NCBI RefSeq assembly: GCF_900114435.1 | Contig: NZ_FOZK01000001.1 | Span: forward strand, 1,178,001 to 1,242,000 | Reading direction: 5' to 3' | Source of the DNA: Halomicrobium zhouii | GTDB taxonomy: Archaea > Halobacteriota > Halobacteria > Halobacteriales > Haloarculaceae | DNA: 64,000 bases | In this document: positions 1-64,000 of the stretch, in pieces | How positions within the stretch are numbered: position 1 is the stretch's first letter | How the letters are laid out: each line of letters starts with the position of its first letter | Made by a program: the position numbers and the translations under genes | The notes under the pieces: generated by a model | The model's database searches: none | Seen by the model: only the letters and a program-made list of their open reading frames with translations | What the model was told of the DNA's origin: nothing

Positions 1-1
1 C

Positions 2-463
2 GACGCCGTCACGGAGTACACCGACGCGCTCACCGAGACCGAGCGCTACCAGGCCTGGTACGCCGACACCATCGAACCGACCCTGGAGATCGCCCGCGAG
101 GTCGGCAACTGGTACACCGGCTCGGTCCACGTCGCCCGCGCCGCCGGCCTCCGCCACGCCCGCCGGAACGACCGCGACCTCGACGACGCCAAACTCCTGC
201 TCGCCTCCTACGGCTCCGGCGCCCAGGCGGAGATCCACCACGAGACCGTCGTCCCGGGCTGGGAGGACGAGATCGCCGAGCTCAACGTGGACGAACAGCT
301 CGCCGACCGCTACGAAATCTCCTTCGAGGAGTACGAGCGCATCCACGACGCCCACAACCACGACTCCGAGACCGACGTCGAGGAACTCACCACGCCCAGC
401 GAAGAGTTCGTCTTCGACGGCTGGGGCCGCATGGGCGAGCGCAAGTACCGGTACGTTCGGTAA
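2..463 (+). CDS. Hydroxymethylglutaryl-CoA synthase, C-terminal part (5' end outside window)
   Basis: The open frame enters from the window edge and ends at TAA 461-463, giving 153 residues. The segment LLASYGSGAQAEIHHETV and the ending FDGWGRMGERKYRYVR fit the C-terminal end of archaeal HMG-CoA synthase, which condenses acetyl-CoA with acetoacetyl-CoA in the mevalonate route to archaeal lipids and carotenoids. The catalytic Cys region lies upstream and cannot be seen. A hairpin plus T-run follows directly. The last 20 codons reappear at 584-643. The family call rests on remembered sequence features; the partial length is the main uncertainty. Confidence 0.85.
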   Translation, partial: DAVTEYTDALTETERYQAWYADTIEPTLEIAREVGNWYTGSVHVARAAGLRHARRNDRDLDDAKLLLASYGSGAQAEIHHETVVPGWEDEIAELNVDEQLADRYEISFEEYERIHDAHNHDSETDVEELTTPSEEFVFDGWGRMGERKYRYVR

Positions 464-472
464 GGTATTGCA

Positions 473-507
473 CCGACCGCGAACGGAGTGAGCGGTCGGC
501 CTTTTTT
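473..507 (+). terminator. Hairpin plus T-run after HMG-CoA synthase
   Basis: An 8-bp perfect stem (CCGACCGC 473-480 with GCGGTCGG 492-499) encloses the loop GAACGGAGTGA and is followed by six T (502-507), ten bases past the stop codon. The shape fits an intrinsic-type terminator; function in archaea is inferred. Confidence 0.55.
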
Positions 508-583
508 CGCCGACGTTTTTCGAGGAGTGGTTCCCGCAGCGAACGGAGTGAGCGAGGAAACCCGACGATGAAAAAGGTCGAGG

Positions 584-643
584 CAGTTCGTCTTCGACGG
601 CTGGGGCCGCATGGGCGAACGGAAGTACCGGTACGTACGATAA
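584..643 (+). pseudogene. Second copy of the last 20 codons of HMG-CoA synthase
   Basis: This stretch repeats 404-463 at an offset of exactly 180 bases and ends with its own TAA. It encodes QFVFDGWGRMGERKYRYVR, the same ending as the intact gene apart from its first residue. The base differences after that residue are all silent: GAG/GAA, CGC/CGG, GTT/GTA and CGG/CGA. Silent-only change suggests that the scrap came from a full-length homologue under selection and lost its 5' part, rather than from recent duplication and decay. No start or 5' part is present, so it cannot be functional alone. Confidence 0.7.
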
Positions 644-748
644 CGGAACGCTCGGGTAGGACGTCTCTGGGAGTTTTTGAGTGTTGGATCGTGCGTGTGT
701 ACTGAGCGGATGGTTCGTCGGAATTGCGCTGGAAGCAATGAGATTACC

Positions 749-914
749 AACAACCAGAAAGCCCTCGACGGGCTCCGGCACCGAAAGACTCGCTTCGCTC
801 GTCTTTCGAGCTCTCGTTCGCTCCGCTCACGAGAATCCCGGGGCTCGCTGCGCTCCAGTAGGTGCTTACTTCGCCCGGGTTCCCGGACCGCACCTCGTCC
901 TTTCAGTCCACCAG
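749..914 (-). repeat. Dispersed repeat, copy 1 (inverted orientation)
   Basis: Read on the minus strand it opens with CTGGTGGACTGAAAGG and closes with GAGGGCTTTCTGGTTGTT. Inside are GAAGTAAGCAC and several self-complementary pieces rich in GAGCG/CGCTC. The same ends and inner motif recur at 1102, 38042 and 60908. Open frames here are low-complexity Arg/Ser-rich and look spurious. Together with 1102-1224 it forms a head-to-head pair. Confidence 0.65.
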
Positions 915-1101
915 GACCAGCACAGCACCGCAGCCCTGCCCTTCCCCTGGTCACGAGAGCCTCGCATTCGCTCGGCTACTCGCTCCCGGCCGGACGGTTG
1001 CGGAGCGGTGAGGACGCGTGATTCGGCGCGGACGCGCCGAATCCGGGGAGGATTGGCGGACTCAATCGCGAGCGCGTTTCATCGCGTGAGCGATGCGGAA
1101 C

Positions 1102-1224
1102 CTGGTGGACTGAAAGGGCGAGGCGGGGTCGACGAAGCACGACACGTCAAGCACCGGAGCGAAGCGAGGAGCGCAGACTGTGGCGCGCGAGGCGAGCGCG
1201 CCGAGGGCTTTCTGAGTGTTGTTG
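1102..1224 (+). repeat. Dispersed repeat, copy 2
   Basis: It opens with CTGGTGGACTGAAAGGG and closes with GAGGGCTTTCTGAGTGTTG. A second, partial closing end (GAGGGCTTTCGAGGTGTTAT) follows at about 1257-1276. The inside contains GAAGCAC and alternating GAGCG/GCGAG runs. It matches the copies at 749, 38042 and 60908 at both ends while the middle differs. No credible gene lies in 644-1281. Confidence 0.65.
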
Positions 1225-1281
1225 GGGGTGCTGATTCCGACTCCAGAGAGCGTGCCGAGGGCTTTCGAGGTGTTATTGTCC

Positions 1282-1605
1282 TTAGTCACGTCGATAATTC
1301 GAACCCCCCTGATCGCTCACTACACTCACTATACTGAGCACCCAGTCCCGTACCAGCTGATTCCCTGCAGTCGCAAGTCGATCACTCAACCAGTCAGCGA
1401 CCCAATTGAGCGGTGCATGACCGACGACAGCGATCAGAACGACGAGGGGGAGACACAGGACGAGAACCAGTACGGCGGGGGCGACCAGGACAAAGACGCC
1501 GTCGAGCAGACGGAGATGCGCGAGGACGACGAAGCGGAGGAGCGCAACGAGGAGTGACCACGGCAGGCACCTGCCCGTCCTGTCGACGAAATCCACTTTA
1601 CCCAC
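1282..1605 (-). CDS. Possible small membrane protein (uncertain)
   Basis: A GTG-initiated frame of 107 residues contains two hydrophobic stretches, about residues 18-38 and 40-63, then a short amphipathic tail. A GGAGG precedes the start. No TATA-like box was found upstream. The opposite strand holds a competing acidic frame of 46 codons (ATG 1417 to TGA 1557, starting MTDDSDQNDEG). Because GAC/GAG codons read as GTC/CTC on the other strand, an acidic gene produces a false hydrophobic antisense frame and vice versa, so either or neither may be real. No family was recognised. Confidence 0.3.
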   Translation of the reverse strand: MGKVDFVDRTGRCLPWSLLVALLRFVVLAHLRLLDGVFVLVAPAVLVLVLCLPLVVLIAVVGHAPLNWVADWLSDRLATAGNQLVRDWVLSIVSVVSDQGGSNYRRD

Positions 1606-1624
1606 CGCGTCCTCCTGTCACACC

Positions 1625-2404
1625 GTGAGAGACTACCACGTCCACTCGAACTACTCGGACGGACGGTTCCTCTTCCAGATGGCCAGGGCCGCCGAGGAGG
1701 CGGGACTGGACGGCGTGGGCTTCGCCGACCACTGCACCGTCACCGAGCGCGAGGACCGCCGGGGCGAGCGGGCCGAGTACGCGTTCAACCTGGACATGAC
1801 CTACGAACGCCGGCGGCGGGGGATCGGGCGGCTCCGCGAGGAGTTCGACCTGGCCGTCTACGACGCCGTCGAGATGGACTACGACCCGCGGGACGAAGGC
1901 GCCATCGGGTCGTTCCTCGACGAGGCCGGCTTCGACTACGCCGTCGGGAGCGTCCACGAACTCGACGGCGTCAACGTGCAGGTGCCGTCGTACTTCGCCG
2001 ACCGGTCCGACGACGCGCTGGACGCGCTCGTGGACGAGTACTTCGACCGGCTGGTCTCGCTCGCCGAGTCGGAACTGTTCGACGTCGCTGCCCACCCGGA
2101 CCTGATCGAGCGGACCGGACCGCTACGCGGACGAGCCACCGAGGCCCAGTACGACAGGGTCGCCGAGGCCTTCGCCGAGTCGCGGACCGTGCCGGAGATC
2201 AACGCCGGGCGGGCGCTGACCGACCTGGACCTTGTCCATCCGAGCGAGGGGCTCCTCGACGCGTTCCGGGAGTACGACGTGGGCGTGACGCTCGGGACGG
2301 ACTCGCACTACCCCGACGAGATCGGTTCCCGGGCGGCGTTCCTCACCGACTTCGTCGCAGAACGGGACCTCGAACTGGCCGACCCGCCCGGACTGAACAG
2401 CTAA
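1625..2404 (+). CDS. PHP-domain phosphoesterase, histidinol-phosphatase-like
   Basis: This 259-residue protein starts at GTG with the PHP metal motif DYHVHSNYSDG, followed by GFADHC (about residue 38), SVHELDG (about 117), AAHPDLIE (about 158) and GTDSHYPDEIG (about 221). These are the conserved His/Asp clusters of the PHP superfamily, whose members hydrolyse phosphate esters at a multi-metal site; the HisJ-type histidinol phosphatases are the closest in shape. The whole protein is one PHP domain. A TTTACC box 24-29 bases upstream supports a leaderless start. The substrate is inferred, and no his genes are nearby. Confidence 0.8.
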   Translation: MRDYHVHSNYSDGRFLFQMARAAEEAGLDGVGFADHCTVTEREDRRGERAEYAFNLDMTYERRRRGIGRLREEFDLAVYDAVEMDYDPRDEGAIGSFLDEAGFDYAVGSVHELDGVNVQVPSYFADRSDDALDALVDEYFDRLVSLAESELFDVAAHPDLIERTGPLRGRATEAQYDRVAEAFAESRTVPEINAGRALTDLDLVHPSEGLLDAFREYDVGVTLGTDSHYPDEIGSRAAFLTDFVAERDLELADPPGLNS

Positions 2405-2430
2405 AGAGACAATTCGCGACTGGCCGCCGG

Positions 2431-3138
2431 TCAGGGCAACTCCCGCATCCCGGCGAGCATGTCGTCGATGTCGCCGTCGGCGATGGCCAGCGAGAACCCC
2501 TCGATGCGGGCGAGGTCGACGGCGTGGTCCCACAGGTCTTCCTCGTCGAGGCCGTGGAGGACGACGGCGTTGGGCGTCGGCGTCACGACCCGGAGGGCGA
2601 CGAGTGGCGATTCCCCGCGGGTGACGTTGGTGAACACGAGCGCGCGGTTGGTCGACTGGCCGTAGAGCTGGTAGAACTCGTCCGACGAGAGTCGCGTGAT
2701 CACTTCGATGGAGTTGATGACGGTGTGGCCGGCGACGGTGTCCCTGTCGCCGGCGACCAGTTCGGTCGCACCGATGGCGTCGTAGTAGCGTTCGAGCGGG
2801 ATGTTCGCGGAGTACTCCCGGAGGTCCTGGACGACTTCGGAGTCGAACCCCGAGGAGAGGACGCGGGCGTGCTGGTGGATGAACTCGCCGCCGCGGTCCT
2901 CGTCGATGTCGAGCAGCGCGTCGACGACCCGGCGGACCACGCCGATGCCGGGGTTGTCCCGGCGTCCACTCTCGTAGTCGGAGACGACCGAGGGGGAGAC
3001 GTCGAGGTTGCTCGCCAGTTCGGTCTGGGACACCTCGAAGTCGGTGCGCCACTTGCGGATGGTCTCGCCGGGATCGTTCGAGAGAGCCACCTCGCCGGCT
3101 ATCTTCTCTGCCAGTTCCTCGCGAGGGCCGCGCGTCAT
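2431..3138 (-). CDS. XRE-family helix-turn-helix transcription regulator
   Basis: In this 235-residue protein residues about 25-80 form a Cro/XRE helix-turn-helix (KWRTDFEVSQTELASNLDVSP followed by VVSDYESGRRDNPG). The remaining 150 residues match no ligand domain I can name, but the pattern is common in archaeal predicted regulators of this type. A perfect inverted repeat sits three bases before the ATG (3141-3156), which suggests autoregulation. The gene is convergent with the PHP gene and shares its strand with the membrane protein downstream of its promoter. Target genes are unknown. Confidence 0.85.
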   Translation of the reverse strand: MTRGPREELAEKIAGEVALSNDPGETIRKWRTDFEVSQTELASNLDVSPSVVSDYESGRRDNPGIGVVRRVVDALLDIDEDRGGEFIHQHARVLSSGFDSEVVQDLREYSANIPLERYYDAIGATELVAGDRDTVAGHTVINSIEVITRLSSDEFYQLYGQSTNRALVFTNVTRGESPLVALRVVTPTPNAVVLHGLDEEDLWDHAVDLARIEGFSLAIADGDIDDMLAGMRELP

Positions 3139-3140
3139 TG

Positions 3141-3156
3141 AACTACTGGTGTAGTT
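3141..3156. promoter_or_regulatory. Inverted repeat at the XRE regulator start
   Basis: AACTACTGGTGTAGTT consists of two perfect 6-bp arms around 4 bases. It lies immediately upstream of the ATG at 3138 and would overlap the transcription start of a leaderless mRNA. It fits an operator for the dimeric regulator encoded there (inference). Confidence 0.5.
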
Positions 3157-3189
3157 ATCCGACGCGGCAAAAAGGGTATCGAACGTCGG

Positions 3190-3783
3190 TCACGCCGCCG
3201 CTTCGCGTCGACTCTCTCCGGATGCGAGGACCGTTCCGACCGCTGCGCCGATAGTTCCGAAGACGGCGGGGTAGACGACCCCGGCCAGACCGATCGTGGT
3301 CACGAGCGTGGGCTGGCCCGTCGACCCTTCGACGCTGATGGTAAAGAGGACGGCACCGATCAGCGCGAGCGGGAGGTAGCCCGCGACGACGGCCGGCCCG
3401 ATGCGGAGTGCGTCGCCGAGTTCGGTGGCGCCGGCCATCCGCGCGGCGGCCAGCCCGGCGATCAGGAGCAACGCCGGCGGAATCCCGTACAGGACGGTCG
3501 AGAAGGCCTCGGACTCGGCGATGAAGTTCACGGCCGACGTGCCGCCGAAGATGGGGACGTTGACGTTCAGCGTCGTCGTGGCGCCGTGGGCGTTGAAGAA
3601 CACCCAGCCGACCATCTTCCAGGCCGCGCCGCCGTCGCCGAACGCCTCGGCGAGTTGCGCGATGGAAGAGTCGCGGACCGTGGAGATGGTCAGCGCGTAC
3701 GTGAGGAGGTAGCCGAGTCCGAACGCGGCGACGCCACCGCCGATACCGCCGATCAGTCCGGTTCGCGATTCACTTGTGGGCAT
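3190..3783 (-). CDS. Conserved haloarchaeal membrane protein
   Basis: The ATG at 3783 (MPTSESRTGLIGG) was chosen over an upstream ATG because a GTATATG box lies about 30 bases before it, as expected for a leaderless transcript. The 197-residue protein has roughly five hydrophobic segments, beginning with a Gly-rich one (GGIGGGVAAFGLGYLLTYAL), and a short charged C-terminus. A long loop between the first and second segments (DSSIAQLAEAFGDGGAAWK) may face outside. No catalytic motif is visible and I cannot assign a function. Confidence 0.7.
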   Translation of the reverse strand: MPTSESRTGLIGGIGGGVAAFGLGYLLTYALTISTVRDSSIAQLAEAFGDGGAAWKMVGWVFFNAHGATTTLNVNVPIFGGTSAVNFIAESEAFSTVLYGIPPALLLIAGLAAARMAGATELGDALRIGPAVVAGYLPLALIGAVLFTISVEGSTGQPTLVTTIGLAGVVYPAVFGTIGAAVGTVLASGESRREAAA

Positions 3784-4013
3784 ATCGGGTCGAACGGCGC
3801 GTGGTGTCGGTATATGTTTTGGGGAACCTGCCGCGTGAACAGAAAGACCGACTGTGTCGGTCGGAATTCGTCTCCAGCGTTCCCCGGTCACCAGTTCGTT
3901 CAGTCCCAGTTCATCTTCGCTGTCGTGTCCCTGCTGAAAATCGGTACAACCGACACTACGAGGCGGTTCCGGGACGCCGGACTCACTCGACCTGATCTGT
4001 CGTCGCCGCCGCG

Positions 4014-4886
4014 TCAGTCGTCCGTGCCCCGGACGGTCAGCACCGGCACTGGCGCGGTCCGCACGGTGCCCTCGGTGACGCTTCCCATGAGAAACCGGTC
4101 GACGCCGCTTCGTCCGTGGGTCCCCATGGCGACGAGGTCGACCGCCTCCTCGCCAGCGTACCGACCGATCGTCCGCCGGGGGTTCCCGAATTCCCTCGCG
4201 CGCACGACGTCCGTGGCGCCGGCGTCTTCCGCTCGCGCGACCGCTCGGTCCAGGATCGACTCCGCCCGTTCTTCGAAGACGTCGGTCGGCATCACCGCGT
4301 AGTCGTCACCACCGAACACCGAGGGATCGATCACCGTGAGCAGGTGGAGCGTGGCGTCCTGCTCGGCCGCGAGCGCGGCCCCTTCGTCGACAGCCCGCTT
4401 CGAGACGGCGCTGCCGTCGGTCGGCACGAGCACCGACTCCGGTGGATACCGCCGGGAGACGTCGTCGTCGGGCCTGACGGTGAGCACCGGCCGTGCCGCT
4501 TTCCGGGCGACGCGTTCGGTGACGCTCCCGAGGAGCATCCGGTCCAGCCCTCGCCGGCCGTGGGTCGCCATCACGATCAGGTCGACGTCGCGGTGGTCCG
4601 CGTACGCAAGTATCGTCCCGGAAGGGTCCCCCTGTTCGACCGTGGAGCGGACGTCCACGCCGCGGTCGGCCGCCCGGTCCTCGACGTCGGCCACGACCTC
4701 TTCCCCGTGTTGCTCCAGCGCGTCGACCACTTCGCCACCGACCCGGGTGACGCTGTTCTCGTTCGAGTTCGCGACGTAGAGCACTTCAAGCGTGGCGTCC
4801 TCTGCCGCTGCGAGGTCCAGCACGTAGTCGCGCACCGCGTTCGCGGCGTCGCTACCGTCGGTCGGGAACAGGATCCGGTCGTACAT
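4014..4886 (-). CDS. Tandem universal stress protein (two UspA domains)
   Basis: The ATG at 4886 begins MYDRILFPTDGSDAA, a typical UspA opening, so the longer upstream frame was trimmed. The 290-residue protein carries two UspA folds. Domain 1 (about 1-140) ends with MATHGRRGLDRMLLGSVTE and domain 2 (about 150-290) with MGTHGRSGVDRFLMGSVTE. Both keep the G-2x-G-9x-G(S/T) ATP-binding signature. It is cytosolic, with a presumed stress or energy-sensing role. It is divergent from rfcL, with 154 bases between them. Confidence 0.9.
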   Translation of the reverse strand: MYDRILFPTDGSDAANAVRDYVLDLAAAEDATLEVLYVANSNENSVTRVGGEVVDALEQHGEEVVADVEDRAADRGVDVRSTVEQGDPSGTILAYADHRDVDLIVMATHGRRGLDRMLLGSVTERVARKAARPVLTVRPDDDVSRRYPPESVLVPTDGSAVSKRAVDEGAALAAEQDATLHLLTVIDPSVFGGDDYAVMPTDVFEERAESILDRAVARAEDAGATDVVRAREFGNPRRTIGRYAGEEAVDLVAMGTHGRSGVDRFLMGSVTEGTVRTAPVPVLTVRGTDD

Positions 4887-5040
4887 GTCCGAGTGTTCCC
4901 CCCGAACCGGGAAAAACACGTGGGGCGTTCCGGTCCGGGAGCCCGTGGCCGCGGTCCACACGACACGGACGTCCCGTCGGGCCGTCGCGGGGCCGAAGCG
5001 CTCCGCAACCAATAAACGCGCCTGCCGCCTGCTCCCTGTA

Positions 5041-6552
5041 ATGACCGACTGGACGGAGAAGTATCGTCCGAGCACCCTCGCCGAGGTTCGCGGCAACGAC
5101 AAGGCCCGGGACAAACTGAAGGAGTGGGCCGACTCGTGGGAGAACCACCGCAAAGCCGTCATCGTCCACGGCGCGCCGGGCATCGGGAAGACCTCTGCCG
5201 CCCACGCGCTGGCCAACGACATGGGGTGGCCGACCATCGAACTCAACGCCAGCGACTCGCGGACGAAGGACGTCATCGAGCGGGTCGCCGGCGAGGCCGC
5301 AAAGAGCGGCACGCTCACCGAGGGCGGCGCAGGTCGCCGTCTCGTCATTATGGACGAGGCGGACAACATCCACGGCAACGCCGACCGCGGCGGGTCGCGG
5401 GCGGTCACCTCGCTCGTGAAAGAGGCCGGCCAGCCGATGATCCTCATCGCCAACGAGTTCTACGACATGGGCAACGGGCTCCGCAACGCCTGTGAGGACA
5501 TCGAGTTCCGCGACGTGGGGAAACGCTCCATCGTCCCCGTGCTCCGCGACATCCTCCGCCAGGAGGACGTCACCTTCGACGACGACGCGCTGACACAGAT
5601 CGCCGAGATGAACGACGGCGACCTCCGGGGCGCCGTCAAGGACCTCCAGGCGCTGGCCGACGGGAAGGACCACCTCGCGGCCGACGACGTCGTCACCAGC
5701 GAGCGCGACAAGAGCGAGGGCATCTTCGACTACCTCGACGAGGTCATCAAGACCGCCGGCGCGGAGGAGGCGCTGAAGTCCTCCTACGACGTCGACGAGA
5801 CGCCGGACGACCTCATCAACTGGATCGAGGACAACATGCCCAAAGATTACGAGGGCGCCGAACTCGCGAAGGCCTACGGTTTCCTCGCCAACGCAGACCG
5901 CTGGCTCGGCCGCGTCCGCGCCACGCAGAACTACACGTTCTGGAAGTACGCGGGCGACAACATGACCGCGGGCGTCGCGGCCTCGCGCGACGGGAAGAAG
6001 AGCGGCTGGACGCGCTACGGCCCGCCGAGCTACTGGTCCAAGCTCGGTCGCTCGAAGGGCACCCGCAACACACGCGACCACATCGCCCAGCAGATCGCCG
6101 CGGTCAACGGCGTCTCGATGCGCACCGCCCGCCGCGACGTGATGCCGTTCCTCGCGACAATGACCCACCACTGCAAGAACCGGGAACTCACCGTCGCGAT
6201 GGCGGCCCAGTACGACATGGACGCCTCCCACGTCTCCTTCGTCACCGGCAGCGGGAAGGACACCAACAAGGTCCAGTCCATCGTCGAGGACGCCGAAGAA
6301 CTGAAAGAAGCGCAGGCGGTCGAACACTCCGACGGCGCCTTCGAGGGGGCGATGGCCGGCCAGACAGACGTCGACGGTGCCGGAGACGACGCGGACGAGA
6401 GCGACGCCGACGACGAAGACGTCGAACAGGCGGCCCTCGACGACGGTGCGGAGGACGCCGAGACGGCAGAAGACGAAGACAGCGACGATTCGATCGATTC
6501 GCAGGACGCCGAAGAGGACGAGAGCCAGTCCGGGCTCTCCGATTTCATGTAA
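5041..6552 (+). CDS. rfcL: Replication factor C large subunit (clamp loader)
   Basis: The start MTDWTEKYRPSTLAEVRGND is characteristic of RfcL. Walker A GAPGIGKTS lies near residue 45, Walker B IMDEADN near 103, then a sensor region and the RFC collar. With RfcS it opens and loads the PCNA ring onto primed DNA using ATP. The 503-residue chain ends in a very acidic low-complexity tail (about 425-495) and the closing QSGLSDFM, which fits a PCNA-interacting peptide (Q-x-x-L-x-x-F). The ATG at 5041 was chosen over a longer frame because homology starts there. Confidence 0.95.
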   Translation: MTDWTEKYRPSTLAEVRGNDKARDKLKEWADSWENHRKAVIVHGAPGIGKTSAAHALANDMGWPTIELNASDSRTKDVIERVAGEAAKSGTLTEGGAGRRLVIMDEADNIHGNADRGGSRAVTSLVKEAGQPMILIANEFYDMGNGLRNACEDIEFRDVGKRSIVPVLRDILRQEDVTFDDDALTQIAEMNDGDLRGAVKDLQALADGKDHLAADDVVTSERDKSEGIFDYLDEVIKTAGAEEALKSSYDVDETPDDLINWIEDNMPKDYEGAELAKAYGFLANADRWLGRVRATQNYTFWKYAGDNMTAGVAASRDGKKSGWTRYGPPSYWSKLGRSKGTRNTRDHIAQQIAAVNGVSMRTARRDVMPFLATMTHHCKNRELTVAMAAQYDMDASHVSFVTGSGKDTNKVQSIVEDAEELKEAQAVEHSDGAFEGAMAGQTDVDGAGDDADESDADDEDVEQAALDDGAEDAETAEDEDSDDSIDSQDAEEDESQSGLSDFM

Positions 6553-6615
6553 CGCGCGCGGTCGCGTCACCGCGGGTCGTTGCTGCAGCGGGATGCCCCG
6601 CTGGTGACGGAGTGC

Positions 6616-9600
6616 CTACGCCGTCTCGTTCTCGGGCGTGGGCGAGTCCGCCGGGGTCGCCGGTTCCTCGGTCGGCGTGTCGGTCTCCGTGGGCGTCTCG
6701 GTCGCTTCCGGCGTCGGCGTGTCTTCCGGGGTGGGCGTGTCCGTCGGCGTCGGTGAAGGTGTGTCCGTCGCCGTCGGTGAGGGTGTCTCCGTCGGCGTCG
6801 GCGATTCGGTCTCCGTCGGCGTCTCGGTTTCCGCGCGCGGTTCGAGCAGGCCCGGCACGTCGGCGGCGGTCGGGCCGGCCGACGAGACGTTCAAGAGGTC
6901 GAAGTTCGAGAGGTTCAGCGTCCAGGTGACCGACTCGTCGGTGGACTCGGGCGTCCACTCGACGACGACGAAGTTCTCGCCGGTTTCGAGCACCGCGGGC
7001 GGTTCGCCGGCGACGTCACCGCTGGTGAACTGGCTCTCGGCCGGTTCCATCGGCGCGTCGTTGGGGTTGTCGTAGCTGAAGTTGACCACCGCCGTCTCGT
7101 TGTCGACGACCTCGACCGGTTCGCTGGCGAGCGTCGGCAGTTCGGGCCTGACGTCCTCGCGGCACTGTTCGGCGTTGGGCTGTGCGGCCGAGAGGTCCTC
7201 CTGGCCGGTCGGACTCGCAGCGCTGTTCACGTTCGCGACGAAACTCCGGTTTGGCTCACCGAACGCGCCGGGATCCGCGACCTGGATCACCAGCGTTCCG
7301 TCGTCGGTCACCGCCGTCTCGTTCTGCTCGCCGATAGTGACGAGCGTCTGGCCGTCGACCGGTCGATCGGTCGGGACGTCGATGGGCGTCCAGCTGTACT
7401 CGTTCGTCGCGTTCCCGTCCTCGGCGTAGTAGCCGAGCGTGACGCCGAGTCGGTCGTAGCTCCCGGCGACCTGTGCAGTGGTGCAGTTGAGATACTCCAC
7501 GCCCGGTTCGGCCTCGGCTTCGACCGTGAGCGTCCCCGTCGCGTTGTCCGCTGGCGTGAACACGCCGTGTTCGTACTCGCCGGGTGCGAGGCCGCTCGTA
7601 TCGACGTCCGCGAAGGTGACGTTCGACGAGTTACCGGCGTCGAGTTCGAGTTCCTGGTCGGCCACTGTCGTCCCGTCGATTCGGAGTTCCACGGTCTGTA
7701 CGGCGGACTCGCCGCCGTCGTTCGCGACCGTCGCGGAGACGGTGATCGACTCGCCCTGGCTGACGTTCGCTTCGGCGGGGGCCAGGTCAGAGACAGTGAA
7801 CGAGGCCGGTGCCTCCTCGGACTGTGCCAGGACGTACACACCGTCCTCTGTCAGGGTGGTCTCGACGCTTCCGTTGGCGTCGCCGGCGTCGAACGTCTCC
7901 ACCTGGGTCCACTCACTCCCGTCGTGGCGCCACAGTTCGACCTCGGCGTCGGGGTCTGCACGCTGGTACGCGAGCGTCGCGTCGGTGCTGTTCTCGAGTT
8001 CGGTGACGTTCAGGCCGTCCTGGAGCGCCGTCGCGTTCTCGGGGAGCGCCGGGAGTTCGTCGCCGTCGACGACGTCGAGCGTCACGGCCTCCTCGTCGAA
8101 GGCCAGCGAGCCGACGGGGTCCAGTCGCAGGTCGGTGGCCGTGAACGGTCCGGGCGCGAAGCCGGTGTCACGCGGGTTGAGTTCGGCGTCGGTGTGATTC
8201 CGGACGGTGACGTTGTCGAGCGTCTGGGTACTGATGAAGTTCGAGCTGATCCCGGCCCCGTCGTTGTCCGCGACCAGCGAGTCGCGCACGACGTTCTCGG
8301 CGCTGTCCGAGAAGTGGATCCCGTTCTGGCCGTTGTCGGCGACGACGAGTCCGGAGAGCGTGTTGCCCGACGCGCCGACGCCGACGAAGACGCCCTCCTG
8401 TCCGTTCCCGCTCGCGTTCACCTGGCTGAACTCGCTATCCTGGACCAGGTCCCAGAGGTGGAGCCCGTACCCGTCGTTCGCGGAGACGTTGATTCGCTCG
8501 GCCGTCACGTTCTCCGTCTCCCAGAGGCGGATACCAGCGCCGTTTCGGGTGGCCGAGAGGTTCTCGAACGCGGATCCGCTGGCGCTGACGAGGAACGCAC
8601 CGTTGCCGTCGTTCTCGGTTATCGTGACGTTCTCCAGCCGGGCCTGTGCCGGCACGTCGTCGCTGAAGTTACCGATTGCGACGCCGTCGTTCCAGTTCCG
8701 GACCTCGAGGTTCCGGACCGTGACGTTCTCGACGTCGTTTCCGTCGGGATCGTAGGTCTGGATTCCGGTACTGTTCTCCCCGCCGGCGCCGACGAGGGCG
8801 CTGTCGTTCCCATCTATCACCACGTCGCTGGCTTCGATCCTGAGACAGACGCCGTCGGTGTCGCCCTCGACGTCCCCCGCCAGTTCGTACTGGCCGGCCT
8901 CGTCGACGACGGTGCAGGAGTCGATGGTTCGCTCGCCGTCCTCGGGTGGTTCCGCACCCTCGACGGTGATCACGTGTTCCGTCTCGCTGTTCACCGGGAC
9001 GGTCGTGCCGTCGTCGGCCACCGCGGTCAGCGTGTAGTTTCCGGGCTCGAACGCCGCCGTGACGTTCGACTCGGGACCGACGTCGACGGTCTGGTTCGCC
9101 GCGTCGCTCGCGTTCGCGTCCGTCGCGTTCGCGGTGACCGTCACGGCCACGTCGTTCGGGTTGTCGACGGTGACGTTCTCACCTTCGACGGTGACGTTCA
9201 GGCTGTCGACGCCCTCGTCGGGTTCCGCGACCTGAATGTCCAGGGCCGACTCGTTCTCGAGGAGCACTTCGCGCTCGTCGTCGCTCTCACCCGTCAGCGT
9301 GTAGTTTCCGGGCTGGAACTGCTCGGTGACGTTCGCACCGGCGCTGACGTTCAGGGTTCGCTCGCCCTCCGACTCGTTCGTCGCGGTGACCGTGACGTTG
9401 GTCTCGCTCGGATTCTCGACAGTGACGTTCTGCCCGCTCACCGAGACGGTCAGATCGATGGGCTCGTCCGGTTCTGGCGTATCGGGCGTGTCTGGGGTGC
9501 CGGGGGGCTCCGCGGACTCGATACTGAACTCGAAGGCGTCCTGTCCGTTTATCTGGACGGCCGTGCCATCGGTGATCTCGGCCGTCGCCGTGTAATTCCC

Positions 9601-11622
9601 GGGTCCGAACGCTCGGGTCAGGTCCCAGTCGGCGGGCACCTGGAACGACGTCTCCTCGTCGCCGGTGACCTTGACGGTGACGCGCTCGTCGTTCGGGTTC
9701 GCGACCGAAAGGCTCCCGTTCTCGACGCTCGCGGTCAGGGACTGCAGCGCGTCCCCGACCGAGACGGTCAGTTCCGCCCGGCCCGCGAGTTCCACGTCCT
9801 GGCCGTCGGCGGTCTCGGCGGTGAGGGTGTAGGTTCCCCGGTCGCGCTGGAGGTTCGTCGACTCGCCGGGTGCCAGCGTCACCGTCTCCAGGTCGCCGTC
9901 CTGGCTCGTTATCGTCACCGTCACGGCGACGTCGTTGGGGTTCGCGAGGAAGATGGTCTCGCCCTCCGCCGAGGCGAAGAGGCTCCGGAGTTGCTCGTCG
10001 CCGTCGGCCCCGTCACCGTCGTCGGGGTCCTGGGCCGACCCTTTCGCGTAGTTGTATATCGTCACGTCCACGTCGACGTTCAGCTGCGCGGCGGTCGCCG
10101 CGGTGTCGGCGGCGGCGTCGCGGGTGATGATCTGCGTCTGCTCGACGGTGACTTCCTGGCGCTGGGTCAGCGCGAGCGACCCCTCGGAGGCCCCGCGTGC
10201 GGCCGACTGGATCTGGACGACGTTCGCCGTCTGGTGTTGTGACAGTGCTCCGCCGGCGGCGCTCTCGCTGATGATCTGGATCTGGACGACGTTGATCTCC
10301 TGTATCTGGATGACTGTGCCCTGGCCGGCGCCCGCCGCCGCGGCCTGGATCTGTTCGACGTTCACGACCTGGCGCTGGGCGGCCGAGCCGGCGGCGCCCT
10401 TCGCCGCGCCGGTTGCGGCGTACTGTATCTGGGTGATGCTGACTGACTGGGACTGGACGAGCACGCCCTTCGCCGCGCCGGTCGCAGCCGCCTGGATCTG
10501 GGTGACGCTCGCCGTCTGGGACTGGCTGATCGCTCCCTTCGCCGCGCCGTAGGCGGCCGACTGGATCTGGGTGACCGACACCGACTGGCTCTGTTCGAGC
10601 GCGCCCTTGCAGGCCCCTCGTGCGGCGGCCTGCACCTGCTCGACGCTGACATTCTGTTCCTGGGTGACTGACAGCGCACCCTCGGCGGCCCCCATCGCGG
10701 CGACCTGTATCTGCTTGACCGACGCGGTCTGACGCTGCTCGACCGCGACGGACTGGTTCTGGCTGAGCGCTCCCTCCGCGGCGCCGACCGCCGCGGACTG
10801 GCGCTGCTCGACGGAGACGTTCTGCGTCTGGGTCAGCGCGCCGAACGCGGCGCCCTGGGCCGCTTCACGGATGGCGCCGGGGTGAGCTTTCTCCCGCGAC
10901 TCGTTCTCGTCGCGCTTGCCCGCTTCGTGGGCCGCGCCCGCCGCCGCGCCCTGGGCGACTATCTGGACCTGTTCGACCGTCGCGTTCTGCTGCTGGGCGA
11001 CGGCGCCGTGGGTCGCCCCGAACGCGGCGTGCTGGAGCTGGGTCGCGCTCGCGTTCTGGGACTGGGAGAGCGCGCCGCCCGCCCCGCCGGCCGTCGCGTT
11101 CTGGACTTGCTCGACACTGACGTTCTGGCTCTGGAGGAAGGTCCCGGTGACCGCGCCGTAGGAGGCGTTCTGGACCTGCTCGACGGAGGCGTTCTGGTAC
11201 TGGGCCACCGCGTCGACGGTTCCGTTCACCGCGGCGGCGCGCTGGGACTGGTTCACCGAGACGCCCTGTCGCTGGAGCGCCGCGATGGCCTCGTCGACAC
11301 CGGCCTCGGCGGCCTCGCGCGTCTCCCCGTCGACCGAGTCGTTGTCGGTCTCGTTCGCACCCGTCTGGCCGACCTGCGCCGGTGGCGTGGTCCACTGCTC
11401 GTCCGCCGCCGGCGCGTCGGTCTGCTGGAGGGGGCCGTGCTCGACGTTCGCCGGCGGTGCGTCCGCCCCGCTCTCCGTCGTCGCGGCCCCCGCTCCCCCT
11501 ATCGCCATCGGGGCCGCGACGCTGAGGACTAACGCCAGCGTCACGGCGACGACTGGCCACCTGCGTGCGACCCGGTGGGCGTGTGTTGGCGGCTCGGTCG
11601 CTCCGTCGTCACGCGGTTCCAT
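6616..11622 (-). CDS. Giant secreted repeat protein with glutamine-ladder array, Ig-like, beta-helix and CARDB regions
   Basis: A 1668-residue exported protein. Residues 1-46 carry an Arg-rich start and a hydrophobic signal (WPVVAVTLALVLSVAAPMA). Residues about 117-515 form an array of 23-residue units, QxQx(V/A)SVxQ(I/V)Q then AAxGAxxGAL. About 555-895 hold four Ig-like units marked NPND(V/E)xVTVT and GNYTLTA. About 895-1160 are a NosD-type parallel beta-helix with repeated (E/D)NVTV and sNDGxG turns. About 1270-1375 look like a CARDB domain (LAPAEANVSQGESITVSATV). The last 75 residues are a Thr/Pro/Glu stalk. Many N-x-S/T sites suggest glycosylation. There is no C-terminal membrane helix or PGF motif, so it may be released or held by partners. 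The role (adhesin, matrix or surface fibre) is inferred. Confidence 0.85.
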   Translation of the reverse strand: MEPRDDGATEPPTHAHRVARRWPVVAVTLALVLSVAAPMAIGGAGAATTESGADAPPANVEHGPLQQTDAPAADEQWTTPPAQVGQTGANETDNDSVDGETREAAEAGVDEAIAALQRQGVSVNQSQRAAAVNGTVDAVAQYQNASVEQVQNASYGAVTGTFLQSQNVSVEQVQNATAGGAGGALSQSQNASATQLQHAAFGATHGAVAQQQNATVEQVQIVAQGAAAGAAHEAGKRDENESREKAHPGAIREAAQGAAFGALTQTQNVSVEQRQSAAVGAAEGALSQNQSVAVEQRQTASVKQIQVAAMGAAEGALSVTQEQNVSVEQVQAAARGACKGALEQSQSVSVTQIQSAAYGAAKGAISQSQTASVTQIQAAATGAAKGVLVQSQSVSITQIQYAATGAAKGAAGSAAQRQVVNVEQIQAAAAGAGQGTVIQIQEINVVQIQIISESAAGGALSQHQTANVVQIQSAARGASEGSLALTQRQEVTVEQTQIITRDAAADTAATAAQLNVDVDVTIYNYAKGSAQDPDDGDGADGDEQLRSLFASAEGETIFLANPNDVAVTVTITSQDGDLETVTLAPGESTNLQRDRGTYTLTAETADGQDVELAGRAELTVSVGDALQSLTASVENGSLSVANPNDERVTVKVTGDEETSFQVPADWDLTRAFGPGNYTATAEITDGTAVQINGQDAFEFSIESAEPPGTPDTPDTPEPDEPIDLTVSVSGQNVTVENPSETNVTVTATNESEGERTLNVSAGANVTEQFQPGNYTLTGESDDEREVLLENESALDIQVAEPDEGVDSLNVTVEGENVTVDNPNDVAVTVTANATDANASDAANQTVDVGPESNVTAAFEPGNYTLTAVADDGTTVPVNSETEHVITVEGAEPPEDGERTIDSCTVVDEAGQYELAGDVEGDTDGVCLRIEASDVVIDGNDSALVGAGGENSTGIQTYDPDGNDVENVTVRNLEVRNWNDGVAIGNFSDDVPAQARLENVTITENDGNGAFLVSASGSAFENLSATRNGAGIRLWETENVTAERINVSANDGYGLHLWDLVQDSEFSQVNASGNGQEGVFVGVGASGNTLSGLVVADNGQNGIHFSDSAENVVRDSLVADNDGAGISSNFISTQTLDNVTVRNHTDAELNPRDTGFAPGPFTATDLRLDPVGSLAFDEEAVTLDVVDGDELPALPENATALQDGLNVTELENSTDATLAYQRADPDAEVELWRHDGSEWTQVETFDAGDANGSVETTLTEDGVYVLAQSEEAPASFTVSDLAPAEANVSQGESITVSATVANDGGESAVQTVELRIDGTTVADQELELDAGNSSNVTFADVDTSGLAPGEYEHGVFTPADNATGTLTVEAEAEPGVEYLNCTTAQVAGSYDRLGVTLGYYAEDGNATNEYSWTPIDVPTDRPVDGQTLVTIGEQNETAVTDDGTLVIQVADPGAFGEPNRSFVANVNSAASPTGQEDLSAAQPNAEQCREDVRPELPTLASEPVEVVDNETAVVNFSYDNPNDAPMEPAESQFTSGDVAGEPPAVLETGENFVVVEWTPESTDESVTWTLNLSNFDLLNVSSAGPTAADVPGLLEPRAETETPTETESPTPTETPSPTATDTPSPTPTDTPTPEDTPTPEATETPTETDTPTEEPATPADSPTPENETA
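10078..11274 (-). repeat. In-gene array of about fourteen 23-codon units
   Basis: Fourteen or so units of 23 residues run through residues 117-515 of the giant protein. Nearly every unit keeps four Gln at alternating positions (QxQ ... QxQ), a SV or NV beta-type core, and an Ala/Gly helix-like linker. One unit is stretched by a charged insert (AGKRDENESREKAHPGAIREA) and one has an extra half unit. Protein conservation is high while codons vary, which points to old repeats under selection. Confidence 0.85.
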
Positions 11623-11971
11623 GCCAGGCGACTACCGACAAGACGCGCTTAAACAGCGCCTATCGTTTCCCGGAGTTGGGTCCGGTTGCCCGCAGTAACG
11701 TCGGGCAAACCGGGGCCCTCTCCCCGTTCAGACGGCCGTCGCGGTCCCTTCCGGGCGTCGGCAGTGATTCCGTGCCGTAGGAGGTGTCAAATTCGGTCCC
11801 GCGTGACGTTCGTCAGTGGCGAGTATCTGGAAACGGGGTGGCGCCGCTGGGCCAGGGAGGCACCGACTATTCGACGTCTGCGTCCGAAATCGTTCCGTGG
11901 CCTGTGCGACGTCGGCCGTCGCAGGTCAACTCTCAGACGTGTCACCGTTCGCGACCTCCCAATTGCTCGTT
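11623..11971. other. Intergenic region, promoter side of the giant protein
   Basis: I see no gene here. On the minus strand a GTTTAAG box at about 11648-11654 lies roughly 30 bases before the giant protein ATG. The rest shows no palindrome, RNA or credible frame. Confidence 0.4.
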
Positions 11972-12778
11972 TCAGTCCGCTCGAACGCCGGAGAGACCGC
12001 CGACCGTCGAGTGCTTCGAGAGCGTCCAGACCACCGCGAGGAGCGCCAGCAGGACGACGATCGCGCCGACGTCCGTCAGCGCCTGGTCGAGGCCGAACTT
12101 TCGGCGCGCGACGAGCATATCGAGCCACGTGACGGTGCTCCCGACGGCCAGAAGCGACCGGGTCCGACCGAGGCCGTGCGCGTGTGCCCACAGCGCCCCC
12201 GCTGCGAGCCCGCACGAGAGCAGGAACGAGACGGCGTAGAAGCCGACGAGCGCCCAGAGGGGCATCACGACGAGGGAGCCGTCGAGGACGAGGTGGAGCG
12301 GGACGAGTGCGATCGCGGCGATCACCAGTGTCCGTAGCGTCTCGACCGAGGGCGTCTCGACGGCCCAGGCACACGCGGCAGTCAGACACAGGATGATCAG
12401 CGACGCGGTGACGAAGTGGGCGGCGGTGATGACCGCGGTGAACTCCGTGACGGTGAGCGCGCCGAGGATGATCTGGGACGGCAACAGTGCGACGGCGGCG
12501 GTGACGGCCCACTTCACGCGGCGGTCGTCCTGTTCGCGCCAGACCAGGTACAGCGTCGCCAGCAGCGCGAATCCGACGAGCATCGCCAGCAGGCGGTGGG
12601 ACCACTCGACGAAGCTCGTCCAGTTGGCCGGAAACAGGCCGAGCCAGCCGTCACAGAACGGCCAGCGGCGTTCGCAGGTCAGTCCCGCCCCCACGAAGGC
12701 GGTGTAGAGCCCGACCAGCATCAGGACGAGCGTCGCCGCAGTCGACCCGAACAGGAGGTTCCGAAACCGGCGATCCAT
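11972..12778 (-). CDS. ctaA: Heme A synthase, CtaA/COX15 family
   Basis: The 268-residue integral membrane protein has about eight hydrophobic helices. The paired Cys loop CERRWPFCDGWLGLFP (about residues 35-50) and the following EWSHRLLAMLVG with a conserved His, then ILGALTV and AAHFVTAS, match the CtaA family. The enzyme oxidises heme O to heme A for aa3-type cytochrome oxidase in the membrane. The second half lacks an obvious second His pair, as in other archaeal forms. Start MDRRFRNLLFG fits the family. It is divergent from malic enzyme, 134 bases apart. Confidence 0.9.
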   Translation of the reverse strand: MDRRFRNLLFGSTAATLVLMLVGLYTAFVGAGLTCERRWPFCDGWLGLFPANWTSFVEWSHRLLAMLVGFALLATLYLVWREQDDRRVKWAVTAAVALLPSQIILGALTVTEFTAVITAAHFVTASLIILCLTAACAWAVETPSVETLRTLVIAAIALVPLHLVLDGSLVVMPLWALVGFYAVSFLLSCGLAAGALWAHAHGLGRTRSLLAVGSTVTWLDMLVARRKFGLDQALTDVGAIVVLLALLAVVWTLSKHSTVGGLSGVRAD

Positions 12779-12883
12779 GGCGCCGGCTTGGGTCCTGAGG
12801 TATATAGGTCCCCCTCTTCGATCCCGGTTACTGAAACGGGGCGTGTTCGCTCGCCTCCCGTCACATTTGGGCCCAACGCGAGC

Positions 12884-12889
12884 TTTATA
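12884..12889 (+). promoter_or_regulatory. TATA box of the malic enzyme gene
   Basis: TTTATA sits 24-29 bases before the ATG at 12913, the usual spacing for a leaderless haloarchaeal transcript. Confidence 0.6.
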
Positions 12890-12912
12890 CTCGTTCCTGC
12901 TGGCGTTGACCC

Positions 12913-15165
12913 ATGGGACTCGACGAGGACGCCCTCGACTACCACAGCAGCGACCCGCCCGGCAAGATCGCCATCTCGACGACGAAGCCGACGAGCACCC
13001 AGCGGGACCTCTCGCTGGCGTACTCTCCGGGGGTCGCCGCGCCCTGCCGGGCCATCGACGAGAACCCCGACGACGTCTTCACCTACACGGCCCGGGGGAA
13101 CCTCGTCGCCGTCGTCTCGGACGGTTCCGCGACGCTGGGGCTGGGAGACATCGGTCCAGCGGCAAGCAAGCCCGTCATGGAGGGCAAGGGCGTCCTGTTC
13201 AAACGCTTCGCCGACATCGACGTCTTCGACGTGGAACTGGACGTCGACGGCGCCGACGAGATGGTGAACACCGTCCGGCCGATGGAACCCACGTTCGGCG
13301 GGATCAACGTCGAGGACGTCGCCGCCCCGGAGTGTTTCGAGATCGAACGGCGCCTGAGCGAGCAGATGGATATCCCCGTCTTCCACGACGACCAGCACGG
13401 CACCGCGATCATCTCCGGCGCGGCGCTGCTCAACGCGGTGGACATCGCCGGCAAGGAACTCGCTGACATCGAGGTTACCTTCGCGGGCGCGGGCGCCGCG
13501 GCGCTGGCCTCGGCCCGGTTCTACGTCTCCCTCGGCGTCGACCCCGAGAACGTCACCATGGCCGACGAGGGCGGGATCATCACCGAGGCCCGCGTCGAGG
13601 AAGAGGGCCTCCACGAGTACGTCGAACCCTTCGCAACGTCGGGCGAAGGCGGGACGCTGGCCGACGCGATGGACGGCGCCGACGTGTTCGTCGGTCTCGC
13701 GGTCGGCGGCATCGTCGACCAGGAGATGGTCCGGTCGATGGCCGACACGCCCATCCTGTTCGCGATGGCGAACCCCGACCCGGAAATCGGATACGAGGAG
13801 GCGAAGGCCGCTCGCGACGACACCGTCATCATGGCGACGGGGCGCTCGGACTACCCGAACCAGGTCAACAACGTGCTGGGATTCCCGTTCATCTTCCGCG
13901 GCGCGCTCGACGTCAGGGCCACCGACATCAACGAGGAGATGAAGGTCGCCGCCGCCGAGGCCCTCGCCGACCTGGCCCGCGAGGACGTCCCCGACGCCGT
14001 CGTCAAAGCGTACGGCGACGACCACCTCCAGTTCGGCCCCGACTACATCATTCCGAAGCCACTGGACTCCCGCGTACTGTTCGAAGTGACGCCCGCCGTC
14101 GCCGAGGCCGCCATGGAGACTGGCGTGGCCCGCACCGACGTCGATCAGGACACGTACGTCGAGGAACTGGAGGCTCGCCTCGGGAAGTCCCGCGAGATGA
14201 TGCGTGTCGTCCTCAACAAGGCCAAGAACGACCCCAAGCGCGTGGTGCTGGCCGAGGGCGACGACGAGAAGATGATCCGTGCCGCCGCCCAGCTCGTCGA
14301 CCAGGGCATCGCCGAGCCCGTCCTCGTCGGCGACCGTGACCGGATCACCGCCATCGTCGAGACGCTCGGCCTCGACTTCGATCCCGATATCGTCGACCCA
14401 GAAGAGAGCGACCTGGCGGCCTACGCCGACCGATTGTACGAACTCCGGAAACGCAAGGGCGTCACGCGCCACGAGGCCGGCAACCTCGTCGAGGACGGTA
14501 ACTACCTCGCCAGCGTGATGGTCGAGCGGGGCGACGCCGACGCGATGCTGACCGGCCTGACCAACCACTACCCGTCGGCGCTGCGCGCACCGCTGCAGGT
14601 CGTCGGCACCGCGCCGGAGGCCGACTACGCCGCCGGCGTCTACATGCTGACGTTCAAGAACCGCGTCGTCTTCTGCGCCGACGCGACCGTCAACACCGAC
14701 CCCGACGCGGACGTCCTGGCCGAGATCACCCGCCACACCGCCGACCTGGCCCGCCGGTTCAACGTCGAACCGCGTGCGGCGATGCTGTCGTACTCCGACT
14801 TCGGCAGCGTCGATAGCCCGGGCTCACGGAAACCGCGTCGCGCCGCAGAGCGGCTTCGGAACGACCCCGCCGTCGACTTCCAGGTCGACGGCGAGATGCA
14901 AGCGGATACAGCCGTCGTCGAGGATATCCTCGCAGACACCTACGAGTTCTCCGAACTGGACGGGCCGGCGAACGTCCTCGTCTTTCCCAACCTGGAGGCC
15001 GGCAACATCGCCTACAAACTCCTCCAGCGGCTGGGGGGCGCCGAGGCCATCGGGCCGATGCTCGTCGGGATGGACGAACCCGTCCACGTGCTCCAGCGCG
15101 GCGACGAGGTCAAAGATATCGTCAACCTGGCGGGCGTCGCCGTGGTGGACGCACAGAACGAGTGA
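12913..15165 (+). CDS. maeB: NADP-type malic enzyme fused to a phosphotransacetylase-like domain
   Basis: A 750-residue protein. Residues 1 to about 430 are the malic enzyme ([12 protein letters not shown], the metal motif [10 protein letters not shown], and the dinucleotide site [14 protein letters not shown]). Residues about 440-750 are a phosphate acetyltransferase-like domain ([11 protein letters not shown], then [19 protein letters not shown]). This is the usual MaeB architecture, in which the second domain is generally regulatory, binding acetyl-CoA-type effectors. It decarboxylates malate to pyruvate and makes NADPH in the cytosol. The gene is monocistronic as far as can be seen. Confidence 0.95.
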
Positions 15166-15198
15166 CCTCCCCGACCTTAGGAAGTGTCTAGACTGGGC

Positions 15199-15822
15199 TC
15201 AGTCGCTCGCTCCGCCCCGGTTGGCCCGTGACGGCGGCGGGACGCGCTCGTCGACGCCCGGAGACTCGGGCAGGACGCAGCGAGCGGGTTCGTCGTTGAC
15301 GTGGGCGTACTGGTCGGGCGCGTTGGCCAGTGCGTGGGCCGGATTGACGTCGCTGGGGATGCGCGCGGCCCGGATCTCCTCGAAGCCGTTGATCCGGGCG
15401 CGGATGCCGCGCCAGTGGAGTCCCGTCGCGACGGGGACCGAGACCTCGTGGTGGGATACCGACGCGGGGTCGTCGGCCGCGAGCGTCGCGGCGTTGACGT
15501 TCGCAGCCAGGTCGTCGTGGTCGATGAGGAGTCCGACGCTGGCGCTGGCTGGCGCACGGGACGCGAGTACGTCGAGGCCCAGGTGTAACGCCCGATACTC
15601 CGCGACGTTGTTGTCCGGCGCGTTGTCCGGGAGGGAGAGCCGAGCGACGCGCTCGCCGTCTCGCGTTTCGATGACGGCACCGAGCCCACCGCTCGCGTCC
15701 GTGTAGGATCCGTCGGTCGCGATGTAGAAGTCGCGGTGGTGTGTGCGCGGCGGATGCGCGATGTGGGGCGTCGGTGACTCGTCGAACAGGTCTCTCAGTG
15801 ACGGCCGGCCGTAAGCGGCCAT
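15199..15822 (-). CDS. RNase H-like protein
   Basis: The ATG at 15822 (MAAYGRPSLRDLFDESP) was chosen because TAAATATA at 15849-15856 lies 27-34 bases upstream. It has 207 residues. The acidic RNase H positions are present: DGSYTDASGGLGAVIE, then NNVAEYRALHLGLDVL, then LLIDHDDLAANV. The fold would cut RNA in RNA-DNA hybrids. It differs from the usual haloarchaeal RnhA, lacking its N-terminal domain, and the last Asp region (ALANAPDQYA) is only partly conserved. The family call is firm, the exact substrate is not. A TGAAACG motif overlaps the start region. Confidence 0.75.
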   Translation of the reverse strand: MAAYGRPSLRDLFDESPTPHIAHPPRTHHRDFYIATDGSYTDASGGLGAVIETRDGERVARLSLPDNAPDNNVAEYRALHLGLDVLASRAPASASVGLLIDHDDLAANVNAATLAADDPASVSHHEVSVPVATGLHWRGIRARINGFEEIRAARIPSDVNPAHALANAPDQYAHVNDEPARCVLPESPGVDERVPPPSRANRGGASD

Positions 15823-15848
15823 GAAATACGTTTCACGGTGCAGGCTGA

Positions 15849-15856
15849 TAAATATA
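15849..15856 (-). promoter_or_regulatory. TATA box of the RNase H-like gene
   Basis: On the minus strand TATATTTA is 27-34 bases before the ATG at 15822. It decides the start codon. Confidence 0.6.
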
Positions 15857-15918
15857 CTGCCAGTGATAACGTTTGGCACTGGGGTGGAAAGTCGACCGTC
15901 TCCACCGTCGAGCGAGTG

Positions 15919-16167
15919 TTAATCCCGGCGGTGGGGGTGGCCGACGAAGAGCGTTACGGCGTTCGCCGCGAGGAGGGCGAGGAACGCGATGGTGACGGAG
16001 CTACTGTCGAGGCCGCTCGCCAACAGCGGGAGGTAGAGGAACGGGAGCGCGACGGCGACCCAGAACGAGAGGATCCGTACTGGGGAAAGGACGTTCTCGC
16101 CGGGCCGGACGACCGTTCCTGCGTCCTGGAGGGCGGTGCGAAGGTCGTTTGCGGAGGAGTTAGACAT
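15919..16167 (-). CDS. Small two-helix membrane protein
   Basis: The start MSNSSANDLRTALQDAG (ATG 16167) was preferred to an upstream frame because a GTTATATGG box lies about 37-45 bases upstream. The protein has 82 residues: a polar N-terminal 35, two hydrophobic segments (WVAVALPFLYLPLLASG and VTIAFLALLAANAVTLFVG), and a basic end. No family was recognised. Three copies of TGAAACG lie upstream of its TATA-like box on the same strand (16228-16273). Confidence 0.6.
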   Translation of the reverse strand: MSNSSANDLRTALQDAGTVVRPGENVLSPVRILSFWVAVALPFLYLPLLASGLDSSSVTIAFLALLAANAVTLFVGHPHRRD

Positions 16168-16378
16168 CGGGGACACCCACCAGATGCCAGCAGTGCCGAC
16201 CCCATATAACCGGCCGAGCGTTCGGGTCGTTTCACACCGTTTCAACGTGGCAAACGTTGACTAGCACGTTTCACCACCGACTCACATCGGTCGATATTTT
16301 TCATTTCCCACGCTCAGCCCGTCTCGCGATTTCTGGACGTTCGATCACGGCCCGGCGACGCCCGGTTTCGGCGCCGTC

Positions 16379-16819
16379 TCACTCCTCCGGGACGGTCCCG
16401 AGTAGAGAGATGGTAATCGTCTCGTCCGTGCCTGGTAACTGGATTTCCGCGCGCACGTACTCTGGGACCGACGACCGCCACTGCTGGAGCGCGACCCGAT
16501 AGCGTTGCCGATGGCGCTCGACGCTGTACGCTTCGGTCGGATCGGCGCGAAGGACGTCCTCGACGCCGTCAGGGTCGGGCGGCGCTGGACAGCGGTCGTT
16601 CACGAACGCCTCCGCCGGAAGCACAACGGGTGCCGGGTCCTCGGGCTCGTGTCCCTGACGGACGTGGAGTCGCGCTCGCATCCGGCCGCTGAACGGCGGC
16701 GTCATCCGGAGCACCGTGTCCGCGTTCCCGGTCCGCCGGGTCGCCTCGAGCGCGGTGACGAGATCCGCCGCCGTGACGACGACGGTGTCGACCACGGTCG
16801 GGTCCTTCGATCGTGTCAT
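16379..16819 (-). CDS. Conserved hypothetical haloarchaeal protein
   Basis: A soluble 146-residue protein. It begins with an acceptor-like beta-alpha pattern (DTVVVTAADLVTALEATRRTG), then a beta-rich stretch with MTPPFSGRMRARLHV, and a helical region YSVERHRQRYRVALQQWRSSV before a final beta strand ETITISLLG. There are no Cys clusters or nucleotide motifs. It is likely a haloarchaea-restricted family. It is divergent from the HalX regulator, 214 bases apart, so the pair could share a control region. Confidence 0.7.
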   Translation of the reverse strand: MTRSKDPTVVDTVVVTAADLVTALEATRRTGNADTVLRMTPPFSGRMRARLHVRQGHEPEDPAPVVLPAEAFVNDRCPAPPDPDGVEDVLRADPTEAYSVERHRQRYRVALQQWRSSVPEYVRAEIQLPGTDETITISLLGTVPEE

Positions 16820-17033
16820 CGTGGTGCCGTCGCCTCCTCCCGAATCGAGGTTCGGATGGCTCTCGGAAACGTCCGTCGCCCACGGTACTGGCGTACACGA
16901 GTCGTGTGGTGACCGACTTCTGATATGGATCCACAGGTGATAATCGACGGGGTGGTTTTATGGTCGATATCGATCAACGACTGAGGCGTATGATTCGGGG
17001 GACGCTAACACCACGGAGGGACGTGTTTGGGCG

Positions 17034-17606
17034 ATGACAACAACGAACCGGTCCGGACGGGTGCTCGTCGTCGACGACGAGCGCGCCGTCGCCGACCTCT
17101 ATGCGAACTGGCTCGAGCCAGACCACGACGTACAGGTCGCCTACGACGGGAACCAGGCCCTCGAACTCGCCACCGACGACGTGGACGTCGTCTTCCTCGA
17201 TAGACAGATGCCAGGCCAGTCGGGCGACGAGGTGCTCGAGGTGCTGGACGAACGCGGCTTCGACTGTCGAATCGTCATGGTGACTGCCGTCGACCCCGGG
17301 TTCGACATCGTCGAGATGCCGTTCGACGACTACCTGATCAAGCCCGTCACCCGCGAGGCGCTGACCGAATCGGTCGCGGACATGCTCACGCGCGATACGT
17401 ACGACGAACAGATGCAGGAGTACTTCGCTCTCGTCTCGAAGAAGGCGACCCTCGACGCCCAGAAGAGCCGAGCGGAACTGGCGGAGAGCGAGGCCTACGC
17501 CGAGATAACGACTCGCGTCGACGAGTTCCGTAACCGGGTCGACGAGACTGCTGCCCAGGTGACGTCCTTCGAGGGGCTCTTCTACGAACTCCCCGGCGGA
17601 AACTGA
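17034..17606 (+). CDS. Response regulator with HalX domain
   Basis: In this 190-residue protein residues about 8-120 are a receiver domain with acidic pocket VVDDERAV, phosphoacceptor Asp in VVFLDRQMPG (about 57), VTA near 84 and the conserved Lys in DDYLIKPV. Residues about 125-185 are the HalX region, a helical domain found in haloarchaeal regulators. No DNA-binding domain is present. No kinase is adjacent, so the partner is unknown. A TTTTATGG box lies about 75 bases upstream, which implies a leader. Confidence 0.9.
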   Translation: MTTTNRSGRVLVVDDERAVADLYANWLEPDHDVQVAYDGNQALELATDDVDVVFLDRQMPGQSGDEVLEVLDERGFDCRIVMVTAVDPGFDIVEMPFDDYLIKPVTREALTESVADMLTRDTYDEQMQEYFALVSKKATLDAQKSRAELAESEAYAEITTRVDEFRNRVDETAAQVTSFEGLFYELPGGN

Positions 17607-17648
17607 CGTTTCTCGGATGCCGGTTCAGCGACCCTGTCTGGTGGCCGC

Positions 17649-19880
17649 CTAGAGGTACGTCCCGTCCACGGCAACGCTGACAGTCTCGTCGGCGACGGTT
17701 AGCTCGTAGGTGTCGCGTTCGAGGACGTGGCCCCGGCCCGGTCGATAGTAGCCCATCTCCGCGGCCGGGATTGACAGTTCGACCGTCCGCGTCTCGCCGG
17801 CGTCGAGCGAGACGCGCTCGAAGGCGAGCAACTCACTGCTGGGTCGCACTAGCTGTGGCGAGCGCTGGGAGCCGTAGACCTGGACGATCTCGGTGCCGAG
17901 CCGGTCGCCGACGTTCGAGAGCGTCACTTCGAGTTCGACGGCCTCGCCGGGACCGATCTCCCGGGACAGCACGTCGAGGTCGCCGTACTCGAACTCGGTG
18001 TAGCTCAGTCCGTGACCGAAGGGATAGAGCGGGTCGTACGTGTCGGGATGCTCGTCGTCGCCGATGGGACGCGGCTGGCGCTGGTAGTCGTGGTGCTGGG
18101 GGAGGTCGCCCTCGTCGGACGGCATCGTGACCGGCAGGCGACCGGACGGTTCGTTGTCCCCGAAGAGGGTCTCGGCGATGGCGTGGCCGCCCTCGGAACC
18201 CGGGTAGTACGCCATGAGAATCGCCGGGACGTGCTCGGCCATCCAGTCGACGATCAGCGGCCGACCGGTGATCAGGACGCCGACGGTGGGCGTGCCGGTC
18301 TCGTGGATCGCCTGGACCAGTTCGCGCTGGGCGTCGGCCAGGCGGAGGTTCGACCGGTGGGGCCACTCGCCCGTCTCCACGCCGGCCTGGTCCTGGGGAC
18401 CGAACTCGTGGATGTACCAGCCTTCGCCGAGCGCGACGACGGCGACGTCTGCCTCGGCAGCCTTCGCCGCCGCGGCCTCGACGTCGCGTGCCTCGTTGAC
18501 CGTCGCGCCCTGCTCGTAGCTGACGGCGCCGTCCGCGTGGTGTTCGATGGCGTCGAGCAGGCTGTCGCCGGCGACGTGTTCCTCGGTGTCGACGCTCCAG
18601 CCGCCGACCTGGCTGACTTTGTCGTCGGCGTTGGGTCCGGCGACGAAGACGTCCTCGGTGCCGTCGAGGGGGAGCAGGTCGTCGTTCTTCAGGAGCGTCA
18701 TCGAACTCCGTGCCGCCTCGCGGGCCACCTCGCGGTGGTCCTCGTGCCCGACGGTCTGGAGTGCCTCGTCCCTGTCGACGAAGGGGTCCTCGAACAGGCC
18801 CATGCGGAACTTCAGCGCGAGGACGCGGCGGACCTTCCCGTCGAGGGTGGATTCGTCGAGGTCGCCGGCTGCGACCAGGTCGACGAGGTGGTCGACGTGC
18901 CCGGTCGTCCCGACAGAGGCGACGGTCAGGCCGGCCTCCCGCGAGCGGTAGACCGATTCGCGCCAGTCCTCGGTGACGCGGTGGTCCTCGTGGAGGTGCC
19001 GGACGCCGCCCCAGTCAGAGACGGTGTGGCCGTCGAAGCCGAGTTCGCCCCGCAGGAGGTCCGTGAGGAACCGGTGGGAGCCGTGCATCGGCTCGCCGTT
19101 GGTCGAGTTGTACGACGGCATCACGGAGGTCACGCCCTCGTCGACGACCGACTCGAACGGCCGGAGGAACGTGTTCCAGAGCCGGTATTCTGATATCTCG
19201 GCCGGCGCGGCGTCCTCACCACGCTCCGGCCCGCTGTAGGCCGGGAAGTGCTTCGCCGTCGCGACGACGTTCTCCTCGCCCTCGATCCCCTCGCCCTGGT
19301 ACCCCCGGACTTTCGCGGCGGCCATCTCGCCGACCAGCCGCGGGCTCTCGCCGAAGGTCTCGAAGACGCGACCCCACCGGGGTTCCCGGCCCACGTCGCA
19401 GGTGGGCGAGTAGTTCTGGTGGGCCCCCGTCGCACGGACCTCGGTCGCACAGATATCGGCCGCTCTCTCGGCCAGGTCTGGATCCCAGGTCGCCCCGGTC
19501 CCCAGCCCGTTCGGGAAGATGGCCGACCCGGCCACGTACGCGTGCCCGTGGACGGCGTCGACGTTGAACAGCACGGGGATCCCCAGGCGGGTCTCCTCGC
19601 GTGCCAGCTGTTGTATCTCGTTGACGGTGTCGACGATTTCGCCGGGCTCCGTCCCGATGGACCCGCCCCATCCGAACGTCGCTACCGCCCCGAGCGTGTG
19701 CTCGGTAACCGCGTCTTTCACGTCGTCGAGACTGTTGAACTCGCCCATCTTGCCGCCCCACGTACCGACCAGCTGTCCGGCCTTCTCCTGGACAGTCATC
19801 CGGTCGAGGAGGTCCTCGACGCGGCGGTCGACGGCGGCGTCGGGCCGCTGATAGAGGTGGTCGTCACCGTTGGTCTGCAT
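17649..19880 (-). CDS. Glycoside hydrolase family 3 beta-glucosidase
   Basis: The 743-residue enzyme shows the GH3 N-terminal barrel (LLDRMTVQEKAGQL, NVDAVHGHAYVAG, DVGREPRWGR), the nucleophile Asp in TVSDWGG (about residue 289), the alpha/beta sandwich (SSMTLLKNDDLLPLDG) and a fibronectin-III-like end (YPFGHGLSYTEFEYG). No signal peptide is present, so it probably acts in the cytosol on imported oligosaccharides. TATA at 19905-19914 lies 25-34 bases before the ATG; a TTTGCAAA palindrome touches its upstream edge. Substrate beta-glucosides are inferred from the family. Confidence 0.92.
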   Translation of the reverse strand: MQTNGDDHLYQRPDAAVDRRVEDLLDRMTVQEKAGQLVGTWGGKMGEFNSLDDVKDAVTEHTLGAVATFGWGGSIGTEPGEIVDTVNEIQQLAREETRLGIPVLFNVDAVHGHAYVAGSAIFPNGLGTGATWDPDLAERAADICATEVRATGAHQNYSPTCDVGREPRWGRVFETFGESPRLVGEMAAAKVRGYQGEGIEGEENVVATAKHFPAYSGPERGEDAAPAEISEYRLWNTFLRPFESVVDEGVTSVMPSYNSTNGEPMHGSHRFLTDLLRGELGFDGHTVSDWGGVRHLHEDHRVTEDWRESVYRSREAGLTVASVGTTGHVDHLVDLVAAGDLDESTLDGKVRRVLALKFRMGLFEDPFVDRDEALQTVGHEDHREVAREAARSSMTLLKNDDLLPLDGTEDVFVAGPNADDKVSQVGGWSVDTEEHVAGDSLLDAIEHHADGAVSYEQGATVNEARDVEAAAAKAAEADVAVVALGEGWYIHEFGPQDQAGVETGEWPHRSNLRLADAQRELVQAIHETGTPTVGVLITGRPLIVDWMAEHVPAILMAYYPGSEGGHAIAETLFGDNEPSGRLPVTMPSDEGDLPQHHDYQRQPRPIGDDEHPDTYDPLYPFGHGLSYTEFEYGDLDVLSREIGPGEAVELEVTLSNVGDRLGTEIVQVYGSQRSPQLVRPSSELLAFERVSLDAGETRTVELSIPAAEMGYYRPGRGHVLERDTYELTVADETVSVAVDGTYL

Positions 19881-19904
19881 CGTTCACAACCGTCCCGCCA
19901 TCCC

Positions 19905-19922
19905 GTTAAATAAGTTTGCAAA
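19905..19922 (-). promoter_or_regulatory. GH3 promoter: TATA box and TTTGCAAA palindrome
   Basis: On the minus strand the order is TTTGCAAA (19915-19922), then CTTATTTAAC (19905-19914), then the ATG at 19880. The 8-bp palindrome abuts the TATA box at the place where archaeal activators bind. Confidence 0.45.
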
Positions 19923-20339
19923 TCCGGAACCGAGCGTCCGCCACGGAGACGGCCGTTCACAGGCGTCTCCGGCGACGCAACCACGTCGCCGGATGGCCAT
20001 TAGTCCGACGGGCGTTTCCCCGCGCCTGGTGGGATAAACCACAATTACTATAGCTATGAAGCGAAAGTAATCGGGTGTGAGATTCTGTCTCGAACGGACT
20101 GCGCGGGCCGTTCTTGCAACATTGGCAGCCGATGGAATCGCGCTCGGGGCGATTCCGTGTCTGCCGCTCGGATCTGCCGGTCTGGTCGACCGGGCCATCG
20201 CGTTTCTCGGCGTCGATACGCTCACACGCACCCGGGGACGCAACCGCGCATGTACCCCCCGAGTTCGGACTCGACTCTCCGGCGAGTCCGAAACGACTAC
20301 ACAAGAAGATGATGACACTCAACTCATGGTGGGAGTCTA
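19923..20339. other. Intergenic region before the ABC ATPase pair
   Basis: There is no credible gene in these 417 bases; frames present are Arg-rich or lack homology-like features. AT-rich ACAATTACTATAGC near 20040-20055 could be a distant promoter for the ATPase genes. GGGAG precedes the ATG at 20340 by a few bases, a possible ribosome site. No permease remnant could be read. Confidence 0.4.
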
Positions 20340-21416
20340 ATGGCGACGCAGAATAGCAACCCTCGCTCCGAGCGCGGAGTCGAGGATCCAATCATCCAGA
20401 TGCGTGGCGCCTCGGTGACCTACGACGAAGGCGAATCCTACGTACTCGACGACGTCTCGCTGGACATCGGCCGCGGCGAAATCGTCGGTATCATCGGCGA
20501 GAGCGGTTCGGGCAAGTCGATGCTCGCTTCGTCGATGCTCGACGCCATCCCCGACCCCGGTCTCCTCACTGGCGGGATCCGGTACAACCCGCCGGACGAC
20601 GAACCGATAGAGATCCTCGACCTCGACAAGGAAGGGATCCGGAGCCTGCGCTGGGAGCACGTCTCGATGGTCTTCCAGGGCGCGATGAGTTCGTTCAACC
20701 CGACGATGAAGGTCGGCGACCACTTCGTGGAGACGCTGAAGGCCCACGACGCGAACGTCGAGGAGGGGATGGCCCTGGCCCACGAACTGCTCGAGGACCT
20801 CTACCTCGAACCCGAACGTATCCTCGAGTCCTACGCCCACGAGCTCTCGGGCGGGATGCAACAGCGCGCCCTCATCGCGCTCAGTCTGGTGCTCGAACCC
20901 GAGATGCTCGTGATGGACGAGCCGACCGCCGCGCTCGACCTGCTGATGCAGCGGTCGATCCTCCGTCTGCTCGAGGACCTTCAGGAGAAGTACGACCTCA
21001 CGATGGTGTTCATCACGCACGACCTGCCGCTGGTCGCCGCGCTGGCCGACCGGATGGCCATCATGTACGCCTTCAAGCTGGTCGAGGTCGGCCCCACTCG
21101 CGAGCTGATCGAACACGCCGCCCACCCGTACACGCGCAAACTGCTCAACTCGACGCCGAACCTCGACGCGCCGCTGGACGAGATGGAGGCCATCGAGGGT
21201 GACCAGCCAGCGCCGATCAACGTCCCGACGGGCTGTGCGTTCCACCCGCGGTGTCCGCTCGCCGACGAACAGTGTCGGTCGACGGTACCGGAGTTCTTCG
21301 ACGCCGGCGAGGACCACGAGGTCGCCTGCTATCACTGGGAAGAGGCGATCGACCAGATTTCGCTGAACTACGCGGACTCGCTTGGTGACCGCGCGGCCAG
21401 CGGAGGTGACGACTGA
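20340..21416 (+). CDS. Oligopeptide/sugar-type ABC transporter ATPase, OppD/DppD-like
   Basis: The 358-residue cytosolic ATPase has Walker A GESGSGKS (near residue 53), signature LSGGMQQR, Walker B MLVMDEPTAALD and switch His in FITHDLPL. The C-terminal OppD extension is present (HPYTRKLLNSTPNLD and the Cys-containing AFHPRCPLADEQC), seen in peptide and also archaeal oligosaccharide importers. Its stop overlaps the start of the next ATPase (ATGA), so the two are co-translated. Permease and binding-protein genes, normally adjacent, are absent on both sides. Confidence 0.9.
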   Translation: MATQNSNPRSERGVEDPIIQMRGASVTYDEGESYVLDDVSLDIGRGEIVGIIGESGSGKSMLASSMLDAIPDPGLLTGGIRYNPPDDEPIEILDLDKEGIRSLRWEHVSMVFQGAMSSFNPTMKVGDHFVETLKAHDANVEEGMALAHELLEDLYLEPERILESYAHELSGGMQQRALIALSLVLEPEMLVMDEPTAALDLLMQRSILRLLEDLQEKYDLTMVFITHDLPLVAALADRMAIMYAFKLVEVGPTRELIEHAAHPYTRKLLNSTPNLDAPLDEMEAIEGDQPAPINVPTGCAFHPRCPLADEQCRSTVPEFFDAGEDHEVACYHWEEAIDQISLNYADSLGDRAASGGDD

Positions 21417-22531
21417 TGAGTAGCGAACCACCGCTGCTGGAACTCGAGAACGTCGAGGTCCACTTCGAGGACAAACCCGGCCTGCTCGACTTCGGTGGCG
21501 AGACGAAGACGGTTCGTGCCGTCGACGGCGTCAACCTCACGCTCGAGGAACGCGACGTCCTCTCCCTGGTCGGCGAGTCCGGCTGTGGCAAGACGACGCT
21601 CGGCAAGACCGCAATCGGCCTCCAGCGGCCGACCGGTGGGAGCGTCAAGTTCCGCGGCCACGACATCTGGGAGGTCCGCGACGGGAAATCGGACGCCGAC
21701 ATCACCTGGAAGGATATCCGCACGTCGCTGCAGATCATCCACCAGGACCCGGGTGCCTCGCTCAACCCCAACCGGCGTATCCTCTCTATCCTCTCCGAGC
21801 CGCTCAACCAGGTCAACGCGGAACTCAGCCGCAGCGAGAAGCGCGAGCGGATCTACGCGCTGCTCGAACGCGTCGGGATGAACCCGGCGGCCGACTTCGC
21901 CGAACGCTACCCCCACCAGCTCTCTGGCGGCGAGAAACAGCGCGTCGCGCTGAGCCGCGCACTGTTGATGAACCCGGACGTCATCCTGGCCGACGAGGCC
22001 ATCAGCGCGCTGGACGTCTCCCTGCGCGTCGAGATGATGGACCTGATGCACGAACTCCAGAACGAGTTCAACACCTCGTTCGTGTTCATCTCACACGACC
22101 TCTCGAACGCCCGGTACTTCACCGCCCACGCCGGCGGAAAGATCGGCGTCATGTACCTGGGCGAACTCGCGGAGATCGGTCCGGCCGAGGACATGATCGG
22201 CGACCCGCGTCACCCCTACACCAACGTGTTGCGCTGGGCGACGCCGGACCTCTCGCTCAGGGAGACCGGCGACCCGCCGATGCGGAAGATCGACATCCCG
22301 GACCCGGTCAACCCGCCGAGTGGCTGCCGGTTCCACACGCGGTGTCCGGAGGCCCGCGAGGTCTGTCAGGAGGAGACGCCGCCGGACTACCAGGCTGGCG
22401 AACAGCGCGTCGCCTGCTTCCGCGAGGACGAGGACCACTCGTACTGGAACAGTCCCGAACTGAGCGACGGCAACCTCGCAGACACCGGGACGAACACCGA
22501 CGTGGGCGAGGAGTCCGGCTTCTCGGACTAG
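21416..22531 (+). CDS. Oligopeptide/sugar-type ABC transporter ATPase, OppF/DppF-like
   Basis: The 371-residue ATPase partners the one upstream and overlaps it by one base. It shows Walker A GESGCGKTTLGK, signature LSGGEKQRVALSR, Walker B VILADEAISALDVS (Glu kept), and HDLSNARYF. The C-terminal OppF-type Cys motif FHTRCPEAREVC is followed by an acidic tail. It would pair with OppD as a heterodimer below a membrane permease. GH3 glucosidase next door hints at a sugar substrate, but this is only context. Confidence 0.9.
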   Translation: MSSEPPLLELENVEVHFEDKPGLLDFGGETKTVRAVDGVNLTLEERDVLSLVGESGCGKTTLGKTAIGLQRPTGGSVKFRGHDIWEVRDGKSDADITWKDIRTSLQIIHQDPGASLNPNRRILSILSEPLNQVNAELSRSEKRERIYALLERVGMNPAADFAERYPHQLSGGEKQRVALSRALLMNPDVILADEAISALDVSLRVEMMDLMHELQNEFNTSFVFISHDLSNARYFTAHAGGKIGVMYLGELAEIGPAEDMIGDPRHPYTNVLRWATPDLSLRETGDPPMRKIDIPDPVNPPSGCRFHTRCPEAREVCQEETPPDYQAGEQRVACFREDEDHSYWNSPELSDGNLADTGTNTDVGEESGFSD

Positions 22532-22689
22532 TCGTCCCCGACGCCTTTTGCGATACCGTTCTGCACTCGATCCAGTCAGCTCTGCGTCCCGTCGCCCGGT
22601 GACACATCGGTAGCGGTCTCGCGTCTCCACTGGCGGGGCCGGTCGCCGTCGCTCGCGGGGCGTCAGATCGTCGAAAAAGTCGACCGGAG

Positions 22690-24027
22690 CTACAGCGAGC
22701 AGGACGTGGCGGGCTCCTCTTCGCAGGTCGGCACGACGCCATCGCGGTGGTCGAGTAGCTCGAAGTAGTTCCCGCCGGAGTCCTGACTCGACCTGCCGCG
22801 AACGACCGGGACGGCACGGCTGGCCTGGTGGTTACACGCCTGGAGGCGCTGGTCTCCGCCGCCGGCGTCGTATTCGTAGCCTTCCAGCGCCGACTGGATG
22901 GCGCCGGGATCGAACGACTCCGCGCGCGCTGCCGCGGCGGCGAACTGGAGGGTCTGGGTGTAGGTAACGTGTGCCGTCCCGGACCCGGTCGCGGCGTCGC
23001 CGCCGGCGATCGTCCCGTAGTTGCTCACGTACGCCGAATCGTACGCCTTGGCGTACTCGCCGTCGAGGCCGGCTTCCCACGGCATCGTTCCGAGGATGTC
23101 GGCGACCTCGGAGCCGACGACGTAGCCCAGCGAGTCGTCGATGAAGGGGACGACGACCTGTGTCTCCTCGGGGACGGCGTCCTGAGCGGCCGTCAGCGCG
23201 TTGATGGCGTCGATCCCGAACAGGTTCAGGAACAGGGCGTCCGGTCGGCCGCGTGTGATCTGGGCGAGGTCGTCCTCGTACCCCGTCGAGCCGGGCTGGA
23301 TGGCCTCGTTCCCTCGGGGTTCCCAGCGGGGCGTCCCCGAGTCGGCGAAGTACCGGTCGACCGCGTTCCGCAGGTCCTTCCCCTCCGGGGAATCGGCGTA
23401 CAGCTGGACGTAGGTGGCCCGTTCGCCCACCCTGGTGGCGAGCGTCGGTCCGAGGGCGCGCACGAGTGCACGCGAGGAGTACATCTCCCGGTACATCGTC
23501 GCGGCGCACTCTTCCCCGCTGAGCGCGTCGAGTAGACACGTCCCAGCCATGAAGGGCACCTCGTGTTCGATCGCGATATCGCGGTGGGCCCTGGCGGTGC
23601 TCGCCCTGGCGCCGCCACAGATCATGGTCACTTCGTTTTCGGTCACGTGGGGGAGGACGTTCGACCGCGCCGTCTCGCCGCTCCCCTCGTTGTCGACGGT
23701 CGTCGTCTCCACCTCGTACCCGAGGAGACCGTCACCGGTCAACTCCTCGAACGCGCCGGCCTCGACGAGTCCGCCACCCTCGTTGATGTGCTTGACCGCC
23801 AGTTCGAATCCGTTCAGCTCCTTGTCACCGAGACGCGAGTACGGTCCGGACTGTACCGTCGACAGCAGGAACGTCGGTGCCGAATCCGGCGTCGGCGTGC
23901 CGCCGCTCCCGTCGGAGATACAGCCGGCCAGCCCACCGAGTCCGGCGGCGCTCCCTGCCGCGATCGTCTCGAGCAGCCGCCGTCGAGACGTCGTCCCACC
24001 TGTCGCGTGGCGCTCCTCCCGTTCCAT
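22690..24027 (-). CDS. Tat-exported binding lipoprotein, branched-chain amino acid (LivK) type
   Basis: The 445-residue protein starts with a Tat signal (SRRRLLETIAAGSAAGL) and a lipobox GLAGC with Cys near residue 36. The mature part has the periplasmic-binding type I fold of ABC branched-chain receptors (GFELAVKHINEGGGL, VTMICGGARAST, TRGRPDALFLNLFGIDAINAL). It is attached to the outer membrane face. No liv permease or ATPase genes lie nearby, so it may serve a remote transporter or act as a sensor. An ATATATGGTATAATTA tract lies upstream. It diverges from the Dyp-like gene. Confidence 0.85.
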   Translation of the reverse strand: MEREERHATGGTTSRRRLLETIAAGSAAGLGGLAGCISDGSGGTPTPDSAPTFLLSTVQSGPYSRLGDKELNGFELAVKHINEGGGLVEAGAFEELTGDGLLGYEVETTTVDNEGSGETARSNVLPHVTENEVTMICGGARASTARAHRDIAIEHEVPFMAGTCLLDALSGEECAATMYREMYSSRALVRALGPTLATRVGERATYVQLYADSPEGKDLRNAVDRYFADSGTPRWEPRGNEAIQPGSTGYEDDLAQITRGRPDALFLNLFGIDAINALTAAQDAVPEETQVVVPFIDDSLGYVVGSEVADILGTMPWEAGLDGEYAKAYDSAYVSNYGTIAGGDAATGSGTAHVTYTQTLQFAAAAARAESFDPGAIQSALEGYEYDAGGGDQRLQACNHQASRAVPVVRGRSSQDSGGNYFELLDHRDGVVPTCEEEPATSCSL

Positions 24028-24274
24028 GGGCTTGATTGGATAATTATACCATATATTCCTTTGGGTACCCGGTCACAAATTGGCAGCCACCGGGCTCGTG
24101 AGTGGTATCCAGATCGGGTCGCAAGTCACCGGTGAACCGGGCCCCGCAGCGAGGGCGAACGTCGTCCCCAGATCGTAGCGGTATCCAGGACTGGTTGCCG
24201 GCCGATCCGGCCGCCTTCGGACGTCCAGCGGCCGACGCGAAAGATACTTGAGCGGTGATTGGGAATGGGTGGCA

Positions 24275-25576
24275 ATGCCTCCGGGTGATTCTCGCGGCAT
24301 CTCTCGACGAGACTTCGTCGCGTCTGCGGTGGCGATCGGTGGGTCGGCGGCGCTGTCTGCCTGTCTCGGTCGGGAAGCGCCGCTGGTGTCCGAGAAGTCG
24401 GACCGGGAGTCCCAGTTTCCGACCGGCTCGGACCCCGCGTCGCTACCCGACGGCCAGCACAACTGGAACGAGTACCTGGTCACGGACGCCCACGGGAACA
24501 CGGCGATTCCGCAACATCAGGTCGTCCTCGGCCTCGAGTACGTGGGATCGGTGCCGCCGACCGACGAAGAACGGAGCGAGGTCGAGGCCGCGTTACAGTC
24601 CCTGGAGCGAGCACACCAGTGGGGGACCGGTGGCGCGACGTCGGCGTCGCTCAACGAGGGGCTCCTGACGCTACTCGGCTACTCACCGCGATATTTCGAC
24701 CGGATGGACGCGAGCGTCGACGGGCTCACACCGCCGGAAGACGTCCTCAAGGCCGTCGGCGAGGACCCCTCGATGGCCGACCCATACGACGCCTACCTCG
24801 TACTCAACAGCGACTACGGCTCGATCCTGCTGGGCTGCGAGGAGGCGCTGTTCGGCGAACGCGACCGGATCAACGGCCAGGCCGTCGAGGGGACCTTCGA
24901 GGGAATCTTCGAACGACGCGAGCGCCGGGCCGGCGTCGTCGGACGTGGGAACGTCGCCGACGAGGTCGACAACGACTCGATACCGCCGTCTGCGCCGCTT
25001 TCGATGGGGTTTCGCTCGGGGTTCCGCGACACGCAGCCCTCGGAGGCGGCGGTCACCATCGACGACGGACCGATGGCGGGTGGGACCATACTTGCGGCCT
25101 CCCGCCTGCACATTGACCTGGACCGGTGGTACGAACAGGACGACGACGAACGCTTCGCCGAGATGTTCTCACCGACGCAGGACCCGGCCGACATCGGGCC
25201 GGTCGGTGATCGGCTCGGGTCCACCAGCGAGATAACGAAAGATGACACGGAGAACGTCGAGGAAATCGCCGAAGAACACGGGCGCCTCGGTCACTCTCAG
25301 AAAGTCGCGCGTGCACGCGACGAGGATTTCCGGCCACAGATCCTCCGCCGGACGGAGGGCGTGGCCACGGACGTGGCAGAGGGCGTCGGCTTCAACTTCC
25401 ACTCCATCCAGGCCACGATGGACGCGTTCGTCGAGACGCGCACGGCGATGAACGTCGACGAGTACGACGTCGACGTCGCCGACGACGACCACGGCATCGT
25501 CGACTACCTCGAGACGAGAGCACGCGGCAGTTACGTCGTCCCGCCGCGAGACCAGCGGGCACTCCCGACTATCTAA
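24275..25576 (+). CDS. Tat-exported Dyp-peroxidase-like lipoprotein
   Basis: The ATG at 24275 was chosen because AAGATACTTG lies about 25-35 bases before it and the Tat signal ISRRDFVASAVAIGGSAALSAC begins just after. The 433-residue protein has a lipobox Cys near residue 30. GFRSGFRDTQPSE (about 250) resembles the GF-D-G region of Dyp-type peroxidases, and GFNFHSIQATMDAFVETRTAMN near 390 would carry a possible heme-facing His, though key residues are not all canonical. It probably forms a two-gene unit with the CRTAC1-type gene, which starts one base after its stop. Enzyme activity is inferred. Confidence 0.6.
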   Translation: MPPGDSRGISRRDFVASAVAIGGSAALSACLGREAPLVSEKSDRESQFPTGSDPASLPDGQHNWNEYLVTDAHGNTAIPQHQVVLGLEYVGSVPPTDEERSEVEAALQSLERAHQWGTGGATSASLNEGLLTLLGYSPRYFDRMDASVDGLTPPEDVLKAVGEDPSMADPYDAYLVLNSDYGSILLGCEEALFGERDRINGQAVEGTFEGIFERRERRAGVVGRGNVADEVDNDSIPPSAPLSMGFRSGFRDTQPSEAAVTIDDGPMAGGTILAASRLHIDLDRWYEQDDDERFAEMFSPTQDPADIGPVGDRLGSTSEITKDDTENVEEIAEEHGRLGHSQKVARARDEDFRPQILRRTEGVATDVAEGVGFNFHSIQATMDAFVETRTAMNVDEYDVDVADDDHGIVDYLETRARGSYVVPPRDQRALPTI

Positions 25577-25577
25577 C

Positions 25578-27230
25578 GTGACTCAGAACACACAGCGGGC
25601 GCGAATCGCGCTCGTCACCTGCTGCGTCGCGGTCCTGGCTGTCACGGCCGGCTGCTCGGCGCTCGGCGAATCGCCACCCGAGATACAGTTCCGCAACGCC
25701 ACCGCGGAGAGCGGGCTGTCGTACTCGGACTCCATCGACAGCGGCTTCGGCAACGGGAACGCCGGCATCTACGCGACTGACTTCGACGACGACGGCTGGA
25801 CCGACCTGCTCGCCATCGGCGACGAGCGGCCGGCGCTGTTCCGGAACGACGGCGGGACGTACGAGGAGAGCGACGCGCTCCCGCCCCTGAATCGCACGTT
25901 CAAGAGCGCCGCGGTCGTCGACTACGACAGCGACGGCTGGGAGGACATTCTCCTGCTCCCGACCAACGGCTCGGTCGTCACGCTCCACAACGACGAGGGC
26001 TCCTTCGAGCGCGTCGACGTCGGCCTCGGCAACGTGACCTACCCGCTCGGCGCAGCGGCCGCCGACTACGACGGTGACGGCGACCGCGATCTCTTCCTCT
26101 ACCAGGCGGGCAACTGGCGCGTGGGCAAGCCAGCCGGCTACTTCACGCCCAACGGGACCGTCCAGGACGACAACGGCAACCCCAACGTCCTCTACGAGAA
26201 CGTGGACGGTGAGTTCGAGCGCGTCGACGACGCCGGTATCGACGGCGACCGCTGGAGCCTCGCGGCGAGTTTCACGGACCTCACCGGCGACGGCCACCCC
26301 GACGTCCACGTCGCCAACGACTACAACAGCGACGTGCTGTACGTCAACCAGGGCGACGGCACGTTCGAGAAGCGCAACCTGCGTGGGTCGACCGAACGGA
26401 ACGGGATGGCCTCGGAAGTCGCCGACGTGACCGGTGACGGCCGCCAGGACGTCTTCGTCACGAACATCTACCTCCCCATCTCGCCCCAGACGATGGGCCA
26501 CGAGCGTTACGAGCGCGTCGAGTACTTCCTCTCGTACGTCATCCACTCGGGCCGGACGAAGGGGAACACGCTGCTGGTCAACCAGGGCGACGGTGAGTTT
26601 GCGGACCAGGCCGACGAGTTCGGCGTCCGGCAGGGCGGCTGGGGGTGGGCGGCGAGCCTCTCCGACTTCAACAACGACGGCCGGCCCGACCTGATCCACA
26701 CGACCCAGAACGTCGTCACGATCGACCAGGAGGACCCCCACTACCCCTATCCGATGGTGTGGCAGAACAACGGGAGCGGCTACACCTCGCTCGACGCCTC
26801 CGACCGCGGCTTCGACAAGCACGACGGCCGCGGGATGGTGACGCTCGACTACGACCGCGACGGCGACCAGGACGTCGTGACGGCCAACTACGACCAGCCC
26901 TACGTCGTCTACGAGAACACGGTCGACGAGTCCAACAGCGTCCAGTTCCGCGCCGTCGGCGACGAGGGCGAACTCGCCCTCGGGGCGACCGTCGAGGTGG
27001 ACGCCGAGGGCGACACGACGACCGTCGTCCAGAACGGGCGAACGGACTACCTCTCGCAGGACAGCCGCGTCAGCCACGTCGGCCTCGGATCGGCCGAGAG
27101 CGTCCATATCACGGTCACCTGGCCAGACGGCACCGAGCAGCGCTTCGAGGACGTCGCCGCGAACCAGCGACTGCGGATTACCAGGGACGGCCTGGAGACG
27201 GTCACGACGTTCGACGGCGGTGGGGATTAA
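25578..27230 (+). CDS. CRTAC1-type lipoprotein with FG-GAP/VCBS repeats and ASPIC/UnbV end
   Basis: The 550-residue protein (GTG start) has a lipoprotein signal ending VTAGC (Cys about 26). Repeated Asp-rich blades (TDFDDDGWTDLL, DYDSDGWEDIL, DYDGDGDRDLFL, DLTGDGHPDVHVAND, DFNNDGRPDLI, DYDRDGDQDVVTANYD) are calcium-binding FG-GAP motifs of a beta-propeller. The tail GLGSAESVHITVTWPDGTEQ matches the ASPIC/UnbV domain. It faces outside the cell. The gene follows the Dyp-like gene with one base between and is probably co-transcribed. The role is unknown. Confidence 0.88.
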   Translation: MTQNTQRARIALVTCCVAVLAVTAGCSALGESPPEIQFRNATAESGLSYSDSIDSGFGNGNAGIYATDFDDDGWTDLLAIGDERPALFRNDGGTYEESDALPPLNRTFKSAAVVDYDSDGWEDILLLPTNGSVVTLHNDEGSFERVDVGLGNVTYPLGAAAADYDGDGDRDLFLYQAGNWRVGKPAGYFTPNGTVQDDNGNPNVLYENVDGEFERVDDAGIDGDRWSLAASFTDLTGDGHPDVHVANDYNSDVLYVNQGDGTFEKRNLRGSTERNGMASEVADVTGDGRQDVFVTNIYLPISPQTMGHERYERVEYFLSYVIHSGRTKGNTLLVNQGDGEFADQADEFGVRQGGWGWAASLSDFNNDGRPDLIHTTQNVVTIDQEDPHYPYPMVWQNNGSGYTSLDASDRGFDKHDGRGMVTLDYDRDGDQDVVTANYDQPYVVYENTVDESNSVQFRAVGDEGELALGATVEVDAEGDTTTVVQNGRTDYLSQDSRVSHVGLGSAESVHITVTWPDGTEQRFEDVAANQRLRITRDGLETVTTFDGGGD

Positions 27231-27231
27231 G
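27226..27231 (+). promoter_or_regulatory. TATA-like box of the SDR gene
   Basis: ATTAAG lies 25-30 bases before the ATG at 27256 and overlaps the stop codon of the previous gene. It supports the short SDR start. Confidence 0.5.
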
Positions 27232-27255
27232 CCCATAGGGTCCCTCACCCCTGGC

Positions 27256-27993
27256 ATGAGCACTCTGGCGGAGACGAGCGCCCTGATCACCGGGGCGAGT
27301 TCGGGTATCGGCCGCGCCACTGCACACGCACTCGCCAGCCGCGGCGCCGACGTCACCATCTCGGCGCGCCGCGAGGAACGGCTCCAGGAACTGGCCGAGA
27401 CGCTTCGCGAGGAGTACGGGGTCGACGTCCTCGTCCACACGGCCGACGTCACCGACGACGAGCAGGTCGCCGACCTGGTGGAAGCCGCGGCCGCGGAGTT
27501 CGGCCGCCTCGACACCGTCGTCGCCAACGCCGGCCTCGCCCGCGAGGGGTCTGTCGAGGAGATGGAGACCGACGCCTTCCGGCAGATGATGGACGTCAAC
27601 TGCGAGGGGCTGTTCTTCACCGCCCGCGAGTCGATTCCCCACCTCCGGGAGACCGACGGCATCCTCGTCGTCCTCGCCAGCATGGCCGGTCAGTACCCCC
27701 GCCCGGGCAACCCGGTGTACGCCGCCACCAAGTGGTGGGCCCGCGGGTTCGCAAAGTCCCTGGCCGGCAGTGTGGGCTCCGACGGCGTCGGCGTCACGGT
27801 CGTCAACCCGACCGAGGTCCGTACGGAGTTCGGCTCCGAGGACGACCAGGCCTCGGAGGACGTCCTCTCGCCCGACGAGGCCGCCGAACCCGAGGACGTC
27901 GCCGAGGCCATCGCCTTCGCCGCCGAACAGGAGCCCCCGAACGTCGTCCAGGAACTCGACTTCTACCGCCGGGACAAGTTCGAGGGCTGGTGA
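27256..27993 (+). CDS. Short-chain dehydrogenase/reductase
   Basis: The 245-residue Rossmann enzyme has the cofactor motif TGASSGIG (residues 12-19), NAG in VVANAGLA, the active Ser in LASMAG and the catalytic YAATK. An Arg-Arg after the second strand (SARREERL) suggests NADP preference. It belongs to the classical SDR group with a preserved catalytic set; the substrate cannot be told. The ATG at 27256 is supported by the ATTAAG box at -25 to -30. It lies in a row with the nucleoside hydrolase, 80 bases ahead. Confidence 0.9.
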   Translation: MSTLAETSALITGASSGIGRATAHALASRGADVTISARREERLQELAETLREEYGVDVLVHTADVTDDEQVADLVEAAAAEFGRLDTVVANAGLAREGSVEEMETDAFRQMMDVNCEGLFFTARESIPHLRETDGILVVLASMAGQYPRPGNPVYAATKWWARGFAKSLAGSVGSDGVGVTVVNPTEVRTEFGSEDDQASEDVLSPDEAAEPEDVAEAIAFAAEQEPPNVVQELDFYRRDKFEGW

Positions 27994-28073
27994 GTCGGCG
28001 GCGCTGGCTCCCCCATCCGGAGTCCGCCGGACGCCACTGTTAACCGTCGGAGACTGGTACTTTCAGGGAATCG

Positions 28074-29015
28074 ATGACGCGAAACGTCCTGTTCGACACC
28101 GACCCCGGGTGTGACGACGCGGTGATGCTCGCCATGGCGCTGGGCCACGACGCCGTCGACGTGGTGGGTCTCTCGACGGTCTGTGGCAACTCCACCGTCA
28201 CCAACACGACCCGGAACGCCCTCGCGATCCTCGACCACGGCGGCTTCGACGTCCCGGTCGCGCGCGGCTGCGAGCGTCCGCTCGTCGACGACCTCACCAC
28301 GGCCGAGTGGATCCACGGCGAGGGCGGCCTCCGCGGCGACCTCCCGGACCCGACCTCCGAGCCCGTCGACCAGCACGGCGCCGACTTCATCGTCGAACAG
28401 GCCCGCGAACACGGCGACGACCTGACTATCGCCGCCGTCGGCCCCCTCACCAACCTCGCGATAGCACTGGCGAAGGAGCCGGCCCTCCCCGAGATGGTCG
28501 ACGACATCTACCTGATGGGTGGCGCGGCCTTCCAGAGCGGCAACGTCACCCCGGCCGCCGAGGCCAACTTCCACAACGACCCGGCCGCGGCCAGCCGCGT
28601 TATCCAGGACGCCGAGGCGAAGATGGTCGGCCTCGACGTCACCAACGGCGCCTCGCCAGCGCCCGAGACGATCGATTCGTACGGAGAGCGGGGCGGCGGC
28701 TTCGGCGTCGTCGCCGACTGGATCGGCTACCCCGAGGCGGCCCAGGGCGTCGGGCAGGACCGACTGGCGGTCCACGACGCCGCCGTCGCGGCCGATCTCG
28801 TCGACCCCGGCGTCCTCTCCTTCGAGGAGTACTTCTGCGAGGTCGACACCACCGGCGGTCCCTCCCACGGCGCCGTCGTCTGCGACCAGTACGGGGTCCG
28901 CGACGCCGAGCCGAACGCGTCAGTCGCGGTCGATATGGACCTCGAGCGCTTCCGCTCGGTGTTCCGGGCCGGTGTCGAGGGGTACGCGGCCGCGGTGGAC
29001 GGCGCGGACGGGTGA
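28074..29015 (+). CDS. Nucleoside hydrolase, IunH/rihA family
   Basis: The 313-residue protein opens with NVLFDTDPGCDDAVML, the calcium-binding DTDPGxDDA signature at the N-terminus. The family segments TIAAVGPLTNLAIAL, DIYLMGGAA, and EANFHNDPAAA follow. The enzyme cleaves the ribose-base bond of nucleosides for salvage, in the cytosol. The active-site His that family members keep near residue 240 appears to be in the LAVHDAAVAADLVDP segment. The length is normal. Confidence 0.92.
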   Translation: MTRNVLFDTDPGCDDAVMLAMALGHDAVDVVGLSTVCGNSTVTNTTRNALAILDHGGFDVPVARGCERPLVDDLTTAEWIHGEGGLRGDLPDPTSEPVDQHGADFIVEQAREHGDDLTIAAVGPLTNLAIALAKEPALPEMVDDIYLMGGAAFQSGNVTPAAEANFHNDPAAASRVIQDAEAKMVGLDVTNGASPAPETIDSYGERGGGFGVVADWIGYPEAAQGVGQDRLAVHDAAVAADLVDPGVLSFEEYFCEVDTTGGPSHGAVVCDQYGVRDAEPNASVAVDMDLERFRSVFRAGVEGYAAAVDGADG

Positions 29016-29276
29016 GGACGGCCGGAATCGGCGATAGGACGGGATTCTCGCTGTCGCCGTGTCCCGGTCCCGGTCACGCCCGACCTGCCCATTTCGGTGT
29101 CCCGCAGCGGTCATCCCCTCTCGGAGCGGTATTCGAGCGGCGACAGTGCCCCCGTTCGTCGCACGGTGGTGACGGACTGGCCCGAGGGACGGGACGAGGT
29201 CGTCGTCCCCGCGGGAAACGAGGGGCAGTCGTTCCGTCCGGCGCTGGCATCCAGTATGCTCACAACTGGGGCACCC

Positions 29277-29284
29277 GTTTATGC
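29277..29284 (+). promoter_or_regulatory. TATA box of the AI-2E family gene
   Basis: GTTTATGC lies 25-32 bases before the ATG at 29309. It fits a leaderless start and rules out the much longer upstream frame. Confidence 0.55.
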
Positions 29285-29308
29285 CCATTCGAGTTGGATA
29301 TCCAACAC

Positions 29309-30505
29309 ATGTCCGTCGACCGACCGTCGTCGAACCCCGTTCGGGTCTTGCTCGCGCGGAAACACCTCGCCTGGTGGATTCTCGGCGTCGTCTTCCTCGG
29401 CGTCGTCGCCTACGTCGGGTACGCGTACCTCCCGTGGATCGTGTTCGGCCTGTTCGCCTACTACGTCGCGCGGCCGGTTTCGCGCCGACTCGAACCTCGC
29501 GTCGGTTCGACGGGCCTGGCCGCCCTCGCGACGATACTCCTCATCGTCGTCCCCTTCGTCGTCTTCTTCACCGCGTTCCTGCTCGTCGCGCTCGGCCAGT
29601 TCGTGGACGCGGTGTCCGGCGTGCCGGTGCAGGTGATACTCGACCAGCTTCCGTTCCGGATCCCCGCCCTCCCGGACACCCCCGAAGAGGTCTACGAAAC
29701 GGTCATCGTTCTGGTCCAGGAACCGTCGGTCCAATCGGCCGTCGGGGCCGTCACCGGCACCATCGGCCTCGTCGGTTCCGTCCTCTACAATCTGTTCCTC
29801 TCCATCCTGCTCGCCTTCTTCCTGCTCGTCAACGACCGACGCCTCGCAGACTGGTTCAGCACCGAAATCTTCGACGAGGAGAGCCTCGCGACCGGATACT
29901 TCTGTCGCGTCGACGCGGGACTGAAGTCCGTCTACTTCGGCTACACGATGACCATCTTTGCCATCGTGATCCTCTCGACGGTCATCTACACGGCGTTCAA
30001 CGCGTTCGCCCCCGGGACGCTCGCGATCCCGTCGCTGGTGCTGTTCGGCGTCGTCACCGGCGTCTTCACGCTCGTCCCACTGGTCGGCCGGTCCATCGTC
30101 TACCTCTTCATCGCGGTGGTCCTCGGGATTCAGGCCGTCTCGACCGACCCGGCGCTGCTCTGGTACCCGATCGCGTTTCTCCTCGTCATGACGATCGCCT
30201 TCGACAACGTCGTGCGGACGTACATCCGACCGTACCTCTCGGGGCGGATGTTCGCGACCGCACTCGTCATGTTCGCCTACCTCCTCGGTCCCGCGCTGTT
30301 CGGCTGGTACGGCATCTTTCTCGGCCCCCTTCTGCTCGTGGCAATCGTCGCTTTCATGCAGTACATCCTCCCGATCCTGGCGCATCCGGAGCGAGAACGG
30401 GTGACCCTCGCGTCGGGACCGACCCTCGACGAGTACGTACAGCGGACGACGGGCGACCCGGGCGCGTCACCTGACTCGGACTCCGAAGACAGGTCGCCCG
30501 GATGA
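29309..30505 (+). CDS. AI-2E family transporter (membrane protein)
   Basis: The ATG at 29309 (MSVDRPSSNPVRVLL) replaces a frame that runs far into the preceding gene. The 398-residue protein has about eight hydrophobic segments: two near 25-95, then TIGLVGSVLYNLFLSILLAFFLLVND, and a C-terminal block of four or five. The spacing and the conserved DNVVRTYIRPYLSG and LGPLLLVAIVAF motifs fit the AI-2E/UPF0118 exporter-like family. Some members move autoinducer-2 and others are sodium-proton antiporters, so the substrate is open. The C-terminus is acidic. Confidence 0.88.
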   Translation: MSVDRPSSNPVRVLLARKHLAWWILGVVFLGVVAYVGYAYLPWIVFGLFAYYVARPVSRRLEPRVGSTGLAALATILLIVVPFVVFFTAFLLVALGQFVDAVSGVPVQVILDQLPFRIPALPDTPEEVYETVIVLVQEPSVQSAVGAVTGTIGLVGSVLYNLFLSILLAFFLLVNDRRLADWFSTEIFDEESLATGYFCRVDAGLKSVYFGYTMTIFAIVILSTVIYTAFNAFAPGTLAIPSLVLFGVVTGVFTLVPLVGRSIVYLFIAVVLGIQAVSTDPALLWYPIAFLLVMTIAFDNVVRTYIRPYLSGRMFATALVMFAYLLGPALFGWYGIFLGPLLLVAIVAFMQYILPILAHPERERVTLASGPTLDEYVQRTTGDPGASPDSDSEDRSPG

Positions 30506-30833
30506 CCGCCATCGAACCCGCCGTCCGTGCACTGGCTCCGTCGGCCGCTCGGAGGTTCGAGACCCGGGCCTGGGCGGCTCACGGACCGGTACACCGTCAC
30601 CTGGCGCACCCGGGAGCGGCACCCGTCACGACGGGAGTCGGCCGAAGAGTTGTTACTTCGGCGATAGTAAACGGCACTGCCGGTCGAGAGAGCACGTGGA
30701 ACGCTCCCCGGGCGACAGTCGGTGGCCGGCCCGAACGAACGCGCGACTTTCGAACGATGACACACGACAGAGCGATCGTCCGCGTCGCACAGCTGACCGG
30801 TGATGCTGGATCTAACTCCGGTGAGAACGAACC
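30506..30833. other. Intergenic region before the GAP-family gene
   Basis: A 111-codon frame (30502-30837) overlaps both neighbours but is Arg/Ala-rich and non-haloarchaeal in composition, so it is not accepted. ATCTAACT at 30809-30816 is a possible promoter box 18-25 bases before the GTG at 30834. Confidence 0.4.
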
Positions 30834-31466
30834 GTGAGCTTCGTCGAAGTGCTCCCCCTGGCCATCGTGATGATCGCGGGACCACAGATACTCTCGTCCA
30901 TCTTTCTCGCGACGAGTGAGCGATGGCGGACCAACTCGGCGGCCTACGTCTTCGGTGCGGCCCTCTCTATCAGTCTCGTCGTCTCCATCGCATACCTGCT
31001 GGGGAGCAGTCTCGGTGGCGGTGGCGGACTGTTGGGTGCGAGCGCACGGCAACTGCTCTACCTCGCCGTCCTGGTGCTCCTCTTCTACGCCGCAGTCGAC
31101 ACGTACCGAAAGCGGGAGGTGTCGGAGCCGCCGAAGTGGATGGGGAAGCTGACGAACGCGACACCCGGGTTCTCGTTCAGGCTGGGATTCCTCCTGCTGG
31201 GCGTCTTCCCGACCAACGTCGTCACCTCGATCAGCGTCGGAACGTTCCTCGCGGCGAACGCCGACCCGGTGACGGACGCGGCCGGATTCGTCTCGCTCAC
31301 GCTCTTCATGCTCGCGCTTCCTTCGCTCGGCGTGCTCGTCCTCGGCAGGCGGGCGGAGCTCGTCCTTCCGAAGATTCGTGACTGGATGAACGACAACACC
31401 TGGATCATCTCCGAGGCGGTCATCGCTCTCTTCGTCGTCCTGACGCTCCAGAACCTCCTCGGATGA
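30834..31466 (+). CDS. GAP/LysE-like family membrane protein
   Basis: The 210-residue protein (GTG start) has six hydrophobic segments with polar turns. Order: LPLAIVMIAGPQILSSIFLAT, AYVFGAALSISLVVSIAYLLG, LLYLAVLVLLFYAAVDTY, then GFLLLGVFPTNVVTSISVG, SLTLFMLALPSLGVLVLG and WIISEAVIALFVVLTLQNLLG. The arrangement and P-x-N in the fourth helix fit the GAP (LysE-superfamily) proteins, small-molecule or lipid exporters. A TATA-like ATCTAACT lies upstream. The substrate is unknown. Confidence 0.8.
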   Translation: MSFVEVLPLAIVMIAGPQILSSIFLATSERWRTNSAAYVFGAALSISLVVSIAYLLGSSLGGGGGLLGASARQLLYLAVLVLLFYAAVDTYRKREVSEPPKWMGKLTNATPGFSFRLGFLLLGVFPTNVVTSISVGTFLAANADPVTDAAGFVSLTLFMLALPSLGVLVLGRRAELVLPKIRDWMNDNTWIISEAVIALFVVLTLQNLLG

Positions 31467-31540
31467 ACTCTCACGTGAGAGAGGGGCCGGTTTCACGTCC
31501 GTCGCCACACGAGCCCGGTCGAACGGTATCGTGCACGGGG

Positions 31541-31835
31541 GGCTCCGGAACCACCGGAAGACTCGCTTCGCTCGGTTTTCGAGCCTTGGCTCGCTTCGCT
31601 CGCCAAGACCTACGGGTTCGTCGCGTCTCCCCGGGCATTTCCGCAGCAGTCGCTCACTGGCGTTCGTGAATCGTTCGGCTAGGGGGACGCCTGGGCAGGG
31701 CCTACCGGGCTCCGAACCACCGAAAACCTCGCTCCGCTCGTTTTTCGAGCCTTGGCTCGCTTCGCTCGCCAAGACCTACGGGTTCGTCGCGTCTCCCCGG
31801 GCATTTTCCGTGGCAGTCGCTCACTGGCGTTCGCG
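31541..31835. repeat. Two tandem ~166-base units beside tRNA-Met
   Basis: Copy A is at 31541-31668 and copy B at 31707-31835, nearly identical over about 128 bases. Each carries GGCTCCG(G)AACCACCG, which on the minus strand equals the tRNA T-loop region GGTTCGGAGCC, then CTCGCTTCGCTCG-type repeats and CTCCCCGGGCATTT. Copy B holds an exact 17-base inverted partner (31793-31809) of the tRNA 3' end (31841-31857), so the tRNA 3' flank can form a long hairpin with a 31-base loop. Confidence 0.75.
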
Positions 31836-31847
31836 ACTTTGGAAAAT

Positions 31848-31991
31848 GCCCGGGGAGGGCTCCGAACCCTCGATCTCCGCATGCCCCAGGTCACAGGCTC
31901 GACGAAAGCCCACCGAGACATGCCGGAATGGTGCCGCGCGAGTCTGACGACCCTATGAGTGCGGCGCTATGTCCAGCTAAGCCACCCGGGC
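31848..31991 (-). tRNA. Elongator tRNA-Met (CAU) with intron
   Basis: The 144-base gene folds as 7-bp acceptor GCCCGGG/CCCGGGC, D arm, anticodon stem CCGCA/UGCGG with loop C-U-CAU-A-A, and T arm GAGGG-UUCGGAG-CCCUC. Exon 1 is 31991-31954, a 71-base intron is 31953-31883, and exon 2 is 31882-31848, the cut falling between positions 37 and 38, as known for haloarchaeal elongator tRNA-Met. No CCA is encoded. A GTTAAAG box lies about 36-43 bases upstream. The intron base count is approximate because splice-site placement can shift by a base or two. Confidence 0.93.
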
Positions 31992-32189
31992 GCGGGTGCA
32001 ATCAGTGGTTGGCCGGAGGTCGCCTTTAACGTTCTCATTGAGGGGCGCTCCGTCAGTCGGTCTCGTGGCCCGCCTCCAGGTCGAGCCGCGAACCCGATGG
32101 AACCGGAAATCGCCGGCGTTCGAGGGGTCGGTCGGTCGCCTCGTTCGACCGTCGAGACCGGGCTTCGGTCGTGGTGTTTCACCCGCGGA

Positions 32190-32195
32190 TTTAAG
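32190..32195 (+). promoter_or_regulatory. TATA-like box of the 32.2-kb gene
   Basis: TTTAAG lies 19-24 bases before the ATG at 32214 (25-30 before the second ATG at 32220), so either start is compatible with a leaderless message. Confidence 0.45.
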
Positions 32196-32213
32196 ACACC
32201 GGACGAGTACCTC

Positions 32214-33266
32214 ATGAGCATGGACGTACCAGACCTCGTCCGGCAGTCGCTCGGGGACGAGGAGATTCAGGCTGGGGTGTCGCTCGGTGACGATGACGCG
32301 ATCTGTTTCACCCCGACGCGATCGCTCGTCTACCGGAGTGAGGGGCTCCTGAGTGACGAAGGCGTCTCGGAGTACGCACACGACTTCGAACGGCTCGCTG
32401 TCTCCGAAGGCCGGCGCAAGACCAAGTACACGATGACCTACGTCGACCGGGAGGAGAAGTTCACCGTCCCGGGCAACCGGACCGACCCGGTGCTCGAACG
32501 ACTCGTCGAGAGCAACCTCCGAATCGAGGGCGTGCTCGACGACGACGAGTCCGTGACGGGCGTCTTCCGCTTCAGCGAACTCACGCTCGTCGTCGCCCAG
32601 CAGCGCGTCCTCAAGCACGTCGGCAGCTACACCTGGGACGGCGACTTCGAGGTGTACGACTACGACGACGTGACGGGCCTGCACTTCGAGGACGGCAGCG
32701 TCGCGACGGCCGTCGTCATCGAGGCCGGCGGGCGCCCCGAACGCATCAAGGCCCCCAACGAGCAGGCCGGCGTCGTCCGCCGGACCCTCCAGGAGGCGCT
32801 GTTCGACTACCACGAGGTCGACTCGCTCGATGCGCTCAACCGGAAGATCGCCGTCGAGACCGAGGATCCCAACGCCGACGAGAGCGACGACCACTCCAGC
32901 GGCCTCGGTCTCGATTCGGGCATCGACCCGCTCGTCAGCGACTCGGACGACGACGAGGCGGCCGAGTCCGAGCCAGAACCGGCGGCCGGGCAGTCCGGCG
33001 GCGGGACCGCATCGACGTCGGCGCGGGAGCGCGACTCCTCGGCCGGCCAGTCCACCCAGACCGCCGCCTCGACCGTCGACCTGGAGTCGGCCGCCGACGC
33101 CGCGAGCACCGCCGCGGAGTCCACGGCCGCCAGCAGCGACGACCTCGACGCCGTCACCGACCAGCTCGAAGAGCTGACGGCTGCGGTCGAACAGCAGAAC
33201 GAACTCCTCGAGCAGCAACAGCGCACCGTCAAGCAGCTCATCGAGGAACTCCGCCGCGGTCGGTGA
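32214..33266 (+). CDS. Conserved haloarchaeal protein with coiled-coil tail (DUF7115-like)
   Basis: The ATG at 32214 (MSMDVPDLVRQSLGDEE) trims a longer upstream frame that crosses the tRNA. The 350-residue protein has an N-terminal half with two similar beta-rich blocks (VSLGDDDAICFTPTRSLVYRSEGLL and VFRFSELTLVVAQQRVLKHV), perhaps duplicated PH-like folds. A disordered acidic Ser/Ala linker (about 225-310) and a C-terminal coiled coil (LEELTAAVEQQNELLEQQQ) follow. I recognise it only as a haloarchaeal domain of unknown function; the coiled coil suggests oligomers. Confidence 0.7.
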   Translation: MSMDVPDLVRQSLGDEEIQAGVSLGDDDAICFTPTRSLVYRSEGLLSDEGVSEYAHDFERLAVSEGRRKTKYTMTYVDREEKFTVPGNRTDPVLERLVESNLRIEGVLDDDESVTGVFRFSELTLVVAQQRVLKHVGSYTWDGDFEVYDYDDVTGLHFEDGSVATAVVIEAGGRPERIKAPNEQAGVVRRTLQEALFDYHEVDSLDALNRKIAVETEDPNADESDDHSSGLGLDSGIDPLVSDSDDDEAAESEPEPAAGQSGGGTASTSARERDSSAGQSTQTAASTVDLESAADAASTAAESTAASSDDLDAVTDQLEELTAAVEQQNELLEQQQRTVKQLIEELRRGR

Positions 33267-33279
33267 CCGGGTCTCCCTC

Positions 33280-33642
33280 TCACTCCCGGCCGAGCACCTT
33301 TCTGATACACGTCGACCCGAACGGCCCCATCTCGTCGGCGTCGAACTGGACGAAGTGGCCCTCGGAGATGCCGGCGCCGCAGCGCTGACAGGAGAACTCG
33401 CCTTCTTTCACGACGACGTCGCTCTCGAAACTCACGTACGTCCCGTCCGCGACCGGTCGGACCGTCCCGCCCTCGCGCTCGACCACGCCACGACGGGCCG
33501 CCTCGTCGAGAATGTCACGCTGCAACTGCGGACTCGTCGTGACGATCTCGATGCGGTCCATCGCCTCCTTGACGGAGAGCTCGCCGTGCTCGAGGTGGGC
33601 GAGCAGTTCGAGGCCGAGTTCGATGCGGTCGTCGTCCGTCAC
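33280..33642 (-). CDS. Small haloarchaeal zinc-ribbon-type protein (DUF5830-like)
   Basis: In this 120-residue protein the first 60 residues are helical (ELGLELLAHLEHGELSVKEAMDRIEIV), a winged-helix-like pattern, followed by a beta segment. CQRCGAGISEG with a later CIRKVLG forms a Cys-based metal site, though only three Cys are visible. The gene converges with the DUF7115-like gene across 13 bases. Regulation of translation or transcription is possible but unproven. Confidence 0.7.
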   Translation of the reverse strand: MTDDDRIELGLELLAHLEHGELSVKEAMDRIEIVTTSPQLQRDILDEAARRGVVEREGGTVRPVADGTYVSFESDVVVKEGEFSCQRCGAGISEGHFVQFDADEMGPFGSTCIRKVLGRE

Positions 33643-33739
33643 GACCGGGAGCGACGCCGCCGCCGGAATTAAGCGTTTGGGACGGCTCGGACCCGGGAGA
33701 CCACAAGAGGTTTGACGATCCGTACGCCGTGTTCACTCG

Positions 33740-34411
33740 ATGAACTGGCTGTCGCGGCGCCAGGTTGCGGGGTCGGTCCTGCTCGTCGGCGTCGCGCTCG
33801 TGGCGACGATTCTCCTCTCGCCGGCGCGCCTGCTCGCCGAACTGGCCGGACTCTCGACGCGTCCCGTCCTCTTCGGCGGCGCGCTCGTCGTCCTCTACCT
33901 GGTCCGCCCGCTGTTCGCCTGGCCGATCAGCCCTATCTCCGCGCTCGTCGGCTACGTCCTCGGTGTCACGTACGGCGTCCCGGTCGCCCTCGTCGGCGCG
34001 ACCCTGACGTGCGTCCCGCCGTTCCTCTTCGCTCGCTACGTCGGCGTGGACGACCCGGAAGACTCCCCAGAGACGATCGTCGACCGGCTCGGTGCCGCCG
34101 GCCGTCGGGTGGTCGAGGTCACCGGTGCGACGCGGGGCGTGCTCGCAGCTCGTCTCTCGCCGATTCCCGCCGACCCTGTCTCCTACGGTGCGGGCGTCTC
34201 CGGCGTGTCCACGCGCGCGTTCGTCGCCGGAACGTTCGTCGGAGAAGTTCCGTGGGTCGTCCTGGAAGTCCTCGCGGGCGCGTCGATGCGTCAGCTCTCG
34301 ATGCAGGGGCTCGGGGCCGGCCTCCACGTGGTCGTCGGCTCCGCCGCGGTCGCGTTGCTCGTCCTGGCCGGGCCGACGTATCGGCACGTCTGGCGGGACC
34401 AGCCCTCCTAA
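33740..34411 (+). CDS. VTT/TVP38 family membrane protein
   Basis: The 223-residue protein has about five hydrophobic segments. The middle re-entrant stretch (PISPISALVGYVLGVTYGVPVALVGATL) and GVLAARLSPIPADPVSYGAGVSGVS match the SNARE-associated/VTT (DedA-like) group, linked to lipid scrambling or membrane homeostasis. Its stop codon overlaps that of the convergent kinase gene (34408-34411). Confidence 0.82.
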   Translation: MNWLSRRQVAGSVLLVGVALVATILLSPARLLAELAGLSTRPVLFGGALVVLYLVRPLFAWPISPISALVGYVLGVTYGVPVALVGATLTCVPPFLFARYVGVDDPEDSPETIVDRLGAAGRRVVEVTGATRGVLAARLSPIPADPVSYGAGVSGVSTRAFVAGTFVGEVPWVVLEVLAGASMRQLSMQGLGAGLHVVVGSAAVALLVLAGPTYRHVWRDQPS

Positions 34412-36186
34412 ACTGTTATCTCGAAGCGAGCACCCTCCTCGCGCTCGCTCTCTGCGACCGTGACGGTCCAGCCGTGAGCCGCGGCGATGCGCTCGACGAG
34501 TGGCAGACCGAGTCCTGTGCCGTCCGTGCTGGTCGTGTACCCCTCGTCGAACACGTCCGGGCGGCGGTCGGGGTCGATACCGGCCCCGTCGTCGGCGACG
34601 AAGAATCCGCCGTCGGTGTCGCCGACCCGGACCGAGACACCCCCATCGTCGTCCGCGCCGTGTTGGACCGCGTTCTGGAAGAGTTCCGCGAGGAGTTCGC
34701 GGAAGCGGTCGGGATTCGCCTCGACGGTCCGGGCCGTCTCCACCGTCAGTGACGACCCGTCTGCCTCGAGCTTGTCCCACGCCTCGGCCGCGACGTCGGC
34801 CACCTCGACTGGCTCGACGTCGCCGATATCGTGACCCTGGCGCGTCAGCCGGACCACGTCGTCGATGAGCCGTTCCATCCGGTCGGCGGCGTCGCTGGCG
34901 GCCGCCAGGTTCTCGACGGAGCCGCTCTCCAGTGCGAGCTGGACGCGCCCCTGGACGACGTTGAGCGGGTTGCGGAGGTCGTGACTCACGAGGCTGGCGA
35001 AGGCTTCGAGTTCGCGCTGCTGGGTCTTCCGCTCCGAGACGTCCCGACCGACGCCGCTGACGCCGACGACCTCGCCGTCGGCGTCGGTCAGCGCCGTCCC
35101 GCGAAATTCGAACGGGATCGCCTCGCCGTCGATCGGTTCGACGGTCCCCTCGAACTGCACTCGCTCGCCGTCGAAGGCCCGACCGAACGCCTGGCGCGCC
35201 TTCGGCCTGTCCGCCTCGGCGAAGAACTCGATGGCGTCGCTGGCAGCGATCTGTTCGTCGGTGTAGCCCGTCACCTCGTTGACCCTGTCGTTCCAGCGCC
35301 GGAGGCTGCCGTCCGTCCCGACGACGAAGAAGACGTCCGACAGGGAGTTGAGGACGTCTTCCGTGAACTCTCGTTCGTCCTCGAGTTCGCGCTCGCGCTC
35401 TTTCCTGGCCGTGATGTCGGTGACGAACCCCTCGATAGCGCCCGACTCCTCGGCCGACTCGACGGTACGACCCCGCTCCCACACCCAGCGTTCCTCGCCG
35501 TCGGCGGTCTCGATGCGGTAGGTCACCTCGAACGGTTCGTCAGCGCGGACGGCGGTCTGGACCCGCTCCCACACCGCTTCGCGGTCGGCCTCGCGTATGA
35601 CGTCGTCGTTCCAGCTGACGTCGCCAGACTCGATGGCGTCGGCCGAGTATCCGGTGAGCGCCGCCGCCCCGTCGCTCACGAACGTCATCGGCCACCCGCG
35701 CTCGTTCCGGCACCGGTAGACCATCCCCGGCAGGTTCGAGATGAGCGTCGAGAGCCGTCGCTCGGACTCCTCGAGCGCGCGCTTGGCCCGGTCGGACGAG
35801 ACGGCCTGTTCGATGCGGTTCGCCAGCACCGCGTACTGGTCGGTCCCCGTCTCCTTCTGGAGGTACTCCGTGACGCCCGCGGAGATGGCGTCGCTGGCTA
35901 TCTCTTCGCTCCCCTTCCCCGTGAAGAGGACGAACGGCAACTCCGGATAGGCCTCGCGCACCGCTCTGAGGAACGCGAGGCCGTCCTTCCCGGGCATGTC
36001 GTGGTCGCTGACGACGCAGTCGACGTCCTCGGTCTGGAGGCGTGCCAGGCCGTCGTCGACGTTCGTTTCGGTGACGACCGTGATCTCCTCGTTCTGGCGT
36101 CGTAACTGCATTCCTACCATCTCGGCGAAGTCGGCGTCGTCGTCCACGTGGAGGACGCGAATCTCGCCTCCATCCGCATCGTTCAT
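34408..36186 (-). CDS. Hybrid sensor: receiver, two PAS, histidine kinase
   Basis: The soluble 592-residue protein has: receiver (about 8-125; DDDAD, SDHDMPG, FTGKGSEE), PAS 1 (about 140-260), PAS 2 (about 270-390), then the HisKA His in FASLVSHDLRNPL (about 402) and HATPase (ELFQNAVQHG, ADDGAGIDPD, GTGLGLP). No membrane helix is present, so it senses cytoplasmic or redox signals. The receiver lies N-terminal, the usual haloarchaeal layout. No response regulator is adjacent. The ATG is the only start; transcription diverges from the zinc-finger side. Confidence 0.93.
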   Translation of the reverse strand: MNDADGGEIRVLHVDDDADFAEMVGMQLRRQNEEITVVTETNVDDGLARLQTEDVDCVVSDHDMPGKDGLAFLRAVREAYPELPFVLFTGKGSEEIASDAISAGVTEYLQKETGTDQYAVLANRIEQAVSSDRAKRALEESERRLSTLISNLPGMVYRCRNERGWPMTFVSDGAAALTGYSADAIESGDVSWNDDVIREADREAVWERVQTAVRADEPFEVTYRIETADGEERWVWERGRTVESAEESGAIEGFVTDITARKERERELEDEREFTEDVLNSLSDVFFVVGTDGSLRRWNDRVNEVTGYTDEQIAASDAIEFFAEADRPKARQAFGRAFDGERVQFEGTVEPIDGEAIPFEFRGTALTDADGEVVGVSGVGRDVSERKTQQRELEAFASLVSHDLRNPLNVVQGRVQLALESGSVENLAAASDAADRMERLIDDVVRLTRQGHDIGDVEPVEVADVAAEAWDKLEADGSSLTVETARTVEANPDRFRELLAELFQNAVQHGADDDGGVSVRVGDTDGGFFVADDGAGIDPDRRPDVFDEGYTTSTDGTGLGLPLVERIAAAHGWTVTVAESEREEGARFEITV

Positions 36187-36255
36187 TGTACTAGCGTCGC
36201 CGCTCGACTACTATAAACTCGGGTCGTGAGTTCCCAGATTTGATAGCTGGGCCGG

Positions 36256-36375
36256 TCAGTAGAACGTGTCGGCGCAGTCGTAGACGACGCCGTGGACGGG
36301 ACAGACGTACTTGCAGTGGCGGTGGTACATGGGTGTCTCGCACATCGGGCACGGCCGACCACCACTGTCGGTCAT
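36256..36375 (-). CDS. 39-residue zinc-finger protein
   Basis: The short frame MTDSGGRPCPMCETPMYHR then HCKYVCPVHGVVYDCADTFY has CPMC and HCKYVCPVH, the knuckles of a small zinc finger, with further Cys. This is typical of haloarchaeal one-domain zinc proteins of unknown function (HVO_2523-like, from memory). It is too short for most gene calls. It lies between the hybrid kinase and the molybdopterin oxidase. No clear TATA was found before ATG 36375. Confidence 0.75.
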   Translation of the reverse strand: MTDSGGRPCPMCETPMYHRHCKYVCPVHGVVYDCADTFY

Positions 36376-36443
36376 AGTCGCTGCGTCGGCTCGCGACGGC
36401 TTGGCTCTTGCGGGGTCGAATTCTGAACGAAATCCGAAGAACC

Positions 36444-36449
36444 GTTAAG
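36444..36449 (+). promoter_or_regulatory. TATA-like box of the molybdopterin oxidase gene
   Basis: GTTAAG lies 25-30 bases before the ATG at 36474. It selects this start over an upstream one. Confidence 0.5.
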
Positions 36450-36473
36450 TCGCTAACACCCTTCGGTCCGGCC

Positions 36474-38000
36474 ATGACCGAGGCGACCCGTTCCCTCGCG
36501 GTCGCGGACGCTCTCGTGGCCGTGCTCGCCGGCGTCGGTGCCGTCGCCGGTTCCTACGCAGCGGTCGGGCTCGCGCCCGCGTTCCTCGGATCCCCCCTGG
36601 AACGCCTCCTCTCCCGTGCGATGCCGGGCCCTGTCGTCGCTGTCGCCATCGAACGGCTCGGCAGCGTCGGCCAGCAACTGAACCTGCTGCTCGCGTCGCT
36701 GCTGACCGCGCTCGCCCTGGCCGCGCTGGTCTGGCTGGCGATGCGCGTCGGCGACCAGCTCCGGAACCGGGCCGTCCCCGTGGTGCTCGGGGCCGCGTTC
36801 GTCTGGGCGGCCACCGCCCTGGTGACGGTTAACTTCGCCTCAGCGACGGGTGCGGCCGCCGGTGCGGCGCTCGTCGTTTCCACGGCCGGGTTCCTGCCGG
36901 TGGCGACTGCGCGCATCGAGCGGGGCCCAGATCCCGTGCGGCGTCGCGTCGTCGGCGGCGTCGCCGCCGCGCTCGGACTCGGGGCGGTCGCCATCACGCG
37001 GTCCTCCCCGTCGACCCGTCCCGACCAGCCACTCTCGGCGGACGCACCGGAGACGGTCCGCGAGAGCCTCGAACTGGCGGCCGAACGTTCCCTCGACGTC
37101 GCCGGCATCGAACCGCTCGTGAGCCGCGACTTCTACCAGGTCGACATCAACGCCGCCGACCCTCGGGTCGCCCCCGACGACTGGTCACTCTCTGTCACGG
37201 GCGCGGTGGAATCCGCGGCGACGTACTCGCTCGACGACCTCCGGTCGATGGACGAGCGGACCGAGTTCTCGACCCTGCGCTGCGTCGGCGACTCGCTCAA
37301 CGGACAGAAACTCGACAACGCGCTCTGGACCGGCGTCCCGACCGAGGAACTCATCGACGCGGCCGACCCCGGCGGCGACTGCGACTGCGTCAAACTCCAC
37401 GCCGCCGACGGCTACTACCAGGTGTTCCCGACCGAGGCCCTCCGCGGCGGCCTCCTGGCCTACGAGATGAACGGCCGCGACCTGCCCCGCGGCCACGGAT
37501 TCCCTCTCCGCGCGCTCGTCCCCGGCCACTGGGGCGAGGTGCAGGTCAAGTGGCTCACCGAGATCGAGTTCCTCGAACGCGACGCCGAGGGGTACTGGGA
37601 GAAACGCGGCTGGCACGGCACCGGCCCCGTCACCACCGTCGCCAAGCTCTGGGCCGTCAACGATCTGGACGACGGCCGCACACAGGTCGCCGGCCACGCC
37701 TACGCCGGCACCCGAGGCGTCGCCAGAGTAGAAGTCTCCACCGACGGCGGGGGCTCGTGGAACGAAGCCGAACTCTCCGACCCCCTCCCCGGCGACACCG
37801 TCGAGCAAAGCTCGACGAGCAGCCAGACGCAGTCTGGCAATGACGTCTGGCGCCAGTGGGCCTACGAGTACGAACATCCGGGCAGCCGCCACGAGGTCGT
37901 CGTCCGCGCCGTCGAGGCCGACGGCACGCTCCAGTCCGGAAACCGGAGGGAGGCGTTCCCCAACGGCGCGACCGGGTGGGTGTCGCAGACGGTCCGGTGA
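36474..38000 (+). CDS. Membrane-anchored molybdopterin oxidoreductase (sulfite-oxidase family)
   Basis: The start MTEATRSLAVADALVAVLAG is supported by GTTAAG at -25 to -30. The 508-residue protein has four to five N-terminal helices (about 10-180), then the molybdopterin domain (about 200-380) with the ligand Cys in STLRCVGDSLNG, DLPRGHGFPLRALVPG and GHWGEVQVKWLTEIEF. A dimerisation domain (AYAGTRGVARVEVSTDGG) follows. It catalyses oxygen-atom transfer with the active part presumed outside the membrane. Its electron partner is not adjacent. A repeat follows the gene. Confidence 0.88.
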   Translation: MTEATRSLAVADALVAVLAGVGAVAGSYAAVGLAPAFLGSPLERLLSRAMPGPVVAVAIERLGSVGQQLNLLLASLLTALALAALVWLAMRVGDQLRNRAVPVVLGAAFVWAATALVTVNFASATGAAAGAALVVSTAGFLPVATARIERGPDPVRRRVVGGVAAALGLGAVAITRSSPSTRPDQPLSADAPETVRESLELAAERSLDVAGIEPLVSRDFYQVDINAADPRVAPDDWSLSVTGAVESAATYSLDDLRSMDERTEFSTLRCVGDSLNGQKLDNALWTGVPTEELIDAADPGGDCDCVKLHAADGYYQVFPTEALRGGLLAYEMNGRDLPRGHGFPLRALVPGHWGEVQVKWLTEIEFLERDAEGYWEKRGWHGTGPVTTVAKLWAVNDLDDGRTQVAGHAYAGTRGVARVEVSTDGGGSWNEAELSDPLPGDTVEQSSTSSQTQSGNDVWRQWAYEYEHPGSRHEVVVRAVEADGTLQSGNRREAFPNGATGWVSQTVR

Positions 38001-38041
38001 TTCGCTGTCAACGTTCCTGTTGCTCTGTGCAACAGCAGGCA

Positions 38042-38156
38042 GGGTGGGACTGAAAGGGGCCGGTTGCTCGTCGAGCGAGACGAAGTAAGCACACGAACGG
38101 AGTGAGTGCGCACAGCGAGTCGCAGCCGACGAGCAACCGGGGGCTTTCGAGTTGTT
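38042..38156 (+). repeat. Dispersed repeat, copy 3
   Basis: It opens with GGGTGGGACTGAAAGGGG and closes with GGGGGCTTTCGAGTTGTT. Arms GGCCGGTTGCTCGTCG and CGACGAGCAACCGG make a strong hairpin; between them sits GAAGTAAGCACACGAACGGA, the motif shared with other copies. It lies between convergent genes for the molybdopterin oxidase and ribonucleotide reductase. Confidence 0.7.
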
Positions 38157-38239
38157 CGATATATCTGCACCCGCATCGCTGACTCGGTAGCTAATTCGAA
38201 AAGAGTCGCAGAAAGTACCGCCCTAAAACACCGCTTTTC

Positions 38240-41200
38240 CTAGCACTCCGACCAGCCGCAGGACTCGCAGGTCTTGCAGCCTTCCGAGTAGTAGAGGCTC
38301 ATCGCGCCGCAGTCGGGGCACTCGGGGCTCTCGCCGGCGTCGATGATGGACTGCTGGTCGGCGTCGTTCGGACCGGCCTCGGACCCGCCGCTCTCGGCTG
38401 CGACGCCGCCGCCGTCCGTCTCTGGCGAGGGGGACTGGCGGTTCGGGTCGTCTGCCGCTTCTCCGTCTGCTTCGTCCGCAGTCTCCTCGAGCGTGGTCTG
38501 TTGCGGGTAGGCCTTGTCGACCTCGCCGTCGAGGTACCGGCGCATCGCGGTGCCGATGGCGTCCGGGATGGACTGGATCTGTTCGCCCTTGTCCCAGGCG
38601 ACCTTCGGCGAGCGGATGCCCTGGAGTTCGTCGGCGATCTCGCGGGGGTCGACGCCCGAACGGAGCGCCGTCGAGATGGTCTTGGCCAGCGCCTCGGTGA
38701 AGGAGGCGGTGAAGCCGCCACTGTTCCCGATGTTGGCGAACAGTTCGAACGGTCGCTCCTGTTCGGGGTCTTCGTTGATGTTGACGTAGAGCTTCCCGTA
38801 GCCCGTGTCGATGCGCTGGGTGACGCCGTGGAGGACGTCCGGTCGGGTCTGCTTCTCGGCGAAGACGGTCTTCTCGCCGTCGGCGACCTCCAGCAGGTCG
38901 GCGACGGAGTCGTCGATGGCGGCCTGGACGGCCTCGTTCTCGAGGAACCCTTCGATGCCGCCGAAGACCTCCTTTATCTGCTCGACGATCTCGCCCTCGT
39001 CCATGTCCGCGAACTCCGTGTTGTCCGCACGCGTGGTGAGCACCTGCTTCGAGCGGGTGCCGTCGCGGTAGTAGGTGACGCCCTTGCCGCCGTGTTCGTA
39101 GATGTACTCGAACACTTCCTTGGCGTCCTCGACGGTGGAGTCGTTGGGCGCGTTGACGGTCTTCGAGATGGCGGAGTCGACGCCCTGCTGACAGGCACAC
39201 TGGATGCCCGCGTGTTGCTTCGGGGTCAGCTGCCCCGTCGTCACGAACAGCTCGCCGACGGCGTCGGGGACGGTCGTCAGCCCGTCGACGCCGTCGAACT
39301 CGTTGTTGGCCATCTGCTCCTGGGCCTCCTCCTTGACCGCGTCGATGTCGAGGTCGTTCTCCTCCAGCACGCGGAGGAAGTAGTCGTCGAACTCGACGAG
39401 CATCTCGTCGCCCTGGACGTCGTCGGAGACGTTCTTGTAGTAGGCGACGTTGTAGATGGGCTCACAGCCGCCGGTGGTGTTGCCGACCATCGACGTCGTG
39501 CCGGTCGGCGCGATGGTGGTCGTGTTGTGGTTGCGGATGGCGAAGCCCTCGGCCCAGTCGTCGGCGTCGAGGCCGGTCTGGCCCTCGAACCACTCGCGGT
39601 ACTCGGTGGGGTTCGCGTACTTGGAGTCCTCCCAGTCCGAGAAGGGACCGCGCTGCTCGGCGAGTTCGTGGCTCGCCCACTTCGAGCCGTGGTTGATCCG
39701 GGTCATGATCTGGCGGGCGATCTCGTTGGCCTCGTCGGAGCCGTACTTGACGCCCAGCTGGATGTACAGCTGTGCCAGGCCCATGATGCCCAGGCCGATC
39801 TTCCGCATCTCGCGGACCTTCTGTTCGATCTTGTCGACCGGGAAATCGGACATCGTGACGACGTTCTCGAGGAAGCGCGTCCCGAGTTCGATGCGCCGGT
39901 CGAGTTCCTCGCCGTCCAGCGCGTCCTCGAGGAACGCGTCGACGGCGTCTTCGAGTGAGTCGTACTCGTCGCCGTGCTGTTCGGACCAGACGCGCCAGTC
40001 GGGTGCGCCGAAGTCGGCGATGGTCGAGAGGTTGATGTGGCCGAGGTTGCAGGCCTCGTACTCCTCGAGGGGCTGCTCGCCACAGGGGTTCGTGGCGAGG
40101 ATGCGGTGGTCGGGGTGTTCCTCGACGTCGAAGGAGTGTCGCTTGTTGACGCGTTCGAGGTAGATGACGCCCGGTTCGCCGTTCTCGTGGGCGCCCTCGA
40201 CGATGCGCTCCCAGAGGAGTTCGGCGTCCATCGAGAGCGCTTCGCCGACCTCGACCTCGTCGCCGAGGCCGAACATGTCGTAGAGTTCCTTGGTCTGCTC
40301 GGTGGCGATGTGGGGCTCGCCCGTGCGTGGGTTGGTGAACGTGAACTCCTCGCCGTTCTGGAGCGCGTCCATGAAGTCGTCGGTGATGCCGACGGAGATG
40401 TTGAAGTTAGAGAGGTGGCCCTCGACGGCGTTGCGGAGGTGCTTGGGCACCTGGCCGTCGTCGGTGATGAGTTCGCGCGCCTCGTTGAGCGCGTCCTTGA
40501 AGGAGGTGTGGGTGTAGTCGTCGGGGTCGTTGAGTCGGAGCGTCTCGGCCAGCGAGACGTCCTTGTTCTTGGCGTGGATGAACTGGATGACGTCCGGGTG
40601 GGAGACGCGCATGACGCCCATCTGGGCGCCACGGCGGGCGCCGCCCTGCGCGATGGTCTCGCACATCTGGTCGTACGTCCGCATGAACGTGATCGGACCA
40701 CTGGCGATGCCGCCGGTCGATCCCACTGGATCACCGTAGGGGCGCAGGCGCCAGAACGCGTAGCCCATGCCGCCGCCGGACTGGAACACCTGGGCGGCCT
40801 CCTTGGCCGTCTGGTGGATGTCGTCGATGTCGTCGTCGGGCGAGTCGACGAAGCAGGCCGAGAGCTGCTGGAGTTCGTCGCCGGCGTTCATCAGCGTCGG
40901 CGAGTTGGGCATGAACGAGAGCTTCTCCATGGCCTCCTGGAACTCGGCGGCGGTCGTCTCGACGTGCTCGCGGATGTCCTCGGGCAGTTCGGGGACGACC
41001 GTCTCGTAGGCGAACTTGTTGACGTTGTACACCGAGAGGTCGGTCTCGACGTCGTCCTCGGTGGTCGTGCCGGCGCCGAACACTTCCGCGGCGAGTTCGT
41101 CGCGGCGCGGGTGGTCGGGCTTGAGCTGGTCGGGCGTGACGGTGACCGTGGTGTCCCGTCGGCGGGCCTCGAAGACGGCCTCGGCGAGGGCGACGTTGCG

Positions 41201-41383
41201 GCCGACGCGGACGAACAGGTCCTCCTGGGACTCGATCAGTTCGCCGTCCGAGTCCTTGCGGAGGTATCGGGCGGGCAGGATGTTGTGAAACGCGTTGCCG
41301 GTGAGGCGTTCCTCGAGCGTGTCACCGGTAGTGCGTTTGATCGGCAGGTCGATCTCGTCGGCGGAGACGTCGGCGTCGCTCAT
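38240..41383 (-). CDS. nrdJ: Adenosylcobalamin-dependent ribonucleotide reductase (class II)
   Basis: The 1047-residue enzyme has the RNR barrel with NSPTLMNAGDELQQLSACFVDSPDD, GGGMGYAFWRLRPYGDPV, NPCGEQPLEEYEACNLGHI and APTGTTSMVGNTTGGCEPIYN. The end has a Cys-rich zinc ribbon (CPDCGAMSLYY, CKTCESCGWSEC) used for thiol relay. It makes deoxyribonucleotides with B12. No intein is apparent and length is normal for haloarchaea. SD-like AGGAGG lies about ten bases before the ATG, so it is leadered rather than leaderless. Confidence 0.94.
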   Translation of the reverse strand: MSDADVSADEIDLPIKRTTGDTLEERLTGNAFHNILPARYLRKDSDGELIESQEDLFVRVGRNVALAEAVFEARRRDTTVTVTPDQLKPDHPRRDELAAEVFGAGTTTEDDVETDLSVYNVNKFAYETVVPELPEDIREHVETTAAEFQEAMEKLSFMPNSPTLMNAGDELQQLSACFVDSPDDDIDDIHQTAKEAAQVFQSGGGMGYAFWRLRPYGDPVGSTGGIASGPITFMRTYDQMCETIAQGGARRGAQMGVMRVSHPDVIQFIHAKNKDVSLAETLRLNDPDDYTHTSFKDALNEARELITDDGQVPKHLRNAVEGHLSNFNISVGITDDFMDALQNGEEFTFTNPRTGEPHIATEQTKELYDMFGLGDEVEVGEALSMDAELLWERIVEGAHENGEPGVIYLERVNKRHSFDVEEHPDHRILATNPCGEQPLEEYEACNLGHINLSTIADFGAPDWRVWSEQHGDEYDSLEDAVDAFLEDALDGEELDRRIELGTRFLENVVTMSDFPVDKIEQKVREMRKIGLGIMGLAQLYIQLGVKYGSDEANEIARQIMTRINHGSKWASHELAEQRGPFSDWEDSKYANPTEYREWFEGQTGLDADDWAEGFAIRNHNTTTIAPTGTTSMVGNTTGGCEPIYNVAYYKNVSDDVQGDEMLVEFDDYFLRVLEENDLDIDAVKEEAQEQMANNEFDGVDGLTTVPDAVGELFVTTGQLTPKQHAGIQCACQQGVDSAISKTVNAPNDSTVEDAKEVFEYIYEHGGKGVTYYRDGTRSKQVLTTRADNTEFADMDEGEIVEQIKEVFGGIEGFLENEAVQAAIDDSVADLLEVADGEKTVFAEKQTRPDVLHGVTQRIDTGYGKLYVNINEDPEQERPFELFANIGNSGGFTASFTEALAKTISTALRSGVDPREIADELQGIRSPKVAWDKGEQIQSIPDAIGTAMRRYLDGEVDKAYPQQTTLEETADEADGEAADDPNRQSPSPETDGGGVAAESGGSEAGPNDADQQSIIDAGESPECPDCGAMSLYYSEGCKTCESCGWSEC

Positions 41384-41886
41384 TACTCGTTCCTCCTGCC
41401 GACAGCGACTGTCTGCCGGGCGAAATACTTCTCTCTTGTAGACCAGGTTCCTCTCATTTGTGACGGAAACGGTGTTCTGCTGGATGACCCAATAACCCTT
41501 CGGTCCGGGGCGTTTACGTGGCTACACTTTCGTATCACTCGCGGATAACGTCTGCGTCTCCGAGTGGTGCGACTGCGCGTTATTCGGCTCTGTACGAACG
41601 GTATTATCGGTGGCATAATAATGGTGTTCAGACCGGACTGAAAGTGGACGGGACGGTAACCAAATCGGGTTCAGTCGGGCGATTCGCAGTGGAAATTCGG
41701 ATGCCGTCGGCCGTCGCTCTCACCTTCCGATCGACGGCCGGGCTGCGATAGTCCAGTCCCCGGTGGTTAGTCCGGTCACTGATGTATAAAAAATAATATA
41801 GTTGCGGCCGATCCAGCTGGCCCCGACAGGTATGGAAGCGGCAGTCGGCGACAAGATACTTGCCTCGTGAGTGGATAGTATCTGGT
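41384..41886. other. Intergenic region upstream of nrdJ
   Basis: No gene was accepted in these 503 bases. It holds the nrdJ ribosome site and an AGTATTTCG box about 40 bases upstream on the minus strand. AT-rich islands (about 41600-41630 and 41780-41812) could be promoters. GATACTTG near 41861-41868 lies about 20-26 bases before ATG 41887. No cobalamin-riboswitch-like fold was recognised. Confidence 0.4.
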
Positions 41887-42075
41887 ATGCTACAGACACT
41901 GGGTCCCCTCGGCTCCGTTCCCTCGATCCTCCTCGGCTTGCTCGCCCTCGCGGCGGTCATCCTGGTCGGCCGGTTCGTACTCCAGATCGCCTGGAAGCTC
42001 GTCCTCGTCGCACTCGTCGTCGTCGGCATCATCTGGCTGCTGGGGATGGTCGGCGTCCCCCTGGCCGTTGCCTGA
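41887..42075 (+). CDS. 62-residue membrane peptide
   Basis: The ATG at 41887 (MLQTLGPLGSVPSILLG) was chosen for a GATACTTG box just over 20 bases upstream. Two closely spaced hydrophobic helices (ILLGLLALAAVILVGRFVLQI and KLVLVALVVVGIIWLLGMVG) fill almost all of it. No family is certain; many haloarchaea carry such small proteins. Confidence 0.6.
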   Translation: MLQTLGPLGSVPSILLGLLALAAVILVGRFVLQIAWKLVLVALVVVGIIWLLGMVGVPLAVA

Positions 42076-42257
42076 GGCGCCACCGCATTCGGCAGTCGGC
42101 CCGTTAGTTTAACTCAAACGTCCACTTTAGACAACAGTAGTTCTTTTGAACGACGCTCCGTCCGTCCGACAGGCCCCGGCGAGTCGTCGCTCCTCTCGAC
42201 GGTCGCGTCGCGACGCGCTGGGTTTCCACCCGGGTCCGAACACCTGTGAGTCTGACC

Positions 42258-43706
42258 ATGAGTGACAACGACACCGTTCACAGACGGACCGTTCTCGAAC
42301 GAACCGGTGCGGCGCTCGCGCTCACCGCCACGATTGGTACGGCGACCGCCGCCGACGGCGACCAGTGGTACGTCGTCGTCACCGACGGCGACGCCAGTCG
42401 GCGCGTCGCGCGCAAGGGATTCGACGTCCGGACCGAACTCGCCGACGGAGACGTGTTGCTCGTCCGCGGCCCCGACGGGAAGACCGGACGACTCGCGTCC
42501 ACGAGCCGGGTCGCAGCGGCGAGTGTCGACGTGACCGCGGACGTGGGTCCGGAGGGGGAACTCGTCGGTCCAGAATCGACGGCGGACGCGACGGATGGCG
42601 ACGCCGGCGCCGGAGCGACCGCAGCATCGTCGACCGTCGCCCCCGAAACCACCGACGAACCGTACTACGACAGCCAGTGGGACAAAGCACTGATCGACTT
42701 GCCGGAAGCCCACGAGACCACGACCGGCGAGGGGGCCCGGATCGCGTTGCTGGACTCGGGTATCTACGCCGACCACCCAGATCTCGACGTTCACGCGGAC
42801 CTCAGTCGCGTGGTGACCCGGGAATCGATCGAAGACCGTGGGGTCCGGGACGTGGAGGGGCACGGTACCCACGTCGCCGGGATCGCCGCGGCGTCGATCG
42901 ACAACGACGCGGGGGTCGCCGGGGTTGCGCCGGACGCCGAACTGGTCTCGATACGCGACGTCTACGAGGCGCCGGAGGCCGACCGGCAGAGAGGGTCCAG
43001 TCTGGCACGTCGACTCGTCGGCCTGGAGTACGCGGCGAGCATCGACGTCGACGTCGTCTCCTCCACGGCAGTTCCCGCTGGGCTGGTCCGGTCGTTTCCG
43101 CCCGAGGCCCGCGGGAGCGCGCTTGCCGATGCCTGCCGTCGGCTAATCCAGCACGCTGTCGACTCGGGGACCGTCGTGGTCCAGGCGGCCGGCAACTACG
43201 CCGTCCCGTCGGAGGGGGGCGCGAACTTCCAGGCGGGTGGCGATTTCATGTACCCCGGCTTCGTCCCGGCGGCGCTGACGGTGGGCGCCACGGGGCCGAA
43301 CGACGAACGGGCCTACTACTCGCACTACGGACTGAGCTATCTCGACGTCGCCGCGCCTGGCGGCGGCTACGAGACGGCGACGAAGTCCTTCGAGTCGACA
43401 GACGTCGCGTATCCCTATCCCAGCAACGGTATCGTCAGCACGCTCAAGCCGGGGTCGCCGTTCGCCGAACGCGCCGGTTTCCCGGACTCCCTCTACGGAC
43501 CGATGTTCGGCACCTCGATGGCGACGCCGCAGGTCGCCGGCACGGCGGCGCTCGTCAGGTCCATCGCGCCCGACGTCGATCCCTACCGCGTGATGCAGGC
43601 GATACAACAGGGCGCCGACGGCGAGAGGGGACCGGACGTCGGCGCCGGACGCCTCAACGCGGCGGCGGCGCTCGACGCGTCGGTACTGAACGGGGCGCGA
43701 CAGTAG
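42258..43706 (+). CDS. Subtilisin-family (S8) serine protease, exported
   Basis: The ATG at 42258 begins MSDNDTVHRRTVLERTGAAL, a twin-Arg-like or Sec-type signal ending ATAADG (about residue 32); an in-frame GTG lies 12 bases upstream. Catalytic Asp in ALLDSGIYADHPDL, His in GHGTHVAGIAAA, oxyanion Asn in QAAGNYAVPS and Ser in FGTSMATPQVAG are all present. It is a halolysin-type exoenzyme of 482 residues, with a pro-like segment (about 33-135) rich in Ala/Thr. No C-terminal extension is seen. Confidence 0.9.
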   Translation: MSDNDTVHRRTVLERTGAALALTATIGTATAADGDQWYVVVTDGDASRRVARKGFDVRTELADGDVLLVRGPDGKTGRLASTSRVAAASVDVTADVGPEGELVGPESTADATDGDAGAGATAASSTVAPETTDEPYYDSQWDKALIDLPEAHETTTGEGARIALLDSGIYADHPDLDVHADLSRVVTRESIEDRGVRDVEGHGTHVAGIAAASIDNDAGVAGVAPDAELVSIRDVYEAPEADRQRGSSLARRLVGLEYAASIDVDVVSSTAVPAGLVRSFPPEARGSALADACRRLIQHAVDSGTVVVQAAGNYAVPSEGGANFQAGGDFMYPGFVPAALTVGATGPNDERAYYSHYGLSYLDVAAPGGGYETATKSFESTDVAYPYPSNGIVSTLKPGSPFAERAGFPDSLYGPMFGTSMATPQVAGTAALVRSIAPDVDPYRVMQAIQQGADGERGPDVGAGRLNAAAALDASVLNGARQ

Positions 43707-43767
43707 CCGGAGACCGGGTGTCCGCACACGTCATCTCCAACGTTCCGGTGGGTCGCGGCCGACGGGG

Positions 43768-45264
43768 TCAGGAATCGACCTCGACGTCGGTAAACTCGAA
43801 GCGCGCACCGCCGTCCTCGCTCTCCGTCACGGCGACCGTCCAGCCGTGGGCCGCGGCGCACTGGTGGACGATGGAGAGCCCCAGCCCGGTCCCGCCGTCG
43901 GTCTTCGAGTACCCGCTCTGGAAGACGGCCTCGCGCTCCGCGGCCGGAATCCCGGGGCCGTCGTCCGCCACGTAGAATCCCGTACCGTCGGGGAGTCCGC
44001 CCACCGCGACCGTCACGTCCTCGCCCGCGTGTTCCACCGCGTTGCGGAACAGGTTCTCCAGGACCTGCCTGATCCGACCGACGTGACAGTGGACGGTCGG
44101 GCTCGTCTCGACGACGAGCGTCGCATCGGCCGTCGCGACGGTCGTCCAGCTCTCCCGGGCGAGGGTCGCCAGATCCACCGGCACCAGGTCCTCGACCGGT
44201 TCGCCGTGGCGGGCCAGCGTGAGCAGGTCCTCGATCAGCTGGTCCATGCGGTCGATCGCTCCCCGGGCACGCTGGAAGTGCTCGTCGTCGCCCGTCTCCC
44301 GGGCCAGTTCCAGTGATCCTTTGACGACGCTCAGCGGGTTCCGGAGGTCGTGGCTCACGACGTCCACGAACGACTCGAGGCGCTCGTTTTGCCGTTCGAG
44401 CTCTCGTTCGCGTTCCAGCCGGCCGATAGCCGAGGCGGTGTGCGTGACGAGCAGTTCCGCCAGTTCGAGGTCCTGTTCGTCGAATCCATTGGGTTCCACG
44501 TGGACGACCTGGAACACGCCGTGCTCACCGATGGGGACGCTCATGCCCGACCGGTAGGTGTCGTTCGCGGGGTCGCTCACGTCGTCCTCGCTTATCTCGT
44601 CGATGACCGTCGACTTCCCCGACTGGTAGGTCGCACCGGCGAGTCCGTGGTCGAGCGCCATCTTGCGGCTGCCGTCCGGCGGGGCCTGGTCCGACATCGC
44701 GCGCGGGACGAGCCACTCCCCGTCCCGGATCATCACGGTACAGATCTCGAAGTCGAGGATGCTGGCGGCCGCACTGACTGTCCGCTCACAGACGGCGTCG
44801 ACCGTCCCCTCGTTCTGCAGGCGGGTGGCGACGCCGTGGAGAGCTTCGAGCGTCCCCTCGCGCCGTCGCTCGTCGGTCACGTCCTCGTGGAAGCCGACGT
44901 ACTTCTGCAGGTTCCCGTCGTCGTCGCACAGGGGTGCGACGCGCACCCGGCTCCAGAACGGCTCGCCGTCGGCCCTGTAGAGCAGGAGTTCGGCCGTCTC
45001 GGTCTCCTGCGCTTCGACCGCCTCGCAGACCTCGGCGATCCGGGCCGTGCTGGTTTCCGGTCCCTGCAAGGAGGGCCAGTCTCGCCCGACGAGTTCGGAC
45101 CGGTCGTAGCCGGTCAGCTCCACGAACCGGTCGTTCACGTACACGACCGGCAGTCCCTCCTGTGAGGGATCGCATATCGTGATACCGACCGGTGCCTGGT
45201 CGACCACGTCGTACCCGGTCCGGTCGTCGCGTTCCTCCTTCACACGCTCACCAACGGTATTCAC
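43768..45264 (-). CDS. PAS (LOV-like, no Cys), GAF, histidine kinase
   Basis: The 498-residue protein starts at GTG 45264. Residues about 22-130 match a LOV-type PAS closely: GITICDPSQEGLPVVYVNDR, ELTGY, LQGPET and KYVGFHEDVTD. The flavin-bonding site reads GRDWPSLQG where active LOV has GRNCRFLQG, so the photoactive Cys is replaced by Trp. GAF spans about 140-285. HisKA has VVSHDLRNPLSV (about 310) and HATPase LENLFRNAVEHAG, ADDGPGIPA, GTGLGLS. It is soluble with no membrane helix. It may have lost flavin photochemistry. Confidence 0.93.
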   Translation of the reverse strand: MNTVGERVKEERDDRTGYDVVDQAPVGITICDPSQEGLPVVYVNDRFVELTGYDRSELVGRDWPSLQGPETSTARIAEVCEAVEAQETETAELLLYRADGEPFWSRVRVAPLCDDDGNLQKYVGFHEDVTDERRREGTLEALHGVATRLQNEGTVDAVCERTVSAAASILDFEICTVMIRDGEWLVPRAMSDQAPPDGSRKMALDHGLAGATYQSGKSTVIDEISEDDVSDPANDTYRSGMSVPIGEHGVFQVVHVEPNGFDEQDLELAELLVTHTASAIGRLERERELERQNERLESFVDVVSHDLRNPLSVVKGSLELARETGDDEHFQRARGAIDRMDQLIEDLLTLARHGEPVEDLVPVDLATLARESWTTVATADATLVVETSPTVHCHVGRIRQVLENLFRNAVEHAGEDVTVAVGGLPDGTGFYVADDGPGIPAAEREAVFQSGYSKTDGGTGLGLSIVHQCAAAHGWTVAVTESEDGGARFEFTDVEVDS

Positions 45265-45438
45265 GTTTATTTGGCGGCCACCACAAAAAGTCTATTCTAG
45301 CCCTTCGGTGGCCGGTTACGGATCCGCCGGCCCTGCGCGTTCGACCGCCGTCGAGCGCCGAGTGGACGGCTGCTCGGGAAGGGTCGGTACCGACGCGCCA
45401 CGATGATCGTCCGTTCGGTAGCCCGCTGGAGGGCGTAC

Positions 45439-45591
45439 TCAGACCGTCTCCAGGAGGTATCGGACGACGTCGTGGCCCACCGCCGTCAGCACGGACTCGG
45501 GGTGGAACTGAACCGCCCCGATGGGATGTTCGCGGTGACGAATTCCCATCGCGAGTTCGGCCGTCTCGACGTCGTCCGTTTCGGCCTCGCT
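45439..45591 (-). pseudogene. trpG: trpG C-terminal remnant
   Basis: The minus strand ends with 50 codons matching the end of the trpG at 48517: SEAETDDVETAELAMGIRHR, EHPIGAVQFHPESVLTAVGHD and VVRYLLETV, against the intact EAETDDGDTVELVMGIRHR, EYPIEAVQFHPESVLTAVGHD. The differences include many silent changes, so it derives from a once-functional homologue. The N-terminal amidotransferase part is missing. It has the same strand as the intact gene, about 3.1 kb away. Confidence 0.75.
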
Positions 45592-46191
45592 CGGGTCGCC
45601 CGGCGACGAGACGCGCCTCTGGCTCGACTTCGACCGCGGGTACCGTACCGCTTCTGGGACCAGAACTCGGCCAACGGATGACTCTCGCTCGCGGGGCGCA
45701 TCTACAGCGACCGCTCGACGACGCCCGGGATAGAACGGGTCACGAAGACCCACCAGTTCGCCGGGTTCGCGGCGAACGACCAGGCGAACGGCGACGGACC
45801 TACCGACTGGCGACCGTCACCAGCGGCGAGGTCGTCGTCGACGGCGGTTCGAACCGACGGCTATCGACTCAGAGACCCGGCTGCAGAGCGCTGGCCGTTT
45901 GTTGCCCGAAACCACCGGAAAGTTTTACTGTTGGACATATGTTATTATTGATCGTCTGCCACGCGAGCGACGTCGTTCGGTTAGGGTCGGCTCGGAGACG
46001 CGACAGCGACGGTTGGTAGTCCGGGACGACCGGGTACACCGCTTCGATCGCCACCGCCGACGGGTGAGCGGAGGGATACGAGCAGGGGACTGTACTCGGA
46101 TCCTTCGAGATGGCCGTTCGACGCCGTCGAGCGGCGTCTATCGGCTGCACACTCGCGCTCGCAAACGGCCGTGGCAGCGGATGTGATACAG
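45592..46191. other. Intergenic region upstream of the GH27 gene
   Basis: One plus-strand frame (45682-45948) reads in protein-like fashion (LSLAGRIYSDRSTTPGIER, VTKTHQFAGFAANDQANGDG), but it starts after a stop and has no homologue I recognise. It may be a decayed gene. An AT-rich run, AAAGTTTTACTGTTGGACAT, near 45910-45930 could be a promoter for GH27. Confidence 0.35.
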
Positions 46192-48459
46192 ATGACACCC
46201 AATTCACACGCGGAGGGAGGCATCGCAGAGCAATCGACGGCCGAGCGAGCGACGACTGACGACGGCCCCGACGACAGATCGGCGACGACGCAACCGGACT
46301 CCGAGGACGACCCCGACGTCGGACGGCGCGACGTCCTCCGGTCGGTCGCCGCTGCGGGGGCGTTTTCGGCGCTGGGCCTCGGCGGTGCGGCGGGGTCGGC
46401 GAGCGCCGCCCACGACCAGGGGCTCTCGCAAACCCCCCCGATGGGGTGGAACAGCTGGAACACGTTCGGCTGTGACATCGACGAGGGGTTGATCCGGGAC
46501 ACCGCGGACGCGATGGTGACCAGCGGAATGGCCGCGGCGGGCTACGAGTACGTCAACCTGGACGACTGCTGGATGGCCCACACGCGCGATAGCAACGGGG
46601 ATCTAGTGGCGAATACGACCCGGTTCCCGAGCGGAATGGCGGCGCTGGCCGAGTACGTCCACGATCAGGGGCTCGAGATCGGGCTCTACGAGTCCGCGGG
46701 GACGGAGCCCTGCGCCTCCGAGAACAACCAGTACTCGGCTCCCGGCTGTCTCAACAACGAGTACAACGACGCGAACACGTTCGCAAGGTGGGGGATCGAT
46801 TACCTGAAGTACGACAACTGCGGGGGCCACGGCGGTCAGAGCGCCTGGGAGCGCTTCTTGCGGATGTCGGACGCGCTCGACCAGTCCGGTCGGGACATCG
46901 TCTACAGCCAGTGTTCCTGGGGACAGGAGGGCGCCGAGTGGACGTGGGCCTGGCGCCACGGGGCGAACCTCTGGCGGACGACGGCGGACATCACCGACTC
47001 CTGGGACGAGGGCAAGAGCGCCTGTGACAACAACTTCTTCATGGGCGTCACGGACATCGTCGACTTCCAGGACTGCGAGGACATGCACCGGTACGCGAAC
47101 TGGGGCCACTGGAACGACCCCGACATGCTCGAAGTCGGCAACCCCGGCCTCAGCGAGACCGAGTCGCGCGCCCACTTCGGCATGTGGTGTCTCATGGCCG
47201 CGCCGCTCATCGCCGGCAACGACCTCCGGAACATGTCCCAGTCGACGGTGGACGTCCTGACGAACCAGGAGGTCGTCGACGTCGACCAGGACCCTGCCGG
47301 GGTTCAGGGCCGCAAGGTCCGCGACGACGGCGACCGAGAGGTCTGGGCGAAGCCGCTCGTCGACAACGAGGTCGCCGTCGGGCTGTTCAACCGGGGGAGT
47401 TCGTCGGCCACCATCTCGACGATGGCCGCCGAGGTGGGCCTCCCGAGCGCGACCGACTACGTCGTCCGCGACCTTCATGCGCACACCGAGAGCATCTCGT
47501 CGGGAGGCATCAGTGCGAGCGTTCCGGCACACGGTCTCGCGCTGTTCCGCGTCACCGTCAACTCCGGGGGCGCTGACACTCGCCCGACGGAGTACCTCAG
47601 CGACTGGCACTGGATGGCCGCGTACAACGGCTGGAACGACGTCCAACGCGACGCTTCCGTCGACGGGAACCCGATCACGCTGAACGGGACGACGTACAGC
47701 AAAGGGCTGGGCACGCACGCCCACTCCCAGGTCGTCTACAGCCTCGGCGGCGGCTACGACCGCTTCCAGGCCGACGTCGGCATCGACGACGAAGTAGACG
47801 GCGAGTCGGCGAGCGCCCGCTTCGAGGTCTGGGGTGACGGTAGCAAGCTATACGAGAGCCCGGACGTGACGCCGAGTTCGGCGACCGAGTCCGTCGACGT
47901 GAGCGTCTCGGGAGTGAACACGCTCAAACTGATCACGACGCCCGTTTCGAACAGCGACGGCATCGACTACGACCACACCGACTGGGCCGACGCCCGCGTG
48001 TCCAGCGGCGGTGGCGGCGGGGACGGTCCCATCGACGAGGGAACGTACATCATCGAGAACGTCAACAGCGGGAAGCTACTGGACGTCTACCAGAACGGGA
48101 CCGCCGACGGTGACGACGTGATTCAGTGGGCGGACAACGGCGGCGAGAACCAGCAGTGGGAGGCCGTCCGAAACGCCGATGGCTCCTACCACTTCCTGAA
48201 CGTCAACAGCGGCAAAGCGCTCGCCGTCGAGGGTGGCGGCACCGCCGACGGCGACACCGTCGTCCAGTGGGGCTACGACGGCGGTTCGAACCAGCACTGG
48301 GACGTCGTCGACAACGGCGACGGGACCTACCGACTGGCGAACGTCAACAGCGGCAAGGTCGCCGACGTCGACGACGGGTCGACCGCAGACGGTGCCGACG
48401 TCATCCAGTGGGCGTGGCACGGCGGCGACAACCAGAAGTGGACGTTTTCCTCGATCTGA
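46192..48459 (+). CDS. GH27 alpha-galactosidase with NPCBM and ricin-type domains, Tat-exported
   Basis: The 755-residue protein (ATG 46192; an in-frame GTG lies 21 bases earlier) has a Tat signal (GRRDVLRSVAAAGAFSALG) cleaved near ASAAHD. The GH27 barrel spans about 80-430: TPPMGWNSWNTFGC, nucleophile Asp in YLKYDNCGG, acid/base Asp in HWNDPDMLEV. About 460-600 is an NPCBM domain (YNGWNDVQRDASV) and about 620-755 a ricin-type beta-trefoil with three (Q/N)xW repeats. This layout is familiar from soil bacteria, so transfer is likely. It removes alpha-galactosyl groups outside the cell. The gene is flanked by two trpG 3' ends. Confidence 0.9.
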   Translation: MTPNSHAEGGIAEQSTAERATTDDGPDDRSATTQPDSEDDPDVGRRDVLRSVAAAGAFSALGLGGAAGSASAAHDQGLSQTPPMGWNSWNTFGCDIDEGLIRDTADAMVTSGMAAAGYEYVNLDDCWMAHTRDSNGDLVANTTRFPSGMAALAEYVHDQGLEIGLYESAGTEPCASENNQYSAPGCLNNEYNDANTFARWGIDYLKYDNCGGHGGQSAWERFLRMSDALDQSGRDIVYSQCSWGQEGAEWTWAWRHGANLWRTTADITDSWDEGKSACDNNFFMGVTDIVDFQDCEDMHRYANWGHWNDPDMLEVGNPGLSETESRAHFGMWCLMAAPLIAGNDLRNMSQSTVDVLTNQEVVDVDQDPAGVQGRKVRDDGDREVWAKPLVDNEVAVGLFNRGSSSATISTMAAEVGLPSATDYVVRDLHAHTESISSGGISASVPAHGLALFRVTVNSGGADTRPTEYLSDWHWMAAYNGWNDVQRDASVDGNPITLNGTTYSKGLGTHAHSQVVYSLGGGYDRFQADVGIDDEVDGESASARFEVWGDGSKLYESPDVTPSSATESVDVSVSGVNTLKLITTPVSNSDGIDYDHTDWADARVSSGGGGGDGPIDEGTYIIENVNSGKLLDVYQNGTADGDDVIQWADNGGENQQWEAVRNADGSYHFLNVNSGKALAVEGGGTADGDTVVQWGYDGGSNQHWDVVDNGDGTYRLANVNSGKVADVDDGSTADGADVIQWAWHGGDNQKWTFSSI

Positions 48460-48516
48460 GGAACTCGTCTGACCTGGCCGTCGAAGTGCGTTTCCGTCTC
48501 TCGTCGGTCGCTCAGC

Positions 48517-49161
48517 TCAATTCGGCGTCTTCGAAACGCCGTCCAGGAAGTTCCGGATGACGTCGTGGCCGACGGCGGTCAGGACTGACTCGGGGTGGAA
48601 CTGCACCGCTTCGATTGGGTACTCGCGGTGGCGGATTCCCATCACGAGTTCGACCGTGTCACCGTCGTCAGTTTCGGCCTCGGTCGTCGCCGTCACCTCG
48701 AAGCAGTCGGGCACCGCCGTGGCGACGAGCGAGTGGTAGCGCCCGCCCTGGAACCCCTGGTCGAGGCCGGCGAAGACGCCGCGGCCGTCGTGGTCGACGG
48801 GGAACGCCTTGCCGTGGATGGGTTCCGGGGCCCGTCCGACGGTTCCGCCGTACTCGTGGACCGCGGCTTCGAGGCCGAGACAGACGCCGAGCGTCGGCAC
48901 CTCGGGACTGACCTCGCGGAGGACGTCCATCGTCACGCCGACGTCCCGGTCGTTCTTCGGGTGGCCCGGTCCGGGCGAGATGATTATCGCGTCCGGGTCG
49001 ACCGCCCGGATCTCGTCGAGCGATGCCGTGTTCTTCAGCACCTCGGTCTCGGCGTGTTCGGACGTGTACTCGACGAGGTTGTAGGTGAACGAGTCGAAGT
49101 TGTCGACGAAGAGGACGCGCTTCCCGTCGGTCTCGCCGGCCGCCGCGTCGGCGGCGCTCAT
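48517..49161 (-). CDS. trpG: Anthranilate synthase glutamine amidotransferase subunit
   Basis: The 214-residue protein has FVDNFDSFTYNL, SPGPGHP, the catalytic Cys in LGVCLGLEA (about residue 98) and the His-Glu pair in QFHPESV. It supplies ammonia from glutamine to TrpE for chorismate to anthranilate. The start overlaps the trpE stop by 4 bases. It is the last gene of trpDFEG, and a remnant of its 3' end lies beyond the convergent GH27 gene. Confidence 0.95.
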   Translation of the reverse strand: MSAADAAAGETDGKRVLFVDNFDSFTYNLVEYTSEHAETEVLKNTASLDEIRAVDPDAIIISPGPGHPKNDRDVGVTMDVLREVSPEVPTLGVCLGLEAAVHEYGGTVGRAPEPIHGKAFPVDHDGRGVFAGLDQGFQGGRYHSLVATAVPDCFEVTATTEAETDDGDTVELVMGIRHREYPIEAVQFHPESVLTAVGHDVIRNFLDGVSKTPN

Positions 49162-50831
49162 CGCGTCACCTCCCCGGCGCCGGTACCGGTACCAGCGGCG
49201 GCGTCGACGTCTGTCTCGTCGGCCCCGCTCCCGGCCGGTTCCGACTCGATGGCCTCGACGGCGTCGAGGACGCCGCCCATCTTCTTCTCGGTCTCCTCGT
49301 ACTCGCTCGCCGGCACCGAGTCGGCGACGATGCCGGCCCCGGCCTGGACGGTGGTTCGTTGCTGCCCGTCTCCCGTCTCTTCTATCGTCGCCGACCGGAT
49401 CACGATGGCGAAGTCGGTGTCGCCGGTCCAGGAAACGTAGCCGACGCCGCCGCCGTACAGGCCCCGCGGCTCGCGTTCCAGGTCGTCGATGATCTCCATC
49501 GCGCGGATCTTCGGCGCGCCCGAGAGCGTGCCGGCGGGGAAGGTCCCCCGCACTGCGTCGAACGCATCATAGTCCTCGGCCAGTGTCCCCGTCACCGTGG
49601 ACTCGATGTGCTGGACGTGGCTGTACTTGAGGACGTTCATGAACTCCTCGACGCGGACGGAGCCGGGTTCGCCGACGCGACGCACGTCGTTGCGCGCCAG
49701 GTCGACCAGCATCGTGTGCTCGGCCCGCTCCTTGTCGTCGGCGAGCATCTCGCCGGCGAGCCGTCGGTCCTCGACGGGACTGGTCCCGCGCGAGCACGTG
49801 CCCGCGATGGGGTTCGAGGTGATCAGGTCGCCCGCGACGGAGACGAGCGTCTCGGGGCTCGCGCCGACGACGCTCAGGCCGTCGAAGTCGAGCAGGTACA
49901 TGTACGGCGAGGGGTTGATCTCGCGGAGCGATTCGTACAGTCCGATGGGGTCCATCTCGCCGTACAGCTCGCGCTTGCGAGAGATGACGCCCTGGTAGAT
50001 GTCGCCGGAGAGCACCGACTCCTTGGCTTTCTCGACCGCGGCCTCGTACTCGTCGCGAGGTCCGGCGTCCTCGCGTTCTCTGACGAAACCGCCGGTCTCC
50101 AGGTCGTCGGCGGTCCTCAGGGCCGCCTCGACGCGCTCGGCCTCGGCGACAAGTTCGTCGTAGCGTTCGCCGGCCCCGTCACCATCGTGACCGTCCGCAC
50201 GGTCACTGAGGACGGGCGTGAACACCAGCGACACCGAATCCTCGGCGTGGTCGAACCGGAGCGTCGCCGTGCTCAGGACGAACTGGGCGTCGGGGAACCG
50301 GGAGTCCGGTCGCTCGACGCCGACCTCCTCGAGCCAGAGGTCGTAGACGGCATCGTAGGCGAGGAAGCCGACGAGGCCGCCGTCGAGCAGCTGGCGGTCG
50401 TGGTCGGGGAACCCGCGCAGGTCGACGTCGGGCATGGTGGCCCGCAGGTCGTCGAGCACGTCGCCGCCGTTGGTCGTGACCAGTCCGTCCAGTCGGTCGT
50501 CGAGGGTTTCGACGGCAGTGTCGTCGGCGTCCACCGTGACGACGGCGTCCGGGTCGTAGCCGACGAAGGAGTAGCGGGCGTGCCGGTCGTCCGTCGTCGC
50601 GGCGAAGGCACCGTCGGGGTCGCTGGAGGCGACCTTCTCGGCACTCTCCAGCAGGAAGGCGTAGTCGCTGTCGCCGGCACCCTCGGCGTCCGACGTCCGG
50701 CCGGTGAGCGCGGCGTAGGCCGCCAGCGGTTCGACGGCCACGTCGAGGTCGGCGACCGCGCGGACGACCGTCGGTCCGTCCCCCTCCGCAGCCAGGTCGA
50801 CGAACTCCTCGCGGGAGACGTCGAGGGTCAC
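49158..50831 (-). CDS. trpE: Anthranilate synthase component I
   Basis: The 557-residue chorismate-utilising enzyme has SNPIAGTCSRGTSPVED, EHTMLVDLARNDVRRVG and GTFPAGTLSGAPKIRAMEIID in the C-terminal half. The N-terminal half (FLESAEKVASS, FVGYDPDAVV) carries the allosteric tryptophan-site region, though individual residues were not checked. It overlaps trpF by 4 bases and trpG by 4 bases, implying coupled translation. It acts as an alpha-beta complex with TrpG in the cytosol. Confidence 0.95.
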   Translation of the reverse strand: MTLDVSREEFVDLAAEGDGPTVVRAVADLDVAVEPLAAYAALTGRTSDAEGAGDSDYAFLLESAEKVASSDPDGAFAATTDDRHARYSFVGYDPDAVVTVDADDTAVETLDDRLDGLVTTNGGDVLDDLRATMPDVDLRGFPDHDRQLLDGGLVGFLAYDAVYDLWLEEVGVERPDSRFPDAQFVLSTATLRFDHAEDSVSLVFTPVLSDRADGHDGDGAGERYDELVAEAERVEAALRTADDLETGGFVREREDAGPRDEYEAAVEKAKESVLSGDIYQGVISRKRELYGEMDPIGLYESLREINPSPYMYLLDFDGLSVVGASPETLVSVAGDLITSNPIAGTCSRGTSPVEDRRLAGEMLADDKERAEHTMLVDLARNDVRRVGEPGSVRVEEFMNVLKYSHVQHIESTVTGTLAEDYDAFDAVRGTFPAGTLSGAPKIRAMEIIDDLEREPRGLYGGGVGYVSWTGDTDFAIVIRSATIEETGDGQQRTTVQAGAGIVADSVPASEYEETEKKMGGVLDAVEAIESEPAGSGADETDVDAAAGTGTGAGEVTR

Positions 50832-51547
50832 GTCGACACCTCCGCACCGGGACCACCGGTACCCGCCGCTTTCGCTCGCGAGACGAACTGTTCGACGGCG
50901 TCGTGGTCCTTGAGGCCGCCTTCGGATTCGACGCCGTCGTTCTGCTTCGCGCCACGACGAGCATCGCGGCCGCTTCGCGCCCGCTCAACCCCCGACGCGA
51001 CGTCGACGGCGAAGGGCGCGACAGTCTCGATGGCCTCGGCGACGTTGTCGGGCGTGAGGCCGCCGGCGAGGATCACCGGGACGTCGAGGTCGGCGACGAG
51101 TTCGCGCGTCCGGTCCCAGTCGTGGGTCTCGCCGGTCCCGCCGGCGCCCTCGGCGTCGACCGAATCGACGAGCAGGGCGTCCGCCGCGTCGGCGAACTGT
51201 TCGACGTCGGACTGCACGGCGTCGACGGCGGCGATCACCTTCGCGTCGACCCGGTGGCCGAGTGCGCCGAGTTCCTGGGGGTCGAGTCCGGCGTGGACCT
51301 GGACGACGTCGGGCCGGACGGCGTCGACGCGGCGGACCGCCTCCTGGACGGCCTCGGGCATCGTGACGAGGACGCTCGTCGCGAGCGGCGGGACGCCGGC
51401 GACGAGTTCGACTGCCGTCTGCTGGTCGACCTCTCGGGGGGTCTCGACGGAGACGCCGGAGATCACGCCGACCGCGTCCGCACCGGCGGCGACGACCGCG
51501 TCCCTGTCCCCAGGCGACGTGACGCCGCAGACCTTCACCCGCGTCAT
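50828..51547 (-). CDS. trpF: Phosphoribosylanthranilate isomerase
   Basis: The 239-residue protein opens with RVKVCGVTSPGDRDAVV, the TrpF start with its catalytic Cys, and has VQVHAGL and VDVASGVERARSG, the phosphate loop near the end. It isomerises PRA to CdRP in tryptophan synthesis. The tail (about 220-239) is a short charged extension. It overlaps trpD and trpE by 4 bases each. The trpC/B/A genes are not here. Confidence 0.95.
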   Translation of the reverse strand: MTRVKVCGVTSPGDRDAVVAAGADAVGVISGVSVETPREVDQQTAVELVAGVPPLATSVLVTMPEAVQEAVRRVDAVRPDVVQVHAGLDPQELGALGHRVDAKVIAAVDAVQSDVEQFADAADALLVDSVDAEGAGGTGETHDWDRTRELVADLDVPVILAGGLTPDNVAEAIETVAPFAVDVASGVERARSGRDARRGAKQNDGVESEGGLKDHDAVEQFVSRAKAAGTGGPGAEVST

Positions 51548-52545
51548 ACCCTCGCACTCCGGAGGTCGTCGAGCTTGTCGGCCGCGCCGCCAGATTCGAT
51601 GGCTTGCTCGGCCATCTCGACGCCTTCACGGTGGGAGGACGCTTCGCCGGAGACGTAGATAGCCGCGCCGGCGTTGGCGAGGATGACGTCGCGCTTGGCG
51701 CCGTCGACCGACCCCTCGACGATGCCGCGCATGTCGGCGGCGTTCTCCGAGGGCTGGCCGCCCGCGACCGCCTCGATGTCGTGTTGCTGGAGGCCGATGT
51801 CCTCGGGGTCGATCGTGTACTCCTCGATGGACGACCCCGTGACCTCGGCGACGGTTGTCTCGTCGTGGATCGTGATCTCGTCCAGACCCGCTCCGTGGAC
51901 CACCAGCGCGCGCTCCACGTCCATGTGTGCGAGCGCGCTGGCGATCAGCGGGACCAGTTCGTCGTCGTACACCCCGAGCACCTGCGCGTCGGCACCGGCG
52001 GGGTTCGTCAGCGGTCCGAGGATGTTGAAGATGGTCCGCATCCCCAGTTCCTTGCGGGGGCCGATGACGGCCTTCATCGCGGGGTGGAACACCGGCGCGA
52101 GCATGAACCCGATGCCGTCGTCCTCGATAGCCGCCTCGACGGCGGGCGGTTCGGCCTCGACGTTCACGCCCACTTCCTCCAGAACGTCGGCGCTCCCCGA
52201 CGACGAGGAGACCGAATAGTTGCCGTGCTTGGCGATGGGCACGCCCGCGCCCGCGGCGACGAACGTGCTCGTCGTCGAGACGTTGATCGTGTTGTAGTCG
52301 TCACCGCCAGTGCCGCAGGTGTCGACCAGCGGCGTCCGGTCCGGTTCGATGGTCCGCGCGGCACCGCGCATCCCCTCGGCGAAGCCGGCGATCTCGGTCT
52401 CGGTCTCGCCCTTGGCCCGGAGTGCCGCGAGGAGCGCCCCTATCTGGGCCTCCGTGGCGTCCTCGAAGACCGCCGTCGCGGCCGCTCGCGCCTCGTCCTG
52501 CGTCAGGTCCTCTCCCTCGGTCACGCGTTCGATGTAGTCCTGCAT
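51544..52545 (-). CDS. trpD: Anthranilate phosphoribosyltransferase
   Basis: The 333-residue protein has VDTCGTGGDDYNTINVST, IAKHGNYSVSSSSGSADVLE and FHPAMKAVIGPRKELGMRT, the PRPP and anthranilate sites. It is the first gene of trpDFEG. The usual KHGNR-type motif reads KHGNY here. Its start ATG at 52545 lies about 34 bases from the end of the TGTAC palindrome (52579-52594) in the promoter. Confidence 0.95.
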   Translation of the reverse strand: MQDYIERVTEGEDLTQDEARAAATAVFEDATEAQIGALLAALRAKGETETEIAGFAEGMRGAARTIEPDRTPLVDTCGTGGDDYNTINVSTTSTFVAAGAGVPIAKHGNYSVSSSSGSADVLEEVGVNVEAEPPAVEAAIEDDGIGFMLAPVFHPAMKAVIGPRKELGMRTIFNILGPLTNPAGADAQVLGVYDDELVPLIASALAHMDVERALVVHGAGLDEITIHDETTVAEVTGSSIEEYTIDPEDIGLQQHDIEAVAGGQPSENAADMRGIVEGSVDGAKRDVILANAGAAIYVSGEASSHREGVEMAEQAIESGGAADKLDDLRSARV

Positions 52546-52578
52546 TGTGTGTCACCAATGGACGCTTTCGTGTTGTAA

Positions 52579-52594
52579 TGTACGAATCAGTACA
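52579..52594. promoter_or_regulatory. TGTAC palindrome in the trpDFEG promoter
   Basis: TGTACGAATCAGTACA is an inverted repeat (TGTAC...GTACA) lying between a CTTAAG TATA-like box (52599-52604) and the trpD ATG on the minus strand. Arms contain the core TGTAC known from the archaeal TrpY TRP box (TGTACA) in Methanothermobacter. It is a plausible operator near the transcription start. Confidence 0.5.
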
Positions 52595-52631
52595 TCGGCT
52601 TAAGGCTATCGACCGACCTTTTTCCCGCTCG

Positions 52632-52654
52632 GGTTCGCGGCGGAGCCGCGAACC
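52632..52654. other. Perfect hairpin in the trp leader/intergenic region
   Basis: GGTTCGCGGC (52632-52641), loop GGA, and GCCGCGAACC (52645-52654) form a 10-bp perfect stem. T5 lies before it and A5 after it. No terminator role is clear. The rest of 52605-52912 holds GAACG/CGTTC-type repeats and an AATTATACC box (about 52869-52877) for the tRNA. Confidence 0.5.
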
Positions 52655-52912
52655 TCTCGCGGCAAAAACGTCGATGAAAAAGGCCGCTCACTCACTCCGT
52701 TCGTTCGCGGTGAACCGCCTCCTTTCGATCGGCGGATGCTGGTGCTACAGCATTTCGTCTGTATTTGGCTCTCGTTGGGTTCGCCAATACCGCGAAATAG
52801 TAGTGTCACGAGGTCTGGTCGTGTGCATCGTCAACACTGCCATACGGAACCGCGATTTCGAAACCTTCAATTATACCCCTGATTTACGAATGAGTGCAGA
52901 GGAAGCCAGCGA

Positions 52913-52987
52913 GGGTTTGTGGTCTAGGCTGGTTATGACACCTCCTTGACATGGAGGAGGCCGGCAGTTCAAATCTGCCCAAACCCA
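52913..52987 (+). tRNA. tRNA-Val (GAC)
   Basis: The 75-base gene pairs GGGUUUG with CAAACCC, has anticodon stem CCUCC/GGAGG with loop UUGACAU (GAC at 52948-52950), and a T arm with GUUCAAAUC. It reads GUC/GUU valine codons. The discriminator A is genomic, no CCA. The TATA-like AATTATACC is about 36-44 bases upstream. Confidence 0.95.
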
Positions 52988-53026
52988 TTTTGCGACGAAC
53001 GTAGGTGAGGAGCGAATGGTTTACGC

Positions 53027-53099
53027 AGATTTGAGCCCTGCCAGACGCGCGCAACGGAGTGAGCACGTCTGGCTCCGGTTCAAATCTGCCCAAACCCAT
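53027..53099. repeat. Copy of the tRNA-Val 3' end in a hairpin
   Basis: Bases 53078-53099 repeat 52967-52988, the T loop and acceptor of tRNA-Val, as a 22-base direct repeat with no mismatch. The copy is also the right arm of a hairpin: GCAGATTTGAGCC (about 53027-53039) mirrors GGTTCAAATCTGC, with inner CCAGACG/CGTCTGG. The copy lacks the D and anticodon arms, so it is not a tRNA. Confidence 0.8.
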
Positions 53100-53230
53100 A
53101 TTTTCAACTCACTGACCAATTAGGGGCTGGTCTGTGACGTCTCAGCCGGATATCGTTCGAAAAGTGAGCGCATCGCCACGGCTTCGAATCGAAGCACGTC
53201 CGGTCCAGAAAATCGCTTCTTCAGCCGCTT

Positions 53231-53713
53231 TCAGACCACGCTCGCGGTCCGCCGCTCCTGTTCGAGTGCGGACGGTTCGCCGTGCTCCAGGCGTTCGAGC
53301 CGATCCATAATCGTGTGCACGACGTCGCCCTTCGTACAGGGGGCGACGTGCTGGAGCTCCCCGTTCTTGTACTCTGCCAGACCCATGACGGGGAGCGTGA
53401 TGGCGGTGTAGGCGTCCTCGGTGACTTCGTTGTCCACGGTGCTCGTCTGGTAGAACGATTCGAGCGAGACGTTGTTCGAGAGTGCCCACTGCTTGAACTC
53501 GGCGACCCGGTTCAGAATGTACCGGCCTTCCTCGGTGTGGGCGGCGGCGGAGTCGCGAGCGACCTGTTTGCCCCAGACGATGACCGAGAAGTCGCCGATC
53601 TGGTCTTCTCGGTCGAGCCGTTGCAGCTGATCGACGACCGCCTCCTGGCGCTCGTGGGCGCCGGTGGGGAGGAGCGAGCGGACGTACAGTTCGATGTGAG
53701 GGGTGGCGGACAT
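53231..53713 (-). CDS. Conserved haloarchaeal protein
   Basis: The start MSATPHIELYVRSLLPTGAH (ATG 53713) trims a frame that extends across the next gene region. The soluble 160-residue protein has a ferredoxin-like beta-alpha opening (IELYVRSLL, RQEAVVDQLQRLDREDQIGDF), VIVWGKQVAR, a helical middle and a beta end LPVMGLAEYKNG. A GAGGTG lies about ten bases upstream. I recognise no function; the gene borders the tRNA-Val repeat. Confidence 0.65.
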   Translation of the reverse strand: MSATPHIELYVRSLLPTGAHERQEAVVDQLQRLDREDQIGDFSVIVWGKQVARDSAAAHTEEGRYILNRVAEFKQWALSNNVSLESFYQTSTVDNEVTEDAYTAITLPVMGLAEYKNGELQHVAPCTKGDVVHTIMDRLERLEHGEPSALEQERRTASVV

Positions 53714-53958
53714 GGATCGGTTCACCTCGTTGTCAAAATCACTTCGCCAACACAAATACCTTGCGTCGGTGATCTTACGTGTGTATTGATAGATATAAAC
53801 ACCTAGTAACCGCCCGAAGAGGGCGTGATACGCGCTCGGATCGATGCTGACAGCGTTCGTCGCTCGCCACCGTTTGCATAACAATGGCAAGCAGAGTTGG
53901 CAGGTCTGTGAGATGTTTACCCAGTCGCTAGTCGCACCGCGACTCGGCCCGCCGTCCG

Positions 53959-54273
53959 TCAGTGGCCGTCCTCCTCGAACGAACGGAGCGATTCGTGGAC
54001 GCCGACGACCATCGCGGGCACGACGACCATGAAGATGTGCTCCTCGATGGGGATCCCGAGCAGTTCGACGCCGGTTCGCATCGGGATGGCGAACACGCCC
54101 ACCTCGAGCGTGTACCAGTCCCAGACGAACGCGAAGGGATACAGGACCGCGATGGTGCGCGCGGCCGCGCGGAACGCGCCGGCGTACCACAGGAGCGCGA
54201 TGGCGATGGTGCCCCACGCCACCTCCGTCGCGAGGTACGTGTACGGTCCCAGGACGGTGATATCGGGGATCAC
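53959..54273 (-). CDS. Lycopene cyclase-domain membrane protein (half-size)
   Basis: A GTG-initiated 104-residue protein with three hydrophobic helices (YLATEVAWGTIAIALLWYAG, TIAVLYPFAFVWDWY, HIFMVVVPAMVVGVHESL). The GIPIEEHIF motif and helix layout match the CrtYc/CrtYd-type lycopene cyclase domain. Fused haloarchaeal enzymes have two such halves, while this has one. A CTAAACCCC box 20-28 bases upstream supports the start. It may need a partner half elsewhere or be a relative with another role. Confidence 0.75.
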   Translation of the reverse strand: MIPDITVLGPYTYLATEVAWGTIAIALLWYAGAFRAAARTIAVLYPFAFVWDWYTLEVGVFAIPMRTGVELLGIPIEEHIFMVVVPAMVVGVHESLRSFEEDGH

Positions 54274-54435
54274 AGTTCAGCTACGGTCGTCAGGGGTTTA
54301 GTGACTGGCCCGCGGCCTCGAGTACAGTCGCTCATCAGGTGTGTTCGACCGAAAGGGATGGGTCGATGGGCCAGTGGTGAGAATCAGACCAACCTTGATT
54401 ACCTCCCACGTCAAACGAACTACTTGAGAAGTACG

Positions 54436-55578
54436 ATGAATATAGCCGACATCGCCACCAGTGACTTCGTCGCTATCGACGCCGACAAACGCCTCGGCAA
54501 GGTTCGCTCTATCTTCGAGCGGGAGAACCCCAAGGGGATCGTCGTGACCGAGGGTGGTGAGTACGCCGGCATCATCACGCAAAAGCAGTTCGTCCAGTCC
54601 CACGTGGAAGACGACGCGAAGGCTGGGGCGATGATGCGCTCGGCGCCCAGGGTCGAACGGACCGACGACGTCCGGGAGGTCGCACGGGTCCTCGTCGAGG
54701 GCGGGTCGAAGATCGCCCCCGTGTTCGAAGGCGACAAACTCTGGGGAATCGTCACCGGTGACGCCATCCTCGAGGCCGTCCTCGACAACCTCGACGCGCT
54801 CACCGTCGCGGACATCTACACCGAGAACGTCGTGACGGTGACCGAGGACACCCACGTCGGGCAGGCGATCAACAGCCTGCGCGAACACGGCATCTCCCGG
54901 GTGCCCGTCGTCGACGTCGACGGCCACCTCTCCGGGATGGTGACGACCCACGACATCGTCGACGTGGTCGTCCGGGACATGACCAAGGCCACGCGTGGCG
55001 ACCGCGCCGGCGAGGTCGACCGCGTCCTCGACCTCCCGGTCTACGACGTGATGAACAGCCCCGTCGCCACCGCTGCCATGGACGACTCCGTCCGCGACGC
55101 CGTCGAGCGGATGCTCGACAACGACTACGCCGGCCTGGTCGTCACGCCCGACGGTGACGACCGGACCATCGCCGGCATCGTCACCAAGACGGACGTCCTG
55201 CGCGCGCTCACGTTCACGGAAGAGGAACACATGGACGTCCAGATAACCAACGTCTCCCTGCTGGGCACGCTTGAACGCGGCGACGTCCGCGAGAGCATCG
55301 AGGAGGTCGTCGACAAGTACCAGGAGATGCAGGTCCAGCACGCCCACGTCCGGTTCCAGCAGCACAAGGAACGACTCCGCGGCACGCCCCTGATCCAGTG
55401 TCAGATCCGCCTGCGAACCAACAAGGGCCAGGCCGCCGGCTCCGGCGAGGGCTACGGCGCCGACACGGCGTTCAACGTCGCTCTCGACAAGCTCGAACGC
55501 AACGTGCTCGAACGCAAGGGGATCCAGGCCGACGAGGAGTACCGCGGCCAGCTGCTCCGGAAGCTGGGCGAGCTGTAG
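54436..55578 (+). CDS. Four-CBS protein with HPF/RaiA-like C-terminal domain
   Basis: The ATG at 54436 (MNIADIATSDFVAIDADKR) trims a long upstream frame. In this 380-residue protein two Bateman pairs of CBS motifs cover about 1-260 (GIVVTEGGEYAGIITQKQF, SRVPVVDVDGHLSGMVTTHD, AGLVVTPDGD). About 290-380 form a beta-alpha domain (VQHAHVRFQQHKERLRG, CQIRLRTNKGQAAGSGEGYG, ALDKLERNVLERKG) like ribosome hibernation factors. CBS pairs bind adenine nucleotides, so energy-state control of ribosome activity is plausible. It is cytosolic. Confidence 0.85.
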   Translation: MNIADIATSDFVAIDADKRLGKVRSIFERENPKGIVVTEGGEYAGIITQKQFVQSHVEDDAKAGAMMRSAPRVERTDDVREVARVLVEGGSKIAPVFEGDKLWGIVTGDAILEAVLDNLDALTVADIYTENVVTVTEDTHVGQAINSLREHGISRVPVVDVDGHLSGMVTTHDIVDVVVRDMTKATRGDRAGEVDRVLDLPVYDVMNSPVATAAMDDSVRDAVERMLDNDYAGLVVTPDGDDRTIAGIVTKTDVLRALTFTEEEHMDVQITNVSLLGTLERGDVRESIEEVVDKYQEMQVQHAHVRFQQHKERLRGTPLIQCQIRLRTNKGQAAGSGEGYGADTAFNVALDKLERNVLERKGIQADEEYRGQLLRKLGEL

Positions 55579-55595
55579 CCGCTCGTCGCTTAGAC

Positions 55596-55976
55596 TTACG
55601 AGCGGATTTTTCTGCCCGTTTCGACGACGAGCAGGGCGGCCATCCCGCCGACGACGAAACTACCGAGCGCCACGGCACTCGGCTGTAACACGGCGATAGC
55701 CGACCAGATGCCGACCGCCATCACCACGATGGCGATTACCTTTCGGAGGCTCCCAGGTTCGCCGGCCAGATCGTTGATGCGGTCGGCGGTCGCCGTCCGT
55801 GCGAACGGGCCAACGGCGACGCCGTTGAGAACGGCCCCGGAGACGACCCAGAACCAGTCGACCGCGCCGACGTCCAGGGGCATCGCCACTGGCGCGACGA
55901 GGACGAGTACAGTCAGGAGAACGTTATACCGGAACCGCAACCGTCGTTCCCCATCGGACTCGGTCATCAGCCGCAT
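55596..55976 (-). CDS. Small membrane protein, unknown
   Basis: The 126-residue protein (a shorter start at ATG 55967 is possible) has four hydrophobic segments: VLLTVLVLVAPVAMPL, WFWVVSGAVLNGVAVG, VIAIVVMAVGIWSAIAVL and ALGSFVVGGMAALLVV. The loop ATADRINDLAGEPGSLRK is polar. The gene converges with the CBS-HPF gene at 17 bases. No function was recognised. Confidence 0.65.
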   Translation of the reverse strand: MRLMTESDGERRLRFRYNVLLTVLVLVAPVAMPLDVGAVDWFWVVSGAVLNGVAVGPFARTATADRINDLAGEPGSLRKVIAIVVMAVGIWSAIAVLQPSAVALGSFVVGGMAALLVVETGRKIRS

Positions 55977-56066
55977 AGCTCGTCGTTCAGACGGTTGTCA
56001 CTTGGTCGTTTCGCCCCGTAGTCGGACCCCCACAGACATTTGCTCCTTGCCCGCTTGCCCCGACAC

Positions 56067-57089
56067 ATGCAAGTCGCCGTCCTCACCGAACCCGGCGAGT
56101 TCGCCGTCGAAGAGCGCGATGAGCCGACGCCGGCCGCCGACGAGGTGCTGATCCGGATGCGCGAAGTCGGCATCTGCGGCTCGGACGTCCACTACTACGA
56201 ACACGGCCACATCGGCGACAAGGTCGTCGAGGAGCCGCTGGTGCTCGGCCACGAGAGCGCCGGCGAGGTCGAAGCCGTTGGCGACGCCGTCGACGACCTG
56301 GAAGCGGGCGACCGCATCGCCATCGAACCCGGCGTCCCGTGTCGCCGCTGTGCCCACTGCAAGCGCGGCGAGTACCACCTCTGCCCGGACGTGACGTTCA
56401 TGGGGACGCCCCCCATCGACGGGGCGTTCGCCGAGTACGTCGCCTGGCCGGCGGACTTCGCCTACGAGCTTCCGGAGACCGTCTCACTCCGCGAGGGCGC
56501 GCTCTGTGAACCGCTCAGCGTCGGTGTCCACGCCTGCCGCCGGGGCGACGTCGGTCCCGGCGACACCGTCTGTATCACCGGCGCCGGCCCCATCGGCCTC
56601 GTCATGATGGAGGTAGCCCGCGCCGTCGGTGCGTCGGACGTCGTCGTCGCCGACCCCGTCGCGAAGAAGCGGGAACTGGCCCGCGAGCGCGGCGCCGACC
56701 TGGCCGTCGACCCGACAGAGTCCGACCTGGCAGCCGCCGTCCGGGAGCACTCGGGTGACGGCGCAGACGTGGTCATCGAGGCCTCGGGCGCGAAACCCGC
56801 CATCGCGTCGACCGTCGACGTCGCTCGCCGCGGCGGCACCGTGGTGCTGGTCGGCCTCGCCGCCGAGGCGGACGTCCCGCTGGACGTCCTGGACCTCATC
56901 GACAGCGAACTCGACGTGCTCGGGTCCTACCGCTACGCGAACACCTACCCGGCAGCCATCGAGCTGCTCGCCGACGACGCCGTCGACGTCGAGGGGTTCG
57001 TCGACTTCGAGTCGCCGCTCGGTGACGTACGCGAGGCCTTCGAGCGGGCCAGCGATCCCGAGACGGTGAAAGGGATGATCACGCTCTGA
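56067..57089 (+). CDS. Zinc-dependent medium-chain dehydrogenase (polyol type)
   Basis: The start MQVAVLTEPGEFAVEERDEP at ATG 56067. The 340-residue enzyme has catalytic zinc motif GICGSDVHYYEHGHIG, GHESAGEV (Glu), structural zinc knuckle PCRRCAHCKRGEYHLCPD, NAD site GAGPIGLV and the later YRYANTYP. It resembles sorbitol/xylitol dehydrogenases (HYYEHG). It converts polyols to ketoses, probably with NAD; the exact sugar is inferred. Confidence 0.9.
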   Translation: MQVAVLTEPGEFAVEERDEPTPAADEVLIRMREVGICGSDVHYYEHGHIGDKVVEEPLVLGHESAGEVEAVGDAVDDLEAGDRIAIEPGVPCRRCAHCKRGEYHLCPDVTFMGTPPIDGAFAEYVAWPADFAYELPETVSLREGALCEPLSVGVHACRRGDVGPGDTVCITGAGPIGLVMMEVARAVGASDVVVADPVAKKRELARERGADLAVDPTESDLAAAVREHSGDGADVVIEASGAKPAIASTVDVARRGGTVVLVGLAAEADVPLDVLDLIDSELDVLGSYRYANTYPAAIELLADDAVDVEGFVDFESPLGDVREAFERASDPETVKGMITL

Positions 57090-57102
57090 GGCTCGCCGCC
57101 TC

Positions 57103-57801
57103 TCAGTAGTCGCACTCCTCGGTCTCCGGCGGCGGGTCCAGGCCGAGGTGCTGGTCGATGGCCCGGGTCTCCGGCTTGCAGACGTTCGTGGGGTTCTCGG
57201 TGGCCAGGACGACGACGCCGCCGTCGGGGAGTTCCGTCGTCTGCCAGGCCGGCGCTGAGAGGAGCGTCTCGCGACCGTACGTCTCGACGAGGGCTGGCGG
57301 AAAGCCCATCAGCCAGCACGCGTACTCGATGCGGTCCGCGGCGAGGCTCTCGGGCGACACCGGTGGCGGGACGTCGTTCTCGACGAGACGCGAATAGTGG
57401 GGTTCGCTCACGCCGTAGACGAACTTCGGCTGGCTCGGACCGCCGCTGTAGGCGCCCTCCACCAGTTCGAGGAGGTCGACCGCGCTCGCTGCGAGCGCCG
57501 ACTCGTCGCGAGCGGCGAGGGCGTCGCTGAACGGCTGGGGGTCGTACCGAATCTCGACGTGCGGGAGGTCGGGAACGGGTTTCGCTCCGGAGTCGCGATT
57601 CGGGCCGAACGGGCGTAGTTTGGCCCGGTGGAATCGGTTCCAGCGGAAGCGGTTCCAGCTCTCCGGAGAGCTGTACTCTTCCTCCTTCATCCGAATATTT
57701 TCGGTGTTCTCGGCTTGCCTGGCGAGAGCGTTCCACATCGTCTCCGCGTGGGTGGCACAGTCGCCGTCACAGAGTACGTCGATCGTGTTTGCGTCGGTCA
57801 T
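57103..57801 (-). CDS. Conserved hypothetical protein
   Basis: The ATG at 57801 (MTDANTIDVLCDGDCATHAE) gives 232 residues. It has an N-terminal Cys pair (VLCDGDCATH), a basic patch (SWNRFRWNRFHRAKLRP), and a C-terminal half with DRIEYACWLMGFPPALVETYG and CKPETRAIDQHLGL. No enzyme motif is recognisable. The gene converges with the dehydrogenase, 13 bases between. Confidence 0.6.
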   Translation of the reverse strand: MTDANTIDVLCDGDCATHAETMWNALARQAENTENIRMKEEEYSSPESWNRFRWNRFHRAKLRPFGPNRDSGAKPVPDLPHVEIRYDPQPFSDALAARDESALAASAVDLLELVEGAYSGGPSQPKFVYGVSEPHYSRLVENDVPPPVSPESLAADRIEYACWLMGFPPALVETYGRETLLSAPAWQTTELPDGGVVVLATENPTNVCKPETRAIDQHLGLDPPPETEECDY

Positions 57802-58006
57802 AGGGAGGACGGTCGTTGGCCGGTTCACAGCTGTTCCGGCGACGGACAGCTGTCCCGGCTACGGGGACGGGATCGAACATTCGTAGGGGACCTGCCGCCT
57901 TCTACCTGCGGGTTCGACAGGCTCGCTGCTGACCAGAACACTAGCAATCACAGTCGAGGCGAAGCAAACTGGAACGGAAACGCCGACCGAAACGAAGCGG
58001 GTCGCG

Positions 58007-60232
58007 TTACTGGAAGCCGATGCGGCCGCCGCCGGCCTGCGTGGTCGGCTCGGGCCCGCCGCCCTTGAACTCCTCGCGCATCTGCTCGTAGTAGTCGCGG
58101 ATCTCCTCGGTGATGGTCGGCCGGACGTTCTCCATCGCCGCGCGGAAGTGTTTCATGTCGACGGCTTCGGCGTCGTCGTCCTCGCGGAGCGCCTCGATGG
58201 CGGCCTCGCGGCCGATGGACTCCAGGTCGGAGCCGACGTAGCCGCCAGTCATCTCCGCGAGTTCGCGGAGGCTGACGTCCGGCGACAGCGGGGTGTCGTC
58301 CGTGTGGATCTTGAGGATCTGTTCGCGCCCCTCCGTGTTGGGCTCGCCGATCATCACGAGGCGGTCGAACCGGCCCGAGCGGATGAGTGCGGGGTCGATC
58401 ATGTCCGGGCGGTTGGTCGCGCCGATGACCATGACGTCCTCCATGTCCTCGAGCCCGTCGAGTTCGGTCAGGAGCTGGTTGACGACCCGCTCGGAGACGT
58501 TCGAGCCGACGTCGCCACCCCGGCCGGGGGCCAGCGAGTCGAGCTCGTCGAAGAAGATCACCGTCGGGGCGACCTGCCGGGCCTTCCGGAAGGTCTGCCG
58601 GATGGCCTTCTCCGATTCACCGACCCACTTCGACAGCAGCTGCGGACCGCGGACGCTGATGAAGTTGGCGTCGGTCTCGTTGGCGACGGCCTTTGCCATC
58701 AGCGTCTTCCCGGTGCCCGGTGGGCCGTACAGCAGGACGCCCGACGGCGGGGTCACGCCCATGCGTTCGAACTTCTCGGGGCTGTTCATCGGCCACTCGA
58801 CGGCCTCCTGGACCTGGCTCTTGGCGTCGTCGAGGCCGCCGACGTCGTCCCAGGATATCTTCGGGAGTTCGACGAGCACCTCGCGCATGGCGCTCGGGCT
58901 CACCTCGTTGAGCGCGCCGCGGAAGTCCTCGCGCTTGATGATCATCCGGTCGATGAGGCTCGGCGGGATGTCCTCCTCGTCCAGGTCGATCTCGGGGAGG
59001 TACCGGCGCAGCGCCTTCATCGCGGCCTCCTTCGTCAGGGACTCGATGTCGGCGCCGACGAAGCCGTGGGTCTCGGTCGCCAGGTTCGAGAGGGCGACGT
59101 CGTCCGACAGCGGCATGCCGCGCGTGTGGATCTGGAGGATCTCCTCGCGACCCACCTCGTCCGGGACGCCGATCTCGATCTCGCGGTCGAAGCGACCCGG
59201 GCGACGGAGCGCTGGGTCGACGGAGTCGACGCGGTTGGTCGCGGCGATGACGATGACCTGGCCCCTGCTCTCGAGGCCGTCCATCATCGTCAGCAGCTGG
59301 GCGACGACCCGGCGTTCGACCTCGCCAGTGACGTCCTCGCGCTTGGGCGCGATGGAGTCGAGTTCGTCGATGAAGATGATAGAGGGTGACTCCTCGCTCG
59401 CGTCCTCGAATATCTCGCGCAGTTGCTGTTCGGACTCACCGTAGTACTTCGAGATGATCTCCGGGCCGGCGATAGAGAAAAAGGAGGCGCTGGTCTCGTT
59501 GGCCACCGCCTTCGCGAGCAGCGTCTTCCCCGTACCGGGCGGGCCGTGCAGGAGGACGCCCTGTGGCGGCTCGATCCCCAGCTTCTTGAAGATCTGGGGG
59601 TGTTTCATCGGCAGCTCGACCATCTCGCGGACTCGCTGGATCTCGTTTTGCAGGCCGCCGATGTCCTCGTAGGTGATACCGCCGCCGGTCTTCTCGAAGC
59701 CGGAGATGGGCTCCTCGCGGAGCTCGACGTCGGTGTCCTCGGTGATGAGGACGACGCCCTCCGGTTCGGTCTCGACGGCGATCAGCGGGATGGCCTGGCC
59801 CGGCGAGCGCATGAAGGGGTGGTTCGTCGAGGACATCACGGGGACGATGTCGCGCTCGACGACCGGCCGCTTCAGGATCTGTCGCTTGACCATGCCGGCC
59901 GCGTCGGAGCCGAACTGGACGCTCGCCTCCTCCGGCGGCGCGAGCACCAGCGTGTCTGCCTTCTCGGCCTCGGCCTTGCGGATCTCGACGCGCTCGCCGA
60001 TACCGACGTCGGCGTTCTGGCGCGTGAACCCGTCGATGCGGACGGTGTCCGTGTTCCAGTCCTGTCTGTCCGCGCGCCACACCTTCGCCGCGGTCGTGTC
60101 ACTGCCCTCGATCTCGATGATGTCGCCCGGCGAGAGCTTGAGATGCAAGAGCGTGTCGGGGTCGAGGCGCGCGATACCACGTCCCGAATCGTTCGGGTAC
60201 GCCTTCGCAACCTCTAGTTGAACCTCGTTCAT
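58007..60232 (-). CDS. cdc48: Cdc48/VAT-type AAA ATPase
   Basis: The 741-residue unfoldase has an N-domain (about 1-190, [20 protein letters not shown]), then two AAA domains. D1 has [14 protein letters not shown] near 231 and [16 protein letters not shown]2 has [14 protein letters not shown] near 507 and [20 protein letters not shown] arginines follow in each ([22 protein letters not shown]). It threads proteins to the archaeal proteasome. The C-terminal tail ends GGRIGFQ. It is divergent from a stress protein, 188 bases apart. Confidence 0.95.
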
Positions 60233-60392
60233 GGGTAATCAGTCTGCGGGGATGTTCATGAGTCGGTGGTGGCCGGAGATAGGTTTTTTGCTACCGGCGG
60301 CGGGAACGCGTGTCGGCAGGTACTTATGCGAGTAGTTACCATGGCTCAGTTTCGGCCCGTTCGGTGTCCTTCGCAGACGTCGTCGTCGGGTT

Positions 60393-60398
60393 GATATA
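60393..60398 (+). promoter_or_regulatory. TATA box of the 60.4-kb stress protein gene
   Basis: GATATA lies 23-28 bases before the ATG at 60421, supporting the short start. Confidence 0.5.
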
Positions 60399-60420
60399 CC
60401 TGGGCGAAAATACCAGTTCT

Positions 60421-60834
60421 ATGGTCTTTCTCGTCCCGTTCGACGGCTCCGCGCGCGCACACGCAGCCCTCGACCGTGCGGTCACCTACGGCGCGGCGGT
60501 CGACAGCGACGTCGTCGCCGTGAGTTACGTTCCGACCGGCGACGACTACGCCGAACGTCGCCGCTGGGTCGACCCCGCAGAGAACTTCGCGACCGACACC
60601 GTCGCCAGCGACCTCCGGCGCAAGATCGAGGAGGCGACCGACGACGCCGAGGTCCACTTCGAGAACGAGAGCGCCTACTCCCCCGCCGGCGGCCTCTCCG
60701 ACGAGGTGCGCCAGACCGCGCTGGACGTCGACGCCACCGTTGTCTTCGTCGGTACGGCCGACGACGGCCAGGTCGTCGTCCCCATCGACGGCGACGGGGA
60801 CGAGTTCGACGTTCACGTCGTCCGGCGAACGTAG
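60421..60834 (+). CDS. Single-domain universal stress protein
   Basis: The ATG at 60421 begins MVFLVPFDGSARAHAALDRAV, a UspA opening (PFDGS). The 137-residue protein keeps the alpha/beta order, but the usual GxxG...G(S/T) ATP loop near the end is degenerate (FVGTADDGQVVVPIDGDGDE), so it probably does not bind ATP in the standard way. It is cytosolic and lies divergent to cdc48. Confidence 0.75.
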   Translation: MVFLVPFDGSARAHAALDRAVTYGAAVDSDVVAVSYVPTGDDYAERRRWVDPAENFATDTVASDLRRKIEEATDDAEVHFENESAYSPAGGLSDEVRQTALDVDATVVFVGTADDGQVVVPIDGDGDEFDVHVVRRT

Positions 60835-60907
60835 CGTCGGACCCAGCCGAACTCAGTTTCTGCAATCTGACCTGGGAACGGACTAGCTCGTCCGCGACGA
60901 GCGAGGT

Positions 60908-61083
60908 GGGTGGGAATGAAAGGGGCGGTCCGGTACGCGAACCCCGGCGAAGGAAGCACGCGAACGGAGTGAGCGCGCGTGGTTCGAAAGACGGCGCGCC
61001 GTCTTTCGTCATCACGAGAATCTTCGATTCTCGGACGACAGCGAGCCGCGGGAGCGTAGCGGGCCGGGGCTTTCTGGTTGTTT
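60908..61083 (+). repeat. Dispersed repeat, copy 4
   Basis: It opens with GGGTGGGAATGAAAGGGG and closes with GGGGCTTTCTGGTTGTTT. Inside are GAAGGAAGCACGCGAACGGA and two hairpins (GAAAGACGGCGC/GCGCCGTCTTTC and CGAGAATC/GATTCTCG). It occupies most of the 340-base gap 60835-61174. The larC start follows with a TTTTTGAG box at about -24 to -31. Confidence 0.7.
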
Positions 61084-61174
61084 GCGGTGATCGCTGCCGT
61101 ACTCTCGCTGCTCCTGACACGCCATCGTCGCCGGTCCGGAAGTTTTTGAGTAATCGGGTACCAACTCTCCGGTA

Positions 61175-62548
61175 ATGAGAACGCTGGCCTTCGACGGGCG
61201 GATGGGCGCGAGCGGGGACATGGTGCTCGCCGCGCTGGTCGCGGCGGGTGCAGACGACGCCGTCCTCGACCCCGTCGAGGCCACCATCGACGTCCGCTAC
61301 GAGGTGGGAGCAGCCACGCGAAACGGGATCGGAGCGACGACGGTCGACGTACTCGTCGACGACGAGGCCGGCGAGAGCGACGAGGCCCCCGACCACGATC
61401 ACTCGAACGAGGACCACTCGCACGACGACCATCACCACGCCGACGAACACCACCACGCTGACGGCCACTCGCACGTCGAAGCCGACCACTCGCACGACGC
61501 CGATTCCCATCACCACGGAGATACAGACCACACGCACGCGGAGGGCCACGGCCCTCACCGGAGTTACCGTGAGGTCGTCGAACTCGTCGAGGGGATGGGC
61601 CTCCCCGACGACGTCACCGCGGACGCGCTGGCGATCTTCGAGATCCTCGGAACCGCGGAGGCGGCCGTCCACGGGACCGACCTCGAGGAGACGCACTTCC
61701 ACGAGGTCGGTGCGGATGACGCCATCGCGGACGTCGTCGGCGCCTGTCTCCTCGTCGACGACCTCGCCGTCGACCGCGTCGTGACGACGCCGCTGTCGGC
61801 CGGCAGCGGGGAGGTCGAGATGAGCCACGGCACGTATCCCATCCCTGCACCCGCGGTAATCGAAATCGCTGAACAGGCCGACTGGTCGCTCCGCGGTGGA
61901 CCAGTCGAGGCGGAACTCCTGACGCCCACTGGCGCCGCTATCCTCGCTCACTTCGCCGAAGGAGTCGCGGAGCTCCCCTCGATGGCGGTCCAGGCGTCGG
62001 GATACGGCGCCGGTGGGTACGCCTTCGCGGACCGCCCGAACGTCCTCCGGGCGCTGGTCGGCGAGTCCGACGGGCCGCTCGTCCGCGACGAGATCACCGT
62101 CCTGGAGACGAACGTCGACGACGTCGCCCCGGAGGTGCTGGGCGACCTCCAGCGCTCGCTCGCGTCCGTAGGCGCGCGAGACGTCTCGATCCTCCCCGCG
62201 ACGATGAAGAAGGCCCGTCCTGGCCACCTCGTGAAGGTCATCTGCAAGCCCGAGGACGCCCAGCGCGTCGCCCGCCGACTCGCCGAGGAGACGGGGACGC
62301 TCGGGGTCCGCGAACACGGCGCCGGCCACCGGTGGATGGCCCACCGCGAGATAGAGACCGTCGCCATCAGCGTCGACGGGGAGACTCACCCGGTCGACGT
62401 GAAGATAGCCAGCGACGACGAGGGAGTGGTGTTCGACGTGAGTGCGGAGTACGACGACGCCGCGGCGGTCGCCGACGAGACGGGGATGGCCGTCCGGGAC
62501 GTCCTCCGGCGCGCCGAGGACGTCGTCCGCGACCTGAAAGGGGAGTAG
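61175..62548 (+). CDS. larC: Nickel-pincer cofactor protein LarC with His-rich loop
   Basis: The 457-residue protein opens TLAFDGRMGASGDMVLAAL, the LarC start, with later ETHFHEVGADDAIADVVGA, GSGEVEMSHGTYPIPAPAV and ETNVDDVAPEVLG. LarC inserts nickel into the pincer cofactor of lactate racemase-type enzymes. Residues about 73-128 are an inserted His/Asp tract (DHSHDDHHHADEHHH and further), likely metal-storing. No larA, larB or larE is in the window. Length is otherwise normal. Confidence 0.9.
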   Translation: MRTLAFDGRMGASGDMVLAALVAAGADDAVLDPVEATIDVRYEVGAATRNGIGATTVDVLVDDEAGESDEAPDHDHSNEDHSHDDHHHADEHHHADGHSHVEADHSHDADSHHHGDTDHTHAEGHGPHRSYREVVELVEGMGLPDDVTADALAIFEILGTAEAAVHGTDLEETHFHEVGADDAIADVVGACLLVDDLAVDRVVTTPLSAGSGEVEMSHGTYPIPAPAVIEIAEQADWSLRGGPVEAELLTPTGAAILAHFAEGVAELPSMAVQASGYGAGGYAFADRPNVLRALVGESDGPLVRDEITVLETNVDDVAPEVLGDLQRSLASVGARDVSILPATMKKARPGHLVKVICKPEDAQRVARRLAEETGTLGVREHGAGHRWMAHREIETVAISVDGETHPVDVKIASDDEGVVFDVSAEYDDAAAVADETGMAVRDVLRRAEDVVRDLKGE

Positions 62549-62557
62549 CCGCGACGG

Positions 62558-62908
62558 TCAGCGATTCGACTCCGATTGCCCGCGACCCGCCTCGCCGACC
62601 GTGTCTTCGAGAACGGTCTTCAGGACGCCGACCACGCCGGCCGCGGCGATACCGTAGCCGACCAGCGACGTGAGGAAGTCGGACAGGCCGAGCACCGTTC
62701 GGAAGAACGGCTCTGGCGTAGCGTAGAGAATGACCCTGAAAGACCAGAGCACGTTCCAGTCTGCGATCAACAGCCCGAGGTAGACGACGGCGTAGAGGGC
62801 CAGGAACTTCCGCCGAACTCCGTACCGGAGCGTCGCCGCCAGTTCCGACGCGTCGACGCCGCGGCTCTCTAGAGCCTGCCCGACCGTCGCCCGGATCACA
62901 CCGATCAT
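62558..62908 (-). CDS. Small membrane protein, unknown
   Basis: The 116-residue protein has an N-terminal amphipathic region (MIGVIRATVGQALESRG), then two to three hydrophobic segments: FLALYAVVYLGLLIADW, WSFRVILYATPEPFF, and LTSLVGYGIAAAGVVGVLK. It converges with larC, nine bases apart. I recognise no family. Confidence 0.65.
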   Translation of the reverse strand: MIGVIRATVGQALESRGVDASELAATLRYGVRRKFLALYAVVYLGLLIADWNVLWSFRVILYATPEPFFRTVLGLSDFLTSLVGYGIAAAGVVGVLKTVLEDTVGEAGRGQSESNR

Positions 62909-62976
62909 GCATTCTCCGAGACGCGATCGAAATAAATGTCTTCGGGGTCATCGCCCGCGAACCGAGCTGCGGCGGC

Positions 62977-63726
62977 TCACCCGTCTGCCGCTTCATCCCC
63001 GTCGCCCAGGTGTTCGGCCAGCGCCTCGTCCATGCTCAACTCGCCGACGGCGACCTTCCGGGCGAGTTCCTCGTCGATGGCGCGGTTCGTCTCGCTGGCC
63101 TCCCGCGAGCGGTCCTTGATCCGCTGGAGTTCGCCGGCGGTGGGCGTCACGTCCCGGGTCTCTATTGCCTCGCCCTCCATGCGGGCGATGTTGACCGCGG
63201 CGAGCACGTCGCCCATTCCCCTCGCCCCAGTCCCGAGATACGGCGTCGTCCCGGTCTCGTCGACCAGTTCCACGGGGACGTCCGCCAGGGCGTCGATTAT
63301 CCGGGTCCCGACGAGTCGCGCGCCGTCGCCGATCCGAACCACTGGATCGACGGCGTCCTCGACCTCGCGGCGGACTTCCGCGGCCGCCTCGGCCGCTGGC
63401 ACCTGGAACGCGGCGACGACCGTGTCGCCGGCGAGGACGGCGATGCCCGGGCGTTCGCCGGGGTCGATACCGACCACGGTGCGCCCCTCGTTCCCGCGGA
63501 GGATGGCGACGACCTCCTCGACGGCCCGTCTCGGATCGTCGGGGGGCGCACGGACGACGTCAACGCCCTCGGGCGCCCACTCCTCGTCCTCGGCCGTGAC
63601 GAGGACCGTCGCGCCTTCGGGGAGGTCGTCGCCGGGTTCTATCGTCGTGAACTCGACGCCGCGGTCGCGTAGCTCGGCGACGACCCCGTGGTAGAGTTCG
63701 AAGTCCGCGGTCCCGACGACTATCAC
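62977..63726 (-). CDS. RNase H-fold/resolvase-like conserved archaeal protein
   Basis: The GTG at 63726 (VIVVGTADFELYHGVV) is fixed by GTAAATAC (63748-63755) at 22-29 bases upstream, trimming a longer frame. The 249-residue protein has an N-terminal Rossmann-like part (about 1-85), then TVVGIDPGERPGIAVLAGD, the DxG of an RNase H/RuvC-like fold, and later VELVDETGTTPYLG. A helical C-terminus rich in charged residues follows. The resolvase-like role is inferred, and activity is unknown. Confidence 0.7.
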   Translation of the reverse strand: MIVVGTADFELYHGVVAELRDRGVEFTTIEPGDDLPEGATVLVTAEDEEWAPEGVDVVRAPPDDPRRAVEEVVAILRGNEGRTVVGIDPGERPGIAVLAGDTVVAAFQVPAAEAAAEVRREVEDAVDPVVRIGDGARLVGTRIIDALADVPVELVDETGTTPYLGTGARGMGDVLAAVNIARMEGEAIETRDVTPTAGELQRIKDRSREASETNRAIDEELARKVAVGELSMDEALAEHLGDGDEAADG

Positions 63727-63747
63727 TCGCGGAGGTTGGGCGCGGCC

Positions 63748-63755
63748 GTATTTAC
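63748..63755 (-). promoter_or_regulatory. TATA box of the RNase H-fold gene
   Basis: On the minus strand GTAAATAC is 22-29 bases before the GTG at 63726. Confidence 0.5.
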
Positions 63756-63849
63756 CACTGTGGTCGTCCGGCCACGCCGTCCCAGGGCTCGACTTCCGCC
63801 GCCGGTCGCAAACCCAAACGGTTTGCACAGCCCCGTCGAACTGACTGAC

Positions 63850-64000
63850 ATGATAGGCGTCGTCGGCGGCGGAATCGCCGGACTCGCGGCCGCTCGCAGG
63901 CTCCAGAGTCACGGGCTCGACGTGCAGGTGTTCGAGGCGAGCGACCAGGTCGGCGGGCTCGCCGCCGTCTACGAGACGGCCGGGGACCCGATCGAGAAGT
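63850..64000 (+). CDS. FAD-dependent oxidoreductase, N-terminal part (runs off the window)
   Basis: The first 50 residues begin MIGVVGGGIAGLAAARRLQS with Glu at FEASDQVGGLAA, a Rossmann FAD motif (GxGxxG and acidic strand end) of the amine oxidase/phytoene-desaturase group. The 3' part is outside the window. The substrate is unknown; carotenoid or porphyrin oxidases share this opening. Confidence 0.75.
   Translation, partial: MIGVVGGGIAGLAAARRLQSHGLDVQVFEASDQVGGLAAVYETAGDPIEK

Follow-up and report, generated by a model that had tools for sequence, protein, structure and literature searches.

We found that an array of glutamine-rich 23-residue repeats in a large protein of Halomicrobium zhouii is an old domain whose size hardly varies, and, on balance and with some reserve, we take it for a conserved, compact alpha/beta solenoid that lies N-terminally in an exported haloarchaeal scaffold protein. 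The array itself, its conservation, the swapping of domains around it, its module boundaries and its couplings were computed, and from these we infer the three-dimensional fold, the surface location and the scaffold role. The gene lies on the minus strand of the window (the whole stretch of DNA that was analysed, 64,000 nucleotides). The original prediction had placed a 23-residue Gln array of a giant exported protein at 10078-11274, and such an array is indeed present there: its identity at lag 23 was 0.355, as against a maximum of 0.185 across 5,000 shuffles. The strict pattern Q.Q.....Q.Q, by which we counted motifs, spans 10096-11274 (aa 117-509) and gives 15 non-overlapping motifs, or 16 if one overlapping motif is counted. 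Motif spacing is mostly 23 residues, with 24, 25 and 26 at fixed places, and the array holds in addition one unit consisting of a helix half only (aa 250-264) and one duplicated strand half of 8 residues (aa 288-295). The host protein, P0001, is laid out as follows.

6616-11622, minus strand: exported repeat protein P0001 (predicted), an open frame with an ATG start and 1668 aa; orthologues are about 1200-2100 aa long in other Halobacteria
11479-11565, minus strand: hydrophobic, signal-peptide-like N-terminus, aa 20-48; hydropathy maximum 2.33 at aa 24-42
11203-11325, minus strand: putative helical N-cap entering the array, aa 100-140, conserved in the orthologue alignment; AF2 helices at pLDDT 63-79, from the 435-aa job with an overall pLDDT of 33
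10096-11274, minus strand: 23-residue repeat array, aa 117-509, 15-16 motifs; conserved columns Q1, Q3, Q9, Q11, G16 and G20
10927-11274, minus strand: Block 1, five units, aa 117-232, from the motif scan and an alignment of 20 orthologues
10831-10926, minus strand: charged linker, aa 233-249, and the helix-half-only unit AIREAAQGAAFGALT, aa 250-264, from the sequence and the module parse; the latter is kept as xIQEAAQGAAYGAL among orthologues
10663-10830, minus strand: Block 2, a unit (aa 265-287), the extra 8-residue strand half (aa 288-295) and a further unit (aa 296-320)
10096-10662, minus strand: Block 3, eight units, aa 321-509, with spacings of 23, 23, 23, 26, 23, 23 and 25
10033-10095, minus strand: putative C-cap after the last unit, aa 510-530, an AADTAA-type segment conserved in the orthologue alignment
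8923-9990, minus strand: Ig-like repeats of the type NPNDVAVTVT...PGNYTLTA, aa 545-900, seen as repeated local matches to relatives
8284-8736, minus strand: right-handed beta-helix domain, aa 963-1113 (Pfam PF13229 Beta_helix, E 5.8e-16)
7567-7779, minus strand: CARDB domain, aa 1282-1352 (Pfam PF07705, E 1.3e-9, searched alone)
6853-7500, minus strand: conserved unnamed C-terminal domain, aa 1375-1590, 31-37% identical to the C-terminal part of relatives of Natrialbaceae type
6619-6843, minus strand: Thr/Pro/Glu-rich tail, aa 1594-1668, from sequence and hydropathy

The hydrophobic N-terminus, an equivalent of which is present in nearly all relatives, and the extracellular domain types that follow the array (beta-helix and CARDB) predict from sequence that P0001 is an exported protein of the surface type, as had been claimed. 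The beta-helix and CARDB parts of the original prediction were borne out by their Pfam matches; the Ig-like parts hold up as internal repeats, for which Pfam gave weak hits of Ig type and no match above cut-off save a marginal one to PLipase_C_C (24.5 vs 24.4 bits). No Pfam match above cut-off was found for the domain at aa 1375-1590, and hydropathy revealed no C-terminal membrane anchor in P0001; some relatives carry a C-terminal membrane segment. The array, which is single-copy in its genome, is rich in Gln and Ala and has few acidic residues (Q 16%, A 23%, D+E 7%), whereas the remainder of the protein is acidic (Q 3% and D+E 20% in the C-terminal rest). The C-terminal modules vary between relatives, being Ig-like, beta-helix, CARDB, DUF7282 or TSP3 repeats. 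Because the N-terminal array is constant while the C-terminal part changes, the simplest reading is that the array serves as a rigid exported platform that positions binding modules. Note that in one relative (L048, 6639-10967, minus strand) the array is fused to bacterial TSP3 calcium-type repeats, of which 19 were matched (Pfam PF18884, E 1e-115), and that in a short relative (L058, 9095-10120, minus strand) the C-terminal tail consists of bare QSQSVDVSQSQ strand motifs with Gly-rich linkers, without the helix half.

The consensus of 225 units, Q-s-Q-x-(V/A)-(T/S/N)-(V/I)-(E/T)-Q-(I/V)-Q-a-A-A-x-G-A-A-x-G-(A/S)-(L/V/I)-s, was built from units selected by their Gln motif, so that its Gln frequencies are inflated. 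The same Gln and Gly columns are invariant in an orthologue alignment made without Gln selection, and in a unit set selected by score the frequencies were 90-97% for Q and 95-97% for G. At the variable positions, units occupying the same place in proteins of different genera were identical at a rate of 0.42, as compared with 0.22-0.24 for units from different places or within one protein. The number of units is likewise nearly fixed, at mostly 14 or 15 among members, and comparison of P0001 with two congeners gave dN/dS values of 0.17 and 0.31 for the array as against 0.32 and 0.90 for the C-terminal rest. No other part of the protein is as constrained as the array, which is under purifying selection. 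It is this combination of positional identity, fixed unit number and low dN/dS that argues for an old domain, whereas many adhesins and fibre proteins have arrays of variable size. We rejected recent tandem expansion of the DNA as the origin of the repeats, since similarity among the DNA copies, measured over 69 bp, does not exceed about 77-78%, and the units are orthologous across genera.

Each unit appears to consist of two halves, one alternating and strand-like (Q-x-Q-x-V-x-V-x-Q-I-Q) and one rich in Ala and Gly (A-A-x-G-A-A-x-G-A-L) with alpha-helical periodicity. Variability alternates over positions 1-13, where variability is greatest at the six positions 2, 4, 6, 8, 10 and 12, and the most variable positions within 8-23, namely 8, 12, 15, 19 and 23, fall on a single helix face (0.18% of five-position subsets are as tight). 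Natural indels also point to two halves. In particular, the strand half QxQxVxVx was found duplicated as exactly 8 residues, with the phase of the alternation kept, in 123 cases; helix halves occurred without a strand half in 132 cases; the strand-to-helix junction at position 8/9 was uninterrupted in 967 of 978 cases and interrupted in 11; and insertions of two or three residues occurred after positions 20-23. (Note that these counts tally each orthologous site once per protein and are thus not independent events.) Pro is limited to positions 1-3, 6-8 and 21. In 88% of units, one of the residues typical of helix N-caps (Ser, Thr, Asn or Asp) occupies position 6. Within the unit at aa 187-209 (10996-11064), position 19 is a His that is invariant in 20 of 20 orthologues (alignment column H111) and position 15 is aromatic (F/W/Y) or His in the 20 aligned orthologues; both are predicted to lie on an exposed helix face and together form a candidate interaction site. 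Likewise invariant among the 20 aligned orthologues is a Lys in the unit that begins at aa 296, where it occupies position 8.

We applied mean-field direct coupling analysis to about 1,100 units from 86 non-redundant proteins. Within positions 1-11, couplings at separations of 2, 4, 6 and 8 were 1.61, 1.39, 1.34 and 1.53, and those at odd separations were 0.22 or less, although degenerate units that lose all of their Gln together can supply part of this even-separation signal. Within positions 12-23, couplings at separations of 3, 4 and 7 were 1.08, 1.97 and 0.60, as compared with 0.16 at separation 2. Between units n and n+1, the score for antiparallel helices was 0.60, against -0.19 +/- 0.04 for a cross-protein null, with contacts between positions summing to 33-37 (for example 21-14', 13-20' and 14-19'). 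Between units n and n+2, parallel helices scored 0.79 (null -0.11) and in-register strands 0.95 (null -0.37), and coupling faded from n+3 onward. The null, in which units of equal array index were paired across proteins, abolished the between-unit signal. Repeat proteins can yield artefactual couplings between equivalent positions (PMC8078820). Such an artefact touches the in-register n/n+2 signal and spares the antiparallel n/n+1 signal; moreover, one would expect it at all spacings, and n+2 is the only one at which the parallel signal is strong. These couplings support a unit made of a strand and a helix, with neighbouring helices antiparallel and unit n lying on n+2, as would befit a coil of 46 residues and two units. 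It is mainly from this coupling pattern that we infer a solenoid with two units per coil.

Weighed against this arrangement is a fold made wholly of beta structure, in which each unit would supply one or two strands, Gln would stack unit on unit and the array would seed or form matrix fibres. The alternation of Gln and Val over positions 1-13 is consistent with such a fold, as is an AF2 job on 120 aa (the first five units of Block 3, 113 sliding rows), whose best model (pLDDT 63, pTM 0.45; 28-47 for the other four) consisted entirely of beta structure, each strand being 17-20 residues long and the chain turning near positions 16-20. Also in its favour is that amyloid dyes have been reported to stain the biofilm matrix of Haloferax volcanii (PMC4180959). 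That staining is not evidence for the array protein itself, because no Haloferax locus is among the named hits of our scan of 84,980 genomes. The helix-type couplings of positions 12-23 (separations 3, 4 and 7), the antiparallel n/n+1 signal combined with the parallel n/n+2 signal, and the nearly fixed number and positional identity of the units all argue against an all-beta fold, as does the failure to find a curlin match or CsgG. Foldseek returned non-significant matches for the best model, mostly to long-hairpin pore-forming proteins; because the model is unreliable, we did not take these matches as pointing to a function. The AF2 models carry less weight with us than the coupling pattern, yet they keep the all-beta fold alive as an alternative, one that we consider unlikely. 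We also considered an antiparallel beta-meander, to which the palindromic Q.Q.V.V.Q.Q pattern and the AF2 model pointed, and rated it low, since it is positions 20-23, rather than the supposed turn, that receive the insertions. Thus, of the beta-solenoid with a Gln ladder that had originally been proposed, a stacked repeat bearing such a ladder finds support, in that positions 1-11 alternate like a strand and couple in register between n and n+2, whereas positions 12-23 appear to be helical and the coil would not correspond to one unit. The suggestion of an amyloid-like fibre fared worse, and is unlikely given the nearly fixed unit number, the positional identity across genera and a dN/dS that is lowest in the array.

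The couplings between helices, antiparallel at n/n+1 and parallel at n/n+2, are also what an alpha-alpha solenoid or bundle would produce, with one helix per unit, antiparallel neighbours and the Q-x-Q-x-V-x-V segments as extended loops between helices without a true sheet. The N-cap residues at position 6 fit this arrangement, and in an AF2 job on 435 aa of the array (20 rows) the N-terminal units came out as helices 17-20 residues long. Such an arrangement accords poorly with the strong alternation and even-separation couplings of positions 1-11, with the in-register strand coupling at n/n+2 and with the 8-residue duplications that preserve the phase of the alternation, and we regard it as improbable, with perhaps one chance in several of being correct. 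A low-complexity Gln/Ala linker, disordered and with no defined fold, is another way to read the array, and might be suggested by its composition and by the low confidence of the 435-aa job (pLDDT 33, pTM 0.23); the conservation of the Gln and Gly columns across families, the purifying selection, the positional identity of the units and the structured couplings make this very improbable indeed.

We compared the array with known repeat systems. Curlin (CsgA/CsgB) shares a period of 22-23 residues, conserved Gln proposed to stack in ladders, and export. The array differs from curlin in lacking a profile match, in a unit that is half helical as judged from the couplings, in its probable n/n+2 stacking, in its nearly fixed unit number and in the lack of CsgG. 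Specifically, Curlin_rpt (PF07012) did not match in 20 members at E values up to 5 and was absent from the genome (an E. coli control was positive), and CsgG (PF03783) was also absent from the genome (control genomes were positive), so membership of the curlin family was not upheld. Note that, because archaea of this group have no outer membrane, the absence of CsgG is weak evidence alone. The alpha/beta solenoids (RepeatsDB class III), leucine-rich repeats among them, have the short strand-then-helix unit and stacked solenoid that are proposed for the array, but the array uses Gln/Val and Ala/Gly in place of Leu and would have two units per coil rather than one; the LRR profile did not match the array, the consensus of which is Gln/Val and not LxxLxLxxN. 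Alpha-alpha solenoids of the TPR and HEAT type share the alternating antiparallel helices and parallel n/n+2 contacts that the couplings suggest, whereas the array has a single 23-residue unit, a strand-like half of 8-11 residues, a Gly/Ala face and no Pfam match. The right-handed beta-helix (PF13229, NosD) has a coil of 22-24 residues and occurs in P0001 itself at aa 963-1113, but the array shows helix periodicity in positions 12-23, and neither PF13229 nor PF05048 matched over the array (best stretches aa 963-1113 and 931-1061, respectively; none in 20 members). Finally, Gly-zipper_YMGG shares GxxxG spacing (G16-G20) in an Ala-rich helix; in the array this GxxxG sits inside a tandem strand-helix unit, and the model gave one weak match in 20 members (E 0.0045), which was the best match to any family database. 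Consistent with the view that the repeat belongs to no named family, neither the array nor its profile had a significant match in Pfam, NCBIfam or PDB sequences (nothing below E 0.8 in PDB for the full protein, and nothing for the array profile), and a search of the open-access literature found no description of it. The array was filed as a putative new repeat family of the solenoid kind, resembling alpha/beta and alpha-alpha solenoids in its proposed architecture and matching none of them in sequence.

In the alpha/beta solenoid that we favour, positions 1-11 (QxQxVxVxQIQ) would form an extended strand, followed directly by an Ala/Gly helix at positions 12-23 (xAAxGAAxGALx), with flexibility only at the helix-to-strand junction (positions 21-23). 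The small Gly/Ala face would pack neighbouring helices antiparallel, unit n would lie in register on n+2, and the coil of two units (46 residues) would have a pseudo-twofold screw, with ladders of Gln and Val running along the strand faces. The 14-15 units would then make about seven coils, closed at the ends by helical caps, and the resulting rigid platform would hold the interchangeable C-terminal modules (Ig-like, beta-helix, CARDB, DUF7282 or TSP3) outside the cell. One difficulty for this coil is the mismatch between a strand spacing of 4.8 A and a helix spacing of 7-8 A, which makes it hard for both to stack with an equal rise. More tentatively still, and with the odds somewhat against it, the array may represent a new class of solenoid, defined by a 46-residue coil of two strand-helix units with a twofold screw, Gln ladders and Gly/Ala-zippered antiparallel helices, and serving a lineage-wide family of exported haloarchaeal proteins as its constant platform at the N-terminus. 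If the architecture is true, it would add a repeat class to the solenoids and would provide a simple and testable design rule, pairing a Gln/Val strand with a GxxxG Ala helix at two units per coil, that functions at a low content of acidic residues in near-saturated salt. The protein is, in addition, a concrete candidate for what builds the haloarchaeal cell surface and matrix.

A protein search of the class Halobacteria found the array in 111 of 391 genomes and 36 of 86 genera. It is present in 84% of the genomes (105/125) of one large family, of Natrialbaceae type (Natrinema, Natrialba, Natronorubrum, Natribaculum and others), yet has no Pfam or NCBIfam entry; in the family of the window's genome, to which Haloarculaceae archaeon H-GB1-1 also belongs, it occurs in 14 of 146. 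When 84,980 genomes of bacteria and archaea were scanned with two short peptide patterns, which distant relatives elsewhere may escape, 64 loci were confirmed, every one of them haloarchaeal. Matches in a phylum-level search were confined to the same order, and no relatives of the array were found in viral contigs. As far as searched, the array family thus appears to be restricted to Halobacteria.

A conserved gene neighbourhood was considered as a clue to function and rejected, as the partners differ between groups. In Natrialbaceae-type relatives the gene often lies beside genes for BioY, an ABC ATPase and a CbiQ-type protein (an ECF transporter), with a DUF7545 protein encoded on the opposite flank (L034-L041 and L067-L070). 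In the window's genus it lies between a replication-factor-C-like AAA gene and the COX15-CtaA and malic enzyme genes. The array gene thus has no constant neighbours that would name a partner. Elsewhere in the window, positions 46171-48459 of the plus strand encode a Tat-type exported protein that, judged by eye from its translation, is alpha-galactosidase-like, and that ends in a C-terminal ricin-type lectin repeat with a period of 141 bp (TRF 48096-48435).
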